A stretch of 64,000 nt of DNA, from positions 1 through 64,000 of the forward strand of contig NZ_KB898679.1 of NCBI RefSeq assembly GCF_000377765.1, in the 5' to 3' direction. The stretch comes from Gracilibacillus lacisalsi DSM 19029. Its GTDB lineage: Bacteria > Bacillota > Bacilli > Bacillales > Amphibacillaceae. The notes under the pieces were generated by a model, which was not told the origin of the DNA, made no database searches, and saw only the letters and a list, made by a program, of their open reading frames with translations. The position numbers were made by a program, and so were the translations under genes. Position 1 is the stretch's first letter, and the number at the start of each line of letters is the position of its first letter. Below, piece after piece: positions 1 through 64,000 of this stretch.

Positions 1-18
1 AATCCCTAAGTAGTACAT
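1..18 (-). CDS. Possible 5' end of a gene leaving the left edge
   Basis: Only six codons lie inside the window. They read Met-Tyr-Tyr-Leu-Gly-Ile from an ATG at 18 on the minus strand. A GGGTGGTG sequence about five bases upstream could serve as a ribosome binding site. N-termini of this type occur in sugar kinases of the actin-like fold, but six residues cannot establish a family. The call rests on the start codon and binding site alone. Confidence 0.3.
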
Positions 19-356
19 GTAAACACCACCCGTGTGATAGATTAATCAGAAAAGAGGAATCCTCCGCATCTTTATAGCTATCCATCCTCGTTCGATATTC
101 GACAACGTCTGTGTCATCCAGCTGATACGAATCATTCTATAAAGAAGGAGGCATCAGACTTTCCGACGAAGACTAAGCTTCAAGGGAAGTAACGATACCT
201 CCATCTGATTACCCCCATTATACAATTTCATGGGGATACCTTAAAATTAAGGTTGCCTATATCATACGAGGGAAGTGGGCAGCCGGAGTGGCGGTTAATG
301 CTGTTCAAGTATTTCATAATGGAAGCTAGAGAAATGGTAAATCTTTAGCTTTTAGG
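19..356. other. Non-coding stretch with several hairpins, possible structured RNA or leader
   Basis: No reading frame of useful length crosses this stretch on either strand. It is richer in GC blocks than typical spacers here and can form several local hairpins: CCCCAT/ATGGGG at 213-218 and 230-235, CCTTA/TAAGG at 239-252, and a 9-bp stem with one wobble at 324-332 and 342-350. The last hairpin is followed by a + strand terminator, so a + strand RNA may end at about 384. It does not show the conserved blocks of RNase P RNA, tmRNA, SRP RNA or a T-box that I know. It could instead be the 5' region of the minus-strand gene leaving the window. Confidence 0.3.
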
Positions 357-384
357 ACTGAGCGTTTGTTACTCAGTTTTTCTT
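357..384 (+). terminator. Rho-independent terminator, + strand
   Basis: A 6-bp stem, ACTGAG/CTCAGT with a 9-base loop, is followed by TTTTTCTT. The T tract lies only on the + strand side, so it ends a transcript entering from the left. No protein gene there explains it. It touches the stop codon of the convergent peptidase gene. Confidence 0.6.
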
Positions 385-1519
385 ATGCTAATTCGGCAAT
401 TACGTGTGCTAAAAGTGTTGTTCTTGGAACAAATGATTCTAATTCTAAATATTCACTTTCTCGATGGGCTCGTCCCCCGATTGGTCCTAGTCCATCAACA
501 GTTGGTATACCTAAAGCTGATGTGAACGAAGCATCAGATCCACCACCTGTTTCTGTATCTTTAATAAAAATATCTAGTTCGTCCCCGACTCGTTTAATAA
601 TCCGAAGTAGTTTTTCTGTTTGTTCCGTTTTTTCCATCGGGGGACGATTAATATCACCTTCGATTTTTACTTTTGTTCCATCTACTTCTGTATTAGCCAT
701 AATTGCAGCAATTTGTTCTTTAATTTCTTCAGCTTGTTCTTGTGTTCGAAAGCGCACATCTATCTGTGCTGTTGCATGATCGGAAACAGTATTTACAGAG
801 GTTCCGCCTTCTATTAATCCGACATTGACATGAATCCCTTCTTCTTCATCGGTAATATCGTATAATTGAATTATTTTATACGCTAACTCTTCGATAGCGC
901 TTCTCCCCTTTTCCGGTTCAATACCAGAATGAGCTGCTTTTCCGATCACTTCTAATTTATAAAGCCCTTTTCCTCTTCTTGCCGAGACGATTGCTCCGTT
1001 TTTTCGAGCAGGTTCCATTACTAAAGCAAATTTTTTATTTTGCGCATGTTTCTCGATTAATGCTCTGGAGGTTGGTGATCCGATTTCTTCATCACTAGTA
1101 AGTAATATTTCCACCTGTTCGACAGCCGCTTTCTTATGTTTTAGTAATGCCTTCATCGCATAATATACAGAAACAAGGCTTGCTTTCATATCGATTACTC
1201 CAGGTCCGTATGCTCGATTCCCATTGATATGAAATGGTCTTTCCCTAGCTGTTCCCTTTTCAAAAACGGTATCCATGTGTGTAAGGATTAATATTGTTGG
1301 TTTTGAAGGATCCACATTCTTTTTTCGAATAATTAAATGATTGCCTGCTTCTTCTTGTTTCACTTCTTCCACTTCAAAATCAATTTGTTGATATAATTGT
1401 TTCATGACTGCCCCTACTTTATCGACACCAGCTTTATCATAAGAGCCACTATCGATATTGACTAACTGTTCTAACATGTTCAGCATATGCTCTTGTTGGT
1501 CTTTTAAATAACTTTTCAT
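383..1519 (-). CDS. M20-family metallopeptidase (carboxypeptidase G2-like)
   Basis: A 378-residue cytosolic zinc peptidase that should release an acidic or other C-terminal amino acid or deacylate an N-acyl amino acid. Family landmarks are in order: H81 in the HMDT motif, the bridging D110 in GVIDMK, catalytic and ligand glutamates E144/E145 in SDEEIGS, E169 in MEP, and the last metal-ligand histidine near 352 in GRAHRES. The dimerisation lid domain lies at about 180-290. There is no signal peptide. The ATG is preceded by AGGGAATG. It stands alone, transcribed divergently from yqxD. The substrate cannot be read from sequence. Confidence 0.88.
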   Translation of the reverse strand: MKSYLKDQQEHMLNMLEQLVNIDSGSYDKAGVDKVGAVMKQLYQQIDFEVEEVKQEEAGNHLIIRKKNVDPSKPTILILTHMDTVFEKGTARERPFHINGNRAYGPGVIDMKASLVSVYYAMKALLKHKKAAVEQVEILLTSDEEIGSPTSRALIEKHAQNKKFALVMEPARKNGAIVSARRGKGLYKLEVIGKAAHSGIEPEKGRSAIEELAYKIIQLYDITDEEEGIHVNVGLIEGGTSVNTVSDHATAQIDVRFRTQEQAEEIKEQIAAIMANTEVDGTKVKIEGDINRPPMEKTEQTEKLLRIIKRVGDELDIFIKDTETGGGSDASFTSALGIPTVDGLGPIGGRAHRESEYLELESFVPRTTLLAHVIAELA

Positions 1520-1625
1520 CTCATTCCCTAACTTTCTATATATTGATTATGAAAATCATACTATAACTTTGTCGATTTTGCTATACTATTCATGGCTACT
1601 AATATTTTAGAATGGAGCGTATTTT

Positions 1626-2069
1626 ATGAAAATATTTGTTGATGCAGATGCTTGTCCTGTTACTGAAATCATTATAGACGAGGCTAGGCGTTTTCTAATA
1701 GATGTGGTACTAGTAAAAAGTTACAGCCATTTTTCGTTACAAGATACACCTAAACATGTAACAGTAAAATATGTAGATGACGGAGCTGATGCAGTTGACT
1801 ACCGCATTGTACAAATGGTTCAGCGTAATGATCTCGTCATTACACAGGACTATGGGCTTGCAGCACTTTGTTTAGAGAAAGGTTGCTATTGTTTGCATCA
1901 TGTTGGTTTTACTTATTCAAAAGATAAAATAAACCAAATGTTACAAGAGCGACATGTAAATGCTAAAGCTAGAAAAGCTGGTATACGAACGAAAGGCCCA
2001 AAGAAATTTACTGATGAACAAAAAAATAGCTTCCGCATGAAGTTACGAAAGCTATTGGAGCTACATTAA
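1626..2069 (+). CDS. yqxD: YqxD/YaiI family protein (UPF0178)
   Basis: A 147-residue cytosolic protein of the UPF0178 family. It opens with the diagnostic segment KIFVDADACPV, followed by a conserved core ending near VTQDYGLA, and has a basic tail with GIRTKGPKKF. The acidic DADACP motif resembles the metal site of PIN/NYN-type nucleases, which is a family-level guess and not proven. A GGAG site lies eight bases before the ATG. In Bacillus subtilis yqxD is near dnaG and sigA; here it is not. Its stop overlaps that of the convergent 49-residue gene by two bases. Confidence 0.88.
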   Translation: MKIFVDADACPVTEIIIDEARRFLIDVVLVKSYSHFSLQDTPKHVTVKYVDDGADAVDYRIVQMVQRNDLVITQDYGLAALCLEKGCYCLHHVGFTYSKDKINQMLQERHVNAKARKAGIRTKGPKKFTDEQKNSFRMKLRKLLELH

Positions 2070-2215
2070 TCTTTTTCCTCTTCTTCAATGATTTCAGCAA
2101 TTCGGCTAATTTGCCAACGTTTTGCTGTTTCATCATTGATTTCATATACTTTACCTGCTCGCAGTAATTCCTTGTTATAAGTGGATTGCACGAGCATTTT
2201 TACCTTTTTTGCCAT
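2066..2215 (-). CDS. Small 49-residue protein, translationally coupled to the upstream hydrolase
   Basis: An ATG at 2215 overlaps the TAA of the upstream hydrolase gene (TAATG), and the frame runs 49 codons to a TAA whose bases overlap the yqxD stop. The protein starts MAKKVKMLVQSTYN and ends in an acidic helix rich in Glu. The central pattern, tyrosine, then AGKVYEI, then ETAKRW and an isoleucine-rich end, resembles the small beta-rich domain found in phage head or tail accessory proteins and in Mu-like FluMu N-terminal domains. That likeness is by eye. Junction and length suggest a real gene. Function unknown. Confidence 0.6.
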   Translation of the reverse strand: MAKKVKMLVQSTYNKELLRAGKVYEINDETAKRWQISRIAEIIEEEEKD

Positions 2216-2994
2216 TAGTCTTCCTCACCTTCTGTTATATAAGCACTTAGCCAACGAGTACAAGCTTGTTTCCAATCTACTGTATTAGGATGTTCATCAG
2301 CAAGACCCAAACCATGTCTGCCGTCTTGATAAATATGTAACTCATAAGGGATTTGATAGCGTTGCAATACCTCTGCATATTTTAAGCTATTTACTGATAA
2401 CACCGATTGATCATTTGCGGTAGACCAGATAAATGCGGGCGGAGTATTTTCATGTACAATTTTCTCACATGAATACTGATCAATCAATTGTTGATCTGGA
2501 TTTTCACCGAGTAAATTTGTTTTTCTACCTTCATGTGTAAATTCGTCCATGGTAATCACTGGATAACATAGGATTTGGAAATCAGGTCTTGATGTATAAC
2601 CTTTTGATTCTAAGTAACGATTACTTATTATCGCTGCAAGGTGACCACCGGCAGAAAAACCTAATACCCCTACTTTATGTTGATCATTCAATCCCCAATC
2701 AGTTCTTTTGATTTTCATCGTTTGTATAGCCTGTTGTGCCTGTTCAATCGTTTCTTGTTGTGAAATCGGTGCAACTTGGTATCTTAATATACATGCATGA
2801 AATCCATTTTGATTTAACCACTTTGCGACAGGTTCCCCTTCATGATAAGCACGATGACCATATCCCCCTCCTGGTATAACTAAGATGATCGGTGCTGTCT
2901 GATCATCTTCGATTAAGTACGGTGTAATACTTGGAACATCTTGATGTAAAAATTCCTCTTCCCATTTTACGTTGTCTTTCTCGATTATTTGCAA
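2215..2994 (-). CDS. Alpha/beta hydrolase, acetyl-xylan-esterase-like
   Basis: A cytosolic serine hydrolase of the esterase/lipase COG0657 group (BD-FAE type). The oxyanion segment is VIPGGGYGHRAYHEG, the nucleophile serine sits in GFSAGGH, and the acid and histidine are seen in TANDQSV and YQDGRHGLG. This is a complete triad in the correct order and at normal length of about 260 residues. The preferred start is TTG at 2994, eight bases after GGAAGGTGG; an in-frame GTG at 3006 lies inside that binding site. Such enzymes usually deacetylate sugars or small esters. The actual substrate is unknown. It is coupled to the 49-residue gene downstream. Confidence 0.8.
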   Translation of the reverse strand: MQIIEKDNVKWEEEFLHQDVPSITPYLIEDDQTAPIILVIPGGGYGHRAYHEGEPVAKWLNQNGFHACILRYQVAPISQQETIEQAQQAIQTMKIKRTDWGLNDQHKVGVLGFSAGGHLAAIISNRYLESKGYTSRPDFQILCYPVITMDEFTHEGRKTNLLGENPDQQLIDQYSCEKIVHENTPPAFIWSTANDQSVLSVNSLKYAEVLQRYQIPYELHIYQDGRHGLGLADEHPNTVDWKQACTRWLSAYITEGEED

Positions 2995-3116
2995 TGAACC
3001 AACCACCTTCCATAAATTATTTTTTCAAAAATAGGTGTATATCCCATCCCAAATTGTATTTCGTGCATAGGCTACTATCAAGTGATGAAAGTTTACAGAA
3101 GGAAGGGGAATGCTTA

Positions 3117-3386
3117 ATGCATCATCACCACTATCAAATGGCACCTCAACATTTTCGCCATCCACAACAGCCACACGGGCAAGAAAGATTTTTCGGACCA
3201 ATCGGACCATTAGGAGCAGGTTTACTAGGTTTTGGGTTAGGATATTTAGGAGGCGAACTTCTTGACGGTCCACCGGGGCCATATCCATACCCGCCACATC
3301 CACCTTACTACAATTATCCTCCATATGGAACTCCATTTCCACCAGGACCATATGGACCAGGCTCGCCGTATTTTGGACCTTTTTAA
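3117..3386 (+). CDS. Pro/Gly/Tyr/His-rich small protein, possibly spore-coat-like
   Basis: 89 residues starting MHHHHYQMAPQHF from an ATG 7 bases after AAGGAAGGGG. After a His/Gln-rich head there is a short hydrophobic Gly-rich segment (about 27-50, GPIGPLGAGLLGFGLGYLG), then a tail made almost only of Pro, Gly, Tyr and Phe. Low-complexity proteins like this are common in Bacillaceae spore coats and cell surfaces. The composition is seen directly; the coat role is inference. No neighbours point to a pathway. An upstream frame extension to 2931 has no binding site and was left out. Confidence 0.65.
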   Translation: MHHHHYQMAPQHFRHPQQPHGQERFFGPIGPLGAGLLGFGLGYLGGELLDGPPGPYPYPPHPPYYNYPPYGTPFPPGPYGPGSPYFGPF

Positions 3387-3452
3387 AAATTGACTTTCAA
3401 CATTGTAAAACAGAGAACATGAATAACTAAATTTATAAGGCAGAGCAGGATG

Positions 3453-3484
3453 ATCCAAGGAGCATGATGAATGCTTCCTTGGAT
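3453..3484 (+). terminator. Hairpin downstream of the Pro/Gly-rich gene
   Basis: A nearly perfect stem of about 13 bp (ATCCAAGGAGCAT against ATGCTTCCTTGGAT, one bulged base) with a 5-base loop. The tract after it on the + strand is only moderately T-rich (ATTCGTTTCTATT), so termination is possible but not certain. Confidence 0.4.
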
Positions 3485-3547
3485 ATTCGTTTCTATTCCT
3501 TGGGTTCATACTTTTGCCAAGGTCAAGAGCTCTTCCATCTTATAACA

Positions 3548-3574
3548 AAGAGATCAGTTTCTGACTGATCTCTT
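3548..3574 (-). terminator. Terminator downstream of cysK
   Basis: A perfect 11-bp stem, AAGAGATCAGT paired with ACTGATCTCTT, around a 5-base loop, about 50 bases past the cysK stop. On the minus strand it is followed by TTTGTTAT, a modest T tract. It may act in both directions between the two convergent genes. Confidence 0.6.
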
Positions 3575-3625
3575 AAAGTGTTTAGTGTATACCTTTAGGA
3601 ATTGCATTGTTAATCGTTTATGCTT

Positions 3626-4540
3626 TTAGAACAAGTGCATACTTAAATAACGTTCACCTGTGTCTGGAGCAATGCAGACAACTTTTTTACCTGCTCCAAG
3701 TTTTTTTGCTACTTGGATAGCAGCAAAAACTGCTGCGCCTGCTGAAGGACCAACAAAAATTCCTTCTTCAGATGCTAGCCGTTTGAATGTGTTTACTGCG
3801 TCTTCATCTGCGATTTGAATAATTTCATCATAAATAGAAGTGTTTAAAATATCAGGAACAAAACCAGGGCTTGTGCCAACTAACTTGTGTTTACCAGGTT
3901 TACCACCAGATAGTACAGGCGATCCTTTAGGCTCGACAACAGCAATATGCAAATCGGGCAATTCTTCCCTTAATGCTTCACCAGTACCTGTAATAGTTCC
4001 ACCAGTTCCGGCTGTTGCAACAAATCCATCTAAGTCATAGTTTGTTTGTTCTAGAATTTCAAGAGCTGTTGTTTTTCGATGAATATCTGGATTTGCCTTA
4101 TTTTCAAACTGTTGTGGCATAAAGCTTTCGGGAATTTCTTCAACTAATTCTTTTGCCTTTTTAATGGCACCAGGCATTTTTTCTGCACTCGGTGTCAAAA
4201 CCACTTTAGCACCATATGCTTTTAAAATATTGATACGTTCCTGCGTCATATTATCTGGCATCACCAAGATGGCTTGATAACCTTTAGCAGCGCAAGTCTG
4301 TGCCAATCCGATACCTGTATTTCCACTTGTTGGTTCAATAATAGTAGAACCTTCTTTCAACATTCCCGCCTTTTCCGCTTCGATAATCATGTTATAAGCA
4401 GCTCGGTCCTTCACGCTTTTTGAAGGATTAAACATTTCTAATTTCACATAAATATCTGCAGCACCTTCAGGTACAAGACGATTTAATTTAACTAAAGGAG
4501 TGTTTCCAATTACCTCCGTCATATTTTGATAAACATTCAT
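3626..4540 (-). CDS. cysK: Cysteine synthase (O-acetylserine sulfhydrylase)
   Basis: Makes L-cysteine from O-acetyl-L-serine and sulfide, a PLP-dependent cytosolic enzyme. The 304-residue protein has the PLP lysine K44 in SKSVKDRAA, the substrate loop TSGNTGIG and the phosphate-binding glycines in TAGTGGTITGTG, with family-normal length. The ATG at 4540 follows GGAAGGGG; a longer frame from 4624 would include promoter DNA and lacks a binding site. It stands alone with its own promoter, downstream of lutC in the same direction. No S-box or T-box leader is visible. Cysteine synthase fits better than cystathionine beta-synthase because no CBS extension exists. Confidence 0.93.
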   Translation of the reverse strand: MNVYQNMTEVIGNTPLVKLNRLVPEGAADIYVKLEMFNPSKSVKDRAAYNMIIEAEKAGMLKEGSTIIEPTSGNTGIGLAQTCAAKGYQAILVMPDNMTQERINILKAYGAKVVLTPSAEKMPGAIKKAKELVEEIPESFMPQQFENKANPDIHRKTTALEILEQTNYDLDGFVATAGTGGTITGTGEALREELPDLHIAVVEPKGSPVLSGGKPGKHKLVGTSPGFVPDILNTSIYDEIIQIADEDAVNTFKRLASEEGIFVGPSAGAAVFAAIQVAKKLGAGKKVVCIAPDTGERYLSMHLF

Positions 4541-4571
4541 CTGCCTACCCCTTCCTACAACATCTTCTCCT

Positions 4572-4601
4572 ATCATAGCAAGGAATCCTCGACAAATACA
4601 A
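4572..4601 (-). promoter_or_regulatory. SigA-type promoter of cysK
   Basis: On the minus strand a TTGTAT -35 box and a TATGAT -10 box are 18 bases apart. The -10 is extended by TGC directly in front. It lies 32 bases upstream of the chosen cysK start and within the longer alternative frame, which supports the shorter start. Confidence 0.55.
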
Positions 4602-4717
4602 GCATCATACTTGAATCGTAACAATGGGGTTTGTTCTTTTTCCTCCCTTTTCTGAATTCAGATGCACCTTAAAGCACTTTATCATCAACAGCATCATGCG
4701 AAACAATCTGTATATAT

Positions 4718-5422
4718 TTACAAATCATCTACAACAATATAAGCAGCTCGAATTGGTCCGTGGACACCAACTACTAAATTCATTTCAATGTCAGCACTGT
4801 TACTTGGACCGGTAATAAAATTAATACAGGAGGCAATATCTTCTCCTTTTTCGAGTTGAGCGTGAATATAGTCAGTTGCCTGGGTCATTCTTTTTACGAT
4901 GGAAGTCTTCGGAATAATAGCTATATAATTGGCTGGTAACAAGCTAACAGATCGCCCTTGTCCTTTATCATTCAACAGAACTACTGTACCCGATTCTGCT
5001 AAAGTAATGTCACTAAACGTAATCCCAACCTCAGCTCTTTCTGCTATTTTAATGGAATTTTCTCGATCATTACGGTCCCACTTAAAAGCATTTAAACCTT
5101 GTAAGTATTCCTCCATGTTAGCATTATCAAATCTCGGATCATCTGAATAAACAATCGATTCAGATTCGTATTCCTCCATTACTTCTGTTATGGTTCCAGT
5201 TAATTCCGCTACTGTTGTTTGATAAAAATCTGTGTGAATCTCTTTACACTGTTCTCTTAACACACTAATTAATTGGTCTTGATCATATCCTTCTAACACT
5301 TTTTTTTGTGGTGACACAGACCAGCTAGGTTTTTTTACCGGTTTATCGGCAGCAATGCCACCTATCTTGTCGCGAACATTTGTTAAAAAGGAATCACGGT
5401 TGATAATATTACCTTTAGGCAT
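4718..5422 (-). CDS. lutC: L-lactate utilisation protein LutC
   Basis: 234-residue subunit of the LutABC complex, which oxidises L-lactate to pyruvate with iron-sulfur electron carriers. It belongs to the LUD family (DUF162), seen in the core [17 protein letters not shown] and the C-terminal [13 protein letters not shown], the same fold as the LUD part of LutB. It has no cysteine clusters of its own. The ATG at 5422 sits six bases after GAGGTG and overlaps the end of lutB by eight bases, so the two are translationally coupled. Last gene of the lutABC operon. Confidence 0.92.
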
Positions 5423-6848
5423 TTTTTTCACCTCGTTTTTGGCGATCTTCAAACCAATCACGAAAACGTTCATTGGCAGGCTGAGGGAAATCTCTCGCGT
5501 GTGTCCAATGTTTTAATGGTCCAGGACCTTTCGTGATCAACTGATTTTTAGCAAATGGTGTCGTTAAAAATGGTGCCATTTTCGTTGCAGTCCGATAGAG
5601 ATTTGCTGAATTGACTAGTTGTTCGAAACCTCGCATCACAACGCGTTCTGACAATGTTGTTTTTTTCTCATCTTCGACAATTTTTCTCCGATGCATAATT
5701 AATTGTTCGTGAAGTGGAATTTTCACCGGACAAACTTCTGTACACGCTCCACATAAGGACGAGGCATAAGGTAATTCTTTGTACTCATCATAGTCTGATA
5801 GTAAAGGAGAAAGCACCGCACCAATTGGTCCAGGATAAATCGATCCATATGCATGCCCTCCAACATGACGATATACAGGACAGACATTGATACATGCTGC
5901 ACAACGAATACAATGCAATGCTTCCTGAAATTCCGTACCTAAGATTTTTGATCTTCCGTTATCCACAATAACTAAATGAAATTCTTCGGGACCATCAGCT
6001 TCTTCTAGTTGTTTAGGACCTGTTAATGCAGTAATATAACTGGTTAATTTCTGACCAACGGCTGCTCTCGTTAACAAGCTAACAACAATATCAAGCTCTT
6101 CCCAGCCTGGAACAATTCTTTCCATTCCCATAACGGTAATCTGTGTTTTCGGTAGTGCTGATACCATGCGAGCATTACCTTCATTCGTAACCAAAGCAAA
6201 TGAACCAGATTCTGCAACGGCAAAATTACATCCGGTAATTCCTAAGTCAGCTGAAAGAAATTCTTCCCGTAATTTTTCACGGGCAAACAACGCTAGTTCT
6301 TCCGGTTTTTCTGATTTCAAGTAAGCTAATTTCTCTTGAAAGACATCACGGATCTGTTCTTTATTTTTATGAAGTGCTGGCGCCACAATATGAGATGGAG
6401 GATCATGGTCATCCAGTTGCAAAATATATTCACCCAAATCTGTTTCAATTACTTCACAACCGATATCCTCGAGAGCTTCATTCATGGAAATTTCTTCTGT
6501 TACCATCGATTTTGATTTAGCAATTTTCTTTGCTTTTTTTTCTGTCGCTACTTTTTGAATATATTCGTTCGCTTCTGCTCCCGTTTCGGCAAAAAAGACA
6601 TGCCCGCCTAGCTCAGCGACTTTTTCACTTAATTGATGTAAATAATAATCTAAATGTTCAATCGTGTGACTGCGGATTTCTGAACCAAGTGTCCGCCATT
6701 CTTCCCAATCACCTAATTCATCTGCTGCAGTTGCTCGTTTGTCTTGCAACCTTCCTTGTGCAGACCGTACAGCTCCACGCATAAAGTCATCTTCTAATCC
6801 TTTTGTCACCCTTTTTTTAAAGTCTTTCTCTCCAATGTGCATCGGCAT
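5415..6848 (-). CDS. lutB: L-lactate utilisation iron-sulfur protein LutB
   Basis: 477-residue iron-sulfur subunit of the lactate-oxidising LutABC system. The N-terminal two thirds is a LUD domain (for example [19 protein letters not shown]). Two ferredoxin-type 4Fe-4S clusters follow: [20 protein letters not shown] and [13 protein letters not shown], a complete set of ligands. The C-terminal part is the family extension ending near residue 470. Its ATG overlaps the lutA TAA by one base (TAATG), with GAGGTGATC as binding site; a second ATG two codons on is possible. Electrons probably pass to the quinone pool. Confidence 0.94.
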
Positions 6849-7573
6849 TACAGATCACCTCTGCTATTTAAAATTTCCGCGATATGCTTTACCTCAACAG
6901 AACTTCCATTCCTAGACAAACGACCACCGATGTTCATGAGACAGCTACCATCTGCTCCTAGTAAAAGGTTCGCTTTCGTTTCTTCTATATGTTCCACTTT
7001 CTCATCGACCATCTGTTCTGAAATATCACTCATCTTGACCGAAAATGTTCCACCGAATCCACAACAATCGTGGCGATTTGGTAAATCAATCAGCTGTAGT
7101 CCTTTTACATTCTCCAGTAATTTAAATGGTGCTTCTGTTACACCTAATAACCTTGTCATATGGCATGACGTATGATAAGTAGCAACTCCCTCATAGTTAG
7201 CTCCTACATCCTCTATACCCAGCACATCGACAATAAACTGTGTTAACTCATATGTTTTATCTTTCAGTTTTCTCGCTCGTTTCTGCCATTCGGAACCTTC
7301 TTCAAATAAATGTACATACTCATGGATCATATAAACACAAGAACCCGAAATACCTACTACATATTCGGCATCTTCAAAAGTTTCCACTAAATGCTTTGCC
7401 ACCTCTAATGTTTCCTTATGATAACCACTGTTATAGGCAGGTTGGCCACAACATGTTTGCGCTTTCGGAAAATCGACTTTACAGCCGAGATGTTCCAACA
7501 ATTCGACTGCTGCTTTCCCTGCATTCACATAAAACATATCTCCTAAACATGTAACAAAAAATGATACTTTCAT
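6848..7573 (-). CDS. lutA: L-lactate utilisation protein LutA (CCG-domain)
   Basis: 241-residue subunit with two cysteine-rich CCG domains: [13 protein letters not shown] near 40-52 and [13 protein letters not shown] near 165-177, with partner cysteines in VTCLGDMF and [10 protein letters not shown]. Such domains bind heterodisulfide-reductase-type iron-sulfur clusters. First gene of lutABC, with an AAAGGGGAG binding site. It follows rhaEW in the same direction by 115 bases. The L-lactate made from rhamnose by RhaEW is its expected substrate. A hairpin between the two genes may limit read-through. No GntR-type LutR regulator is seen in the window. Confidence 0.93.
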
Positions 7574-7646
7574 GTTTTTACTCCCCTTTTAGGAATATCG
7601 CCATTGCTCTTTCTATCATTCTATCATGGTTTCTCCATATAGTAGA

Positions 7647-7679
7647 ATGGATAAACCCTCAAAACGAGAGTTTATCCAT
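7647..7679 (-). terminator. Strong hairpin between rhaEW and lutA
   Basis: A 14-bp stem with one mismatch, ATGGATAAACCCTC against GAGAGTTTATCCAT, around a 5-base loop. It lies just past the rhaEW stop. No T tract follows on either strand, so it could be an mRNA-stabilising or processing structure rather than a full terminator. Confidence 0.45.
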
Positions 7680-7688
7680 GTTCTATCA

Positions 7689-9755
7689 TTATCTAGTAAA
7701 TGCTGCTGCTACCCCACCATCAACAGTTACCATACAACCTGTTGTTTTTGCTGCCTTGGATGAAGCAAGAAAAGCAACAGATTCAGCAATATCCTCTGGT
7801 AAAATATTAACGTTTAAGATCGTACGTTTACGGTAATGTTCTTCTAAATCGTCTGTACCGATACCATAAGAAGACGCACGTTCCTTCTTCCAAGAGGAAT
7901 CCCAAATCTTAGATCCTCTAATAACAGCATCTGGTAAGACAGAGTTAACGCGAATACCTAATGCTCCACCATCAGCAGCAACTGTGCGAGCTAAATGCAC
8001 TTCCGCCGCTTTTGCTGTACTGTATGCCGCAGCATTTTTGCCAGCATAAATCGAGTTTTTCGAGCCAATAAATACCATGTTACCACCAATTCCTTGGTCT
8101 TTCATTAATTTGAACACTTCACGTGCGACAAGGAAATACCCTGTTACTAAAACGTTAATATTTAAGTTCCATTGATCCATCGTTGTTTCTTCGAAAGGAC
8201 TAGAGCTTGCTAAACCTGCATTATTAACTAAGATATCAATCCCGCCATACATACGTACAGATGCTGCTATCGCTGCTTGAACTTCTTCTTCTTTTGTAAC
8301 GTCCATTTTCACCGCAAAAGCACGATTCCAACCATATTTATCGTTGATTTCTTTTGCTAGATTCTCAGCACCTTCTAAGTTGATATCTGCAATAACCACA
8401 TGGGCGCCATCTTCAATTAAACGATATGTTGTTGCAGTACCAATACCACCAGCACCTCCTGTTACAAAGGCAACTTGACGTGAAAATTCTGTTTCTGGTG
8501 GTGCAAGGCTTAGTTTATAGAGCTCTAATGGCCAGTATTCAATTAAGTATGATTCTTCTTCATTAAGTGATACAAAGTTCCCAAGAACTGTTGCCCCACT
8601 CATAACTGCAATTGCACGGTGATAAAGTTGTTCACTAATGTTTGCCGCTTTCCAGTCTTTCCCTGTGTTGATCATACCCAGACCTGGAATTAAAATAATA
8701 CGAGGTGCCGTTTCCATGATTTCGTCGCCTTCATTCTTATTCCGTTCAAAGTACGCGACATATTCCTCTTTATAGGCTTTAATGCCTTTTACAATTTTTT
8801 CTTTTAATAAATCGATATCACCTGATTGTGGATCCCAATCAATATATAATGGTACTCGTTTAGTATGAACAAGGTGATCTGGACAGGCTGCTCCCACCTG
8901 AGATAATTGTTCTGCATTTACACTATTCACAAATGCTAAGACATTGTCATCATCATTATAGGTTGCTAACATTTGCTTATCATTGCTAACTTGTCCGCGC
9001 ACAAGAGGCATTACTTCTGCGAGAAGATTTTCACGTTCTTCTTTTACTACTGACTGATATTTTTCACCACCAAATAATGTCTGACCTTGTGCTTTTTGGT
9101 TAATATAACTTTCTGCTTCGTTTATGATTTCAATTGTTTTATTGTAACTTTCCTTAGACGTTTCTCCCCATGTTACCAGACCATGTTTCTCCATAATCAC
9201 TAATTCTGCTTTCGGATTATCTTTGACACCTTCTGCAATCATTTTAGACAGCTTGAAACCGGGACGAATATACGGTACCCATACAAAACGGTCTCCATAA
9301 ATTTCTTCTGCTATCTCTTTTCCATTATCTGCACAAGCAATACTAATGATTGCATCTGGATGTGTATGATCTACCTGTTTAAACGGTAGAAAAGCATGTA
9401 ATAATGTTTCAATAGATGAACGTGGATGCTTGGAATCTATCATACAATGTGATAAATATTCTACCATTTCCTCATCAGACATATCATCACGTTCAAGGAG
9501 TGGGCGGATATCATCCATTTTGAGTCCGGTAAAATTATGAGCTTTCATCGTTGCCAGGTCAGAGCCGCTTCCTTTTACCCACATTACTTCAATGTCATCG
9601 CCTTTGAAATCTTTTTCCATCGTCTTAGATGATGTGTTTCCCCCACCGATGTTAACAACTGCACGATCTGAACCTAATAGATTGGAACGGTAAACTAATG
9701 ATTCTAACCCGTCACCTTGTGCAACCTGACTGTCATTCCATTTGTTTTGTACCAC
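7689..9755 (-). CDS. rhaEW: Bifunctional rhamnulose-1-phosphate aldolase / L-lactaldehyde dehydrogenase
   Basis: A 688-residue fusion of the YuxG/RhaEW type. Residues 1 to about 400 form a class II aldolase domain, with VNIGGGNTSSK and the zinc or acid region MEKHGLVTWG. It splits L-rhamnulose 1-phosphate to DHAP and L-lactaldehyde. From about 430 a short-chain dehydrogenase domain begins with VTGGAGGIGTA, has NNAGLAS and the catalytic YSTAK, and oxidises the aldehyde to L-lactate with NAD. Both active sites look complete. The start is GTG, seven bases after GAGGAGG. It has its own promoter with a striking inverted repeat and lies between rhaA and lutA. Confidence 0.95.
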   Translation of the reverse strand: MVQNKWNDSQVAQGDGLESLVYRSNLLGSDRAVVNIGGGNTSSKTMEKDFKGDDIEVMWVKGSGSDLATMKAHNFTGLKMDDIRPLLERDDMSDEEMVEYLSHCMIDSKHPRSSIETLLHAFLPFKQVDHTHPDAIISIACADNGKEIAEEIYGDRFVWVPYIRPGFKLSKMIAEGVKDNPKAELVIMEKHGLVTWGETSKESYNKTIEIINEAESYINQKAQGQTLFGGEKYQSVVKEERENLLAEVMPLVRGQVSNDKQMLATYNDDDNVLAFVNSVNAEQLSQVGAACPDHLVHTKRVPLYIDWDPQSGDIDLLKEKIVKGIKAYKEEYVAYFERNKNEGDEIMETAPRIILIPGLGMINTGKDWKAANISEQLYHRAIAVMSGATVLGNFVSLNEEESYLIEYWPLELYKLSLAPPETEFSRQVAFVTGGAGGIGTATTYRLIEDGAHVVIADINLEGAENLAKEINDKYGWNRAFAVKMDVTKEEEVQAAIAASVRMYGGIDILVNNAGLASSSPFEETTMDQWNLNINVLVTGYFLVAREVFKLMKDQGIGGNMVFIGSKNSIYAGKNAAAYSTAKAAEVHLARTVAADGGALGIRVNSVLPDAVIRGSKIWDSSWKKERASSYGIGTDDLEEHYRKRTILNVNILPEDIAESVAFLASSKAAKTTGCMVTVDGGVAAAFTR

Positions 9756-9773
9756 TGCATTTCCTCCTCAACA

Positions 9774-9836
9774 TTTTTGTTTTGTTTTATTTGTTTGGTT
9801 CTGCTTTGATTATACTACAAAACAAAAATAAATCAA
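9774..9836 (-). promoter_or_regulatory. rhaEW promoter with flanking 12-bp inverted repeat (likely operator)
   Basis: On the minus strand the -35 is TTGATT (9831-9836), the -10 is TATAAT (9809-9814) and the spacer is 16 bases. A perfect 12-bp inverted repeat, TTTTTGTTTTGT at 9817-9828 (minus sense) and its complement at 9774-9785, places one arm in the promoter spacer and the other early in the transcript, with 31 bases between arms. This spacing suits two half-sites for a DeoR-type or similar repressor. The arms and promoter are seen directly; the regulator is inference. Confidence 0.6.
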
Positions 9837-9852
9837 CACAAACAAAGATTAA

Positions 9853-11115
9853 TTATCCGCTATTTCGTTTGGATAATACTTTATTCTCGTAATCTTTTAC
9901 TTCCTCGAGCCATTTTTCTTGGGCGGGTACTTCCATCTGTTCACAATAATAATCCCAAATAGCACCGAATGGATATGTTTTAAATTCTTCTAATAGTGCT
10001 AATCGATCTGTGAAATTGCCTTCTTCTTGTAATTGTTTTAAATGATCGTTAGGTAATAGTAATGCGTATAGTAATGACTTGATCATATTTCTTGTACCAA
10101 TTGTCCATGCAGCGACACGATTAATACTGGCATCAAAGAAGTCCAGTCCAATCATGACCTTATCTAGTGCGTCATTACGAACAATTTCAAGCCCGATTTC
10201 GCGGAGTTCATCATCCAATATAATGACATGGTCACTATCCCAACGAACTGGTCGTGAGACGTGCAGGGCTAACCTTTCACTAAATAAAAGCATGGCAGAT
10301 ATTTTATTAGAAACCACTTCTGTTGGGTGGTAGTGACCACTGTCTAGTAAACAAAGCTTGTTGTTTTTAAGGGCATATCCCATGTAAAATTCATGTGAGC
10401 CAACAACATATGCTTCAGATCCGATACCAAACAACTTACTTTCTACTGCATCAATATTTAGCGATTCATCAACATCCGCCGCAAATATTTCATCTAATGA
10501 TTCTTTTAGACGCTTACGTGGTGTCAGTCGATCACTTGGAATATCTTTATACCCATCCGGGATCCAAATGTTCGTTAATGCTGGTTGACCTAATTCTTTA
10601 CCAAAATATTCACCGATTTTACGTGATCTGATACAATGTTCGATCCAGAAATCTCGAATCTCTTTGTCAGGATGTGCAAGTGTTAAACCATCTGCTGCTT
10701 TTGGATGGGAAAACAGGGTAGGGTTAAAATCAAGTCCTAAATCGTTTTCTTTTGCCCATTTCACCCAATTTTCAAAATGCTTTGGTTCTAATTCGTTACG
10801 ATCTACCTTTTGTCCATCTGTTTCTGCATAAATCGCATGTAAATTAATTTTATGTTTTCCTGGAATCAATGATAATGCTTTTTCCAAATCACTTCTCAAT
10901 TCTTCTGGAGTGGTTGCTTTGCCAGGATAATCACCAGTTACATCAATTCCACCTGACAATTCTTGCTGTTCTACTTCAAATCCGCCAATGTCATCGCCTT
11001 GCCAGCAATGAATTGAAATCGGAACATTTTTTAACCTTTCAAAAGCTTCTTCTACTGATATTCCCCATTTTTCATACTGCTTTTTCGCTGTTTGAAAATT
11101 CTCTTTTACACTCAT
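9853..11115 (-). CDS. rhaA: L-rhamnose isomerase
   Basis: 420 residues, the full family length. Converts L-rhamnose to L-rhamnulose with Mn/Co/Zn in a TIM-barrel. Diagnostic segments are [15 protein letters not shown] near 33-47, [10 protein letters not shown] and the metal-site stretch [16 protein letters not shown]. The ATG overlaps the rhaB TGA (ATGA, four bases), so the two are coupled. It is the second gene of a rhaBA pair. rhaEW follows after a 97-base gap that holds its own promoter. Confidence 0.95.
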
Positions 11116-12524
11116 GCCTTTTCACCTCTTATTTGAAATTTTTTAATATTAAACGATTGATTAATGATTTGCTTTGACTGTTCCATGGAATCGATTTGAC
11201 CAGTGGCCATCATTTGAGCTAATAAATTTCCAATCGCTGTAGCCTCGCCCGGTCCAGTGTAGATCGTTTTCTTACTCACTGCCGCTAGTTTTTCATTCAT
11301 ATAGTGATTCTTACTGCCACCACCTATGATATGGATGGAGTCATACGTTTTCCCTGTTAACGCTTCAATTTCTTTTGCTGTATGATGATAGCTTTCTACT
11401 AAGCTATCAAAAATACACTTTGCAAATTCACCCGCTGTTTCAGGGACTTGTTGATTAGTCTCCTGACAATACTGTTGAATCGCTTGTTTCATACTTGGTG
11501 GACTTAAAAAATGTTGATCATTGACATCTACTTTTGCTGTGAATGATGATGCCTGATAAGCGAGTTCTACAAACTCAGCAAAGCTATATTGATCATTCCA
11601 TTCGCGCTTAACCTCTTGGATCATCCAAAGTCCCATGATATTTTTTAAGAAGCGGATATTTTTATGAACGCCACCTTCATTAGTGAAATTATAATCAAAC
11701 GCTTGTGATGTACTGATTGGTTCATGATGTTCAACTCCCATTAAAGACCATGTGCCTGAGCTAATGTAAATCGTATCTTGAGCCGGTACTGCCATGACTG
11801 CAGAGGCTGTATCATGTGTGCCAGGTAAGACAACTTCTAGATTAAAGCCAATCTCTTCTTGTACGTCTTTTGTTAAGGAACCAATTGATTGTATAGGATG
11901 ACTAGGTTCAGAAAATATATGTGCAGAGATGTTTAATTTTCTTAGGAAATCTTGATGCCATGTTTGATTCGTAGTTTTTAACAGTTGGGTTGTCGTAGCA
12001 TTGGTGTATTCATTTGTTATTTTGCCGGTAAGTAGATAATGTAGATAGTCAGGAATCATCAAAAAGTATTCTGCTTTTGCTAATATGTCCGGTTTTTCTT
12101 TTTGTAAGGCGAATAGCTGGTAAATTGTATTAAATGGTTGAAATTGTATGCCGGTTTCGTGGTAGATGTCTTTTTGATCGATAAGTTGAAAAACCTCCTC
12201 CATTACCCCATCTGTCCGGTGATCACGATAAGCAACTGCGTCAGTGATTCTGTTTTTGTCCTGATCTAGTAACACAAAGTCGACTGCCCACGTGTCAATA
12301 CCAATGGTTAAAGGATGATAATGTTGTTCGACACTCTTTTTTAAACCGGTCTTGATTTCTTGAAATAGTCCGTCAATATCCCAACACAAGTGGCCGTTTT
12401 TCTCTTCCATCTCATTTTCAAACCGATGGATTTCATCTAATACTAGTTTGTTATGTTGAAGATAGCCTGCAATCACACGTCCACTCGAAGCTCCAATGTC
12501 AACGGCTAAATTACATTTTTGCAA
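11112..12524 (-). CDS. rhaB: Rhamnulokinase
   Basis: FGGY-type sugar kinase of about 470 residues that phosphorylates L-rhamnulose at C1 with ATP. Nucleotide-fold landmarks are [15 protein letters not shown] at the N-terminus, [13 protein letters not shown] near 80-90, [10 protein letters not shown] in the middle and [13 protein letters not shown] late in the protein. The preferred start is TTG at 12524, six bases after AAGGGGTG; an in-frame GTG at 12533 falls inside that site. A cre-like site lies just upstream. First gene of rhaBA. No rhamnose transporter or mutarotase is in the window. Confidence 0.94.
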
Positions 12525-12540
12525 GTGAATCACCCCTTAT

Positions 12541-12555
12541 TTGTAAGCGATTTAT
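12541..12555 (-). promoter_or_regulatory. cre-like catabolite-repression site before rhaB
   Basis: TTGTAAGCGATTTAT matches the CcpA cre consensus WTGNAANCGNWNNCW except for one position (A for the late C). It lies 17 bases upstream of the rhaB start, a position that would block transcription. Glucose repression of rhamnose use would make sense but is inferred. Confidence 0.4.
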
Positions 12556-12647
12556 AAATCTATCATAAAGGAATTACTCTAAATAATATATATCGAAAAT
12601 TACAAATTTATTGTCCTTTTTTGCGAATAAGAAAAAATTTAACTACG

Positions 12648-12694
12648 TAAAAAACCCTATGAGTTAGATGAATTCAAACATCTATCTCATAGGG
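12648..12694 (-). terminator. Terminator of the MBL-fold gene
   Basis: A 16-bp stem with one mismatch (12655-12670 with 12679-12694) around an 8-base loop is followed on the minus strand by TTTTTT. It ends the metallo-beta-lactamase-fold gene 25 bases past its stop. Confidence 0.75.
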
Positions 12695-12719
12695 GCTTTG
12701 TTGTTCTCATTTTATTATT

Positions 12720-13577
12720 TTAATGCATATGCTTGTTTACGTACTTGCCATAATCAGGGACGGCAATTTGGTCAAATTCTTTTACTAGTTTTGCTAAGCC
12801 ATTCGTTAATACCTCACCGGTCATCGGTAATCCATGACCGGTTACCGCAATCTTAGGATTCAATTGATTTAATTTATCTACTGATCGTTTCGCAGCTTTC
12901 CAATCCGTTGTCAAATATCGTGGTGGTCCACTTATTTCCTGTTGTTGTGTAAGTACTTTATAAAGATCTTCCTGTTTAACGGTCACAAATGCATCTCCTA
13001 CTAATAAAGTTCCGTCTTCTTCTCTAAACAGAGAAACATGTCCTGGGGTGTGTCCGGGAGTATGGATCCATTTAAAGCTGTCCATATGCGGAATAGTTCC
13101 TTCAACTGGCAGCATTTCAATATGGTCACCTAAATCAATCGGTTCATTGGGAAACATGGGCGACATTTTTGCTATCATCCCTCCTTCAACAGTAGCATCT
13201 GGTTCTGGGTATGCTTTTTTCCCTGTTAAGAAAGGTAATTCTTGCTCATGCGCATATACAGGGATATCCCAATGCTTAACTAGTTCCACAACAGCTCCAA
13301 CATGGTCAAAGTGGCCATGCGTCAGTATGATAGCTTTCGGTCTGCTATCAGGCCCGAAACGTTCTTCTGTAACCGAAATAATCTCACTTGCAGAATCCGG
13401 CATCCCTGCATCTACTAAAACAAAGTCATTTGATTCTGGATTTCCAACCAACATAATATTGACAATTTGAATCGTGTGACAAAGTACATCTGGTAATACT
13501 TGTGTGCTTATCCCACTTCCTATGGACGTTGCAGGAATATGATGATAATCACTTCCGTAATTCATTTCTTGATCCAT
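12720..13577 (-). CDS. MBL-fold metallohydrolase
   Basis: 285-residue cytosolic hydrolase with the two-metal site of the metallo-beta-lactamase fold: THGHFDHVG (HxHxDH), HTPGHTPGH for the next histidine, VGDAF for the bridging aspartate and VTGHGLPM for the last histidine. It resembles glyoxalase II and lactonase-like members; the substrate is not evident. The ATG follows TAGGAGG by eight bases. It sits between the rhaB leader and a repeat element with its own terminator, so it is probably monocistronic. Confidence 0.85.
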   Translation of the reverse strand: MDQEMNYGSDYHHIPATSIGSGISTQVLPDVLCHTIQIVNIMLVGNPESNDFVLVDAGMPDSASEIISVTEERFGPDSRPKAIILTHGHFDHVGAVVELVKHWDIPVYAHEQELPFLTGKKAYPEPDATVEGGMIAKMSPMFPNEPIDLGDHIEMLPVEGTIPHMDSFKWIHTPGHTPGHVSLFREEDGTLLVGDAFVTVKQEDLYKVLTQQQEISGPPRYLTTDWKAAKRSVDKLNQLNPKIAVTGHGLPMTGEVLTNGLAKLVKEFDQIAVPDYGKYVNKHMH

Positions 13578-13712
13578 ATTTCTATCCTCCTAAATGAATA
13601 GTTGATTTCATTTTATTGTTCCATTGATTCACAAACATATTTATACAACTATGAAAAGATCCATCTACTGTGTAAAAAATCAGGCATAAATCGACCAATT
13701 GTAAGTTTAAAA

Positions 13713-14067
13713 TGATACATATTGCGAAGTAATGAAAGGTGAAAAGTGAGTTTCTCTCCCATTCTGATTAATAATGAGTGCCTACGCTACATTTAGTGTT
13801 CTGAATTAGGGATTGGAAATAATTTCCTAGAATATATACGCTTACTTCCCTCTCTTTTTTCCAGAACACTATTCGAAGCTGCGGAAAAATGCGACACTCC
13901 TGGGGGAACAGCACGAGCCGAAGATCCACTTTGCAAAGTGCTTTTCTTTGCAAAGTTAGCTCAAGATCGCCCCCGGAAAGGGAGTATTTTTCCGCAGCGA
14001 CGATTATCCACTCATCAAAATTCTGTAGGGAAGAGAGCACTTGCTTATGTTATTTTGCAGTTTATAG
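13713..14067 (+). mobile_element. MITE-like repeat, copy 1 (one hairpin module)
   Basis: About 355 bp bounded by degenerate forms of the family's terminal inverted repeats (TGCGAAGTAA left; TTATTTTGCAGTTTATAG right). It contains one long hairpin, module A, at 13878-13998 with outer arms GCTGCGGAAAAA/TTTTTCCGCAGC. The second module present in the other copies is missing, and flanking sequence is joined across the gap at about 13777-13800. Open frames inside are by-products of the hairpin. No transposase. About 107 bases at 13578-13712 before it hold nothing I recognise beyond the upstream region of the MBL-fold gene. Confidence 0.7.
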
Positions 14068-14094
14068 ATTCTGTCACTTTTATTGCTTGTTATG

Positions 14095-14131
14095 AAAAAA
14101 TGCAGTTAATCTTCTTTGATTAACTGCATTT
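14095..14131 (-). terminator. Terminator overlapping the 3' end of the AraC gene
   Basis: A perfect 14-bp stem (14098-14111 with 14118-14131) and a 6-base loop, followed on the minus strand by TTTTTT. The last codons and the stop of the AraC-family gene form part of the hairpin. Confidence 0.8.
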
Positions 14132-15086
14132 TATAAGCTTTAGGCGTCATTCCGTATTTCTTTTTAAATAGGCGATAGAAATAGCTAATATTCTCATAAC
14201 CCACTTCTTCTGCAATGGATTGCATTGGTAAATCACTATACACTAATAAGTTCTTGGCTACTAACAGGCGTTTTTGCTGAACCAAATCTTTAAAATTTTG
14301 ATTAGTTAATGATTTGATCTCTTTACTTACCCAGTAAACCGTTTGATTAAAACGATTTGCTAATGATTGTAAATTAGCTTCTTGATAGTGTTCTTCGATA
14401 TAGCGAAATACTTCTGTTAAGAAGGCGTGCTGTTCGGATTGAATAGTACTTCGATTTGTTTGATTTTGTTGTTCAATCAACTCAATGATAAGTAATCCCA
14501 TTAAAAATTTAATTTTCGACTTCGATAAGATTGATTCTTCCATCATTTCTTTTAATAATTGCTGCATAATATCTTGAATTCGACCTGAATTAGAGACTGG
14601 ATAATATAAATACTCACCTTTTTGGCTAAAATCAAAAATACTATTCATGAGAAAGTAAAGCATTTGACTCTGGACAAATCCAGTAGATAAGTTAGATAGA
14701 ATATAATCAAAAAAGGCTGGGTGAATAATAAAGTTGATTACAATATCATTTTCTTCACATGCAGCCAACTCATGTTCGATATGTTGATTTAGTAGCAGGA
14801 TATCACCTTGCTTTAAAGTGATTGGCAGATCAGCTACCTTTTGATGAAATTGACCATGGAAGACATAATTCATTTCAATATAATCATGAGAGTGTCTGGG
14901 AAAATTAATATATCTGGGGTGTTTACGAATCATGATCAGGTCGTCTTTTAGAAACTTTTCACTTTGGATAACGAAATCCGATGTAAGATCTGTATATATT
15001 TTTTTATTAACTGCTTGATTTCCCTTTAATATCGCAAGCTCTTCTTCTGTTTCTTTCATGAGTTCCTCGTATAAGAACGTATCCAA
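14106..15086 (-). CDS. AraC-family transcriptional regulator with cupin-type sensor domain
   Basis: 326 residues. The N-terminal half is a cupin-like sensor, with INFPRHSHDYIEMNYVFHG and GDILLLNQHIEHE. The last 100 residues form a double helix-turn-helix with QSLANRFNQTVYWVSKEIK and the signature PMQSIAEEVGYENISYFYRL plus FKKKYGMTPKAYK. This architecture is usual for sugar-responsive activators of Bacillaceae glycoside genes. The start is TTG at 15086 after AGGGGGCAGGAG; an ATG ten codons in is possible. The target is unknown. rhaBA, rhaEW and the GH42 gene lie near enough to be candidates. Confidence 0.85.
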   Translation of the reverse strand: MDTFLYEELMKETEEELAILKGNQAVNKKIYTDLTSDFVIQSEKFLKDDLIMIRKHPRYINFPRHSHDYIEMNYVFHGQFHQKVADLPITLKQGDILLLNQHIEHELAACEENDIVINFIIHPAFFDYILSNLSTGFVQSQMLYFLMNSIFDFSQKGEYLYYPVSNSGRIQDIMQQLLKEMMEESILSKSKIKFLMGLLIIELIEQQNQTNRSTIQSEQHAFLTEVFRYIEEHYQEANLQSLANRFNQTVYWVSKEIKSLTNQNFKDLVQQKRLLVAKNLLVYSDLPMQSIAEEVGYENISYFYRLFKKKYGMTPKAYKMQLIKED

Positions 15087-15162
15087 GCGCTCCTGCCCCC
15101 TTTAAACCAAAATAGGGACAATCCAGTCCCCCATAACTCATAGTCATATATACATGGATTTA

Positions 15163-15197
15163 AGAAAAAAGGAAGCGCGGCTAAGTCGCTTCCTTTT
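15163..15197 (-). terminator. Terminator of ilvA
   Basis: An 11-bp stem, AAAAGGAAGCG/CGCTTCCTTTT, with a 9-base loop and TTTTTTCTT following on the minus strand, directly after the ilvA stop. Confidence 0.8.
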
Positions 15198-15198
15198 G

Positions 15199-16458
15199 TC
15201 AAATTAATAATTGGAAAAGTTGTTCATCTTTGTTAATTTCGATGTAAGTAAAGCCTTTTTTCTCCATGCGAGAGATGATTTGATGATAATCTTCAGCATG
15301 TTGGAGTTCAATCCCTACTAGAACAGGTCCCTTGTCACGGTTGTTCTTTTTCGTATATTCAAAGCGGGTGATGTCATCATCCTTGCCTAAGACCTCATCC
15401 ATGAATTCGCGTAATGCGCCGGCACGTTGAGGGAAATTCACAATAAAATAATGCTTAAATCCTTCATAGATTAAAGAACGTTCTTTAAATTCCTGCATGC
15501 GATCGATATCATTATTTCCACCACTTACGATACATACGACATTTTTTCCTTTAATCTCATCACGATAGTAATCAAGTGCAGATACAGGTAACGCCCCTGC
15601 TGGTTCAGCTACGATTGCATTTTCATTATATAAATCTAATAACGTTGTACATAGCTTACCCTCTGGAACAACTGCGATATCATCAATAAAATCTTTGGCA
15701 ATGTCAAACGAAATATCTCCAACACGTTTTACACTGGCACCATCTACAAATTTATCGATTTTATCTAATTTGACCACTTCATCTTTTGCTAGTGCTGCTT
15801 TCATGGAGGCTGCGCCTTCTGGTTCAACACCGATAATTTTTGTATCTGGACTAATACTACTTATGTAAGACCCGACACCAGAAATTAGTCCACCACCACC
15901 TACAGCCATAAAGACGTGGGATATTGGCTCTTCCATGCTGTCCAATATTTCCAAACCGATGGTACCTTGTCCTGTAATGGTTCTCGTATCATTAAACGGA
16001 TGGATAAATGATGCATTATGTTCGTTACAATATTCCATTGCTTGATCAAAAGAATCATCAAATGTGTCACCTATTAAACGGATTTCTACAAACGGACCAC
16101 CGAAAAATTCAACACGGTTAACTTTTTGACGAGGTGTTGTACTAGGCATAAAAATCACACCTTTTACACCCAACGCTTTACAGGAATAAGCAACACCTTG
16201 TGCATGATTCCCAGCACTAGCACAAACCACTCCATTTTCTAATTCTTCTTTTGACAAACCTTGCATCAAATTGTATGCCCCGCGAATTTTAAATGAACGG
16301 ACAACTTGTAAGTCTTCTCTCTTGAGATAAACATTACAATCATATTTATCAGATAAAATGGTGTCGCGTTGCAGCGGTGTTTTAACGACTACATCTTTTA
16401 GTACTTGATTTGCAATTATGATATCTCTCACTTGAATTGGATTGACTTTTGTACTCAT
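15199..16458 (-). CDS. ilvA: Threonine dehydratase (threonine ammonia-lyase), biosynthetic
   Basis: 419 residues. Converts L-threonine to 2-oxobutanoate, the first committed step to isoleucine. The PLP lysine is K57 in RSFKIRGAYN. Other landmarks are SAGNHAQGVAYS, the glycine loop AVGGGGLISGVG and the cofactor-end segment VCIVSGGNND. A C-terminal ACT-like regulatory part (about 335-419, with NFPQRAGALREF) marks the Bacillus-type biosynthetic enzyme with a single effector domain. GGAAGGG precedes the ATG. It is away from ilvBCD/leu genes and transcribed alone. Confidence 0.93.
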   Translation of the reverse strand: MSTKVNPIQVRDIIIANQVLKDVVVKTPLQRDTILSDKYDCNVYLKREDLQVVRSFKIRGAYNLMQGLSKEELENGVVCASAGNHAQGVAYSCKALGVKGVIFMPSTTPRQKVNRVEFFGGPFVEIRLIGDTFDDSFDQAMEYCNEHNASFIHPFNDTRTITGQGTIGLEILDSMEEPISHVFMAVGGGGLISGVGSYISSISPDTKIIGVEPEGAASMKAALAKDEVVKLDKIDKFVDGASVKRVGDISFDIAKDFIDDIAVVPEGKLCTTLLDLYNENAIVAEPAGALPVSALDYYRDEIKGKNVVCIVSGGNNDIDRMQEFKERSLIYEGFKHYFIVNFPQRAGALREFMDEVLGKDDDITRFEYTKKNNRDKGPVLVGIELQHAEDYHQIISRMEKKGFTYIEINKDEQLFQLLI

Positions 16459-16548
16459 GATTAGAACCCTTCCTACTTCGATTGTTAGATTTATACTAAC
16501 ATAAAGAAGCGGAATAGAAAATATTTTTATTCGTTTATTTTTCTTGTT

Positions 16549-18558
16549 TTAACAGACTAAAATGGCTACATCCGTGTTTTGTACTGTGATTGACTGAGTT
16601 ACTTGCTTACCCTGTAAACAATCCTGATAGACTGTTCCCTCTTCTAAAGCAACCGTCACAGGGTCATTATTATGGTTAAGAATAAACAAGAATGTCTTAT
16701 CATTTGCTACTCGCTCTACGATTTCTACATTTTTTGGTGCCTCTAACGGTGCCCTGACTTCTAATTGCTGTAAGATTCCGCTTATTAATTGATCAAGGTA
16801 CTCATCTGATGGATTGGTGCCAACATAAATCGAGCTTCCTTGTCCATATCGATGAATCGTAACTGCAGGCTTGTCCTGATACCAATTTTCTTTATACGTA
16901 GCTATTGCTTTAGCTTCTTCCAGTTTAATGATATCGGCCCAAGTGTCGACAGTAAATTTCTCTCCATTCGCAACGATTGTATTTATTTCATCATCTGCCA
17001 TTGGAGCAAATTCTTCCACTGTTAATCCTAACAGTGATCGTAATGGTGCAGGATAACCTCCTAAATGGATATGGTCTTGTTCATCTACAATACCACTGAA
17101 AAAGCTAACTATTAATGTTCCGCCGTTTTTCACAAATTGCTCGAAATTGTTTTCCTCACCGTCACGAATCATATATAACATTGGTGCCACTACGAATTGG
17201 TAATCCGCTAAGTTTCCATTTGGTTCTACAAAATCAACCGCAATATTCTTTTCATAGAATGAGCGGTAATATTGGTAGACTTGATCTAAATAAGATAAAC
17301 GGTTATGTGGTTTTCCTTCATGCTCCACAGCCCACCAATTTTCCCAATCAAAAACAATCGCAACTTTTGCCGTACCTCGCGCTCCTGCCAGTCCATTCAA
17401 TTGTTTTAATTCATTCCCTAATTGTTTTACCTCTTGATAAACACGGCTATTCGGATCATTGGAATGGGGAACCATGGCACCATGGAACTTTTCTGCTCCG
17501 GCTTTTCCTTGACGCCATTGGAAATACATGACACCATCTCCACCACGTGCTACAGTTGAATAACTCCACAACCTCATTTCCCCAGGTTTTTTGGTCAGAT
17601 TTATATCACGCCAGTTTACATGAGATGTTACCTGCTCCATTAAGTAAAACGGTTGGCCATTTTTTAGACTGCGCATTAAATCATGGTGCATCGCATGTCG
17701 ATAAGGTTTTCCTTCTCTCGGATCTGGATAAGAATCCCATGTCACTAAATCCATTTCTTTAGCCCACCCAAAATAATTTAACGGCTTGAATTCATACATA
17801 AAGTTAGTAAATACCGGTATATCCGGAGTAATCTCTCGTAATACCTCTTTCTCTATTTTATATAAATCAAAAATAGCATCATTCATAAAGCGTTTATAAT
17901 CTAATTTTTGACTAGGGTTATAAAAAGTAGGCAAATTAACCGGAAATTGAATTTCATCCCACTCATTATAGCGCTGGCTCCAGAAATTCGTTCCCCATTT
18001 TTGATTTAAGTTCTCTATTGTCTGATAACGATTTTTTAACCATTCGCGAAATGCTGATAAGCTTTCATCACTATAACACTCTGCTAAGTGACAGCCATAT
18101 TCATTGTTGATATGCCACATTTTTAATGCAGGATGGTTTTTATATCTGTTGGCCATTTCCTTAACCAATTGTTTAACTGCATAACGAAACCGCTTACTAT
18201 TAGGTGAATAATGTTGGCGAGAACCAATTTGATAAGGTACTCCATTTTCTTGTACGGCTAACACCTCTGGATATTCTTTTGACAGCCAAGCTGGTGGTGA
18301 GGCTGTTGCTGTTGCTAAAGAGACACCAACTCCGTGCTCGTGTAAAATATCTAACACTCTATCTAACCAACTAAAATCAAACTTACCTTCTTCTCTTTCC
18401 AGCACGGACCAGCTAAATATGGCTACAGAAACAAGGTTTACCCCAGCCTCTTGCATTAACTTAGCATCTTCTAACCAAACATTTTCATCCCATTGCTCCG
18501 GATTGTAATCTCCACCAAATGCAATACTAGGCATCACTTCATCTATACGTTTAACCAT
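16549..18558 (-). CDS. GH42 beta-galactosidase
   Basis: A 669-residue glycoside hydrolase of family 42 that releases beta-galactose from the non-reducing end of short galacto-oligosaccharides. It starts like the family with FGGDYNPEQW. The acid/base glutamate is E153 in WHINNEYGCH and the nucleophile is E308 in FYLMEQVTSH; both are present. A glutaminase-like middle domain spans about 390-600 and a small beta domain ends the protein. No signal peptide, so it acts inside the cell on imported sugars. The ATG at 18558 follows GAAGGAGTG; a longer frame from 18585 covers that site. It stands alone, with a cre-like site upstream and no transporter. Confidence 0.92.
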   Translation of the reverse strand: MVKRIDEVMPSIAFGGDYNPEQWDENVWLEDAKLMQEAGVNLVSVAIFSWSVLEREEGKFDFSWLDRVLDILHEHGVGVSLATATASPPAWLSKEYPEVLAVQENGVPYQIGSRQHYSPNSKRFRYAVKQLVKEMANRYKNHPALKMWHINNEYGCHLAECYSDESLSAFREWLKNRYQTIENLNQKWGTNFWSQRYNEWDEIQFPVNLPTFYNPSQKLDYKRFMNDAIFDLYKIEKEVLREITPDIPVFTNFMYEFKPLNYFGWAKEMDLVTWDSYPDPREGKPYRHAMHHDLMRSLKNGQPFYLMEQVTSHVNWRDINLTKKPGEMRLWSYSTVARGGDGVMYFQWRQGKAGAEKFHGAMVPHSNDPNSRVYQEVKQLGNELKQLNGLAGARGTAKVAIVFDWENWWAVEHEGKPHNRLSYLDQVYQYYRSFYEKNIAVDFVEPNGNLADYQFVVAPMLYMIRDGEENNFEQFVKNGGTLIVSFFSGIVDEQDHIHLGGYPAPLRSLLGLTVEEFAPMADDEINTIVANGEKFTVDTWADIIKLEEAKAIATYKENWYQDKPAVTIHRYGQGSSIYVGTNPSDEYLDQLISGILQQLEVRAPLEAPKNVEIVERVANDKTFLFILNHNNDPVTVALEEGTVYQDCLQGKQVTQSITVQNTDVAILVC

Positions 18559-18614
18559 ATTCAACACTCCTTCAGTTATTCTCATTATGTATCAACTAAT
18601 ACGTACATCTTATA

Positions 18615-18628
18615 AGAAAACGTTATCA
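18615..18628 (-). promoter_or_regulatory. cre-like site before the GH42 gene
   Basis: AGAAAACGTTATCA matches TGWAANCGNTNWCA except at the first base. It lies 57 bases upstream of the GH42 start, where CcpA would be expected to repress a galactosidase gene. Binding is inferred. Confidence 0.5.
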
Positions 18629-18716
18629 TAATCAACCAATATTAATTGGCTACTTTTTCATATGCCAAAACAAAATGCTAATTTTTCCATAAACTATTTC
18701 TATCCTAAGAAGGAAG

Positions 18717-19253
18717 ATGGTGAGTACTTTGATTAAACAACAAAACAGGCTATTTGCGTCTTGGGAACAAGCAATTGGAACAGTATTATCTGCAATAGGA
18801 AATACACCTTCCATTGCGCTTACTTCGGAAGTTAAAGAGAATCTGGATTTAATAGGAAATGTAATGCAAGCAACAGGCAATGCACTCCAGGTCAAACAAT
18901 TTTCTTTAAAAGAGTTAAAAAGTTTAGGAAACGAGATTCAAGCGATAGGAAATGCAACAGAGGTTGCTTCATTGCATTTGCCAGTAGCCGTTAAAAGAAA
19001 ACAGCTATTAAATATACAGGGAGATATCCTTCAGGCGCTAGGAGGCAGTATTAATTTTGCTGAGGAATCGCACAAAGAGCTTACAATGGAAGTGATATAC
19101 AGTGCATTTGGTAATTTACTACAAGTAATTGGTAACAGTTTGCAAGCTCTTTCTACTCAAAATACAACAAAAGCAGAAGAATTAAATGCTATCGGGAATT
19201 GGATTCAAGCCACTGGTGCTATTATGACTAAGGTTGCGGAAACAATTCAATAG
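18717..19253 (+). CDS. Repetitive protein with G-N-x-I/L-Q-A-x-G-N repeats
   Basis: 178 residues built from imperfect repeats in which a pair of Gly-Asn dipeptides brackets a short helix, for example IGNVMQATGNALQ, LGNEIQAIGNATE, FGNLLQVIGNSLQ and IGNWIQATGA. It matches my memory of a Bacillaceae family of uncharacterised repetitive proteins (DUF6944), which I cannot check here. No signal peptide or membrane segment. The ATG at 18717 sits too close to AAGGA; the next codon, GTG at 18720, has better spacing. Function unknown. It is divergent from the GH42 gene. Confidence 0.7.
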   Translation: MVSTLIKQQNRLFASWEQAIGTVLSAIGNTPSIALTSEVKENLDLIGNVMQATGNALQVKQFSLKELKSLGNEIQAIGNATEVASLHLPVAVKRKQLLNIQGDILQALGGSINFAEESHKELTMEVIYSAFGNLLQVIGNSLQALSTQNTTKAEELNAIGNWIQATGAIMTKVAETIQ

Positions 19254-19320
19254 TTCAAGACTTTTATCATGTTCACAGGGAACCTAATGAAACGTATCAG
19301 GAATTTATCAGAGTGATATA

Positions 19321-19665
19321 TTATTTAGGGTTTATCCTGAGAATCGTCCCCGCTGGATCTGATATCCAAAATCCCGCAGAATGTTCATGGATCTCTACTT
19401 CATCGCGTCTCGGTACCTTCTCCTTATTAAATAATTGTGAGGTGTCATCTAGCCGACTTGACTTAAGTTCCAACCATACATCATGTTGTGCATAATTTTT
19501 CATACAATCAAGCCATAGGGTGGAACCACCAAATTCAAAAGCAACTGAATTTGCTTCTGTACCTTTAAGCGGAAGACCCAGAATATCTTTGTAAAATGCT
19601 ACCGTTTCTTCAAATTTATATTTTGGAATTTTAATAGCTATATTATTTCCCCCTTCAATTTTCAT
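19321..19665 (-). CDS. VOC-family protein (glyoxalase/bleomycin-resistance fold)
   Basis: 114 residues with the paired beta-alpha-beta-beta-beta units of the VOC fold: KYKFEETVAFYKDILGL, FEFGGSTLWLD and late FWISDPAGTILRI. The ATG at 19665 uses GAGGAGG, which lies inside the end of the preceding VOC gene; the two overlap by 11 bases. Metal ligands of true glyoxalase I are not all evident, so the substrate is unknown. It may form a heterodimer with its partner, which is a guess from the coupling. Confidence 0.75.
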   Translation of the reverse strand: MKIEGGNNIAIKIPKYKFEETVAFYKDILGLPLKGTEANSVAFEFGGSTLWLDCMKNYAQHDVWLELKSSRLDDTSQLFNKEKVPRRDEVEIHEHSAGFWISDPAGTILRINPK

Positions 19666-20056
19666 GATTAACCTCCTCAAATAAATCTAGTTTATTTCCG
19701 TACAGATCTTCAAAAACAACCCCTATACCTCCTGGTATTTTCACAGGCTCACCTTGAAATTTTACACCATTGGCTTTTAAATGTTGATAGGTGTTATGAA
19801 TACCATTCACCTTAAACATAAGTAAAATTTGATCTGCAGCTTGTCTACCTACAAGTTGTTTTTCCTCGGCAGTAACCGCTTCTACCAACTCTATAACGAT
19901 TTCACTATTTGCTCGTGGCGCAACTGTCAAATAACTCCAATCATCCGTGAATTGTGTTTCATTTCGAATGATGAAACCTAACTTTTCCGTGTAAAAAGTC
20001 TTTGCCTCTTCTTTATTTTGAACAAAAAGAGTGATTTGGCATGTACTATCAATCAT
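19655..20056 (-). CDS. VOC-family protein (glyoxalase-like)
   Basis: 133 residues, VOC fold. It starts with CQITLFVQNKEEAKTFYTEK, the usual first beta-alpha unit, and ends with GIGVVFEDLYGNKLDLFEE, the usual last strand with a metal-position glutamate. It resembles small ring-cleavage or antibiotic-binding relatives found as tandem pairs in Bacillaceae. The ATG follows AAAGGGAG. First gene of a two-gene overlap with the downstream VOC protein. Confidence 0.78.
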   Translation of the reverse strand: MIDSTCQITLFVQNKEEAKTFYTEKLGFIIRNETQFTDDWSYLTVAPRANSEIVIELVEAVTAEEKQLVGRQAADQILLMFKVNGIHNTYQHLKANGVKFQGEPVKIPGGIGVVFEDLYGNKLDLFEEVNHEN

Positions 20057-20135
20057 AGAAAACTCCCTTTCTCATTCTAAGCTAATTCTATTTATAGCAC
20101 AGAGTGATCCAGTCGATTTCTTATTTTTTGCTTAC

Positions 20136-20912
20136 TTAATCTAATTCTATAACGCCATAATGAAATAATGCGTTTTTCCGTTTATATTGTGTAAAACCAT
20201 GGTATCGAAAGCGTTCACTCTTCCAATGATCTTTCAAGACTACACGACTTCTAGCAACTCTTTTTGCTTCTTCCAACACTAAATTCGTAAGGTCGTCTTC
20301 CAAAGCCTTTGCCCTTATTAGATTTAATCCATTCGAAGCATCAATCGTTTCATGAAACATCGGGTCAAAATATACGACATCAAAAGCATTAGGTTTTTGC
20401 TGTTGTAAATATTCCAGATGTTGAACATGCTTCACCTCAATTCTCCTCATGGCTATATTAAACCTTTCATTAGTGCTGATAAAATGCTGTAACCCTTCAT
20501 TTACCATGATATAAATGGCTTTACTTCCTTCTAATCCGGTTACTAAACCATCAGAACCTACCGCCAAACTAGCTATGATACTATCTGATGCCAACCCTAA
20601 TGTACAATCTAATACAGACATACCCTTTTCCAATTTTGCTGTTTTCACAAATGGATCTTCATCTTTACGTAGCAGCCGTTTTGCTCGTACCATTGCCAAA
20701 TTCGGATGAAAAAAAAGATTCATTTGCTCGTCTAAAGGAGAAAGAGACAATTTATCTTTTCCAACAACCATGACATCTTCTTTATAATCGTCTTTTAATC
20801 GTTGAATCGAACGTCCATTTCGTTCTATATAGGGAATTTGATATTTAGTAGATAATTGTTGTGCACTTTGAATTAGTTTAGGTGCTGCGCGCCCTGCAGT
20901 AGTTAAAATCAT
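20136..20912 (-). CDS. Class I SAM-dependent methyltransferase, RsmJ-like
   Basis: 258 residues. A Rossmann-type motif I appears as MSVLDCTLGLASDSIIASLA near 100-119, followed by GLEGSKAIYIM for the ribose-binding acidic position and VVYFDPMF as the catalytic DPPY-like motif. The N-terminal stretch with YIERNGRSIQRL is typical of the RsmJ/YpiP group, which in Escherichia coli methylates G1516 of 16S rRNA. The target in this organism is not proven. AGGAAG precedes the ATG. Monocistronic. Confidence 0.8.
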   Translation of the reverse strand: MILTTAGRAAPKLIQSAQQLSTKYQIPYIERNGRSIQRLKDDYKEDVMVVGKDKLSLSPLDEQMNLFFHPNLAMVRAKRLLRKDEDPFVKTAKLEKGMSVLDCTLGLASDSIIASLAVGSDGLVTGLEGSKAIYIMVNEGLQHFISTNERFNIAMRRIEVKHVQHLEYLQQQKPNAFDVVYFDPMFHETIDASNGLNLIRAKALEDDLTNLVLEEAKRVARSRVVLKDHWKSERFRYHGFTQYKRKNALFHYGVIELD

Positions 20913-21022
20913 CTGATACTTCCTATTCTACTTGTGTTTTTTTTATTATACTATAACTAATTTTAAAGCATAATAAAACGGCGTTATTCCTATTTTAAAA
21001 TTTTTAAACTTTGTTCATTCGA

Positions 21023-21051
21023 TTGACAAAGTAAGTTTTGGTTGATACAAT
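21023..21051 (+). promoter_or_regulatory. SigA-type promoter of the sugar transporter
   Basis: Consensus TTGACA (21023-21028), a 17-base spacer and TACAAT (21046-21051). A start at about 21058 excludes the in-frame TTG at 21038 as the translation start of the transporter. Confidence 0.65.
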
Positions 21052-21073
21052 CAAGCTTGTTAAAAATTACATC

Positions 21074-21109
21074 AGGAGGTGCAAGAGAGCAGAACACTCT
21101 CAACATTTT
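21074..21109 (+). promoter_or_regulatory. Far-placed ribosome binding site with hairpin spacer
   Basis: A perfect AGGAGGT (21074-21080) lies 29 bases before the only credible ATG (21110). A small stem, GAGAG (21085-21089) with CTCTC (21097-21101), could fold out 17 bases and shorten the functional distance to about 12. No start codon in the frame occurs closer to the site. Confidence 0.4.
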
Positions 21110-22489
21110 ATGAAAGCGAATTATGTTTATATAACTTTAATTACTTTAGTTGCTACATTAGGTGGTCTCTTATTTGGATATGACACGGCTGTTATATCTG
21201 GAGCAGAAGGAGCTTTGGAAGCGTTTTTTATTGATGAATTAAATTTGAGCTCTTTTATCCATGGCGCAACCGTATCCAGTGCATTAATCGGCTGTATCAT
21301 TGGTGGTTTAATCTCTGGTTTATTAGCGACAAATATAGGACGTAAAAAGTCTCTGATTGTTGCTGCAATTCTATTTCTAGTTTCAGCACTAGGTTCAGCG
21401 TTTCCTGAGTTTATATTTTACGAGCAAGGAGAAGCTTCGATTGCACTTTTAGCAACATTCAACCTTTATAGAATCATTGGTGGTATTGGTGTAGGTCTTG
21501 CATCTGCTGTTTCGCCAATGTATATTGGTGAAATTGCACCACCATCTATTCGTGGACGTTTAGTTTCATTAAACCAATTTGCCATTATTTTTGGAATGTT
21601 AGTTGTGTATTTTGTGAATTGGGGAATAGCAAGAGGTCAATCACTAGAATGGATCAACGACATCGGTTGGCGTTATATGTTCTTATCTGAAGCGATTCCA
21701 GCCACTTTGTTCTTACTATCCTTATTTGCTGTTCCGGAAACACCACGTTACCTTGTTTCCCAAGGTAAAAATGAAAGCGCAATGGATATTCTGAACAAAC
21801 TGTATGATCAGACAGCAGCAAAAGCTACGTTATTTGAAATCAAAAACTCCTTTGACGTGAAAAAAGCAAAACTTTTCACATATGGTAAGGCAATCATTGT
21901 AATCGGTGTCTTACTATCTGTTTTCCAACAGTTTGTTGGGATTAATGTAGCCCTTTACTACGCTCCAAGAATCTTTGAAAGCATGGGAGCAGCAAGAGAT
22001 GCGGCGATGCTACAAACGATTACGATGGGATTAGTGAATGTAATCTTTACTGTCATTGCGATTTTAACAGTGGATAAATTCGGACGTAAACCTCTACTTA
22101 TCATTGGTTCACTAGGTATGACTGTTGGTATGTTCGGTGTAGCTGGATTAGCCTTTTCTAATATAATTGGAATCGCTACACTTGTATTTATCATTATCTA
22201 TACTGCTTCCTTCATGATGTCTTGGGGACCTGTTGTTTGGGTATTAATCTCTGAAATTTTCCCTAATAAAATCCGTGGACAAGCAGTAGCAATAGCGGTA
22301 GCTGCACAATGGGCTGCAAACTACTTCATCTCCTCTACTTATCCAGCAATGATGGAGTTTAGTGGCGGTATGACATATGGCTTTTACGGTTTGATGAGTT
22401 TAATTTCTGCTATTTTCATATGGAAGTTCGTACCTGAAACAAAGGGACGTACCTTGGAAGAGTTGGAAAGAGTTTTATTTAAGAAATAG
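21110..22489 (+). CDS. Sugar:proton symporter of the MFS sugar-porter family
   Basis: 459 residues with 12 predicted membrane helices. Sugar-porter signatures are LLFGYDTAVISGAEGAL in helix 1, NIGRKKS after helix 2, the long helix 6 loop with PETPRYLV and the final PETKGRTLEEL. A stretch of about 20 residues before helix 4 (FIFYEQGEASIALL) is typical of XylE-like xylose transporters, so xylose, arabinose or a similar pentose or hexose is likely. The ATG at 21110 is chosen because the promoter lies downstream of the TTG that would give 483 residues. Monocistronic, with a strong terminator. Confidence 0.85.
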   Translation: MKANYVYITLITLVATLGGLLFGYDTAVISGAEGALEAFFIDELNLSSFIHGATVSSALIGCIIGGLISGLLATNIGRKKSLIVAAILFLVSALGSAFPEFIFYEQGEASIALLATFNLYRIIGGIGVGLASAVSPMYIGEIAPPSIRGRLVSLNQFAIIFGMLVVYFVNWGIARGQSLEWINDIGWRYMFLSEAIPATLFLLSLFAVPETPRYLVSQGKNESAMDILNKLYDQTAAKATLFEIKNSFDVKKAKLFTYGKAIIVIGVLLSVFQQFVGINVALYYAPRIFESMGAARDAAMLQTITMGLVNVIFTVIAILTVDKFGRKPLLIIGSLGMTVGMFGVAGLAFSNIIGIATLVFIIIYTASFMMSWGPVVWVLISEIFPNKIRGQAVAIAVAAQWAANYFISSTYPAMMEFSGGMTYGFYGLMSLISAIFIWKFVPETKGRTLEELERVLFKK

Positions 22490-22519
22490 TTCTATACGGT
22501 AGAGAGTTAGTTTCAATTG

Positions 22520-22570
22520 AATGGACCTCACCTAATACTTAATGAGTATCAGGTGAGGTCCATTTTTTTC
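22520..22570 (+). terminator. Terminator of the sugar transporter
   Basis: A perfect 14-bp stem, AATGGACCTCACCT with AGGTGAGGTCCATT, topped by a smaller ATACT/AGTAT stem and followed by TTTTTTC. Confidence 0.9.
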
Positions 22571-22651
22571 AGTACTTTTTATAATGTGATACTATAATCA
22601 GTAGGGTTTTCTGGGCGTTATCGTGATAAAAACAAAGCGCTCAATATTCCC

Positions 22652-23047
22652 CTATTTAAGAGCGATATGTATTTCTATTTCACCACTGGGTAGATACTTT
22701 TCAAAATCAACAGTATAATCACGTTCAAGCTCACCTGATTCCTCTAATCCCCATATCTTTTGCCATGTTTTTAAGATCCCTTCTTCTTCTGATGAAGCTA
22801 CTTTAAAAACTTTATAGTTCGATTGATCTGGTATCACTATGCTTCCATTTTCAGCATCTTCAATTCCTACACCTATCGAATAATCGCCTTTAAAGTCACT
22901 TTCATAGTCAAAATATACACCATACACGGTATCGCTTTTTCCTTCTAAACTTTGATAAGCTTCCTTCCACATACTTTGGATTTTTTCCATCATTTGATCA
23001 TCATTGAAATTATTAGTTCGAATACTAGTAAGTAAATTAATTTTCAT
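22652..23047 (-). CDS. GyrI-like effector-binding domain protein
   Basis: 131 residues. The pattern MWKEAYQSLEGKSDTVYGVYFDYESDFKGDYSIGVGIED, kept in shorter form as VYGVYFDYESDF and GDYSIGVGIE, with a late TWQKIWG and IEIHIAL, fits the stand-alone effector-binding (GyrI/YdeE) fold that binds small hydrophobic ligands. No DNA-binding domain is attached. AAAGGGT lies close to the ATG. Its ligand is unknown. The neighbours do not help. Confidence 0.7.
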   Translation of the reverse strand: MKINLLTSIRTNNFNDDQMMEKIQSMWKEAYQSLEGKSDTVYGVYFDYESDFKGDYSIGVGIEDAENGSIVIPDQSNYKVFKVASSEEEGILKTWQKIWGLEESGELERDYTVDFEKYLPSGEIEIHIALK

Positions 23048-23324
23048 ACCCTTTCACCCAGCCTTTAAAAAGTGTTTAATATTATAACGTTAGAAACCGT
23101 AAATAAGTTTCGACAAATCTTATTAGTATTATAAGAAAATACTGAGCAAAACCCGCTCGAAGCTACACAATTCCCACAGGAGTGGAAATTGGCAGCCTTT
23201 GCTAAGTACTGCTCTATACAATATAGGTTAGAGCTAAAAACTTGCATTATTGTCCCATAAAAGTGCTAAAATATAGCATTAAAATCTCTAAAAGATGTGA
23301 TACCAATGTTTATATAGTTTCCTA
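23048..23324. other. AT-rich spacer without a gene
   Basis: The gap from 23048 to the ppaC terminator holds no credible reading frame. A short hairpin at about 23168-23193 (AATTCCCAC/GTGGAAATT) has no T tract. The sequence around it, with CCCACAGGAGTGG, faintly recalls the hairpin arms of the repeat family in this window, but no terminal repeats were found. Confidence 0.4.
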
Positions 23325-23366
23325 GAAAATAAAAAGGTGCCAGTCATTATTTAATGTCTGACACCT
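23325..23366 (-). terminator. Terminator of ppaC
   Basis: AGGTG-CAG-CATT pairs with AATG-CTG-CACCT with two symmetric mismatches and a 4-base loop, followed on the minus strand by TTTTTATTTTC, 15 bases past the ppaC stop. Confidence 0.75.
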
Positions 23367-23381
23367 CTGTATTTTTCTCTA

Positions 23382-24305
23382 TTAAAATGCATTTTGTAGA
23401 TTTGGAACAACTTGTTTCTTACGTGATACGACACCTTTTAATGTAGCTGTTTTGTTTTCAAGTGTTACACCAAATGCTTCTGCTACTTTTTCTTCTGCTT
23501 CACCTACTGCAAGTACTACAGAATCATTATTCAAGATGTCGGTGATGACGAAAACGAATAGCTTTAAATCTTTGTCCGCTACTGTTTTTTCAATTGCTGG
23601 TTCTATTTTATCGCGTAGCGCTAGTACATCATTTACTTCAACCGTATTTACTTGCGCAATTTCCACTTTGTTTCCATTCATATCGAATTCTTTTGCGTCC
23701 ATGGAAATTAATTCTTCAGCAGATTTATCACTTAAATCAGCACCAGCTTTTAGCATTTCAAGACCATACTTTTCAGCATCTACACCAGCGATTTCAGCCA
23801 ATTCTTTCGCTGCTTCTATATCTTGATCTGTACATGTTGGTGATTTGAATAAAAGTGAATCAGAAATAATTGCTGAAAGCATTAATCCAGCTGTTTCTTT
23901 TTTCAGTTCTACACCATGTTCTTTGTATAATTTGTTAAGAATAGTCGCTGTACACCCAACAGGTTCTGCACGGTAATATACAGGATCTTTTGTTTCAAAG
24001 TTTGCGATACGGTGATGATCAATAACTTCCAACACTTGTACGCGATCGATATCATCAGCACTTTGTTGACGTTCATTATGATCCACTAAAATCACCTGAT
24101 CAACTTCATCTGATACATTTTCAACCATGCGTGGTGCAGTTTGTTTGAAATAATCCAATGCATATTGTGTTTCATTGTTCACTTCACCTAAACGAGCTGC
24201 TTCTACATCTTCCCCTAGCGCTTGTTTAAGCTCTGCATATGCAATTGCTGAACAGATCGTGTCTGTATCCGGGTTTTTGTGTCCAAATATTAATGTGTTT
24301 GCCAT
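23382..24305 (-). CDS. ppaC: Manganese-dependent inorganic pyrophosphatase (family II)
   Basis: 307-residue DHH-family enzyme that hydrolyses pyrophosphate to phosphate and pulls biosynthetic reactions forward. Metal and catalytic motifs are [13 protein letters not shown] near 7-19, [15 protein letters not shown] (DHH) near 96-101, and the C-terminal DHHA2 part with the substrate-binding [11 protein letters not shown]. No CBS insertion, so the unregulated form. AAAGGAG precedes the ATG. A TATAAT at about 24348-24353 (minus) is a likely -10. Monocistronic. Confidence 0.95.
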
Positions 24306-24380
24306 GATTCATACTCCTTTATTTACCAAATGTTTATCTCCAACTCTATTATACAGGAATTGTGACGAAAGAAAAATAGT

Positions 24381-25625
24381 TTACTTCATTTGTCCGTTAC
24401 CATATAATAAATATTTCGTAGATGTTAATGCTTCTAAGCCCATAGGACCGCGAGCATGTAATTTCTGTGTACTAATACCAATTTCTGCACCAAATCCAAA
24501 CTCAAATCCATCGGTAAACCTTGTTGATGCATTATGATAAACAGCTGCTGCGTCTACCTCATTCATAAACCTTACAACATGCTCATCGTTTTCAGTAATA
24601 ATCGATTCGGAATGATTGGTGCCATATTGATTAATATGATCAATCGCTTCTTGCACCGAGTCTACAACCTTGATTGCGACGATATGATCTAAATATTCTG
24701 TTTCATAGTCTTCTTCTGTTGCCTTGATAATATGATTACCTTTAGACACTGTGATACTATCACCATGTATTTCGACATTGGCATCCTGTAACGCTTGAAT
24801 TAGTGCCGCTAAATGACTTTCAGCCCAGTTACGCTCTACTAAAATAGTTTCGATCGCATTACATACGGAAGGTCGTTGTGTTTTCGCATTAATCGCAATC
24901 TCAATGGCCATGTCCTTGTTTGCTGATTCATCGATTAACAAATGACAATTACCTGCACCTGTTTCTAATACCGGCACTGATGCATTTGCAACAACCGTAT
25001 CTATTAATTTTTTTCCTCCACGAGGAATTAAAACATCTAAATATTCATTCAGTTTGAACATTTGTGATGCTGTCTCACGACTCGTATCTTCGACAAGCTG
25101 TACAGCGTCTTCTGGTAGGTCAGATTGTTTCAATGCGTCATGAATCACTTTGACTAAAGCAGTGTTGGAATAAATCGCTGATGAGCTTCCTCTAAGTAAT
25201 ACAGCATTTCCAGTTTTTAAACAAAGACTTGCAGCATCAATGGTTACATTTGGTCTTGCTTCATAAATCATTCCGACAACACCAATTGGTACACGTGCCT
25301 TTTGGATTCTTAAGCCATTTGGTCGAGTCCATTCTTCCATAATCTCACCAATTGGATCCTTTAAATCGGTTAACTGGATTAAGGCATCTGCCATATCCTT
25401 AATTCGCTCTTCATTTAAAATAAGACGATCAATTAACGATTCATGTAAGCCATTATTACGACCAGCAACGATATCACGGTTATTTTCCGCCATGATATAA
25501 TCCTTTTGTTTTTTTAGTTCATTAGCTAACAATTTTAGAGCCTGATTCTTTTGCTCAGTAGATTTAGTAGCTAAAGCAGTTGTTGTAGCATTTGTTAGTT
25601 TAGCTTTCTGAATTAAATCACTCAT
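24381..25625 (-). CDS. proA: Gamma-glutamyl phosphate reductase
   Basis: 414 residues. Reduces gamma-glutamyl phosphate with NADPH to glutamate 5-semialdehyde, the second step to proline. The aldehyde-dehydrogenase fold shows [20 protein letters not shown] near 120-140, the catalytic cysteine in [14 protein letters not shown] and the family end [19 protein letters not shown] lies within the end of proB, and the ATG overlaps that gene by eight bases. Expression depends on the proline T-box upstream of proB. Confidence 0.96.
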
Positions 25626-26745
25626 AATTATAAGCCTCCTCTATTGATAAAACGAGTCGATCACGATGAATGACTTCAGGACGATTACTTGCAGATTGTT
25701 CCATCGCAATTTGACTCGATTCCCCCTTGAATTTAATTAATTCATCAGATGAATAATTGACTTGCCCTTTTGCGATAACATGATCTTCAAAAACTAAATC
25801 GACAACAGCTCCAACCGGAAAATCTCCGTCTACCCATTTTATCCCTGCAGGAAGCAAACTTTTTCCTTGATAAAGAATGGCATCACTTGCCCCTTTATCA
25901 ACGTGTAGCTTCCCTGAAACATTAGAATGAAAAGCAATCCATTGTTTCTGTTTGCGGTAATTATTCGTTAAATCTTCACCAATATACGTACCATCACCTT
26001 GGTTTTGCATAATGCGGATTAATTTATCTTCGCCATCACCGGTACCTACAAATACTTTGACACCAAGTGAAAGAGCGGTTTTGGCTGCTAGAAGTTTGGA
26101 TTTCATCCCTCCAGTTCCGAATTTAGATCCCGATTCATGCTTCGTTTGCTGTAAAATTTCTGCTGATAATTTCTTAAGACGATGATATTTTTTAGCTGTT
26201 GGATCTGTTTTTGGATTTTTGTCATATAGACCATTAATATCAGTTAACATGACTAAGAAGTCTGCATGAACAAGTCCACTTACTAATGCGGATAACATGT
26301 CGTTATCACCAAACGTTAATTCATCAATTGCTACGGTGTCATTCTCATTAATAATCGGGATTACATCTCGTTTCAATAATTCCGTCAATGTCGAATAAAC
26401 ATTACTATATTGTCTCTCATTACTGAATACGTCTTTCGTTAGTAATAGCTGAGCAGTAACCATGTTATATGTTCGAAACTCATCAGTATAGGCTTGAACC
26501 AGCAAACCTTGACCAACTGCCGCTGCTGCTTGCTTTCCTGCTATAGTAACAGGTCTTGTCGGGTAACCTAAATCGAAGAAGCCAGCAGACACGGCACCAG
26601 ACGATATTAATATTACTTCGTAGTTTTGCTTTTTTAGTTTTGCAATCGCTGCGGTATGTTCTTTTAATTTAATGAGATCAAGACCACCATTTTTGTTCGT
26701 TAATGAACTGCTCCCGATCTTCACTACAATACGCTGCTTTGCCAT
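25618..26745 (-). CDS. proB: Glutamate 5-kinase
   Basis: 375 residues. Phosphorylates L-glutamate to gamma-glutamyl phosphate, the first and feedback-controlled step to proline. The amino-acid-kinase domain (1 to about 260) shows [25 protein letters not shown] and [15 protein letters not shown] domain follows (about 280-360). The start ATG has GAAGGCG upstream. First gene of proBA. The 80-base gap to the T-box terminator makes it the direct target of that riboswitch. Confidence 0.96.
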
Positions 26746-26828
26746 AAGTTTTCACGCCTTCACTTATTAAAGTGTTAGAATATCTTTTCACTTTACCTAA
26801 CACCTTAAAATATTGTCTAAGTCTAGAA

Positions 26829-27083
26829 CTAAAAAAGCCCTTTTCATCCTTCATATCGTAAAGGACGAAAAGAGCCATTTCCGCGGTACCACCTTTGGTT
26901 GAACAATTGAGTAATATGTTCCACTTAACTCTTTAACGCAGAGTAACGGTTAAGTTTATGCTTAACAGTTCATAGAGTAGGTTCATTAGTATAGCGGGTG
27001 ATGGAATTTTTCAGCCTGTGAATTCCACTCTCTTGTCACCATATTCCTAACTACTGGCTCTAGTCATTACTTTTACTTATTCT
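26829..27083 (-). promoter_or_regulatory. Proline T-box leader of proBA
   Basis: A full T-box leader on the minus strand. Stem I begins near GAGCCAGTAG and has the conserved GGTGACAAGAGAGTGG region. The specifier loop reads TGAACCTAC, which places CCU (proline) at 26979-26981. The T-box bulge AAAGGTGGTACCGCGG is at about 26879-26896. A terminator of about 16 bp, with arms around CGTCCTTTA and GAAGGATGAAAAG, ends in TTTTTT. Uncharged tRNA-Pro would pair with the bulge and allow proBA transcription. The specifier was assigned by eye from its position. Confidence 0.9.
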
Positions 27084-27089
27084 AAAGCT

Positions 27090-27118
27090 ATTATAGAAAA
27101 TAGTTACACAAATCTCAA
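27090..27118 (-). promoter_or_regulatory. Promoter of the proBA T-box leader
   Basis: TTGAGA (-35, 27113-27118) and TATAAT (-10, 27090-27095) on the minus strand, 17 bases apart. A start near 27083 fits the beginning of stem I. The -35 sits at the 3' end of ilvE. Confidence 0.65.
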
Positions 27119-27121
27119 GTA

Positions 27122-28198
27122 TTAATAGTTCACTTTTACAGTCCAATTAAATGGATCTTTTTCGGATCCATATTGAATACCTGTTAATGTATCATATAGA
27201 CGTTTAGCAATTTCTCCCGTTTTTCCGTTATTGATTTCCATTTTCTTACCTTCCCATGCAAGCTCTCCTACTGGAGAAATAACAGCAGCAGTACCTGAAC
27301 CAAACGCTTCTTCTAATTCTCCATTTTGATAGTGTTCATATAGCTCTTCCATGGAGATCTTGCGCTCCACGACCGGAATCTCCCAATACTTCAATAATTG
27401 AATAACAGAGTTTCTTGTAACCCCCTCTAAGATACTTCCGTTGAGCGCTGGTGTTACGACTTCACCATTTATTTTAAAGAATACGTTCATACTGCCAACT
27501 TCTTCAATATATTTCTTCTCAACACCATCCAACCATAATACTTGCGCATATCCTTCATCAGCTACCTGTTCCTGGGCCTTCAAGCTAGATGCATAGTTAC
27601 CGGCAGTTTTTGCTTCACCTGTACCGCCTTTTACCGCACGAACAAATTGATTTTCTACTGCGATTTTCACAGGATTAATACCTTCTTCATAGTAAGCACC
27701 AACTGGTGATAAAATCACAATAAACTGGTATGTAGCAGATGGAGCTACACCTAAATACGGCTCGGTAGAAATAATGAATGGTCTAATGTAAAGAGATGTT
27801 CCAGGGGCATCTGGTACCCATTCTTGATCGATATGAACCAAATGTTTGATTGCATCGATAGCATATTCTTCATCAATTCTCGGGATACACAATCTATCAT
27901 TGGATCGATTTAAGCGTTCCATATTCTTATCTGGGCGGAATAACTGAATTTTATCCCTTTTGGTACGATATGCTTTCAACCCTTCAAATACCGTTTGACC
28001 ATAATGGAAAACAATAGCTGCCGGATCAAGTACAAGTGGTTGGTACGGTACTATACGCGGATTATGCCAGCCCTTGTCTGCATTATAGTCTTGAATAAAC
28101 ATATGATCGGTAAAATATTTTCCGAAAGATAGTTGATCTGATTTTGGCTTTTCTTTTGGCTTTTCGTTTTTGATATAAGTAATGGTATACTCTGACAT
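27122..28198 (-). CDS. ilvE: Branched-chain amino acid aminotransferase
   Basis: 358 residues. PLP enzyme of fold type IV that moves amino groups between glutamate and the 2-oxo acids of Ile, Leu and Val. Landmarks of the longer BCAT class are HYGQTVFEGLKAYR near 75-88, LYIRPFI, the PLP lysine in GTGEAKTAGNYASSL, EVGSMNVFF and the late GTAAVISPVG. CGAGGAG precedes the ATG. A CodY-like site is in the divergent spacer. Co-located by chance with proBA, which has its own promoter. Confidence 0.95.
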   Translation of the reverse strand: MSEYTITYIKNEKPKEKPKSDQLSFGKYFTDHMFIQDYNADKGWHNPRIVPYQPLVLDPAAIVFHYGQTVFEGLKAYRTKRDKIQLFRPDKNMERLNRSNDRLCIPRIDEEYAIDAIKHLVHIDQEWVPDAPGTSLYIRPFIISTEPYLGVAPSATYQFIVILSPVGAYYEEGINPVKIAVENQFVRAVKGGTGEAKTAGNYASSLKAQEQVADEGYAQVLWLDGVEKKYIEEVGSMNVFFKINGEVVTPALNGSILEGVTRNSVIQLLKYWEIPVVERKISMEELYEHYQNGELEEAFGSGTAAVISPVGELAWEGKKMEINNGKTGEIAKRLYDTLTGIQYGSEKDPFNWTVKVNY

Positions 28199-28304
28199 AA
28201 AAAAAGACTCCTCGTTTGAATGAATTCAATAATATTTCGGTAAAATAACCTATAATCTATATTTTATTACTAAACGACTAGAAATGACAACCATTTATTT
28301 TGAA

Positions 28305-28319
28305 AATTTTCTAACAATT
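28305..28319. promoter_or_regulatory. CodY-like box between ilvE and the CBS gene
   Basis: AATTTTCTAACAATT matches the CodY consensus AATTTTCWGAAAATT at 13 of 15 positions. It lies between two divergent genes, 15 bases before the CBS-protein start and 107 bases before ilvE. CodY control of ilvE is known in Bacillus subtilis; here it is inferred. Confidence 0.45.
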
Positions 28320-28333
28320 AAAGGAGTATTATC

Positions 28334-29065
28334 ATGGGTTATGAACTTTCCGAACGGTTTGAAGCTGCTTTTAACCAAATACATGATAAATTATGTGATT
28401 ATGCAAATGAACATAACAATCATGCATCATTTACAGAAGTATTGACAAAAGCGAGAGTCCAACATCATGTCATTGATCAATATTATGATTTATTAAAACA
28501 ATGCAGTAAACTGCGAAATGCTATGGTACATCGGAAAATCAAGGAGGACTTCTATATTGCAGAACCACATGAAGATGTGGTCAAGGAATTGGAGCAATTG
28601 GCAGACTTACTAGCTGAACCACCAACTGCCTTGTCCATTGCTTCCAGACCAGTCGAGTATTTTGATTTTAGTTCACCAATAAAGAAATTAATGGCGAAAA
28701 TGCAAGAAAAAGAATACTCACAGTATCCCATCTATCAAGAGGATAAATTAATTGGAATGTTGACAGATGGGGATATTGCAAATTGGTTTGCTGCAAATAT
28801 TGATCAATTAAAAATTGAATTATATCAACCTATTGGAGAGATATTTCAAATTGAGAAGAAAGAACATACAAAGATTGTAGCAAAAAGTGCTACTGTAATG
28901 GATATTGAAGCAATATTCAGAGAATATTTAGAAAAAAATAAAAAAATAGAAGCAATCATAATCACGGAAACTGGTACAGCAGCAGAGCCACCAATAGGAA
29001 TCATCTCCTCATGGGATCTAATCCGACTGAAAACATACTACTTCCCACTGCTTAAACACACCTAA
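28334..29065 (+). CDS. CBS-domain protein with HEPN-like N-terminal half
   Basis: 243 residues. The N-terminal half (1 to about 95) is all-helical and carries RNAMVH (R61-H66), the R-x4-H spacing of HEPN domains, within LLKQCSKLRNAMVHRK. The C-terminal half (about 105-240) is a CBS pair: YSQYPIYQEDKLIGMLTDGD and EAIIITE...PIGIISSWDLI. CBS pairs sense adenosyl nucleotides. HEPN domains are often RNases or bind nucleotides, but many are inactive; whether this one is real needs structure comparison. AAAGGAG precedes the ATG. Alone, divergent from ilvE, with a CodY-like box in front. Confidence 0.7.
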   Translation: MGYELSERFEAAFNQIHDKLCDYANEHNNHASFTEVLTKARVQHHVIDQYYDLLKQCSKLRNAMVHRKIKEDFYIAEPHEDVVKELEQLADLLAEPPTALSIASRPVEYFDFSSPIKKLMAKMQEKEYSQYPIYQEDKLIGMLTDGDIANWFAANIDQLKIELYQPIGEIFQIEKKEHTKIVAKSATVMDIEAIFREYLEKNKKIEAIIITETGTAAEPPIGIISSWDLIRLKTYYFPLLKHT

Positions 29066-29146
29066 TACATCAGGCAGTGTCTGATCAAACCAAAGGATTA
29101 CGGCTAAGTAAATGTTACTAAAATAGCAGATAAACTGTCGTAGTTT

Positions 29147-29628
29147 CCATAAACTGCGAAGTAACTGGACATAGATTTGCTCTCTTCCGTACTGAATTTA
29201 GATGAGTGGATGATCGTCGCTGCGGAAAAATACTCCCTTTCCGGGGGCACGGCCTCAGCTAACTTGGTGAAGAAAACCACTTCACCAAGTGGATCTTCGA
29301 CTCGCGCTCTTCCCCCAGGAGTGTCGCATTTTTCCGCAGCTTAGAATCGTTTTCTGAATAAGTGACAGGAAATCCTAAGAATACCACCCCTAGTGTTCTA
29401 TTCTTACAACAATCAGAAAAGTAAAATTAGCGTAGGCAGAATACGGAGACTCCTGCGGGACAGCGAGAGCTGAAGATCCACTTTGCAAAGTGGTTTTCTT
29501 TGCAAAGTTAGCTGAAGCCGAGCCCACGGAAAGCGCAGTATTCTGCCGGAGCGGTATCCCAGCACTCCTTATGGAAGGAATGGAAGAAAGCTTCACTCCA
29601 CAAAATTTTTACTAATTCGCGGTATATA
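29147..29628 (-). mobile_element. MITE-like repeat, copy 2 (two hairpin modules, inverted orientation)
   Basis: About 480 bp, reversed relative to copies 1 and 3. The left end CCATAAACTGCGAAGTAA (29147-29164) and its flank GATTTGCTCTCTTCCG match the complement of the right end of copy 3. The right end near 29609-29628 matches the left end of copy 3 with small indels. Module A is a hairpin at 29219-29340 (outer arms GCTGCGGAAAAA/TTTTTCCGCAGC), module B at 29435-29547 (GGCAGAATAC/GTATTCTGCC). No coding capacity that I trust. It fills the space between the CBS gene and the glutamate synthase terminator. Confidence 0.75.
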
Positions 29629-29690
29629 TCTATTGTGTAAATTAAGAGTTTTTTCTTTGGTTAATATGCAGGCCTCTTTAGAAAAGGCAT

Positions 29691-29722
29691 AAAGAAAAAC
29701 CTACGACAATTCGTAGGTTTTT
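29691..29722 (-). terminator. Terminator of the glutamate synthase operon
   Basis: A perfect 11-bp stem, AAAAACCTACG with CGTAGGTTTTT, a 6-base loop and TTTTTCTTT on the minus strand, 8 bases past the stop of the small subunit gene. Confidence 0.85.
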
Positions 29723-29730
29723 CGGTTCTC

Positions 29731-31227
29731 TTACATATTTGCAACAGATGGTAAGGCAGTTTCGCCCATTAAATATTGATCAACATGGTATGCTACTTCA
29801 CGTCCTTCATTAATTGCCCATACGATAAGGCTTTGACCACGACGTGAATCTCCTGCAGCAAATACATGCTCTACATTTGTACGGAAATCACCATAAGCGG
29901 CATCTACACGGTTACGCTCTGTTTTTACATTAAACGCTTCTAGTACTGGGTGTTCTGCACCTTCAAAACCGATAGCAATTAATACTAATTGTGCAGGCCA
30001 AACTTTTTCTGTACCTGGAATTTCTTCATATACAAACATACCATTCTCATCACGAGTTTTCTTCATTTCTACTGTGTGTAATTCTTTCAATTTGCCATTC
30101 TCATCTGTCACAAATTTCTTCGTTTGAATAGAATATTGACGAATATCTTCACCATAGTATTCTTTTGCTTCTTTGTGTGCATATTCTAAGCTGAATACTT
30201 GTGGGTATGCTGGCCATTGGTTTTCTTCTGAACGTTTCATTGGCAATTGCGGGTGTTTACCGAATTGTGCAATACTATTTGCACCTTGACGAAGTGCTGT
30301 AGCGATACAGTCAGCACCCGTATCCCCACCACCAATAACAATAACGTCTTTACCTTTGGCATCTAGTTCTTCTTCCACTTCGACACTTTCATCTAATACT
30401 TTTTGAGTTGCTTTGGTTAAATAGTCCATAGCAAAACGTACACCTTTACCTTCACGACCTTCAATAGGAAGATCTCGATGTTTCTGTGCACCTGTACATA
30501 AAATCACAGAGTCATAATTTGCTTTCATTTCTTCAGCAGAAATATCTTTACCTACTTCTGTATTTAGCATAAATTCAATACCTTCATCACGAAGTAATTG
30601 AACTCGGCGTTCTACTACCCCTTTATCTAATTTCATGTTTGGAATTCCGTACGTTAAGAGACCCCCAGCGCGATCAGCGCGTTCATAAACTGTTACACTA
30701 TGTCCCGCTTGATTCAATTGGTCTGCTGCAGCTAAACCAGCTGGTCCGGAACCGACAATGGCAACTTTCTTTCCAGTGCGATGCTCCGGAACACGCGGTT
30801 CTATCCATCCTTCTTCAAAACCTTTATCAATTATCTTTTGTTCAATATTTTTGATAGTTACGGCAGGATCATTGATAGCAACCGTACAAGACCCTTCACA
30901 TGGAGCCGGACATACTCTTCCAGTAAATTCAGGAAAGTTATTTGTTTTCATTAAACGATCTAAAGCCTCTCTCCACTTTCCTTTATACACCAAATCATTC
31001 CACTCTGGGATCAGATTGTAGATAGGACAACCTGATGTTGCCCCATCAATATCCATCCCGATGTGACAGAATGGTGTACCACAATCCATACAGCGTGCTC
31101 CTTGAGTTTTTGCTACTTCATCAGAGAAAGGAGCAGAATATTCTTTCCAATCATGAATTCTTTCTAATGGATCTCGTTCATTTGCCGTTTGTCTTTCAAA
31201 CTCCATAAAACCTGTTGCTTTCCCCAT
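29731..31227 (-). CDS. gltB: Glutamate synthase small (beta) subunit
   Basis: 498 residues, the Bacillus GltB (GltD of enterics). Takes electrons from NADPH through FAD and hands them to the large subunit for glutamate synthesis. An N-terminal cysteine cluster, CMDCGTPFCH plus CPIYN and CPAPCEGSC, binds 4Fe-4S. FAD binding is at VAIVGSGPAGLAAADQL near 151-167, NADPH binding at VIVIGGGDTGADC near 290-302, and a late FAD motif is AAGDSRRGQSL. GGAGACAG precedes the ATG, 16 bases after the large subunit gene. Confidence 0.95.
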   Translation of the reverse strand: MGKATGFMEFERQTANERDPLERIHDWKEYSAPFSDEVAKTQGARCMDCGTPFCHIGMDIDGATSGCPIYNLIPEWNDLVYKGKWREALDRLMKTNNFPEFTGRVCPAPCEGSCTVAINDPAVTIKNIEQKIIDKGFEEGWIEPRVPEHRTGKKVAIVGSGPAGLAAADQLNQAGHSVTVYERADRAGGLLTYGIPNMKLDKGVVERRVQLLRDEGIEFMLNTEVGKDISAEEMKANYDSVILCTGAQKHRDLPIEGREGKGVRFAMDYLTKATQKVLDESVEVEEELDAKGKDVIVIGGGDTGADCIATALRQGANSIAQFGKHPQLPMKRSEENQWPAYPQVFSLEYAHKEAKEYYGEDIRQYSIQTKKFVTDENGKLKELHTVEMKKTRDENGMFVYEEIPGTEKVWPAQLVLIAIGFEGAEHPVLEAFNVKTERNRVDAAYGDFRTNVEHVFAAGDSRRGQSLIVWAINEGREVAYHVDQYLMGETALPSVANM

Positions 31228-31243
31228 ATCATCTGTCTCCTTT

Positions 31244-34200
31244 CTATTTAGTCAATACTTCTTCCGGATTTAAAGTCACTGTCATTTTATTGTCTTTTTT
31301 CGCTGTAAATGCTTCAAGTCTAGCTTCGTCCACTGATAAGCCTTGAGATTCAAACCAATCAATTTGCTTTAGCATTAGTTTATAGTCTGTTGGGATTACT
31401 TTCACGAATTTCTTCACTTCATCTTCCCAGTTTTGCAACGATACTGCTGCTTTATCACTATTTGTATATTCGTGATGGTTCATAATTAGTTCTTTTACTT
31501 CTTCGACCTCTTTAGCATCTGTTAATTCTTCAAATTGTACTAATTCCGTATTACATAGTCGTTTAAATTGGGCAATATTGTCTGGTTTCACATAGGCAAT
31601 ACCACCAGACATACCAGCAGCAAAGTTTTTACCTACATTTCCGAGAATCACTACGCGACCACCTGTCATATATTCACATCCATGGTCTCCCACACCTTCT
31701 ACAACGATTTTCGCTCCACTATTTCTTACAGCAAAACGTTCTCCGGCGTAGCCCTGGATATAGGCTTCACCACTTGTCGCACCATAGAATGATACGTTAC
31801 CTGCAATAACATTATTTCCTGGATCGATCGTTGTTTTCTCAGAAGCGCGAACAATTACTTTACCACCTGATAAGCCTTTACCAACATAATCATTGGCATC
31901 TCCTGTTACGGTTAATGTCATACCTGAAGGAATAAAGGCACCAAAACTTTGACCTGCTGATCCAGTAAAGTGTAGATTAATCGTATCTTCTGGTAGACCC
32001 CTTTCACCATATTTCTTAGAAATCTCACTTCCGACAATCGTACCTACAACACGATCGGTATTTTTTATCGGGAAGGATGCTTCTAATGCTTCCCCTGTAT
32101 CAATTGCTTTTTGTACAGTCGGTAAAATCTGTTTCAAATCTAATGATTTATCTAATTCATGATCTTGTGTTGTTGTATTAATACGTGTTCCTTCAGGTTG
32201 GTAAAGGAGTGTAGATAGATCTAAGTGTTTAGCTTTCCAGTGTGCTTCTGCACGTTCGGAAACTTCTAATACATCTGTTCTTCCAACCATTTCATCAATA
32301 GTTCGGAAACCTAATTCAGCCATAATTTCACGAACTTCTTCTGCGATAAATGTCATATAATTAACGACATGATCAGGGTTACCAGTAAATTTCTTACGTA
32401 ACTCTGGATTTTGTGTCGCAACCCCTACTGGACATGTATCATTATGGCATACACGCATCATCACACATCCGACAACAACTAATGGTGCTGTTGCGAATCC
32501 ATACTCTTCTGCACCTAATAATGCAGCCATCACGACATCTTTACCTGTTAACAATTTCCCATCCGTTTCTAAAATAACTCTATCTCTCAGTCCGTTTAGC
32601 ATTAAGGTTTGATGAGCTTCTGCAAGACCTAATTCCCATGGTAAGCCTGCATGTTTAATACTTGTTTTTGGTGAAGCACCTGTACCACCATCATAACCAA
32701 CAACAGAAATAACATCTGCATTACCTTTGGCAACACCTGCAGCAATCGTTCCAACACCAGATTTTGCTACGAGCTTGACACTAACTCTTGCATCACGGTT
32801 AGCATTCTTTAAATCGTGAATTAATTGTGCTAAATCCTCGATGGAATAAATATCATGGTGTGGTGGAGGTGAAATTAAGTCTACACCTGGAGTTGAACCA
32901 CGAACATCTGCTACCCATGGATAAACCTTCATACCAGGTAATTGTCCACCTTCACCAGGCTTTGCACCTTGTGCCATTTTAATCTGTAATTCTTTTGCGT
33001 TAACAAGATAATGACTTTTGGCTCCGAAACGTCCAGATGCTACCTGCTTAATCGCACTGGAACGCAAGTCTCCGTTTTCATCTCTACTAAAACGATCAGG
33101 GTCTTCCCCGCCTTCCCCACTATTACTTTTACCGCCTAAACGGTTCATGGCAATGGCAAGAGCTTCATGTGCTTCTTTACTGATGGAACCGAAGGACATT
33201 GCACCTGTTTTGAAACGTTTGACAATAGATTCAACTGGTTCCACTTCTTCGATCGGGATACTATTGTCTTTCTTAAAATCAAACAGGTTACGTAAAAAGC
33301 CGATACGCTCTTCGTTAGCAGCTTTAGAGAATTTCTTGAATAGATCATAATCACCACGACGGCAAGCCCACTGTAACGTATAAATAGTAGTTGGGTTAAA
33401 GGCATGGTGTTCGCCTACTTTACGCCATTGGAAATCACTTCCTGACTCAAGCGATTCTTGAACTGCAGCTTTATATGCTTCATTATGACGTTTTTCCGTC
33501 TCTTCTTGGATAACGTCTAAACCAATGCCATCAATCTGTGATGCTGTACCGGTAAAATGCTCTTCAATTACCTTTTTACTAATACCTACAGCTTCAAAGA
33601 TTTGCGCACCACGATAACTTTGGACAGTAGAGATACCTATTTTCGACATAACTTTAATGATGCCTTCTGTTGCTACACTAATAAATTTATCTTGTACCTC
33701 TGCAAGCGTCATATTTAAACGATCATCCAAAATAGACGTGTAATACGTTTGATACACGAGGTATGGATGAATGGCATCTACACCGTATCCTAACATCGTA
33801 GCAAAGTGATGAACTTCTCGAGCTTCACCTGATTGAGCAATGATACTTGCTTGCGTACGAATACCTTCTCGCACTAGATACTGGTGCAAACCGCTAACTG
33901 CGAGAAGTGTTGGGATAGCCTTTTGGTTCGGATCCATATTCTTATCGCTTAAAATAATGATATTGCTTCCAGCTTCAATTGCTTTCTTCGCTTGTTCATA
34001 CACATTGTGAAGGGCTTTTTCCATATCATCTGTAAATAATGTTTCGATAACTTCTGACTGGAATCCTTCTATTTCATTATTCGCTAACTTTTCAATTTGT
34101 GTATTAGATAAAATTGGTGAATCTAGACGAATTCTGCTTGATTTTGTTTTAGCTGGATGAAGGATATCTCCCTCAGCACCTAACCATGTCAACATTGATG

Positions 34201-35797
34201 TCACGAGTTGCTCACGATAAGCATCAATTGGTGGATTTGTTACTTGGGCAAACAATTGTTTGAAATAGTTAAACAAACTTTGTGGACGTTCAGATAATAC
34301 CGCTAATGGCATATCGTTCCCCATTGCACCAATTGGATCTTTTCCGCCCTCTAGTAAAGGGAGGAGATATTTCTCGACATCTTCTGTTGTATAACCAAAT
34401 GCTTTTTGTTTCTGAAGCAGTTGTGGATCGATATAATCATCGTTTTTCGCTTCTACTTCTAACGGTACAATCTGATCATCTAACCAGTCTTGGTATGGAT
34501 GAGCACTTGCAACCTCTTCTTTAATTTCTTTATCAGATATGATACGCCCTTCTTCAATATCAATAAGCAACATTTTACCAGGGCTCAGACGTTCTTTTAA
34601 TAACACATTTTCTTCTTCATAGTCGATAACACCAACTTCTGAAGAATAAATAATATAATCGTCTTTCGTTACATAATAACGTGCCGGACGAAGACCATTA
34701 CGATCCAAGATTGCTCCAATTTGTTTCCCGTTTGTAAAAGTAATCGAAGTTGGACCATCCCATGGCTCCATCATCATACTGTGATATTGATAGAAAGCAC
34801 GTTTCTTCTCATCCATGTGTGGGTTTTTCTCCCATGGTTCAGGAATTAGCATCATCGCAGCATGTGCTGGCTTACGACCTGCTAAAGTGAAGAATTCCAA
34901 TGCATTATCTAATGTGGCAGAGTCACTTCCACCACCATTAATAATTGGTAATACTTTATCTAAATCATCACCAAATGCTTCTGATACAAATTGCTTCTCT
35001 CTTGCACGCATCCAGTTTACGTTACCTCGCATTGTATTAATCTCACCGTTATGAATGAGATAACGGTTCGGGTGAGCTCTTTCCCAGGATGGGAATGTAT
35101 TAGTACTGAAACGAGAGTGTACAAGTGAGAAAGCAGAGACAAATTCTTCATCTTGTAAATCTAAATAAAATTTATCTACTTGATCAGGTGTTAATAAACC
35201 TTTATAAACAATTGTTCTATTTGACAAACTCGGAAAATAAAAACGAATTTCTTTTTGATTCGCCCAATTCTCAGCTTGTTTGCGAATAATATATAATTTT
35301 CTTTCGAAGGCTAAATCGTCTTCTATTTCATCTGCTGCTTCAATGAAAACCTGATGTACAGTTGGTAATGTTTCAACCGCCCCTTTACCAATGTGGGAAG
35401 GATCAGTTGGTACATCTCTCCAGCCGATTATTTTTTGTCCTTCTTGTTCGATTAATTGATTAATTTTTTCGATTGCTAGTTTTTGTTCATTTTCATCTTG
35501 AGATAAGAACAACATACCAACTCCGTAACGTCCAACAGTTGGTAGTTGAAAGTCTTTACATTCTCTTCTAAAATATTTATCAGGGATCTGTACCATTAAA
35601 CCAGATCCGTCACCTGTCAGTGGATCGCTCCCTTGTCCACCTCGGTGCTCTAATTTGCATAACATGTCTAAACCTTTTTTTACGATCTCGTGTGTTTGTT
35701 TCCCTTTTATATGCGCATATAATCCAATACCACAAGCGTCATGTTCAAACTCCGGATTGTATAACCCTTGGGCACTAGGCAAGTCGCGATACGTCAT
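31244..35797 (-). CDS. gltA: Glutamate synthase large (alpha) subunit
   Basis: 1517 residues, the Bacillus GltA (GltB of enterics). Makes two glutamates from glutamine and 2-oxoglutarate. The N-terminal glutamine amidotransferase begins at the catalytic cysteine in [11 protein letters not shown] after a propeptide of about 20 residues that should be removed. The central and FMN domains carry [23 protein letters not shown] and the 3Fe-4S cysteines in [15 protein letters not shown]. The beta-helix domain ends the protein. The start is ATG at 35797, after GGGGG; an ATG five codons earlier overlaps that site. Divergent from its regulator gltC. Confidence 0.96.
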
Positions 35798-35840
35798 ATA
35801 TGTCGCCCCCATTCAATATACTTTTAAGGTGTCTAATACT

Positions 35841-35869
35841 ATTGTAGGTTTTCTTATTGATCGAAACAA
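35841..35869 (-). promoter_or_regulatory. gltA promoter in the gltA-gltC spacer
   Basis: On the minus strand TTGTTT (35864-35869), a 17-base spacer and TACAAT (35841-35846). An AACAAT/ATTGTT inverted repeat at about 35865-35891 overlaps the -35 and could be a GltC target. On the + strand TATAAT (35872-35877) is a possible gltC -10, so the two promoters would overlap back to back. Confidence 0.5.
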
Positions 35870-35924
35870 TATATAATAAACATAACATTGTTCTAATTCT
35901 GATATATATCATGAGGTGAATCGA

Positions 35925-36827
35925 GTGGAATTACGTCAATTACGCTATTTTGTTGAAGTCGCAGAGCGGGAACACGTCTCTGATGCGGCAGCAGAATTGC
36001 ATGTAGCCCAGTCTGCAATTAGTAGACAAATAGCTAACCTAGAAGCAGAGCTTGGAGTCGAACTATTTGAAAGAGAAGGCAGAAATGTGCGTTTAACCCA
36101 TATAGGAAGGATATTTCTGACCCATACCAAAACGGCATTAAAAGCGATTGATCACGCAAAGAAACAAATCGATGAATATATCGATCCAGAAAGAGGCTCG
36201 ATTAAAATTGGTTTTCCAACCAGTCTAGCCAGTAACTTGTTACCTACTGTAGTTTCTGAATTCAAGAAAAAACACCCTAAAATCGGATTTCAATTGCGAC
36301 AAGGTTCATATAATTTTTTAATTGAATCGGTGGAAAACCGCGAAATTGATGTCGCTTTTTTAGGTCCTGTTCCGACAGAGCATCCTGATATTTTAGGAGA
36401 TATCTTATTTAGAGAAAATTTTTATGCATTAGTACCCAATTCACACCCTTTAGCTGAACAGAGCAGTGTGAATTTACGCGATTTACATGATGAAAGTTTT
36501 GTTTTATTCCCTGAAGGTTTTGTTTTACACCAACTCGTTATCGACGGATGTAAACAAGCAGGATTTACACCAAATGTATCATCTCAAGGGGAAGATTTAG
36601 ATGCAATCAAGGGGTTGGTTGCAGCGGGTATAGGGATTACCTTATTACCGGAAAGTGCATTCAATGATTTAAATCCGTACTACAGCGCAAAAGTTGCCAT
36701 CCAGAACCCTGAGTTAAAACGTACGGTTGGCATTATTATTCCCAAGAACAGAAAACTTGCTCCATCTGAACAAGTTTTCTATGAATTTATAAAGGAATTC
36801 TTCTCGATTTTACAGAGGTTTCAATAA
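35925..36827 (+). CDS. gltC: LysR-family activator of glutamate synthase
   Basis: 300 residues. The N-terminal winged helix-turn-helix reads MELRQLRYFVEVAEREHVSD with AQSAISRQIANLEAELG, very close to Bacillus subtilis GltC, and a two-lobed effector domain (about 90-300) follows. GltC activates gltAB and represses itself, responding to 2-oxoglutarate and glutamate. The start is GTG at 35925, six bases after GAGGTG; a GTG three codons earlier overlaps the site. Its divergent position next to gltA supports the assignment. Confidence 0.93.
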   Translation: MELRQLRYFVEVAEREHVSDAAAELHVAQSAISRQIANLEAELGVELFEREGRNVRLTHIGRIFLTHTKTALKAIDHAKKQIDEYIDPERGSIKIGFPTSLASNLLPTVVSEFKKKHPKIGFQLRQGSYNFLIESVENREIDVAFLGPVPTEHPDILGDILFRENFYALVPNSHPLAEQSSVNLRDLHDESFVLFPEGFVLHQLVIDGCKQAGFTPNVSSQGEDLDAIKGLVAAGIGITLLPESAFNDLNPYYSAKVAIQNPELKRTVGIIIPKNRKLAPSEQVFYEFIKEFFSILQRFQ

Positions 36828-36840
36828 GTAGATATCGAGT

Positions 36841-36867
36841 AAAAGAGCTAGCTTTATGGCTAGCTCT
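36841..36867 (-). terminator. Bidirectional hairpin between gltC and the exonuclease gene
   Basis: A perfect 9-bp stem, AGAGCTAGC/GCTAGCTCT, with a 6-base loop between convergent genes. TTTT follows on the minus strand; the + side is weak in T. Confidence 0.6.
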
Positions 36868-36891
36868 GCTAAATGTATATTATTGAGGTTT

Positions 36892-37788
36892 TTATCCGGT
36901 AGCTCTTTCCCATAATTTATCCAACCAACGTCCAGGGTTCTGGAATTCTAACTCATCGATTAGATAAGAGCGAATATTGGTTAAATCATCGCTCCATAAT
37001 GCTGTTTCTATAGAAAAGGTCAGCGGTACTTCGGTATGAATAGCTGCTAATTTACGAGAAATTGCTAGGTCTTCTGCGTATTGCTCCAATTTCTTCTGTA
37101 TGCCTTTAGTTAAATTCTCTTTATCTGCTAACAAGTTATCAATTGTTTCATATTGCATTAATAATTTTAAAGCAGTCTTCTCCCCTACACCTTTTACACC
37201 TGGATAGTTATCAGATGAATCGCCCATCAATCCTTTTAGATCGATAATTTGTTTAGGAGTCAATCCCTTCTTCTCATAGAAGTTATCGGCATGAAAGACA
37301 TCATAATTGCCTTGTCCTTTTTTCATGATAGCAATATGAATGTTATGATCTACTAATTGTAACAGATCCTGATCACCCGTTACGACTGTCACTTGATGTT
37401 CTTTGTGCAGTTGTTTGGCAAGTGTACCAATACAGTCGTCCGCTTCAAATCCAGTAACTCCTACATTCGGAACTTGAAATGCTGTCACAATATCTTTTGC
37501 CAAGTCAAACTGCGGTACAAGCTCTTCTGGAGGTGCATCACGGTTTGATTTATATCCATCATACAATTCATTACGAAATGTTTGACTTCCCATGTCCCAA
37601 CAGCAAACAACATGTGTTGGTTGGAAGGTTTCTATCGCATTGGTAAAATAATTCAAGAAACCAAACAATCCATTTCTTGGAACGCCTTTACTATTGACCA
37701 TAAAATTACCGGTAAATGCTGTTGCAAAAAATCCTCTAAATAATAATGCCATTCCATCTACAATAAGGACGTGTGATCTATCTGTCAT
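36892..37788 (-). CDS. 5'-3' exonuclease (stand-alone PolA-type)
   Basis: 298 residues equal to the 5' nuclease domain of DNA polymerase I without the polymerase. Metal-binding acids appear in LIVDGMALLFRGFFA, CCWDMGSQTFR, GFEADDCIGTLA and VVTGDQDLLQLV. The helix-hairpin-helix element is SDNYPGVKGVGEKTALKLL. Such proteins (YpcP in Bacillus subtilis) process RNA primers and flaps during replication and repair. The ATG at 37788 follows AAAGGGTG; a longer frame adds three codons. Divergent from msrA. In Bacillus subtilis ypcP lies near the dynamin gene; here they are 8 kb apart. Confidence 0.9.
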   Translation of the reverse strand: MTDRSHVLIVDGMALLFRGFFATAFTGNFMVNSKGVPRNGLFGFLNYFTNAIETFQPTHVVCCWDMGSQTFRNELYDGYKSNRDAPPEELVPQFDLAKDIVTAFQVPNVGVTGFEADDCIGTLAKQLHKEHQVTVVTGDQDLLQLVDHNIHIAIMKKGQGNYDVFHADNFYEKKGLTPKQIIDLKGLMGDSSDNYPGVKGVGEKTALKLLMQYETIDNLLADKENLTKGIQKKLEQYAEDLAISRKLAAIHTEVPLTFSIETALWSDDLTNIRSYLIDELEFQNPGRWLDKLWERATG

Positions 37789-37885
37789 TTTATTCACCCT
37801 TTAAGTTTAATTGATTTACTTCTATTAATATAACTTGTATATTAAATGCTACAAGAGCATTTTGCAAGATAAAGGAGAAACAAAC

Positions 37886-38413
37886 ATGGAGAAAAAATTG
37901 GAAAAGGCCACGTTTGCTGGAGGCTGTTTCTGGTGTATGGTCAAGCCTTTTGATCAATGGGATGGTGTCGAAAGTGTCATTTCAGGTTACACTGGGGGCC
38001 ACGTGGATCACCCATCATATGAAGAAGTGAAAACCGGTACATCAGGACATTATGAGGCTGTTCAAATCACCTATGAACCTGAGAAAATATCTTATCAACA
38101 AATCTTAGACTTATACTGGCCTCAGATCGATCCAACCGATGATGGTGGACAATTTCATGACAGAGGTCCACAGTATCGAACAGCGATTTTCTACCATAAC
38201 GATGAACAGAAAGTATTAGCTGTCCATTCTTTAAAGGAATTAGAAAATTCAAACCGATTCCAAAAAGAGATCGTTACGAAAATTTTACCCGCCAGTACGT
38301 TTTACCCGGCGGAGGAATATCATCAAGACTTTTATAAGAAGAATGAAGAAGAATACCTAGAAGATCGTGATAAATCAGGTAGAGATGAGTTTATAGAGAA
38401 ACATTGGGAATAA
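37886..38413 (+). CDS. msrA: Peptide methionine (S)-S-oxide reductase
   Basis: 175 residues. Repairs oxidised methionine in proteins, reducing the S-epimer with thioredoxin. The active site is GGCFWCM, with catalytic C14 and C17 close behind, followed by GYTGGHVDHPSYEEV and the substrate-pocket YPAEEYHQDF. No recycling cysteines near the C-terminus are evident and no MsrB domain is fused. The ATG at 37886 follows AAAGGAG; an upstream in-frame ATG at 37835 lacks a site. Monocistronic. Confidence 0.95.
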   Translation: MEKKLEKATFAGGCFWCMVKPFDQWDGVESVISGYTGGHVDHPSYEEVKTGTSGHYEAVQITYEPEKISYQQILDLYWPQIDPTDDGGQFHDRGPQYRTAIFYHNDEQKVLAVHSLKELENSNRFQKEIVTKILPASTFYPAEEYHQDFYKKNEEEYLEDRDKSGRDEFIEKHWE

Positions 38414-38416
38414 GCA

Positions 38417-38456
38417 AAAAGAGCAGCCTTACGATGACTTGTAAGACTGTTCTTTT
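38417..38456. terminator. Bidirectional terminator shared by msrA and a membrane-protein gene
   Basis: A 16-bp stem with two mismatches (38417-38432 with 38441-38456), an 8-base loop, TTTT on the + side and TTTTT on the minus side. The stop codon of the convergent 106-residue gene (38429-38431) lies in the hairpin. Confidence 0.75.
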
Positions 38457-38749
38457 ATTATGCCATTTGAAATTTTAGTGAGTGTTTTTTCAAGTAAGAA
38501 TATAGTAGCATATATGGTAATAGCCACAATGACGAAAAATATAATATGTTTCAATACATTAACAGAAATAAAACTAACTAACCAATTTCCTCCGTAATAT
38601 ATAATTGCTGTAGCAAGTCCAATATACATAATATAACTCAACCCTATTCCTATAATCTGTTTTACTGATAGTTTTTTTATAAAGCGATGATGATCCAGTA
38701 AACGATAAATCAAAATGAGAATTGCTACAGTGTAAAAGACATAATCCAT
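38429..38749 (-). CDS. Small membrane protein, three helices
   Basis: 106 residues with three hydrophobic segments: VFYTVAILILIYRLL, QIIGIGLSYIMYIGLATAII and HIIFFVIVAITIYATIFLL. A short basic stretch (HHRFIKKLSVK) follows helix 1, and the tail is basic and polar. The ATG at 38749 follows AGAGAGG and GGAGGAG; the longer TTG-started frame includes that site. I do not recognise the family. It lies upstream of nothing obvious and ends inside a shared terminator. Confidence 0.6.
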   Translation of the reverse strand: MDYVFYTVAILILIYRLLDHHRFIKKLSVKQIIGIGLSYIMYIGLATAIIYYGGNWLVSFISVNVLKHIIFFVIVAITIYATIFLLEKTLTKISNGIIKEQSYKSS

Positions 38750-38831
38750 TAGTCTGCCTCTCTCCTCCAAGTTACTTTCACGTCCTCATGTGTCTCTCTA
38801 TCAAGTTACTACACATCCATTGAAGGAATTC

Positions 38832-39044
38832 TTACTTATTGTTTTTAACTAATTTCTTTTCCTTAAAGCTATAAGTAAAAGTACAACTTGTACCGATAAG
38901 TATTCCAAATAATGCAAAAATAGAAAATGAGCCTATTTCACCAAACCAACTTGCAGTTATTTGATCGGTAAATAACATTATGATTACAATGATATATCCA
39001 AAATATTGCATCATCTTAAAATCATTTACACGTTTATCTGACAA
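38832..39044 (-). CDS. Small membrane protein, two helices
   Basis: 70 residues with two hydrophobic segments, YFGYIIVIIMLFTDQIT and FSIFALFGILIGTSCTFTY, and a basic C-terminus (KEKKLVKNNK). The start is TTG at 39044 after GGTGAGGT. It is separated from the other small membrane protein by 82 bases in the same direction and might be co-transcribed. No family recognised. The 245 bases upstream hold nothing I can identify apart from the hisIE terminator. Confidence 0.5.
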   Translation of the reverse strand: MSDKRVNDFKMMQYFGYIIVIIMLFTDQITASWFGEIGSFSIFALFGILIGTSCTFTYSFKEKKLVKNNK

Positions 39045-39249
39045 AAGACCTCACCACCAGATCCATTTTTATCCATGATATCATTTGAAAGTAGTTAGAA
39101 CAAGAAAAGGTGAATCTTTTTAGACAAAAACATTGTTATAGTGGATTTCGAAGGTATTGTTTGAAATGGAATTGTTTCGTCTAATTAAAATATAAAACGT
39201 TATTCTTTAATGGATAATTCTAACTCGCAACTAATAGTAAACCTTAACT

Positions 39250-39286
39250 GACCATAAAAATCTCCACCAATTCTAGTGGAGATTTT
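39250..39286 (-). terminator. Terminator of the his operon
   Basis: A perfect 11-bp stem, AAAATCTCCAC with GTGGAGATTTT, an 8-base loop and TTTTTATGG on the minus strand, directly past the hisIE stop. Confidence 0.85.
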
Positions 39287-39289
39287 ATG

Positions 39290-39937
39290 TTACCATTTTT
39301 GTATTTCAGCTCGATCACCTTTACTATTTCCTTTTTTAGCAAAGCGATTAGATAATTCTTGTTTAACATCTTCTAATGTGACACCTTGATTCGCCATCAT
39401 AACAAAAGTGTGATAAAGCAAATCACTAACCTCGTTCGTTAGTTCCTCTTTATTATTATTTTTCGCAGCGATTACTACTTCACCAGCTTCTTCGATTACT
39501 TTTTTACCAATCTTATCGACGCCTTTATCATATAAATAATTGGTGTAGGAATTCTCCACACGTTCTGTTTTACGCTGTTCTACTTCTTGCATAACATTTT
39601 CAATGATGGAAGTATCAAAGTTTGTTTCTTTTTCAGCTACTCGATTGAAAAAGCAAGACACTTCACCAGTATGGCATGCTGGTCCTGCTGGGATCACTTG
39701 AATCAACAATGTATCCTGATCACAATCTAAATCAATCGACTGTACCTCTTGTGTATTTCCAGACGTCGCACCTTTATTCCATAATTCATCACGAGACCTA
39801 GAATAAAACCAGGTCTGTTTCGTTTCTAACGTTTTTTCATATGCTTCTTCATTCATATATGCAAGCATTAACACGTCTTTTGAATAATAATCCGTTACGA
39901 TTGCTGGTATAAGTCCTTTAGAAAAATCAGGCTTCAC
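39290..39937 (-). CDS. hisI: Bifunctional phosphoribosyl-AMP cyclohydrolase / phosphoribosyl-ATP pyrophosphatase
   Basis: 215-residue HisIE fusion doing steps 2 and 3 of histidine synthesis. Residues 1-110 are the HisI cyclohydrolase with [14 protein letters not shown], the metal-ligand [10 protein letters not shown] and [13 protein letters not shown]. The C-terminal HisE pyrophosphatase has [19 protein letters not shown] and an Asp/Glu-rich helix. The start is GTG, with AAGGAGTG inside hisF; the genes overlap by 11 bases. Last gene of the operon. Confidence 0.95.
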
Positions 39938-40685
39938 GAATATTCACTCCTTGTTCGGTGCAGACCTCTTTTACTTGTTTTACTGTAAAGGTACTTTCAT
40001 GGAAAATGGATGCAGCTAAACCTGCGGAAACATCTGTTTGATTAAAAACTTCTGGGAAATGCTCTGGTTTGCCAACTCCACCTGAGGCAATGACAGGAAT
40101 ACGTACGGCTGAAACTACAGCTTCCGTTAAAGCTAAATCAAATCCATCTTTGACACCATCTGTATCAACACTTGTCAAAAGAATTTCACCCGCACCTCTA
40201 CTTTCAGCTTCTTTTGCCCATTCAATAGCATCCATACCGGTGTCCTTAGAACCACCATGTGTCATCACATGCCATTTGTCACCAACTCGTTTTGCGTCAA
40301 TTGCTACAACCGTACATTGCGCACCAAACCGATCAGAAGATTCTGTAATTAGTTGTGGGTTGTTAACAGCAGCTGAGTTCATCCCTACTTTGTCAGCACC
40401 GGCTTTTAACAAGCGATTTACATCTTCAATAGTTCGAACACCGCCGCCAACTGTAAAGGGGACATAAACTTGTTCAGCAGTTCGTCTTACAATATCAATC
40501 ATTGTTTGTCGTCCTTCGTTTGTCGCTGAGATATCCAAAAAGATGATTTCGTCTGCTCCATCTTTCGAATAATTTGATGCCATTTCTACCGGATCACCTA
40601 ATTCTCTTAAGCCAACAAAATTCGTTCCTTTCACTACTTTTCCTTCTTTCACATCTAAACATGGAATAATCCGTTTGGCAATCAT
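39927..40685 (-). CDS. hisF: Imidazole glycerol phosphate synthase cyclase subunit
   Basis: 252-residue beta/alpha barrel that, with HisH, turns PRFAR and ammonia into imidazole glycerol phosphate and AICAR. D11 in [15 protein letters not shown] and the second acid in VVAIDAKR are the catalytic pair; [13 protein letters not shown] and ASGGVG are phosphate-binding parts. It overlaps the hisH stop by four bases. hisA normally sits between hisH and hisF in Bacillus, and it is absent here. This gene reads as a true HisF, not HisA. Confidence 0.95.
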
Positions 40686-41299
40686 GCTAGTTGCCCCCTA
40701 TCACTATTGGTTTCCTCCATAAATACTTTTAACAAATCAACCCCAACTTCCCCACTTTTCTCCGGATGAAATTGCATCCCATAGACAGGACCATTTTGCA
40801 CAATGCCGGGAACCTTTGTGCCATAATCTGCTGTTGCGACAAGATATTGTTGATCGGTTCTCGCTTGAAAGGAATGTACAAAATAAACATGTTTATCTTG
40901 GAACGGTGCAAAAGCTTGATTATTATTTTCAATTTGTAATTGGTTCCAGCCAATGTGTGGCAGAATATACTCCGTTTCTATTCTAGTAACCTCACCAGGT
41001 ATCAGTCCAAGTCCGTTAGAACTACCATTTTCATAACCTTTATCGAACAGTAATTGCATACCAAGACAAATCCCTAAAAAAGGCTTTTCTTTCGCAAGTC
41101 TGCGTAGTGGTTCTGCTAAATTTCGTTGATTAATCTCTTGAACTGCTGCTTGAAAAGAACCGACACCAGGTAAAATAATGTGGGTTGAAGCTTCTAACCG
41201 CTCAATAGAGTCGGTAATCTCCACCTCATACCCTAACCGTTGAAAAGCTGTTCTGACACTTGCTACATTGCCCATACCATAATCTACAATTGCAATCAT
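40682..41299 (-). CDS. hisH: Imidazole glycerol phosphate synthase glutamine amidotransferase subunit
   Basis: 205-residue class I glutaminase that feeds ammonia to HisF. The catalytic cysteine is in [13 protein letters not shown] near 78, and the histidine-glutamate pair is in [10 protein letters not shown] near 180. The oxyanion strand ILPGVGSF is present. It overlaps hisB by four bases (ATGA) and hisF by four bases, so translation is tightly coupled. Confidence 0.95.
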
Positions 41300-41886
41300 T
41301 CGATTAACCCCTTTGTAGAATTAACCCCTTTAATATCCGGATTAATTCGAATTGCTTCTCCCAATGCACGTCCTAACGCTTTGAAAATCGCCTCAATTTT
41401 ATGGTGTGTGTTATGTCCATATATTACTTTTGCGTGCAACGTAATGGCAGATTGGAAGGCGAAAGCCTGTAAAAATTCCTGGACTAATTCTGTATCGAAA
41501 TTTCCAAGCTTTTCATTAGAAAACTCCGCGTCAAATACAAGGAAAGGTCGACCACTAATGTCCAGCGCAACAAAACCTAATGATTCATCCATTGGTACAT
41601 AGGCACTTCCAAAACGATTAATTGATTTCTTATCACCAAGTGCTTCCTTGATCAATTGACCCAATACAATTCCGACATCTTCTACAGTATGATGGCTGTC
41701 AATATGCAAATCCCCATCTGCTTTCACTACAAGTCCGATTCGACCATGTCGAGCAAAAGCTTCTAACATATGATCAAAAAAGCCGACACCTGTTTCAATA
41801 GTCACTTCACTTGGACCATCTAAGTTCACCGATACATCAATTTGGGTTTCTAATGTTTCTCTTTTTTTACTAGCTGTTCTCATCAT
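41296..41886 (-). CDS. hisB: Imidazoleglycerol-phosphate dehydratase
   Basis: 196 residues. Dehydrates imidazole glycerol phosphate to imidazole acetol phosphate with two Mn ions. The metal histidine motifs are [26 protein letters not shown] and [11 protein letters not shown], all intact. It is the single-function type without the phosphatase domain of enteric HisB; the phosphatase is supplied by hisJ. ATG overlaps hisD by four bases, with a second ATG at 41883 as alternative start. Confidence 0.95.
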
Positions 41887-43166
41887 TTCTCCTCCAAACG
41901 TTTCGTTACCGCAAGCCCGTGTCCTTCTAACTGCTCTTGATTCGCTATTTTCACCACATCATCTCCAGCTTCTCGTAAAGCATCCTCTGTATAGTAAAGA
42001 TAAGTAGTCTTTTTAACAAAGTCGTCAACGGACAATCCAGACGAGAACCTTGCTGTACCTGAAGTCGGTAATACGTGATTAGGTCCTGCAAAATAATCAC
42101 CCAATGCTTCAGGTGTGTAATGACCTAAAAATACAGAGCCTGCATGTTTTATTTTGCTTAAATAGCTTAATGGATCCTGTGTTTGAATTTCTAAATGTTC
42201 TGGCGCAATCTTGTTGGCTACATCAAACGCCTTTGCTAAAGTGTCTACCACAACACTGGCTCCTTTTTCCTGTAAAGCAGTAGTGGCAATATCTTTACGA
42301 GGTAACACTTCACATTGTCTGACTAATTCTCGATCGACCTCTTCTACGAGTGAGCGAGATGTAGTGATAAGAAATGCTCGAGCAATGGTATCATGTTCGG
42401 CTTGAGCGATCAGGTCAGCTGCGACAAAGATAGGATTTGCTGATTCGTCGGCGATAATCGCAACCTCACTTGGACCAGCAATCATATCGATTCCAACATC
42501 ACCATATACTAGCTTTTTCGCTGCTGCCACATATGCATTACCTGGACCAACAATTTTATCGACTTTTGGTATCGATTCTGTGCCGTAAGCAAATGCTGCA
42601 ATAGCTTGCACGCCACCAACTCGGTAAATATTTGAAACACCAGCGATGTCAGCTGCAACAGCTAAAATCGGAGACAATGCTTCACCATCTTTGACAGGTG
42701 TTGCCATATTCACTTCTCCAACTCCGGCAAGGACTGCTGGAATAGCATTCATAAGTACAGATGATGGATATACAGCTGTACCACCAGGTACATAAATACC
42801 TACACGATCAATCGGACGGTAAAGTTGACCTGAGATAATATCTTCATCAGCTTGCATCATTCGCGAATTATTTAATTGCTTACGATGAAAATCCCGAATG
42901 TTATCGGCTGCACGCTGTAATGCTCGAATCACCTCGTCATCTACTTGATCCCATGCTGCTTTCCGTTCTTCTTCTGATACTAACAATGTTTCCGGTGCTT
43001 GACCATCGAATTTCTCAATATAAAACCTTACCGCTTGATCGCCGTCCTTTTGTACATCTGCAATAATGTTGCTTGCTGCTTGTAAGAATTGTTGCTGTTC
43101 TTGACTATTGGTTTTTTCGGGTGCCGCTTTTGCTAAAAATTGATTGATAGATAATAAAGGAATCAT
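41883..43166 (-). CDS. hisD: Histidinol dehydrogenase
   Basis: 427 residues. Zinc enzyme that oxidises histidinol to histidine in two NAD steps, the last of the pathway. Segments [31 protein letters not shown], the zinc-ligand stretch [13 protein letters not shown] and APEHLEIQ are conserved. The C-terminus with [21 protein letters not shown] carries the last zinc and base residues. It overlaps hisG and hisB by four bases each. Confidence 0.96.
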
Positions 43167-43783
43167 TCGTTTCTCGCTCCTTCCCTAAACCGTTCAATAA
43201 CAGGAACTAATTGATCTCGTTTAATTTTCAATGAAGAACGGTTGGCAATTAACCTTGCACTAAACGACAAAAATTCGTCTTCTATTACAAGACCATTCTC
43301 TTTTAATGTCGTTCCTGTCTCGACAATATCAACAATAGCATCCGCAAGGCCCAAGATTGGTGCCAACTCGACAGATCCTTCCAGTTTGATAATGTCTACG
43401 GATTCACCTTTTTCCTTAAAATATGTTTTGGTAATATTCGTGAATGTACTTGCAATTCGTTTCTTCTGTTCTGGCCATTGGTAATCTCTTTTCGTTGCCA
43501 GTGCCATTCGACAATGCCCAAATGGTAATGGGAATAAATTAAAAACATCAGGCTGGTGTTCAATTAAGATGTCCCCACCGACAACTCCAATATCAGCTAT
43601 ACCGTTTTCTACATAAGTAGTTACGTCTACCCCTTTGGCAAAAAAGAAAGAAAATTCCTCTGTTTCAATTTGCAGCTTTCTGCCTTTTTCCAATAGAGGT
43701 TCCACTTCATAACCTAAGCCTTCAAAAAATTTCAAAAATTGTTTTTCCAGTCTCCCTTTTGTTAGTGCAATTACTGGTTTCAT
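43163..43783 (-). CDS. hisG: ATP phosphoribosyltransferase, short form
   Basis: 206 residues, the short HisG that lacks the C-terminal regulatory domain and works with HisZ. Starts the pathway by joining ATP and PRPP. ALTKGRLEKQ and the PRPP-binding region with DIVETGTTLKENGL are the clear marks. Overlaps hisZ by four bases and hisD by four bases. Confidence 0.95.
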   Translation of the reverse strand: MKPVIALTKGRLEKQFLKFFEGLGYEVEPLLEKGRKLQIETEEFSFFFAKGVDVTTYVENGIADIGVVGGDILIEHQPDVFNLFPLPFGHCRMALATKRDYQWPEQKKRIASTFTNITKTYFKEKGESVDIIKLEGSVELAPILGLADAIVDIVETGTTLKENGLVIEDEFLSFSARLIANRSSLKIKRDQLVPVIERFREGARNE

Positions 43784-44904
43784 TTTTCAACCACCTTATA
43801 CTGACTGTTCTCCATTACCACTTGATAAATGGTATGATAGCTTGTTTGATTTTTTAATTCGTATTGGATATCGACTACTTGTTCTTCCATTTCCATGCGA
43901 AACTCCTCAGCAATCGCATGTGTTTCGGGTGAAGCAATGATACATATTTTTTCTGGTTCTTTTTCAGCTGCCATATGTGTAGCTAATACATCGACATCAA
44001 AGGCAAGACCTACTGCAGAGGTTGTTAACTCAAATTGCTTGTAAAGACGATCATATCTACCACCAGAAAAACAAGTCGATCCATCATTAGTTAAAAAACC
44101 TCTAAACATAATGCCATCATAATACGGAAGATTCTTAACACGCCCTAGATCTACGATAACTTCTGTTACACCAGAAGCTTCGAGTAAATCAATCAATTTG
44201 TTAATATGTGTTAATATTTCCGTTAAGTCATCCCGATCCGACCAACGCCTGCGGTATTGCTCAATGATATCACGCGAACCATATGCATCAATTAGTGCCA
44301 TTAAAGGCTTCGCAAGCTCTGCATTCCCTGCTTTCACAACAATTTCCTCAACAAGATCAGACCTTTTATCATGCATAGCTTTCAATAATTCCGCTTCTTC
44401 CTGTTTGCTAAAGGTAAAAGGTGCAATCAATGCATCAAAAATTCCTGTATGACCAAGTTCAATGACATAATCCTCAATATTTAAATGTTTTAAATAAGCT
44501 ACAGCGGTTAACAGACTCTCTGCCTCCCCGAAAAAACGATCAGCATGAACGATTTCTATACCGGCCTGTCTGCTTTCTGTATCTTCTTTGTCAAAGCGAA
44601 ACACACTTCCCTGATAGGACCATTTTTGTTTAGATGGGTGCTGCCCTGCAATCGCTCGAGCAATTGCTGCAGTCCAGTCCGGTCTTAATACTTCAATCTC
44701 ACCTTCCCCATTAAACCATTTCAACATGGAATGTAAGTCCATACCTGCTACCTCATTAGTAAATGTTTGGGCATATTCCACTACAGGAGTAGAAATTTGT
44801 TGAAAATTGCGCTTTTTTGTTACCTGTCTAAAAATCTCTGACGCTCGTAGGCGATTGGAGATTTGTACACCTGTTTCATCTTGACTTCCTGCTGGTAAAA
44901 ACAT
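43780..44904 (-). CDS. hisZ: ATP phosphoribosyltransferase regulatory subunit
   Basis: About 374 residues, a histidyl-tRNA-synthetase paralogue without tRNA-charging function. It gives feedback control to the short HisG. Class II synthetase motifs are partly kept: EVLRPDWTAAIARA (motif 2 area) and FSGGRYDRLYKQF near 270. The chosen start is ATG at 44904, preceded by AGGATGTGAG; the in-frame GTG at 44913 lies within that site. First gene of an eight-function, seven-gene operon whose members overlap. No leader T-box was seen. Confidence 0.93.
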   Translation of the reverse strand: MFLPAGSQDETGVQISNRLRASEIFRQVTKKRNFQQISTPVVEYAQTFTNEVAGMDLHSMLKWFNGEGEIEVLRPDWTAAIARAIAGQHPSKQKWSYQGSVFRFDKEDTESRQAGIEIVHADRFFGEAESLLTAVAYLKHLNIEDYVIELGHTGIFDALIAPFTFSKQEEAELLKAMHDKRSDLVEEIVVKAGNAELAKPLMALIDAYGSRDIIEQYRRRWSDRDDLTEILTHINKLIDLLEASGVTEVIVDLGRVKNLPYYDGIMFRGFLTNDGSTCFSGGRYDRLYKQFELTTSAVGLAFDVDVLATHMAAEKEPEKICIIASPETHAIAEEFRMEMEEQVVDIQYELKNQTSYHTIYQVVMENSQYKVVEK

Positions 44905-44975
44905 ATCGCTCACATCCTATATACACTTTATTAATTTACCACTCTACCGTGATAAAGCGCTTGTTTCTAAACACT

Positions 44976-45005
44976 ACATTAGCATACTTTTTTAAATTTT
45001 GTCAA
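44976..45005 (-). promoter_or_regulatory. Promoter of the his operon, sharing its -35 with hisJ
   Basis: On the minus strand TTGACA (45000-45005), 18 bases and TAATGT with TGC before it (extended -10, 44976-44981). On the + strand the same bases read TTGTCA (44999-45004), with TAAAGA 17 bases on as a weak -10 for hisJ. The two divergent promoters would compete. Confidence 0.5.
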
Positions 45006-45077
45006 TCATCACTTTTCATTTTAAAGAATTCTGTTTACAATAAGAAGCAAATCTATTTACATAAGGAGATGTCTTAT

Positions 45078-45881
45078 ATGAACATGAAAGGAGACTTTCA
45101 CGTACATACCCCATTCTGTCCACATGGTTCGAATGACAGTATCGAAATGTACATAGAACAAGCTATAAACAAAGGTATTACCGAGTTAACCTTTACTGAG
45201 CATGCGCCATTACCCATTAATTTCATTGATCCTACACCAGATCAAGACAGTGCTATGTCATGGGAAGACCTTGATGCTTATATTCAAGTTATAGAGAATG
45301 CCAAAAAGCAATTTCAATCAAAAATAAAAATTAATCTAGGCTTTGAAGTTGATTATATTGAAGGCTATGAAGATGCCACTACTTCATTTCTAAATCAATA
45401 TGGCCGTTATATCGATGATGCGATTTTGTCTGTACATATGCTAAGAACACCTGACTCTAACTATGTATGTATTGATTTCAGCAGTGAAGAATTTGCTCGA
45501 ATCATTCAGATATTTGGCAGTGTGGAAGCCGTATACGATAAATATTACCGAACAATGGAAAAAGCGATTATATCTGATCTTGGCGCTTATAAACCAAATC
45601 GAATCGGTCATTTAACTTTAATTCACAAATATCAACGGAAATATGCTGTCGATCAAAGATATCATGTAACAATCGAACGGTTACTTGATTTGATACAAGA
45701 ACAGCAGCTAGAATTAGATGTTAACACAGCTGGTCTTTACAAAGAAGAATGTCTTGAACTATATCCTCCACTTCCAATCATCGAAAAAGCAATACAAAAA
45801 GGTATCCAATGGAAACCTGGTTCAGATAGTCACGTCTCCAAGACGATCGCACGTGGATTTGATCAATTAAAAATTAAATAA
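45078..45881 (+). CDS. hisJ: Histidinol-phosphatase, PHP family
   Basis: 267 residues. Removes phosphate from histidinol phosphate, the step before hisD. The PHP fold opens with GDFHVHTPFCPHG, then FTEHAPLP, the metal residues in GFEVDY, SVHMLR and HLTLIHKY, and closes with PGSDSHVSKT. The ATG at 45078 is eight bases after AAGGAGATG; a longer frame from 44949 has no binding site. Divergent from the his operon, as expected if the two are co-regulated. hisC is not in this window. Confidence 0.93.
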   Translation: MNMKGDFHVHTPFCPHGSNDSIEMYIEQAINKGITELTFTEHAPLPINFIDPTPDQDSAMSWEDLDAYIQVIENAKKQFQSKIKINLGFEVDYIEGYEDATTSFLNQYGRYIDDAILSVHMLRTPDSNYVCIDFSSEEFARIIQIFGSVEAVYDKYYRTMEKAIISDLGAYKPNRIGHLTLIHKYQRKYAVDQRYHVTIERLLDLIQEQQLELDVNTAGLYKEECLELYPPLPIIEKAIQKGIQWKPGSDSHVSKTIARGFDQLKIK

Positions 45882-45887
45882 TAGTAA

Positions 45888-45932
45888 AAATGAAGGACAA
45901 AAGTTGTCTTTCTCAGGATTTGTCCTTCATTT
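45888..45932. terminator. Bidirectional terminator between hisJ and dynA
   Basis: A perfect 14-bp stem, AAATGAAGGACAAA with TTTGTCCTTCATTT, and a 17-base loop. TTTTTACTATT follows on the minus side, so it is stronger as terminator for dynA; the + side has a weaker tract. Confidence 0.8.
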
Positions 45933-45943
45933 GTATATGAACT

Positions 45944-48900
45944 TCAAGCTGGTAGTTTTGAATCTAATACTTGATCTAAATGCTCTTTAATGACAAGCAA
46001 TTGCTCTTTATTTTCTTCCTGATCTTCGATACCTGCTATAATTTGATGATAATACGCTTGTGTTTCTTCTTGATAGTGATCCCAAATCTCTTGATCATAG
46101 TACTCCCATTGTTTTTGATAAAAGCTAACCAAGTCTTGTTCCATTTTGGTTACAGCTTCACCCCAACACTTGTCGAAATATTCACCAGTATATTCCTCGA
46201 GATCCTTTCTTCCATTTTCAGCAAAAAAGCTTTTTGAGTCTTTGTAGGTATTACTCCACTTGGATAACAAACCTTTATCTACTTTTGTTTCTTCCAACTG
46301 TAAATTTGGCTGTGGTAAATGAATATCCTCTAGCTCCGATAACGAAAATTGTGGGTCTGCTTGTTTTACTTTCGTTTGGATTTCCTGACGCATTTGTTGT
46401 AACGCTTGATTAAAACTTTTCTCCAAACGAATGGAAATAGCTTCATATTCATGTTGTAATCGTGTGTCTATTGCTTTTGATAGTGCAGACAATGCTGTTT
46501 CGACTTCTTTCTTCCCTTTTCGACCATTCGATTGAATAGCACCTGGGTTAACATGATCCTTGAAGACATCGGCATATTGAATCGAAAACCGCTGTTTTGC
46601 ATAAAAAGTTTGTTTGGTTAATTTTTGCTTGACTTGATCGAAATAGGAGCGATCATCTCGTTGTTTGATTTCCTTCACTATTTCTCGTTGATTGGTTTTA
46701 CCTTGTTCTACTAGATGTTCTTTTTCCGCCTGATCTCCATTGATAATCGATAGCCATTTCGATACCAGAGCATTTGCTCTATGCAGATCCGTGTAGATAG
46801 AACGCATACTCATCTGAGTTAATTCTTCTTTCACAAAGCGATAAAACGATTGTTCAAATTGTGGTAATCCAGTCGTTTCACTTTTTTCTTCTATTGCCTT
46901 TTTACTGGAGACAGGAAACATTCTTGGATCTTTAATATCAAATTGAGATAATTCATTTCGGACATAATCCACAACTAGTTGAGCTTCTTGTTCATCTTTT
47001 GCCAAGTCAATCGCATTAATAATAAAGAACATTTTATCTAATTCAAACGCATCCTTCACCTTTCCGAGTCGTTCTAAAAATTGCTGATCAGGTTTGGAAA
47101 AGGGATGATTGTAATACGTGACGAACAAAATTGCATCAGCATCTTTGATATAGGAAAATGCTAAATCTGTATGTCGTGCATTAACGGAATCAGCTCCTGG
47201 TGTATCAACTAACGTAATTTGCTTTTCTGTTAGCGGACAGTCATAAAAAAGCTCCATTTCCTTAACAAAACATGCAATCTCTTCTTCACGAATATATGAA
47301 TGAAAGTCATCAAAACCAATAACATATTCGGAGCCAATTTTATTTTGCATCTCATTAAATCCATTGTAAAATGCGGTTAGAAATGACTTATGTTGATCGG
47401 CAATATCTAATTTGTCCATTTTGGTTTTTTGCATCCATTTATAAGCTTTAGTAAGACTTGAGAAGTCCTCTTCCACCATTTCCTTTATATCTGCTAAAAG
47501 TTCTTGTTCTTGTTTCATCACGACATATACATCTTTATGCTGATAATATCCATTTACCGGACTAATCTTATTTATGGCTGCCGTTGTCGGATTTGGTGAA
47601 ACAGGCAATACTTTCTCTCCAATTAATGCATTAGCAAAGGAAGATTTCCCGGCACTAAATGCACCAAATAGTGCAATCGTAAACGATCGGTTATGCAGTC
47701 GATCTTTTTTACTGTGTATTTCTTGTCGAATCGAATCTAAGCCATTAATTCCTTCAAACATTTGGTCTACTTCTTCGACATCTTTAACCGTTTCGTTAAA
47801 AGAAAACAAGGTTGTGTCTTTAACGTTATCAGTCTGTAGGTGTTGCTGTTTTGTCGCTTCCGCTTTTTTATGGTCTGGTAATTCTGCTATATCGATCACC
47901 TTATCGATAATTCTGGCATCTGATTCCTTCTCCAACGCCTGTAATACATCTTCACCAAAAGTAAGCTCTTTTCTTAAAATAGATTCAACATTATTTTTAT
48001 AGAGATGAAAATCGTGCTTCATTTGATCTATTTCTTCCTGAATGACTCCATACTTTTCGATTGTTTCTAACTCTGTTTTCTTTTCGGTTAATTGCGCTTC
48101 AATTGGCTTAAGAATTTTTTCTTTTAATTCATGCCACTTGTTTTTATAAAACTGACGATACATTTTCTTTATTGCTGCTGCGACCTGGTCTGTATAAACA
48201 AGTATATAATCACCATTTACTGTCGCACCATCATTCATTAGTTTCACTAGTTCATTTGTTTGGAAGCGCTCTTCAAAGATAGCCTCTGAAAAGTGAACTG
48301 ATAGATAAGGTTTTAAAAATTCCGACATTTTATCTCGTAATTTCCACTCTAGACTTACTTCTGCTTTTTCTTTTATCGCTTGATAGAAAGCAGTTAACCG
48401 GTCATTACGTTCGGCTTCTATCTTCTTGCGATTGCGGAACAGCCCAACTTTAAATTTGGGATCAAAGGCTTGAAGTACATACTTTGCTTTTTCACGAATT
48501 TCAAATGGAATCAGTTGTGCATTTCTCGTAGTTTGTTCAACCTCATGTATATAATCCTTTTCCAAATGGTGTTTCTTTTCTTGTAAGGCTTGAAATTGCT
48601 CTTGAGCATCTTGATAAGACACTGCTGGCAATTCTATCACTTCTACTTCTTCCTCTAAATCACTGAGTCTGTCATCCATTTGCTTTTGTCTTTGCTGGAT
48701 ACTTTGATAAACCGTGTATGCTGTACCATGCCATAAAGTATCCTGTAAAACCTGCTGATGATTAGTCGTTATTAAACGATTGATCGTTGCTCTTAATTCA
48801 TTAAATTGATTGATTGTCTTGTCTGTACCATTCATGGACGTATAATAGACTTGCTCAGGGGTAATAGCCCATTGCTGAAAAACTTGCTCTAAACTAGTTT

Positions 48901-49546
48901 GGAAATCAGTAAACGTTATTTCTGTTTCATCATGTTTATCCATCTGATTAATAATCACGTAGTATGGCTTATTCATTTCATCTATTTTTTTCAAAAATCG
49001 TGCATTTACCTCTGATTGAACATGGTTATAATCCATCACATAAAACAACACATCGACTTGGTGGAGTGCGGATTCGGTCATTAAGCGATCGGCATCATTG
49101 GCTGCATCAATACCTGGTGTATCCATAAAGGTTACCCCTTGGGGTAATGTCTCCATGTTTTTAAATATCTCCACTTTTTTGACTTCATCACCATCGCGAC
49201 ACAATTGATGCAGTTGATCCATCGGCGGAAGAGCTTTCATTTTAATTGCTGGCTGATCAGCAAAATGAACAATAACCCCGTCTTCTCCCTTTTTTATCTC
49301 GACGATATTAGCACTGGTTGGGATCGGGCTTTGAGGTAATAATGCTTCGCTCATTAAATGGTTAATTAACGTCGATTTTCCTGCTGAAAAATGCCCACTA
49401 AAACAAATATGTACCATTTGTTGCTGTAATTTAGCATAGTAATCAAGTATTTGCTCTTGTTGTGTTAGTTCCTTATTTTGTTCATAAAAATGATATAAGT
49501 CTGCTAATTGTTGCTTATCTACCCTTTGGCTACTTGTTGTCAACAT
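45944..49546 (-). CDS. dynA: Double dynamin-like GTPase
   Basis: 1200 residues with two complete dynamin modules fused head to tail, as in Bacillus subtilis DynA (YpbR). First GTPase: P-loop GHFSAGKSTLI at 51-61, switch DTPGIDAAND, base motif NQMDKHD. Second, from about 610: GAFSAGKSSFANAL, DTPGADSVN and NAIDLAKDE. Long helical stalks follow each. It binds and fuses or seals membranes from inside, protecting against pores and phage release. AAGGAG precedes the ATG, and TATAAT (49582-49587) is a good -10. No second partner gene nearby. Its 3' side is a repeat-free terminator; a repeat element lies upstream. Confidence 0.94.
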   Translation of the reverse strand: MLTTSSQRVDKQQLADLYHFYEQNKELTQQEQILDYYAKLQQQMVHICFSGHFSAGKSTLINHLMSEALLPQSPIPTSANIVEIKKGEDGVIVHFADQPAIKMKALPPMDQLHQLCRDGDEVKKVEIFKNMETLPQGVTFMDTPGIDAANDADRLMTESALHQVDVLFYVMDYNHVQSEVNARFLKKIDEMNKPYYVIINQMDKHDETEITFTDFQTSLEQVFQQWAITPEQVYYTSMNGTDKTINQFNELRATINRLITTNHQQVLQDTLWHGTAYTVYQSIQQRQKQMDDRLSDLEEEVEVIELPAVSYQDAQEQFQALQEKKHHLEKDYIHEVEQTTRNAQLIPFEIREKAKYVLQAFDPKFKVGLFRNRKKIEAERNDRLTAFYQAIKEKAEVSLEWKLRDKMSEFLKPYLSVHFSEAIFEERFQTNELVKLMNDGATVNGDYILVYTDQVAAAIKKMYRQFYKNKWHELKEKILKPIEAQLTEKKTELETIEKYGVIQEEIDQMKHDFHLYKNNVESILRKELTFGEDVLQALEKESDARIIDKVIDIAELPDHKKAEATKQQHLQTDNVKDTTLFSFNETVKDVEEVDQMFEGINGLDSIRQEIHSKKDRLHNRSFTIALFGAFSAGKSSFANALIGEKVLPVSPNPTTAAINKISPVNGYYQHKDVYVVMKQEQELLADIKEMVEEDFSSLTKAYKWMQKTKMDKLDIADQHKSFLTAFYNGFNEMQNKIGSEYVIGFDDFHSYIREEEIACFVKEMELFYDCPLTEKQITLVDTPGADSVNARHTDLAFSYIKDADAILFVTYYNHPFSKPDQQFLERLGKVKDAFELDKMFFIINAIDLAKDEQEAQLVVDYVRNELSQFDIKDPRMFPVSSKKAIEEKSETTGLPQFEQSFYRFVKEELTQMSMRSIYTDLHRANALVSKWLSIINGDQAEKEHLVEQGKTNQREIVKEIKQRDDRSYFDQVKQKLTKQTFYAKQRFSIQYADVFKDHVNPGAIQSNGRKGKKEVETALSALSKAIDTRLQHEYEAISIRLEKSFNQALQQMRQEIQTKVKQADPQFSLSELEDIHLPQPNLQLEETKVDKGLLSKWSNTYKDSKSFFAENGRKDLEEYTGEYFDKCWGEAVTKMEQDLVSFYQKQWEYYDQEIWDHYQEETQAYYHQIIAGIEDQEENKEQLLVIKEHLDQVLDSKLPA

Positions 49547-49638
49547 AATCTAAACTCCTTGATTGATCATTCTATTTTCCCATTATACTGATTTTTTACA
49601 ATTATGGCTAATAGTTTTCTTCCTTTTCCAACGATAAA

Positions 49639-50141
49639 CCATATACTGCGAAGTAATAAAAAGTGATAAAGTGAGGCTTTCTCCTATTCTGATTAATGAT
49701 GTGTACTCACAACCGCTCCGGCAGAATACTGCGCTTTCCGTGGCTCGGCTTCAGCTAACTTTGCAAAGAAGACCATTTTGCAAAGTGGATCTTCAGCTCT
49801 CGTGAGTCCCACAGGAGTCTCCGTATTCTGCCTCCGCTAAGCGTAGTGTTCTGATTATTAGAAGAAGAGAACTTTTAGGTATATATTCTATGAATTTCTC
49901 TTACATGATAAGAAATACACACTAAGCTGCGGAAAAATGCGACACTCCTGGGGGAACAGCGCAAGCCGAAGATCCAATTGGTGAAGTGATTTTCTTCACC
50001 AATTTAGCTGAGGCCGTACCCCCGGAAAGGGAGTGTTTTTCCGCAGCGACGAATTAGCATTTAACTTCAGAAGAATGGAAAGAAGCCACTAAAGTACGGG
50101 AAGAGAACAAATCCATGTCTAAGTTACTTCGCAATTTATGG
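49639..50141 (+). mobile_element. MITE-like repeat, copy 3 (two hairpin modules)
   Basis: 503 bp, the best preserved copy. Terminal inverted repeats are CCATATACTGCGAAGTAA (49639-49656) and TTACTTCGCAATTTATGG (50124-50141), 16 of 18 paired. Inside are module B, a hairpin at 49720-49832 with arms GGCAGAATAC/GTATTCTGCC, and module A at 49926-50047 with arms GCTGCGGAAAAA/TTTTTCCGCAGC. The modules face opposite ways. No transposase and no target-site duplication that I could see. It lies between the dynA promoter and the convergent parC terminator and explains the whole gap. Confidence 0.8.
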
Positions 50142-50173
50142 ATTATTCGAAGTTTATAATTCATGTTTTATGT

Positions 50174-50205
50174 AAAAAAGATACCCAACGAGAGGCTGGG
50201 TATCT
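50174..50205 (-). terminator. Terminator of parC
   Basis: A perfect 9-bp stem, AGATACCCA/TGGGTATCT, with a 9-base loop and TTTTTT on the minus strand, eight bases past the parC stop. Confidence 0.8.
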
Positions 50206-50212
50206 GGTTATT

Positions 50213-52666
50213 TTATTCTTTTTCTTCGTCAAAGGCTTTAGTTAGTTCCACTTTGGATTTGATGGTTGTTACTTCACCGTTAAGGTCGGTGTCGATTACG
50301 TATGAACCATTACTGTATCGATCACTTATTGGAAGCTCCATCGGTTTTACTTCATGGATTTCATCCTTCGCAGTTACTAAAGTGATAACATCCTCACTAT
50401 CAACTATATCAAAGCCAACAATGCGGTGTGGTTTTGATTTTAATTCCCTTAGCATAACCAATCCTTTTTTAGCACGAGAAGATTTCTCAAAGCGACCTAT
50501 CGTCATTCGTTTACAAGCACCACGCTGCGTAGTCACAAACAAATGTCTATTTTCTTGCAGTTCATCCATTAGAACCGCATTAACAACAAATTCATCCGCT
50601 TTTAACTGAATTGCTTTCACACCTGCAGCACGTTGGCCTATCACTGACACTTCTGATTCATGATACCAAAGTCCGTAACCTTTATTAGTAGCTACGAAAA
50701 TGTCCTGATTACCGTCTGTTTCATATACATTGACTAACTCGTCTCCTTTTTTCAAATTCAAAGCTATCAATGGACGGGAATAACGCTGTGAATAGTATAA
50801 ATCTAACGTACTTTTCTTTACCATACCATTTTTCGTAAAGAAAATGAGATATTTATCTTTGGCAAATTCGCGAATTGGTATGGCTTTAACAATCGTCTCA
50901 TCTTTATCAATAGAAGCTATATTAGACAAATGCTGACCCAGTTCTTTCCAGCGAATATCAGGTAGCTGGTGAACTGGTATCGGTACATAACGACCTTTAT
51001 TGGTAAACAGCAACAAATGATCTGTCGTGTTAAGTTCCAATAAAGAGATTAAATGGTCATTTTCTTTGATCGTAAAATCTTCATTGCTTGAAGCAGTATA
51101 TGACCTGATACTAGTTCGTTTTACATAGCCCTGTTCCGTCACAGTCGTAATGACATCTTCGCTAGCTACTGTTACCTCTACATTAATCTTTAATTCTTCA
51201 ATCTTTTCTTCGATTCTTGTACGACGCGCTTCTGCATATTGCTTTTTCATACTTCTTAAGTCTTTTTTAATAACAGATAGCAATTTCTTTTCATCTGCAA
51301 GAATCGCCTGATATTCAGCTATCGCTTTTTGAAGTTCATCCGCTTCTTTTTCTAAAGCTGTTATATCTGTATTGGTTAATCGGTATAACTGCAATGTCAC
51401 AATTGCTTCTGCTTGTGGTTCCGTAAAACCATATGCTTCCATAATACGCTTTTTGGCATCTTGTTTATCCTTAGATGAACGTATCGTTTGTATTAATTCA
51501 TCTAAAATGGAAACAGCTTTGATTAGACCTTCGACAATATGTGCTCTTTTTTCCGCTTTATTTAAATCAAATTTTGTTTGCCTAGTAACGACTTCTTTTT
51601 GATGCTCGATGTACGCATCAATCATTTGTAATAAATTTAATAATTGCGGTGTTTTATCCTTGATTGCCACCATATTAAAGTGATAGGTAATTTGTAAGTC
51701 GGTATTTTTATATAAATAGTTAAGTACACCTTGACTGTCTGCGTTTCTTTTTAACTCAACAACGATTCGTAAACCTGTTCGGTCTGTTTCATCGCGAACC
51801 TCTGCAATTCCTTCAACTTTGCGATCAATTCGTAGCTCATCCATTCGTTTAACTAGAACAGCCTTATTCACTTCATAAGGAATTTCGTCAATGACAATTT
51901 GTTCACGGTTTCCTTTCACCGATTCTATATTAGCCTTTCCACGTACGACAACTTTTCCTTTTCCGGTCTGATAAGCTTTCTTTAATCCTTCATAACCTTG
52001 GATAATCCCACCAGTAGGAAAATCTGGTCCTTTAACAATCTCCAGTAATTCTTCTACGGTTACAGAAGGTTTATCCAGACGTTTAATAATGGCATCGATG
52101 ACTTCACCTAAATTATGAGGTGGTATTTCAGTCGCATAACCGGCAGAAATACCAGTAGATCCATTCACTAATAAATTTGGTATTCTTGCTGGTAGTACAA
52201 CTGGTTCATCAATCGTATCGTCGAAGTTCGGGATATAATCAACTGTCCCTTTATCAATGTCACGAATTAATTCTGATGCGATAGCGGATAATCTCGCTTC
52301 GGTATAACGCATCGCTGCAGGTGGGTCACCATCAACACTACCATTGTTACCATGCATTTCTACTAACACATTACGAAGTTTCCATGTTTGACTTAATCGT
52401 ACCATGGCTTCATATACAGATGAATCACCATGTGGGTGATAATTACCGATTACGGTACCTACTGTTTTGGCTGATTTTCGGAAAGGTTTATCATGGGTGT
52501 TCTTTTCTTCGTGCATTGCAAACAGAATTCTGCGTTGTACTGGTTTTAGTCCATCACGTGCATCGGGTAGTGCACGATCTTGGATAATGTACTTACTGTA
52601 ACGTCCAAAACGATCTCCCATTACATCTTCTAGAGGGAGATCTAAATACTTTTCTTCTACTGCCAA
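50213..52666 (-). CDS. parC: DNA topoisomerase IV subunit A
   Basis: 817 residues. Breaks and rejoins DNA to unlink daughter chromosomes. The quinolone-region HPHGDSSVYEAM has the wild-type Ser82 and Glu86, and the catalytic tyrosine is Y121 in AAMRYTEARLS. The tower and coiled-coil parts lie to about residue 480, then a C-terminal beta-pinwheel with blades such as VFVTTQRG-type repeats. The start is TTG at 52666, 7 bases after AGGAGGAA; an upstream extension to 52714 covers that site. A 27-base hairpin (52691-52717) precedes the binding site. Downstream of parE, as in Bacillus. Confidence 0.95.
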   Translation of the reverse strand: MAVEEKYLDLPLEDVMGDRFGRYSKYIIQDRALPDARDGLKPVQRRILFAMHEEKNTHDKPFRKSAKTVGTVIGNYHPHGDSSVYEAMVRLSQTWKLRNVLVEMHGNNGSVDGDPPAAMRYTEARLSAIASELIRDIDKGTVDYIPNFDDTIDEPVVLPARIPNLLVNGSTGISAGYATEIPPHNLGEVIDAIIKRLDKPSVTVEELLEIVKGPDFPTGGIIQGYEGLKKAYQTGKGKVVVRGKANIESVKGNREQIVIDEIPYEVNKAVLVKRMDELRIDRKVEGIAEVRDETDRTGLRIVVELKRNADSQGVLNYLYKNTDLQITYHFNMVAIKDKTPQLLNLLQMIDAYIEHQKEVVTRQTKFDLNKAEKRAHIVEGLIKAVSILDELIQTIRSSKDKQDAKKRIMEAYGFTEPQAEAIVTLQLYRLTNTDITALEKEADELQKAIAEYQAILADEKKLLSVIKKDLRSMKKQYAEARRTRIEEKIEELKINVEVTVASEDVITTVTEQGYVKRTSIRSYTASSNEDFTIKENDHLISLLELNTTDHLLLFTNKGRYVPIPVHQLPDIRWKELGQHLSNIASIDKDETIVKAIPIREFAKDKYLIFFTKNGMVKKSTLDLYYSQRYSRPLIALNLKKGDELVNVYETDGNQDIFVATNKGYGLWYHESEVSVIGQRAAGVKAIQLKADEFVVNAVLMDELQENRHLFVTTQRGACKRMTIGRFEKSSRAKKGLVMLRELKSKPHRIVGFDIVDSEDVITLVTAKDEIHEVKPMELPISDRYSNGSYVIDTDLNGEVTTIKSKVELTKAFDEEKE

Positions 52667-52806
52667 CGAAATTCCTCCTATAAAGTAAGACTTCCAACAA
52701 TGGAGGTTCCCCACTGTTGGTTAGCAACAAGTATCATAGTGTTCTCGCCCGTTTCCCCCGCTATGCTTCCTTTGGATATTACGGACAATTAGCACCGTTA
52801 TAAGTC

Positions 52807-54780
<1,974 letters not shown>

Positions 54781-54800
54781 CTACACTACCTCTATACTAG

Positions 54801-54829
54801 AATATAGAACATACATTCCTGATTGTAAA
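54801..54829 (-). promoter_or_regulatory. parE promoter
   Basis: TTTACA (54824-54829), a 17-base spacer and TATATT (54801-54806) on the minus strand, 42 bases upstream of the parE start and close to the stop of the preceding gene. Confidence 0.5.
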
Positions 54830-54830
54830 G

Positions 54831-55244
54831 CTATTTCATTAAAACGGCATGTGCGACTTTTATACATTGGTCCATAATAACCTGTTTGTTATGTTTGGTT
54901 AAATAATCGTATGCTTCACGATCCATAACACCTTGTTGCATCCAAACATAGTCAGCATCCGTTTTTACGATTTCCTTCGCTAATTCTTTTAAGTAAATAG
55001 ATCGTCTGAAAATATTGATCAACTCAAAAGGTTCTTGCACGTCTTCTATGGAGTCATATGCCTTTTCACCTAACACTTCTTCCACATTCGGATTCACCGG
55101 AATGATTCGATATCCCTCATTTTGCATCGCTTTTGCAATTTGATACGAGGTTCGATATGATTTATCTGATAGCCCGATCACCGCAATAGTTTTCGTTTTT
55201 TCTAACATTTCGCGCATTAATGGTTGTTCATTTTCATTACTCAT
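54831..55244 (-). CDS. yneT: CoA-binding protein YneT/YccU
   Basis: 137 residues with a Rossmann fold of the CoA-binding family: TIAVIGLSDKSYRTSYQIAK, GYRIIPVNPNVEEVLGEKAY and the end VIMDQCIKVAHAVL. Its partner reaction is unknown. The ATG at 55244 follows GAGGTG; a frame from 55259 includes that site. It sits upstream of parE and is divergent from plsY, matching the Bacillus subtilis yneT position. Confidence 0.88.
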   Translation of the reverse strand: MSNENEQPLMREMLEKTKTIAVIGLSDKSYRTSYQIAKAMQNEGYRIIPVNPNVEEVLGEKAYDSIEDVQEPFELINIFRRSIYLKELAKEIVKTDADYVWMQQGVMDREAYDYLTKHNKQVIMDQCIKVAHAVLMK

Positions 55245-55464
55245 CTTGTTACACCTCATTTTTATTGATTAAACCATTTAATAGGATTTGACGCAAGTAA
55301 ACACGTAAAAAATGTTCCTGATTTCATCCATTTCTTGCTAGTTATTCTTCTGTTTTATCATAGTTGGACAAAAATTTAAATATTGCATGTATCTCTTTTA
55401 CAAACATCGTGCTAAAATAAAGTCAACAATATCAATCATAACATTATATTTAAGGAGTTTGATG

Positions 55465-56049
55465 ATGGAGTATATTATTTTTATCATTCTTGCCTATTTA
55501 CTTGGTTCAATACCTACTGGGCTAATCGTAGGTAAGGTCGGCTTTCAGAAAGATATCAGAGAACACGGTAGTGGCAACTTAGGTGCTACGAATACTTTTC
55601 GGGTACTCGGTGTTAAAGCTGGTATTACGGTAACCATAGTCGATATCTTAAAGGGTACTTTAGCTGCTGTATTACCGGTTCTTTTTCAAGCAGAAACAGT
55701 TTATCCACTGGTAGTCGGAATTTTTGCCGTTATAGGGCACATGTTCCCAATATTTGCGAAATTTAAAGGCGGGAAAGCAGTAGCAACCTCCTCAGGGGTA
55801 ATCTTAGGTGTTAATCCCTTATTATTTCTCATTATGGTCTGCAGCTTTTTAGTTATCCTTTATTTAACAAAATATGTATCACTAGCTTCTATGTTAACTG
55901 GTATTATTACCATTATCGTTACCATTGTCCAGCAAGATATTGGTTTAACGATTGTCATTTCTATTTTAACAGCATTTGTGATATATCGACACCAAGCAAA
56001 TATAAAAAGAATTATCAACAAAACCGAGCCTAAAATTAAATGGATGTAA
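55465..56049 (+). CDS. plsY: Acyl-phosphate:glycerol-3-phosphate acyltransferase
   Basis: 194 residues with about five membrane helices. Adds the first acyl chain, taken from acyl phosphate, to glycerol 3-phosphate in the membrane. The PlsY motifs are [13 protein letters not shown] (helix 1), [16 protein letters not shown], and [13 protein letters not shown] near 115. The chosen ATG at 55465 is seven bases after AAGGAG; the ATG just before it is also possible, but a frame beginning at 55387 has no binding site. Confidence 0.93.
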
Positions 56050-56082
56050 AAGGGTCTAACAGTACCGTTAGATCCTTTTTTC
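56050..56082 (+). terminator. Terminator of plsY
   Basis: AAGGGTCTAAC pairs with GTTAGATCCTT with one mismatch, a 6-base loop, and TTTTTTC on the + strand. Confidence 0.8.
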
Positions 56083-56094
56083 AAGCTTTTTAAA

Positions 56095-56123
56095 TTGAAT
56101 ATTGAACGCAGATTAAGTATACT
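56095..56123 (+). promoter_or_regulatory. folE2 promoter
   Basis: TTGAAT (56095-56100), a 17-base spacer and TATACT (56118-56123). No Zur-box-like palindrome was seen here, although the Bacillus subtilis folE2 gene is zinc-regulated. Confidence 0.5.
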
Positions 56124-56155
56124 TTGAAATAGTTGAAGACGAAAGGGGTCTAATC

Positions 56156-57079
56156 ATGAAAGATTTTAGCACCAAACAACTTCCAAACAAAACAGAAAGA
56201 CACAAATTGTTTGGCTCAGTTGAACCAGGTGAAAAAACAAAACCAACTGAAAAAGAAAAAATGCCTGATTTACAAAATACACAGAAAGACTTTTTATTTG
56301 ATATAGATCAAGTGGGAATTTCCAATGTCAAACATCCCATACAAGTGCAAAGTAAAGTGAAGCCAGAAACGCAAACAACTATCGGAACTTTTAAAATGAC
56401 TTCTTCCATTAAAAAAAGTCATAAAGGGACAAATATGAGCCGCTTTACAGAAATGATGCAGCACTATAGTGATGGTAATCCATTCGAGTTGTCTGTCTCA
56501 ACATTAAAACAATTTACTAAAGAAATGGCAGATCGACTAGAACAGGATGATAATCAAATCACAGTTTCATTTCCTTGGTTCTTTGAGCGCAGTGGACCAG
56601 CTTCAGACATGGCTGGCATGAATCATGCCAATGCAGAAATCACCATGATTTATGATAAAAATGCTGGTTATAACATGACAGTATCACTGGAAGGTACGAT
56701 TACTACATTGTGCCCTTGTTCAAAAGAAATTAGTGAATATAGTGCACATAACCAACGTGGTAATGTGAAAATGACTGCAGAATTATCACACGACTACAAT
56801 GAAGATGATGTAGACTGGAAACAAGCGTTATTAGAAGCAGCCGAAAGCAATGCAAGCGCACGAATCCATCCCGTTTTAAAACGACCAGATGAAAAAATGG
56901 TCACGGAACAAGCGTATGAAAATCCTCGCTTTGTGGAAGACATGGTTCGATTAGTCGCAGCGGATTTATATGAATTACCGTATATTGAGAAGTTTACCGT
57001 AACATGTGAAAATGAAGAATCCATCCATTTACATGATGCCATTGCATCGATAACGTATGATAAGGCACTTCATCGATGA
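56156..57079 (+). CDS. folE2: GTP cyclohydrolase FolE2 (type IB)
   Basis: 307 residues of the GCYH-IB/YciA family. Converts GTP to dihydroneopterin triphosphate for folate and other pterins, using Mn or another metal in place of zinc. The catalytic cysteine region [11 protein letters not shown] has C186 and C188, then [11 protein letters not shown]. The N-terminal 60 residues are a polar extension with [20 protein letters not shown] precedes the ATG. Followed by yidD after 11 bases, so the two are probably co-transcribed. Confidence 0.93.
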
Positions 57080-57089
57080 GGTGAGTAAT

Positions 57090-57317
57090 TTGAAAACATT
57101 GATTATATCATTTATTCGTTTTTATCAACGTTTTATCAGTCCAATGTTTCCACCAAGTTGCCGGTTTCAACCAACTTGTTCTCATTATAGTTTAGAGTGT
57201 TTTCGCCAATTTAACATATGTAAAGCTACCTATTTATCTGTGAAAAGAATACTAAAATGTCATCCATTTCACCCAGGTGGTTTCGATCCCGTCCCTACCA
57301 AAAAGACCGAGCATTAA
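57090..57317 (+). CDS. yidD: Membrane protein insertion efficiency factor YidD
   Basis: 75 residues. Small cysteine-rich protein of the YidD family, thought to aid YidC-dependent insertion. The marks are [28 protein letters not shown] and the end [14 protein letters not shown]. An amphipathic N-terminal helix ([12 protein letters not shown]) is expected to sit on the membrane. The start is TTG at 57090 after GAGGTGAG; a frame opening at 57057 would overlap folE2. The stop lies in a terminator hairpin. Confidence 0.88.
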
Positions 57318-57336
57318 CGCTTGGTCTTCTTTGTTG
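57302..57336 (+). terminator. Terminator of folE2-yidD
   Basis: A 9-bp stem with a wobble, AGACCGAGC with GCTTGGTCT, and a TCTTTGTTG tract on the + strand, overlapping the yidD stop. Confidence 0.7.
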
Positions 57337-57418
57337 TGTAGAAAAATCCATAGGCTGGGCAGTTCTCATCTATCTTAATTAATGAGCAAAGATACGCTAT
57401 GCTGTTTAAGCGTTACTT

Positions 57419-57721
57419 TTACAAATGGAATTTCTTTATCTGTTCCCATTGTTGTTCATTGGTTAAGATTTCTTTTTGTCTGTCTCCAAATAAATCAAAA
57501 TGTGGATAATTCGGATCTTGGTGAATCCATTCCTTCCTCAGCCCGTATTTTTTACCCCATTCTATTAATTTCTGATAATCAGCACAACCTACTTTGGTAA
57601 CAGTTGTACATCCCGGAAATCGATCATCAATCCAGTAATGTGTTAGGAAAGCTATTTTCCCATTACGGACATCTGCTTTCCATGTTCTTAACGTATTTCT
57701 GTCAATTCCAAAAGCCATCAT
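57419..57721 (-). CDS. yneQ: YneQ-like conserved protein
   Basis: 100 residues, cytosolic, matching the Bacillaceae YneQ family by its string of conserved words: IAFLTHYWIDDRFPGCTTV, KVGCADYQKL and WIHQDPNYPHFDLFG. Function unknown. The ATG overlaps the yneP stop by one base (TAATG). The cysteine and histidine placement would allow metal binding, which is only a suggestion. Neighbour order matches yneP-yneQ in Bacillus subtilis. Confidence 0.85.
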   Translation of the reverse strand: MMAFGIDRNTLRTWKADVRNGKIAFLTHYWIDDRFPGCTTVTKVGCADYQKLIEWGKKYGLRKEWIHQDPNYPHFDLFGDRQKEILTNEQQWEQIKKFHL

Positions 57722-58143
57722 TATTCACTTACTTTCAACGCTTTTTGATATGCTTCATGCCAGTTTGGAAATTGTTTTTTCAACGATAGCGGACGGAAAT
57801 TATCTTTTTTTACAATAACATGTTGGGTTTCCCCTGTAACGGCAACTTCTCCGTCCTGCCCAATGATTTGATAACCATATGTTGTACGAATGCCATTATA
57901 TTTCTCTAGCCACGTCTCCACATAGGCATCATCTCCATACCGAATTGGCTGTTTAAATTGAATATTGGCATCAACCACTGGGGATACGACCCCTTTTGCT
58001 TCCATTTCATGGTACTCGAAACCTAACTCTTCAATAAAAGCGGTTCTTCCTATCTCAAACCAGATTAAATAATTGGCGTGGTAGACAACACCCATTTGAT
58101 CTGTTTCCTGATATCTTACTTTAATTGGTGTAGTTACTCTCAT
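57721..58143 (-). CDS. yneP: Acyl-CoA thioesterase of the 4-hydroxybenzoyl-CoA thioesterase fold
   Basis: 140 residues, hotdog fold. RYQETDQMGVVYHANYLIWFE carries the family aspartate and the HANY turn, and the long helix is FEIGRTAFIEELGFEYHEME. It hydrolyses acyl-CoA or acyl-ACP; the natural acyl group is unknown. The ATG overlaps the upstream AAA+ stop (ATGA). Corresponds to yneP by position and sequence. Confidence 0.88.
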   Translation of the reverse strand: MRVTTPIKVRYQETDQMGVVYHANYLIWFEIGRTAFIEELGFEYHEMEAKGVVSPVVDANIQFKQPIRYGDDAYVETWLEKYNGIRTTYGYQIIGQDGEVAVTGETQHVIVKKDNFRPLSLKKQFPNWHEAYQKALKVSE

Positions 58144-60425
58144 TGTTGATTCGTCCCCCTAATTGATTTCCATGCTAATTCAAAATCTTTTTTCGTTAAA
58201 AGTTCGAGCTGTTCCATTTCAGCAGTATCCATATCTAGTCGCAATGCTTGATACTGAATCGCTTCGTTTATCAAGTTAACAACAAACCGTCCATTTCCAT
58301 TGATTGTTGTATCTTCAAATTGTTTGGATAAATAATCAACCACGTCAACATCTAATTGATACTGAAATTCTTGTACATGATAGCTTACCATCTTGAGAAG
58401 TTCTTCTTTCGTATAATCCTGAAAATGGAAGTACTTCTTAAACCTGGATTCCAATCCTGGATTACTGGCAATAAACCGCTCCATTTCATTTTTATATCCA
58501 GCAAGAATAATCACGATATTTTCATTATGCTTTGTCATTTCGTCCACTATCGTATCTATCGCTTCTTTCCCAAAGTCCTTTTCCCCACGATATAACGCAT
58601 ACGCTTCATCAATGAATAATACGCCACCTAATGCTTCTCGAATTTTATTCTTTGTTTTCGTAGCGGTTTGGCCCACAAATCCAGCAACAAGATCACTTCT
58701 TGAAGCCACAACTAAGTGACCTCGTTTCAGTAAACCACATTGCTTTAAAATTTGTGCAAACAATTTAGCTACTGTCGTTTTTCCAGTTCCCGGATTACCT
58801 GAAAAGACCGAATGTAATTGAACTGGCACAGTTGGAAGTTGTAATGATTTGCGCTTTTGTTGTATTTGGACGAAAGCAGATAATTTTTTGACTTCCTCTT
58901 TCACATTATCGAGACCGATAAGTTGTTCCAATTGTTCCATTGGTTCACTAGAATCCTTCTGATCATCCAGTGCAGCAATATCTTCTTCAGATATGCGCAT
59001 GTGAGCTAGCCAGTTGTCTTCTAATGGCAGCTCGTGGCTTGCACCAATATGAAAAATTACTTTAAGTACTAAATCTTTAACAGTACGAGCATTACCAAAT
59101 GATTCATCCACACGTGCCTTTTCAATTAATGAGAGAAAGCGATGGCGTGCCTGTTCTGTGAAAAAATAATCATTTTGCAATGCTGTATCCTCAGCAATTT
59201 GTAATAATTCTTCATTCGAAAAATCAGGTAACTTAATATAATTCCCATCTGGAAAACGGCTTCTTAAACCCTGATTCGACCATAAAAAATGCTGCATTTC
59301 ATCTGGATATCCTGCCATAATAACCGCAAATTTGTTAGCATATTCCTTACTGGTCATACTGGAAACGAGCGTATCAATGACTGCTTGACCATAATCATTG
59401 CCTGTTTGGTCTTCACGCTTTAAATTATAAGCTTCATCGATAAACAGTACGCCACCTAGGGCTTTTTTTACATAATTTAATGTATTCTCTTCACTTTGCC
59501 CCATAAAGGAACCGACTAATTGCGAGCGATTTACCTCAATTACCTCATTTGTTTCCAAAAGCCCCAGCCGATAGTATATATCTGCTAGTAACCGAGCAAT
59601 CGTTGTCTTACCAGTACCAGGATTTCCGGTAATCACCATATTTAACCCTTGCTCATCCACCATTTGAAATCCAGCTTCTTTTCGTTTTTGCTGATATTTC
59701 AAATAATGATAGTAATGATTTATATAATCCTTCACTTCATCTAGGCCAATCATTTTCGTTAATTCATCTAATGGATCGGAGGTTGTATCTTCCTTAATGA
59801 AAGAGGGTAACGCATCATAAAAAAGGGTAATATAATAGCTTAATTTTTCAACAGCCTCATTGTAGGGCTGAATGTCTTTCGTTGATTTACGTTGTTCCAA
59901 CGTGTAAACTACGGTTTCAGCGACATCTTCTATATATTCCACCTGTTCAAAAATCTGGTCATATGTCTTTTTAATTCGATTATTGGATGCTGTATGGATC
60001 GATTTCAATTTTGACAGACGTTCCATTTCTGTTAAAAGGCCTTTAGCTTTCTTCAGTTTAACTGGATCAAAGTCTGTTTCCCGAATGGTAAATTGAGCAA
60101 GATCAGTCTCCTGGAAGTCATTATAGATGGACAAATAGTGTTTTAATGCTTGTACATCTGCAACCATCGGGTGATTGCTTTCTTTTTTTAGCTGCTCAAG
60201 ATGTTTATTTAAATGATCATCTGTGACGTTTCTTTTTAAGCGATAAAAAGTAAGCATACTATACAGTAATGCTTCTGAGTCTAATTGTAATAAAAAGCTA
60301 GCTTGCTCAACTTCGTCGAGAATCCTTAATATTTCTACTTCATTGTATGGAGGATTCTCATCAAGTGAATTCCAGCTCTGGATTTTTTCTTCAATTTCTT
60401 GCCATTCTATTGTTGACACCAACAT
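58140..60425 (-). CDS. Double AAA+ ATPase, CbxX/SpoVK type
   Basis: About 760 residues. A helical N-terminal part (1 to about 225) precedes two AAA+ modules of the CbxX/CfqX group. Module 1: GNPGTGKTTIARLLA at about 267, VLFIDEAYNL. Module 2: GNPGTGKTTVAKLFA at about 545, VLFIDEAYALYRG and an AGYKNEMERF pore-side segment. Relatives include the sporulation protein SpoVK and rubisco activases. The start is uncertain: ATG at 60425, TTG at 60422 and GTG at 60419 all follow GGGGAGG. It is between yneN and yneP, where Bacillus subtilis carries tlp. Confidence 0.85.
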   Translation of the reverse strand: MLVSTIEWQEIEEKIQSWNSLDENPPYNEVEILRILDEVEQASFLLQLDSEALLYSMLTFYRLKRNVTDDHLNKHLEQLKKESNHPMVADVQALKHYLSIYNDFQETDLAQFTIRETDFDPVKLKKAKGLLTEMERLSKLKSIHTASNNRIKKTYDQIFEQVEYIEDVAETVVYTLEQRKSTKDIQPYNEAVEKLSYYITLFYDALPSFIKEDTTSDPLDELTKMIGLDEVKDYINHYYHYLKYQQKRKEAGFQMVDEQGLNMVITGNPGTGKTTIARLLADIYYRLGLLETNEVIEVNRSQLVGSFMGQSEENTLNYVKKALGGVLFIDEAYNLKREDQTGNDYGQAVIDTLVSSMTSKEYANKFAVIMAGYPDEMQHFLWSNQGLRSRFPDGNYIKLPDFSNEELLQIAEDTALQNDYFFTEQARHRFLSLIEKARVDESFGNARTVKDLVLKVIFHIGASHELPLEDNWLAHMRISEEDIAALDDQKDSSEPMEQLEQLIGLDNVKEEVKKLSAFVQIQQKRKSLQLPTVPVQLHSVFSGNPGTGKTTVAKLFAQILKQCGLLKRGHLVVASRSDLVAGFVGQTATKTKNKIREALGGVLFIDEAYALYRGEKDFGKEAIDTIVDEMTKHNENIVIILAGYKNEMERFIASNPGLESRFKKYFHFQDYTKEELLKMVSYHVQEFQYQLDVDVVDYLSKQFEDTTINGNGRFVVNLINEAIQYQALRLDMDTAEMEQLELLTKKDFELAWKSIRGTNQQ

Positions 60426-60443
60426 ACTCCTCCCCAATCATTT

Positions 60444-61040
60444 CTAACTCTGTATTTCATTCAAATGATCTTGCATTTGTTCTAATGACATGGCACCATT
60501 GATTCGTTTCATAACTTTTTGGTCACTAGTTCGAATTATAAATGAGGTAGGCATGCCAATAATAGAATAGTGATCATACACAGTATCATCTTCATCTAAT
60601 AAAACTGTAAACTGAAAATCTCCTTCATCTACAAATTCTTTTACTTTGGCGATGGAACTTTCTGTATTTGTAGTGTTTACTGCAATAACCTTAATAGTAT
60701 CCCTATTCTCATGCTCGAATGTCTGCAAATCAGGCATTTCGTCGAGACAAGGCTTACACCAAGTTGCCCAGAAATTCAACAAGATATAGTCTTGTTCCAC
60801 ATCAAATGCCTCTACTTCACTACCTGAAAGATTAGATAATTTAAAATTAGGTGCCTTGTCACCTGCTTGTAACTGTTTAACATTTGGCGCAGTAATGCCT
60901 ACCCCATCTACAGACGTATCCTCTGTTACATCTATAATATTCGGTTCAGATTGTTTATTTCCAATATTTGTGAAATTGGTGACTATCAAAATCGCGACCA
61001 AAATCAACACAACCGATACCGATAAAACATGCTTCCACAT
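60444..61040 (-). CDS. yneN: Membrane-anchored thiol-disulfide oxidoreductase (TlpA/ResA family)
   Basis: 198 residues with one N-terminal membrane anchor (VLSVSVVLILVAILIV) and an external thioredoxin domain. The active site WATWCKPCLDEMPDLQ has C95 and C98, and the cis-proline loop is GMPTSFII. Expected to reduce or isomerise extracytoplasmic disulfides, as in cytochrome c maturation or spore synthesis. The ATG at 61040 follows AAAGGATG. Position between the aconitase and yneP regions fits yneN of Bacillus subtilis. Confidence 0.88.
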   Translation of the reverse strand: MWKHVLSVSVVLILVAILIVTNFTNIGNKQSEPNIIDVTEDTSVDGVGITAPNVKQLQAGDKAPNFKLSNLSGSEVEAFDVEQDYILLNFWATWCKPCLDEMPDLQTFEHENRDTIKVIAVNTTNTESSIAKVKEFVDEGDFQFTVLLDEDDTVYDHYSIIGMPTSFIIRTSDQKVMKRINGAMSLEQMQDHLNEIQS

Positions 61041-61241
61041 AACGATCATCCTTTACAATAGCACTAAAGCCTATTATATAAGATAACAACCACAGCGTCT
61101 AATTATAAAAATGCAATCTCTTAACTGCTAGATATTCACGTTAAAGGCAATGCAATGAAATAAACAGATAAAGTATAGCGTAAGGAGATGTAGTAAATAC
61201 TAAAATCCTAAGAATATAAAGTCAAAGAAGGTGGACAATAA

Positions 61242-61804
61242 ATGACTTTATGGGAAGGGTTAGAGCAAATAGATAAAGCTACTCAAAAAATGACTGAAGC
61301 AAATCAATTAACTATTGAATCTGTTATGAACGCTTTCTTATTTACTTGGCAGCATTAGCTATGATGATTGTTCCTTGGATTATCTGGGCAATATTCCGTG
61401 ACCGTAGAAATTCTGCTCGTATATTTTCAGTTGGTTTATTGATGATAGTTATATCTGAAATTTTGGACGCGTTTGGTGTTAGTTATGGAAAATGGGCCTA
61501 TCCTATAAAAGTTATTCCACTGGCTACGGTAAGCTTTTCCTTCAGATTATCTGTTTTACCTGTGTTTGCAATGGTATTGTTACAATTTAAGCCTCAACTT
61601 AATCCATTTATAAAAGCAATTATCTTCGGTGGATTTGGTGCATATGTAGGTCTGCCATTGTTAAGTATGATGGATTTATATAAGAAAATTGATTGGTCAC
61701 TCACCTATTCATTTATTATTTTGTTCTTCATGTATTTACTTGCTCACTGGTTTAGTCGGAGGAATTCCTTTGAAGAAATCAATAAAAATACTGATTCTCA
61801 CTAG
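61242..61804 (+). pseudogene. Frameshifted CBO0543-type membrane protein gene
   Basis: An ATG at 61242 after AAGGTGG opens 38 codons ending NAFLFTWQH and a TAG at 61356. A second frame from about 61346 continues with ALAMMIVPWIIWAIFRDRRN and further membrane helices, ending IDWSLTYSFIILFFMYLLAHWF. Together these match the CBO0543 family, whose members keep FTWQWW directly before the LAMM-IVPWIIW helix. Two in-phase-shifted copies of TTGGCAG would explain loss of about 13 bases between them. The family's role is unknown. A sequencing error is the alternative. Confidence 0.65.
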
Positions 61805-61877
61805 TTAATTGCTTTGCCGCAAACGACTGTAATTGACGAAGATAAACGGTAGAATAAATTAAACTTATCAAAGCAAC

Positions 61878-61911
61878 AACAAAAAAGATAGCCCATCATA
61901 GGACTATCTTT
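61878..61911 (-). terminator. Terminator of acnA
   Basis: A 9-bp stem, AAAAGATAG with CTATCTTTT, extended by a CC/GG pair across a 12-base loop, followed on the minus strand by TTTTTT, 15 bases past the acnA stop. Confidence 0.75.
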
Positions 61912-61925
61912 TCTTCTAAAATCTA

Positions 61926-64000
61926 TTAAGCTAGTTTGTTGCGAAGTACCATTTGAAGGATACCGCCATGACGGTAGTAATCCACTTCTACTTCACTTTC
62001 AAAGCGCGCGATTACTTCAAATTCTGTTACTTTACCGTCTTCGTCTGTCGCTTTCACTTTTACCTCGTCACGAGGCTTAACAGACTCATCGATTTGTACT
62101 TCGAATGTTTCTTTACCAGTTAAACCTAGTGAATCTGCGCTGTCACCTTCTTTGAATTGAAGAGGTAACACACCCATCATTACTAAGTTGGAACGGTGAA
62201 TACGTTCAAAGCTCTGTGCAATAACAGTTTTGATACCTAATAGGTTCGTACCTTTGGCAGCCCAATCACGAGAGCTTCCCATACCATAATCATTGCCAGC
62301 AAGTACAACTAGACCAGTGCCATCTTGTTGATATTTCATTGCTGCATCGTAGATAGGCATTACATCCCCAGTTGGCCAGTACGTTGTGAAGCCGCCTTCT
62401 GTACCAGGCGCTAATTGGTTCTTAATGCGAATGTTCGCAAATGTACCGCGCATCATTACTTCATGGTTACCACGACGAGAACCATAAGAGTTAAAGTTAC
62501 GAGGAGAAACATTTTTACCCTGCAAATATTTACCTGCTGGCATATCTTTCGCAATCGCACCTGCTGGTGAAATGTGGTCAGTTGTTACTGAATCACCAAA
62601 TTTACCAATGGCACGTAAGCCGGCTAATTCCTCTACAGTACCAGGTTCTTTTGAAAGTCCTTCAAAGAACGGAGGGTTTTGAATATAAGTAGAGTCATCG
62701 TTCCAAGAATATAATGGTTCATCCGTTGTTTCGATTGCATTCCATTTTTCGTTAGAATCAAATACATTTTTGTATTGTTCGCGGAAAATTTCTGGTGTTA
62801 CAACTTTTTCAACTTGTTCACGTACTTCATCCATAGACGGCCAAATATCATTAAAGTAAACTGCATTACCATCTTTGTCATGACCAATTGGATCGTTCTT
62901 AAGGTCTACGTCAACAGTTCCTGCTAACGCATATGCCACCACTAATGGCGGTGAAGCTAAGTAATTAGCTTTCACTAACGGGTGGATACGACCTTCAAAG
63001 TTACGGTTACCAGAAAGTACAGAAGAAACGGTTAAATCATTATCAGCAATTGCTTTTTCAATTTCTTCACGCAACGGACCAGAGTTACCGATACATGTTG
63101 TACATCCGTATCCTACCAAGTTGAAGCCTAATTGATCTAAGTATGGCATTAAACCAGCATCCTCTAGATATCCTGTAACAACTTTTGAACCAGGTGCAAG
63201 GGAAGTCTTCACATAACCTGGTACTTCAAGTCCTTTTTCTACTGCTTTCTTTGCAAGTAATCCTGCTCCAAGCATAACGTAAGGGTTAGAAGTATTGGTA
63301 CAAGATGTGATCGCAGCAATTGCAACCGCACCTGTTTTCATTACAGATTTACGTCCGTTTGGATGATTGATTTCTACTTCTTTATCAAATTCAGAAGCAT
63401 CTAGACCAAAACCTTGGTTTCCAGCTGGAGCTGTAATGGCTTCATTAAATGACTTCTTCATTTCTGATAGTGGAATTAAGTCTTGTGGACGTTTTGGACC
63501 AGATAAGTTAGGTTCCAATTCAGACAGATTGATTTCCACTAGTTCAGTGAACTCTGCATCTGGTTGATCTGGTGAGTACCACAAGCTGTTTTCTTTACAA
63601 TACTTCTCTACAAGCGCAATTTGTTCCTCACTTCTGCCAGTTAGACGGAGATAATTTAAAGACTCCTCATCTACAGGGAAGAAACCACATGTAGCACCAT
63701 ACTCTGGCGCCATGTTAGAGATAGTAGCACGGTCTGCTAATGGCATATCTTGAAGACCTGGTCCAAAGAATTCAACGAACTTACCTACTACTTTCTTCTC
63801 GCGCAATACTTGTGTAACTTTTAATGCTAAGTCAGTAGCTGTTGTTCCATTAGGGAAGCTTCCTGTGAATTTCACACCGATAACTTCTGGTGCAGGGAAG
63901 TAAGAAGGCTGTCCTAACATACCAGCTTCTGCTTCAATACCACCAACACCCCAACCTAGTACACCTAAACCATTAATCATGGTTGTATGTGAGTCAGTAC
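61926..64000 (-). CDS. acnA: Aconitate hydratase, C-terminal part (runs off the right edge)
   Basis: 691 codons of an enzyme of about 900 residues; the N-terminus lies beyond 64000. Interconverts citrate and isocitrate in the citric acid cycle through a 4Fe-4S cluster. The window begins within [20 protein letters not shown]. Cluster ligands appear as [15 protein letters not shown] and [14 protein letters not shown], and the swivel domain shows [27 protein letters not shown] and [12 protein letters not shown]. Gram-positive aconitase (CitB) also binds iron-responsive mRNA. Located next to yneN, matching Bacillus subtilis citB. Confidence 0.95.

Follow-up and report, generated by a model that had tools for sequence, protein, structure and literature searches.

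A covarying hairpin module in intergenic repeats of Gracilibacillus lacisalsi and other Bacillales

Anatomy of the repeat and its hairpin tips

The DNA analyzed here, referred to as the window, is a stretch of 64,000 nucleotides from Gracilibacillus lacisalsi DSM 19029 (contig NZ_KB898679.1). A repeat of about 470 bp with terminal inverted repeats (29153-29623, hereafter W1) is flanked by two convergent ORFs, one on the plus strand that ends at 29065 and one on the minus strand with its 3' end at 29731, and in this copy no ORF of at least 100 aa overlaps the repeat. The 122-nt stretch reported in the initial annotation (29219-29340) is one module of this repeat, that of tip copy 2 alone; copy 1 is the partner module in the same element and copy 3 is found 20.7 kb away, where a second element spans 49645-50135 and carries it in its right module (Table 1). 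Each module, about 120 nt long, is built from an outer stem and two mid stems, with a bulge of 3-4 nt, a conserved internal loop (GAAGA/GCTGA) and a tip stem that changes fast. Folded as RNA the module is more stable than expected by chance (z = -6.5), and the 541-nt stretch around the element, folded as DNA, gave z = -9.5. A K-turn reading of GAAGA/GCTGA was dropped on inspection.

Comparison of the three tips showed that three pairs differ between copies 1 and 2 and one further pair between copies 2 and 3. This bears out the original observation of at least four covarying pairs, as four paired positions differ, all of them are compensated and the arms read as they were quoted. Among the full-length T-class tips of this genome (G000 below), 44 in number, Watson-Crick pairs make up 472 of the 484 arm cells, with 5 G-T and 7 unpaired cells, and 34 of these tips are fully paired. 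Other forms of the tip were also seen: at L169, L137 and L133 it is shortened to ACTTTGCAAAGT, a loopless perfect palindrome (five such tips were counted), and L162 has near-repeats of the TTATCCTCGGAAGAGAAGACTT stretch within an element without a recognisable tip.

Table 1. Features of the repeats, and a T-box leader, in the 64,000-nt window
Feature	Position	Strand	Remarks
T-box leader	26858-27076	-	100.2 bits; just upstream of a minus-strand ORF starting at 26745
W1, left terminal inverted repeat ACTGCGAAGTAA	29153-29164	+	End likeness continues about 14 nt outward
W1, module A with its stems (outer and mid), internal loop and tip; stretch of the initial annotation	29218-29338	- (sense)	Covariance model 114.3 bits, E 8.5e-32
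W1, module A tip hairpin (copy 2)	29262-29290	-	
Tip arms, copy 2	29262-29272 / 29280-29290		ACTTGGTGAAG / CTTCACCAAGT
W1, inter-module spacer	29339-29431		In the G002 orthologue it is inverted in situ
W1, module B, divergent partner of module A	29432-29553	+ (sense)	Covariance model 119.9 bits, E 1.8e-33
W1, module B tip hairpin (copy 1)	29480-29508	+	
Tip arms, copy 1	29480-29490 / 29498-29508		ACTTTGCAAAG / CTTTGCAAAGT
W1, right terminal inverted repeat, diverged	29612-29623	-	Both ends together 3 mismatches to ACTGCGAAGTAA
Second element, left terminal inverted repeat	49645-49656	+	
Second element, left module	49714-49835	-	108.1 bits
Second element, right module	49928-50048	+	Tip copy 3 at 49976-50004
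Tip arms, copy 3	49976-49986 / 49994-50004		AATTGGTGAAG / CTTCACCAATT
Third copy (W3), single module found	13880-13999	+	90.7 bits; orthologous site examined

Copies, ends and distribution across Bacillales

Several dozen copies of the element are present in G000. The DNA search returned 68 hits there, with many elements hit twice and in both directions; the first 37 loci fetched together with the window hold 40 distinct module strings. The end sequence ACTGCGAAGTAA with at most one mismatch had 121 matches in this genome, as compared to 22 for a control pattern, and pairs of terminal inverted repeats were found in 29 of the 40 stretches fetched, with an end-to-end distance of 468-590 bp in 26 pairs and of 363, 666 and 809 bp in the remaining three. 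In being non-coding (ORF check on the W1 copy) and shorter than about 600 bp the repeat resembles a MITE. An end pair about 1-3 kb apart, such as an autonomous partner sharing the ends would have, was found at none of 100 of the 121 ACTGCGAAGTAA places. Element-free relatives of the W1 site were too diverged, and the G016 site of W3 too changed, for a reading of target duplications.

Near-identical copies at different places in G104 and G148 point to mobility. The eight of G104 have the ends GGCTCTGTTAAA, and by eye their flanking direct repeats were perfect over 9, 9, 9 and 10 bp in four, had one mismatch in two and were ambiguous in two. The six of G148 have the ends AGAGGCTGGGACA, and the repeats of G006, a genome of the same genus as G000, end in GAGACTGGGACAGAAG or close to it, perhaps the same end type as in G148. 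Since the ends in the window, in G104 and in G148 differ, the module is carried by repeats with different ends, of at least three types. The arrangement of neighbouring modules less than 600 nt apart was minus-plus, i.e. divergent, in 106 of 108 doublets, with one minus-minus and one plus-plus, though not all 108 are distinct (L002/L009, L003/L010, L005/L011, L006/L012 and L334/L358, for example, were fetched twice); the median gap of the 106 was 133 nt. By eye, an AATCAGAA-like motif lies about 25 nt to either side of many modules (e.g. L248, L222, L247), and AGC(G) recurs at the stem feet around modules.

A covariance model was made from an alignment of 53 modules that are less than 84% identical (55 were selected, L099 and L219 were left out), with a common fold of 28 pairs. 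It had matches in 235 of 299 genomes drawn from the order Bacillales, representing 95 of 116 genera; this counts presence and not copy number, since scoring was limited to 11 candidates per genome. Among the matches listed, the 16-nt core string is hosted by Sediminibacillus, Oceanobacillus, Virgibacillus, Halobacillus, Lentibacillus, Sporosarcina, Planococcus, Psychrobacillus, Terribacillus, Shouchella and Gracilibacillus. The sole match to Rfam in the window at the gathering threshold was a T-box elsewhere, no Rfam 15 family attained its threshold on the module copies of the window, and a relaxed search of 29000-29700 gave two sub-threshold matches to tsr24 (RF02577) and three others at chance level. 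The tsr24 model matches both modules weakly, with 21.6 and 20.1 bits, far below its gathering score of 50. The literature search found no description of the module and the core string in no paper; a printed description may exist.

As described in excerpts of PMC3733652 and PMC2267715, bcr1 and other bacterial MITEs share with the repeat that they are non-coding, intergenic and hairpin-forming and have terminal inverted repeats. In this comparison by description bcr1 is, going by a cited title, specific to the B. cereus group, whereas the module is order-wide, internal to the repeats and combined with ends that vary. Bhal-1 of B. halodurans, likewise compared by description and presented in the excerpt of PMC2267715 as an intergenic family of 74-bp stem-loops, could be a piece of the module.

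Covariation of the fold

Two-sided changes occurred at 23 of the 28 pairs in the structure-blind alignment of the 53 modules (A1). In an alignment of 114 distinct modules made with the model (A3) 91.8% of the cells pair, and the covariation score was 0.529 as compared to 0.161 after shuffling and 0.037-0.102 with slid partners; two-sided cells numbered 658, against 172 in the shuffles and 79-121 with slid partners. The count of pairs with two-sided changes is weak evidence, as the 24 of 28 in A3 are nearly equalled by the shuffles (mean 21.2). Because A3 was fitted to the structure, the tree-based null was run on A1, where 11 of the 28 structure pairs passed at E<0.05 under this home-made null (60 simulations and a fitted tail, applied to mosaic copies that do not follow one tree). 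Among all other column pairs a single one passed, 50-87, between mid stem and tip, and of the 17 structure pairs that failed four scored zero because they hardly vary. Covariation beyond phylogeny, on which the initial annotation had made its case depend, was thus found over the order. An excess of G-T over A-C at paired columns is expected if one single strand folds, and the ratios of 73:42, 37:20, 106:33 and 71:18 in four alignments are suggestive of such a one-strand form, with an excess that is inconsistent pair by pair in the structure-blind A1 and that the model may have promoted in A2-A4.

On balance we favour, with moderate confidence, that the module is part of a non-autonomous, REPIN/MITE-like divergent doublet, in which the folded single strand is selected and conversion homogenises the copies. 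Inside such a mobile repeat the single-stranded form of the sense strand, either RNA or ssDNA during mobility, would have to be recognised, and the fold would be kept if persistence and spread of the element need this recognition; between the two forms we lean slightly to RNA. Blocks such as tips, modules and spacers would spread by ectopic gene conversion and rarely by template switching within a hairpin. The original proposal that the folded form is selected stands as far as the fold is maintained and covaries order-wide, but the copies in the window could not alone bear the claim. Some points speak against the favoured reading. The G104 copies with a single module have the kind of ends and flanking repeats that go with double-stranded DNA transposition, for which a hairpin is unneeded, the W1 element has no promoter-like site, G000 has no Y1 transposase, and the conversion is deduced from shared haplotypes.

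Transcription signals, transposases and block turnover

Were the module a terminator or an RNA-stability element, read-through transcripts would stop or gain protection there and insertions would be harmless to the neighbours. The position of W1 between convergent ORFs agrees with this, as do three terminator-like sites (0.7 expected), of which two are CCACTT....AAGTGG-TTTTC on the sense strands of both modules. However, the alternative hairpin CCACTT....AAGTGG is confined to T-class tips and absent from the GC-rich class, and the complete stem lacks a downstream T run in the window copies; we find this explanation unlikely. A sigma-70 scan of the W1 element gave no promoter-like site, with 0.8 expected. 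Upstream of 272 modules a perfect TATAAT was found 31 times as compared to 17.6 times in shuffled sequence, matches to at least five of the six letters showed no excess (127 versus 126 shuffled), and 20 are located at -23, a pattern that may be caused by shared spacer descent.

Equally unlikely, in our judgement, is that the module serves as the ssDNA target of an HUH (Y1/RAYT) transposase in a true REPIN/REPtron system. In excerpts of PMC3733652 the REP/REPIN-BIME repeats with their RAYT are likewise palindromic, present in many copies and in inverted pairs, and have an imperfect stem, and in REP pairing up of the loop-edge residues abolished RAYT cleavage. The module is about 120 nt long as compared to 20-40 nt for REP, and its repeats end in inverted repeats; doublets as in REPIN/RAYT systems are found, whereas G000 has no Y1 gene flanked by the repeats. 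The invariant GTAG tag of REPINs is absent, the foot of B-type stems having either GTAGGC or GGAGGC. Y1 transposases were found in 20 of 26 genomes searched, and there was no Y1_Tnp match in G000, G002, G003, G004, G011 and G030, although repeats abound in G000; with no match there, a Y1 transposase as the partner in this genome was rejected.

In favour of a Y1 target speaks G006, where 8 of 12 Y1 places lie between two minus-plus modules, three have one module and one has none. At eleven places of this genome (L312, 1167-2039, and L364-L373) a decayed IS200-like Y1 gene sits between or beside modules, giving a composite that looks like a REPtron. Likeness to free IS200-like copies extends over only about 525 bp, inside the spacer, and the Y1 places of G006 would be best explained by a nested IS200 that was amplified with its host repeat, which we favour over a functional partnership of Y1 and module. 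Among 20 other Y1 loci only L308 has a module, more than 1 kb away.

Less likely again is that the pattern reflects mere block transfer, i.e. that historic paired alleles were spread by ectopic conversion or re-insertion and that covariation within a genome is uninformative on the fold. By comparison of flanks an element or remnant was found in both genomes for 15 orthologous pairs of G000 and G009 and 13 of G000 and G002, at 22 distinct G000 sites; 27 of these 28 pairs were viewed (L161/L144 was left out), and pairs with only one matching flank were left out. Of the nine positions over 120 nt at which module B of W1 differs between G000 and G009, eight are in the tip, namely three compensated pairs and two loop bases, and one lies outside it, and the G009 tip with its loop is present in 9 of 44 G000 tips and 2 of 24 G009 tips (own site included). 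At L038/L132 the change is nearly confined to the tip, where two pairs are compensated and one loop base differs, besides a small difference upstream, and the G002 arms are found in 5 of 24 G002 tips and none of the 44 G000 tips. L005/L098 has one compensated pair and the remainder of the module also differs. At other sites, e.g. L035/L072, whole modules or spacers differ where the flanks and one half agree, and in the G002 orthologue of W1 (L079) the element interior aligns mainly reversed and the right flank forward. Unchanged or nearly unchanged tips occur as well (the right tip of L035/L072 and the arms of L016/L149).

The tips of one genome belong to a few alleles, and from these shared haplotypes we infer ectopic conversion and recombination among the copies as the source of the block differences; a new insertion at the same site is less likely. 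The copies in the window do not represent independent events, as the initial annotation had assumed: their differences seem to spread mostly by overwriting among copies and not base by base, and at the orthologous sites tips are replaced as blocks of arms plus loop with haplotypes that are present in other copies. Mutual information in 92 tips of three genomes was up to 0.63 bits between non-partner arm columns, so that some linkage is also present among tip columns, in line with block transfer. Partner columns nevertheless covary most within the block, with 0.92, 0.85 and 0.76 bits for the three variable pairs and at most 0.25 bits between arm and loop, and the covariation persists between genera with different tips, which argues against block transfer as the whole explanation.

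At six places in three genomes the 3' half of the hairpin has been copied onto the 5' half, so that the complement of its 3' side takes the place of the 5' side of the internal loop and the perfect palindrome is extended (L006/L012, L042, L028/L166 and L156 in G000, L051 in G012 and L209 in Halobacillus andaensis). The opposite direction, 5' half onto 3' half, gave none with a pattern of equal length (a first mirrored pattern was stricter), a one-way bias of six to none. A seventh place, L008/L013, is a fused element in which the 3' halves of two modules are joined at the tip. The extensions resemble template switching, which excerpts of PMC8794818 propose as a source of compensatory changes in RNA genes, likewise with multi-base compensatory changes and extended stems; in this repeat it would apparently contribute less than block transfer and conservation. 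A purely mutational origin, where template switching or quasi-palindrome correction copies one half onto the other and the fold is unselected, would explain these places but is the least likely of the alternatives, as most GAAGA/GCTGA letters are kept in at least 90% of the 53 diverse modules, where correction would erase the loop, and as loop columns track the arms only weakly. Gene conversion within each hairpin, the competing cause of matching arms named in the initial annotation, thus accounts for part of the pattern, given the block replacement and the six half-copying places.

To return to the selected fold, we tentatively put forward a further possibility, that the module is an unnamed structured nucleic acid, a shared working part or RNA/ssDNA handle, that has been captured by several miniature-transposon families with different ends. 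The bulge, the tandem G-A loop and the one-strand tolerance of G-T might then be the RNA-like motifs of this handle. As a caution, covariation among the copies of one genome is not the same as evidence from independent events. The orthologous sites constitute a natural experiment on the origin of compensatory changes, with conversion, template switching and selection as the alternatives. If the proposed reading is true, a large number of intergenic repeats throughout a bacterial order would be linked by one fold.
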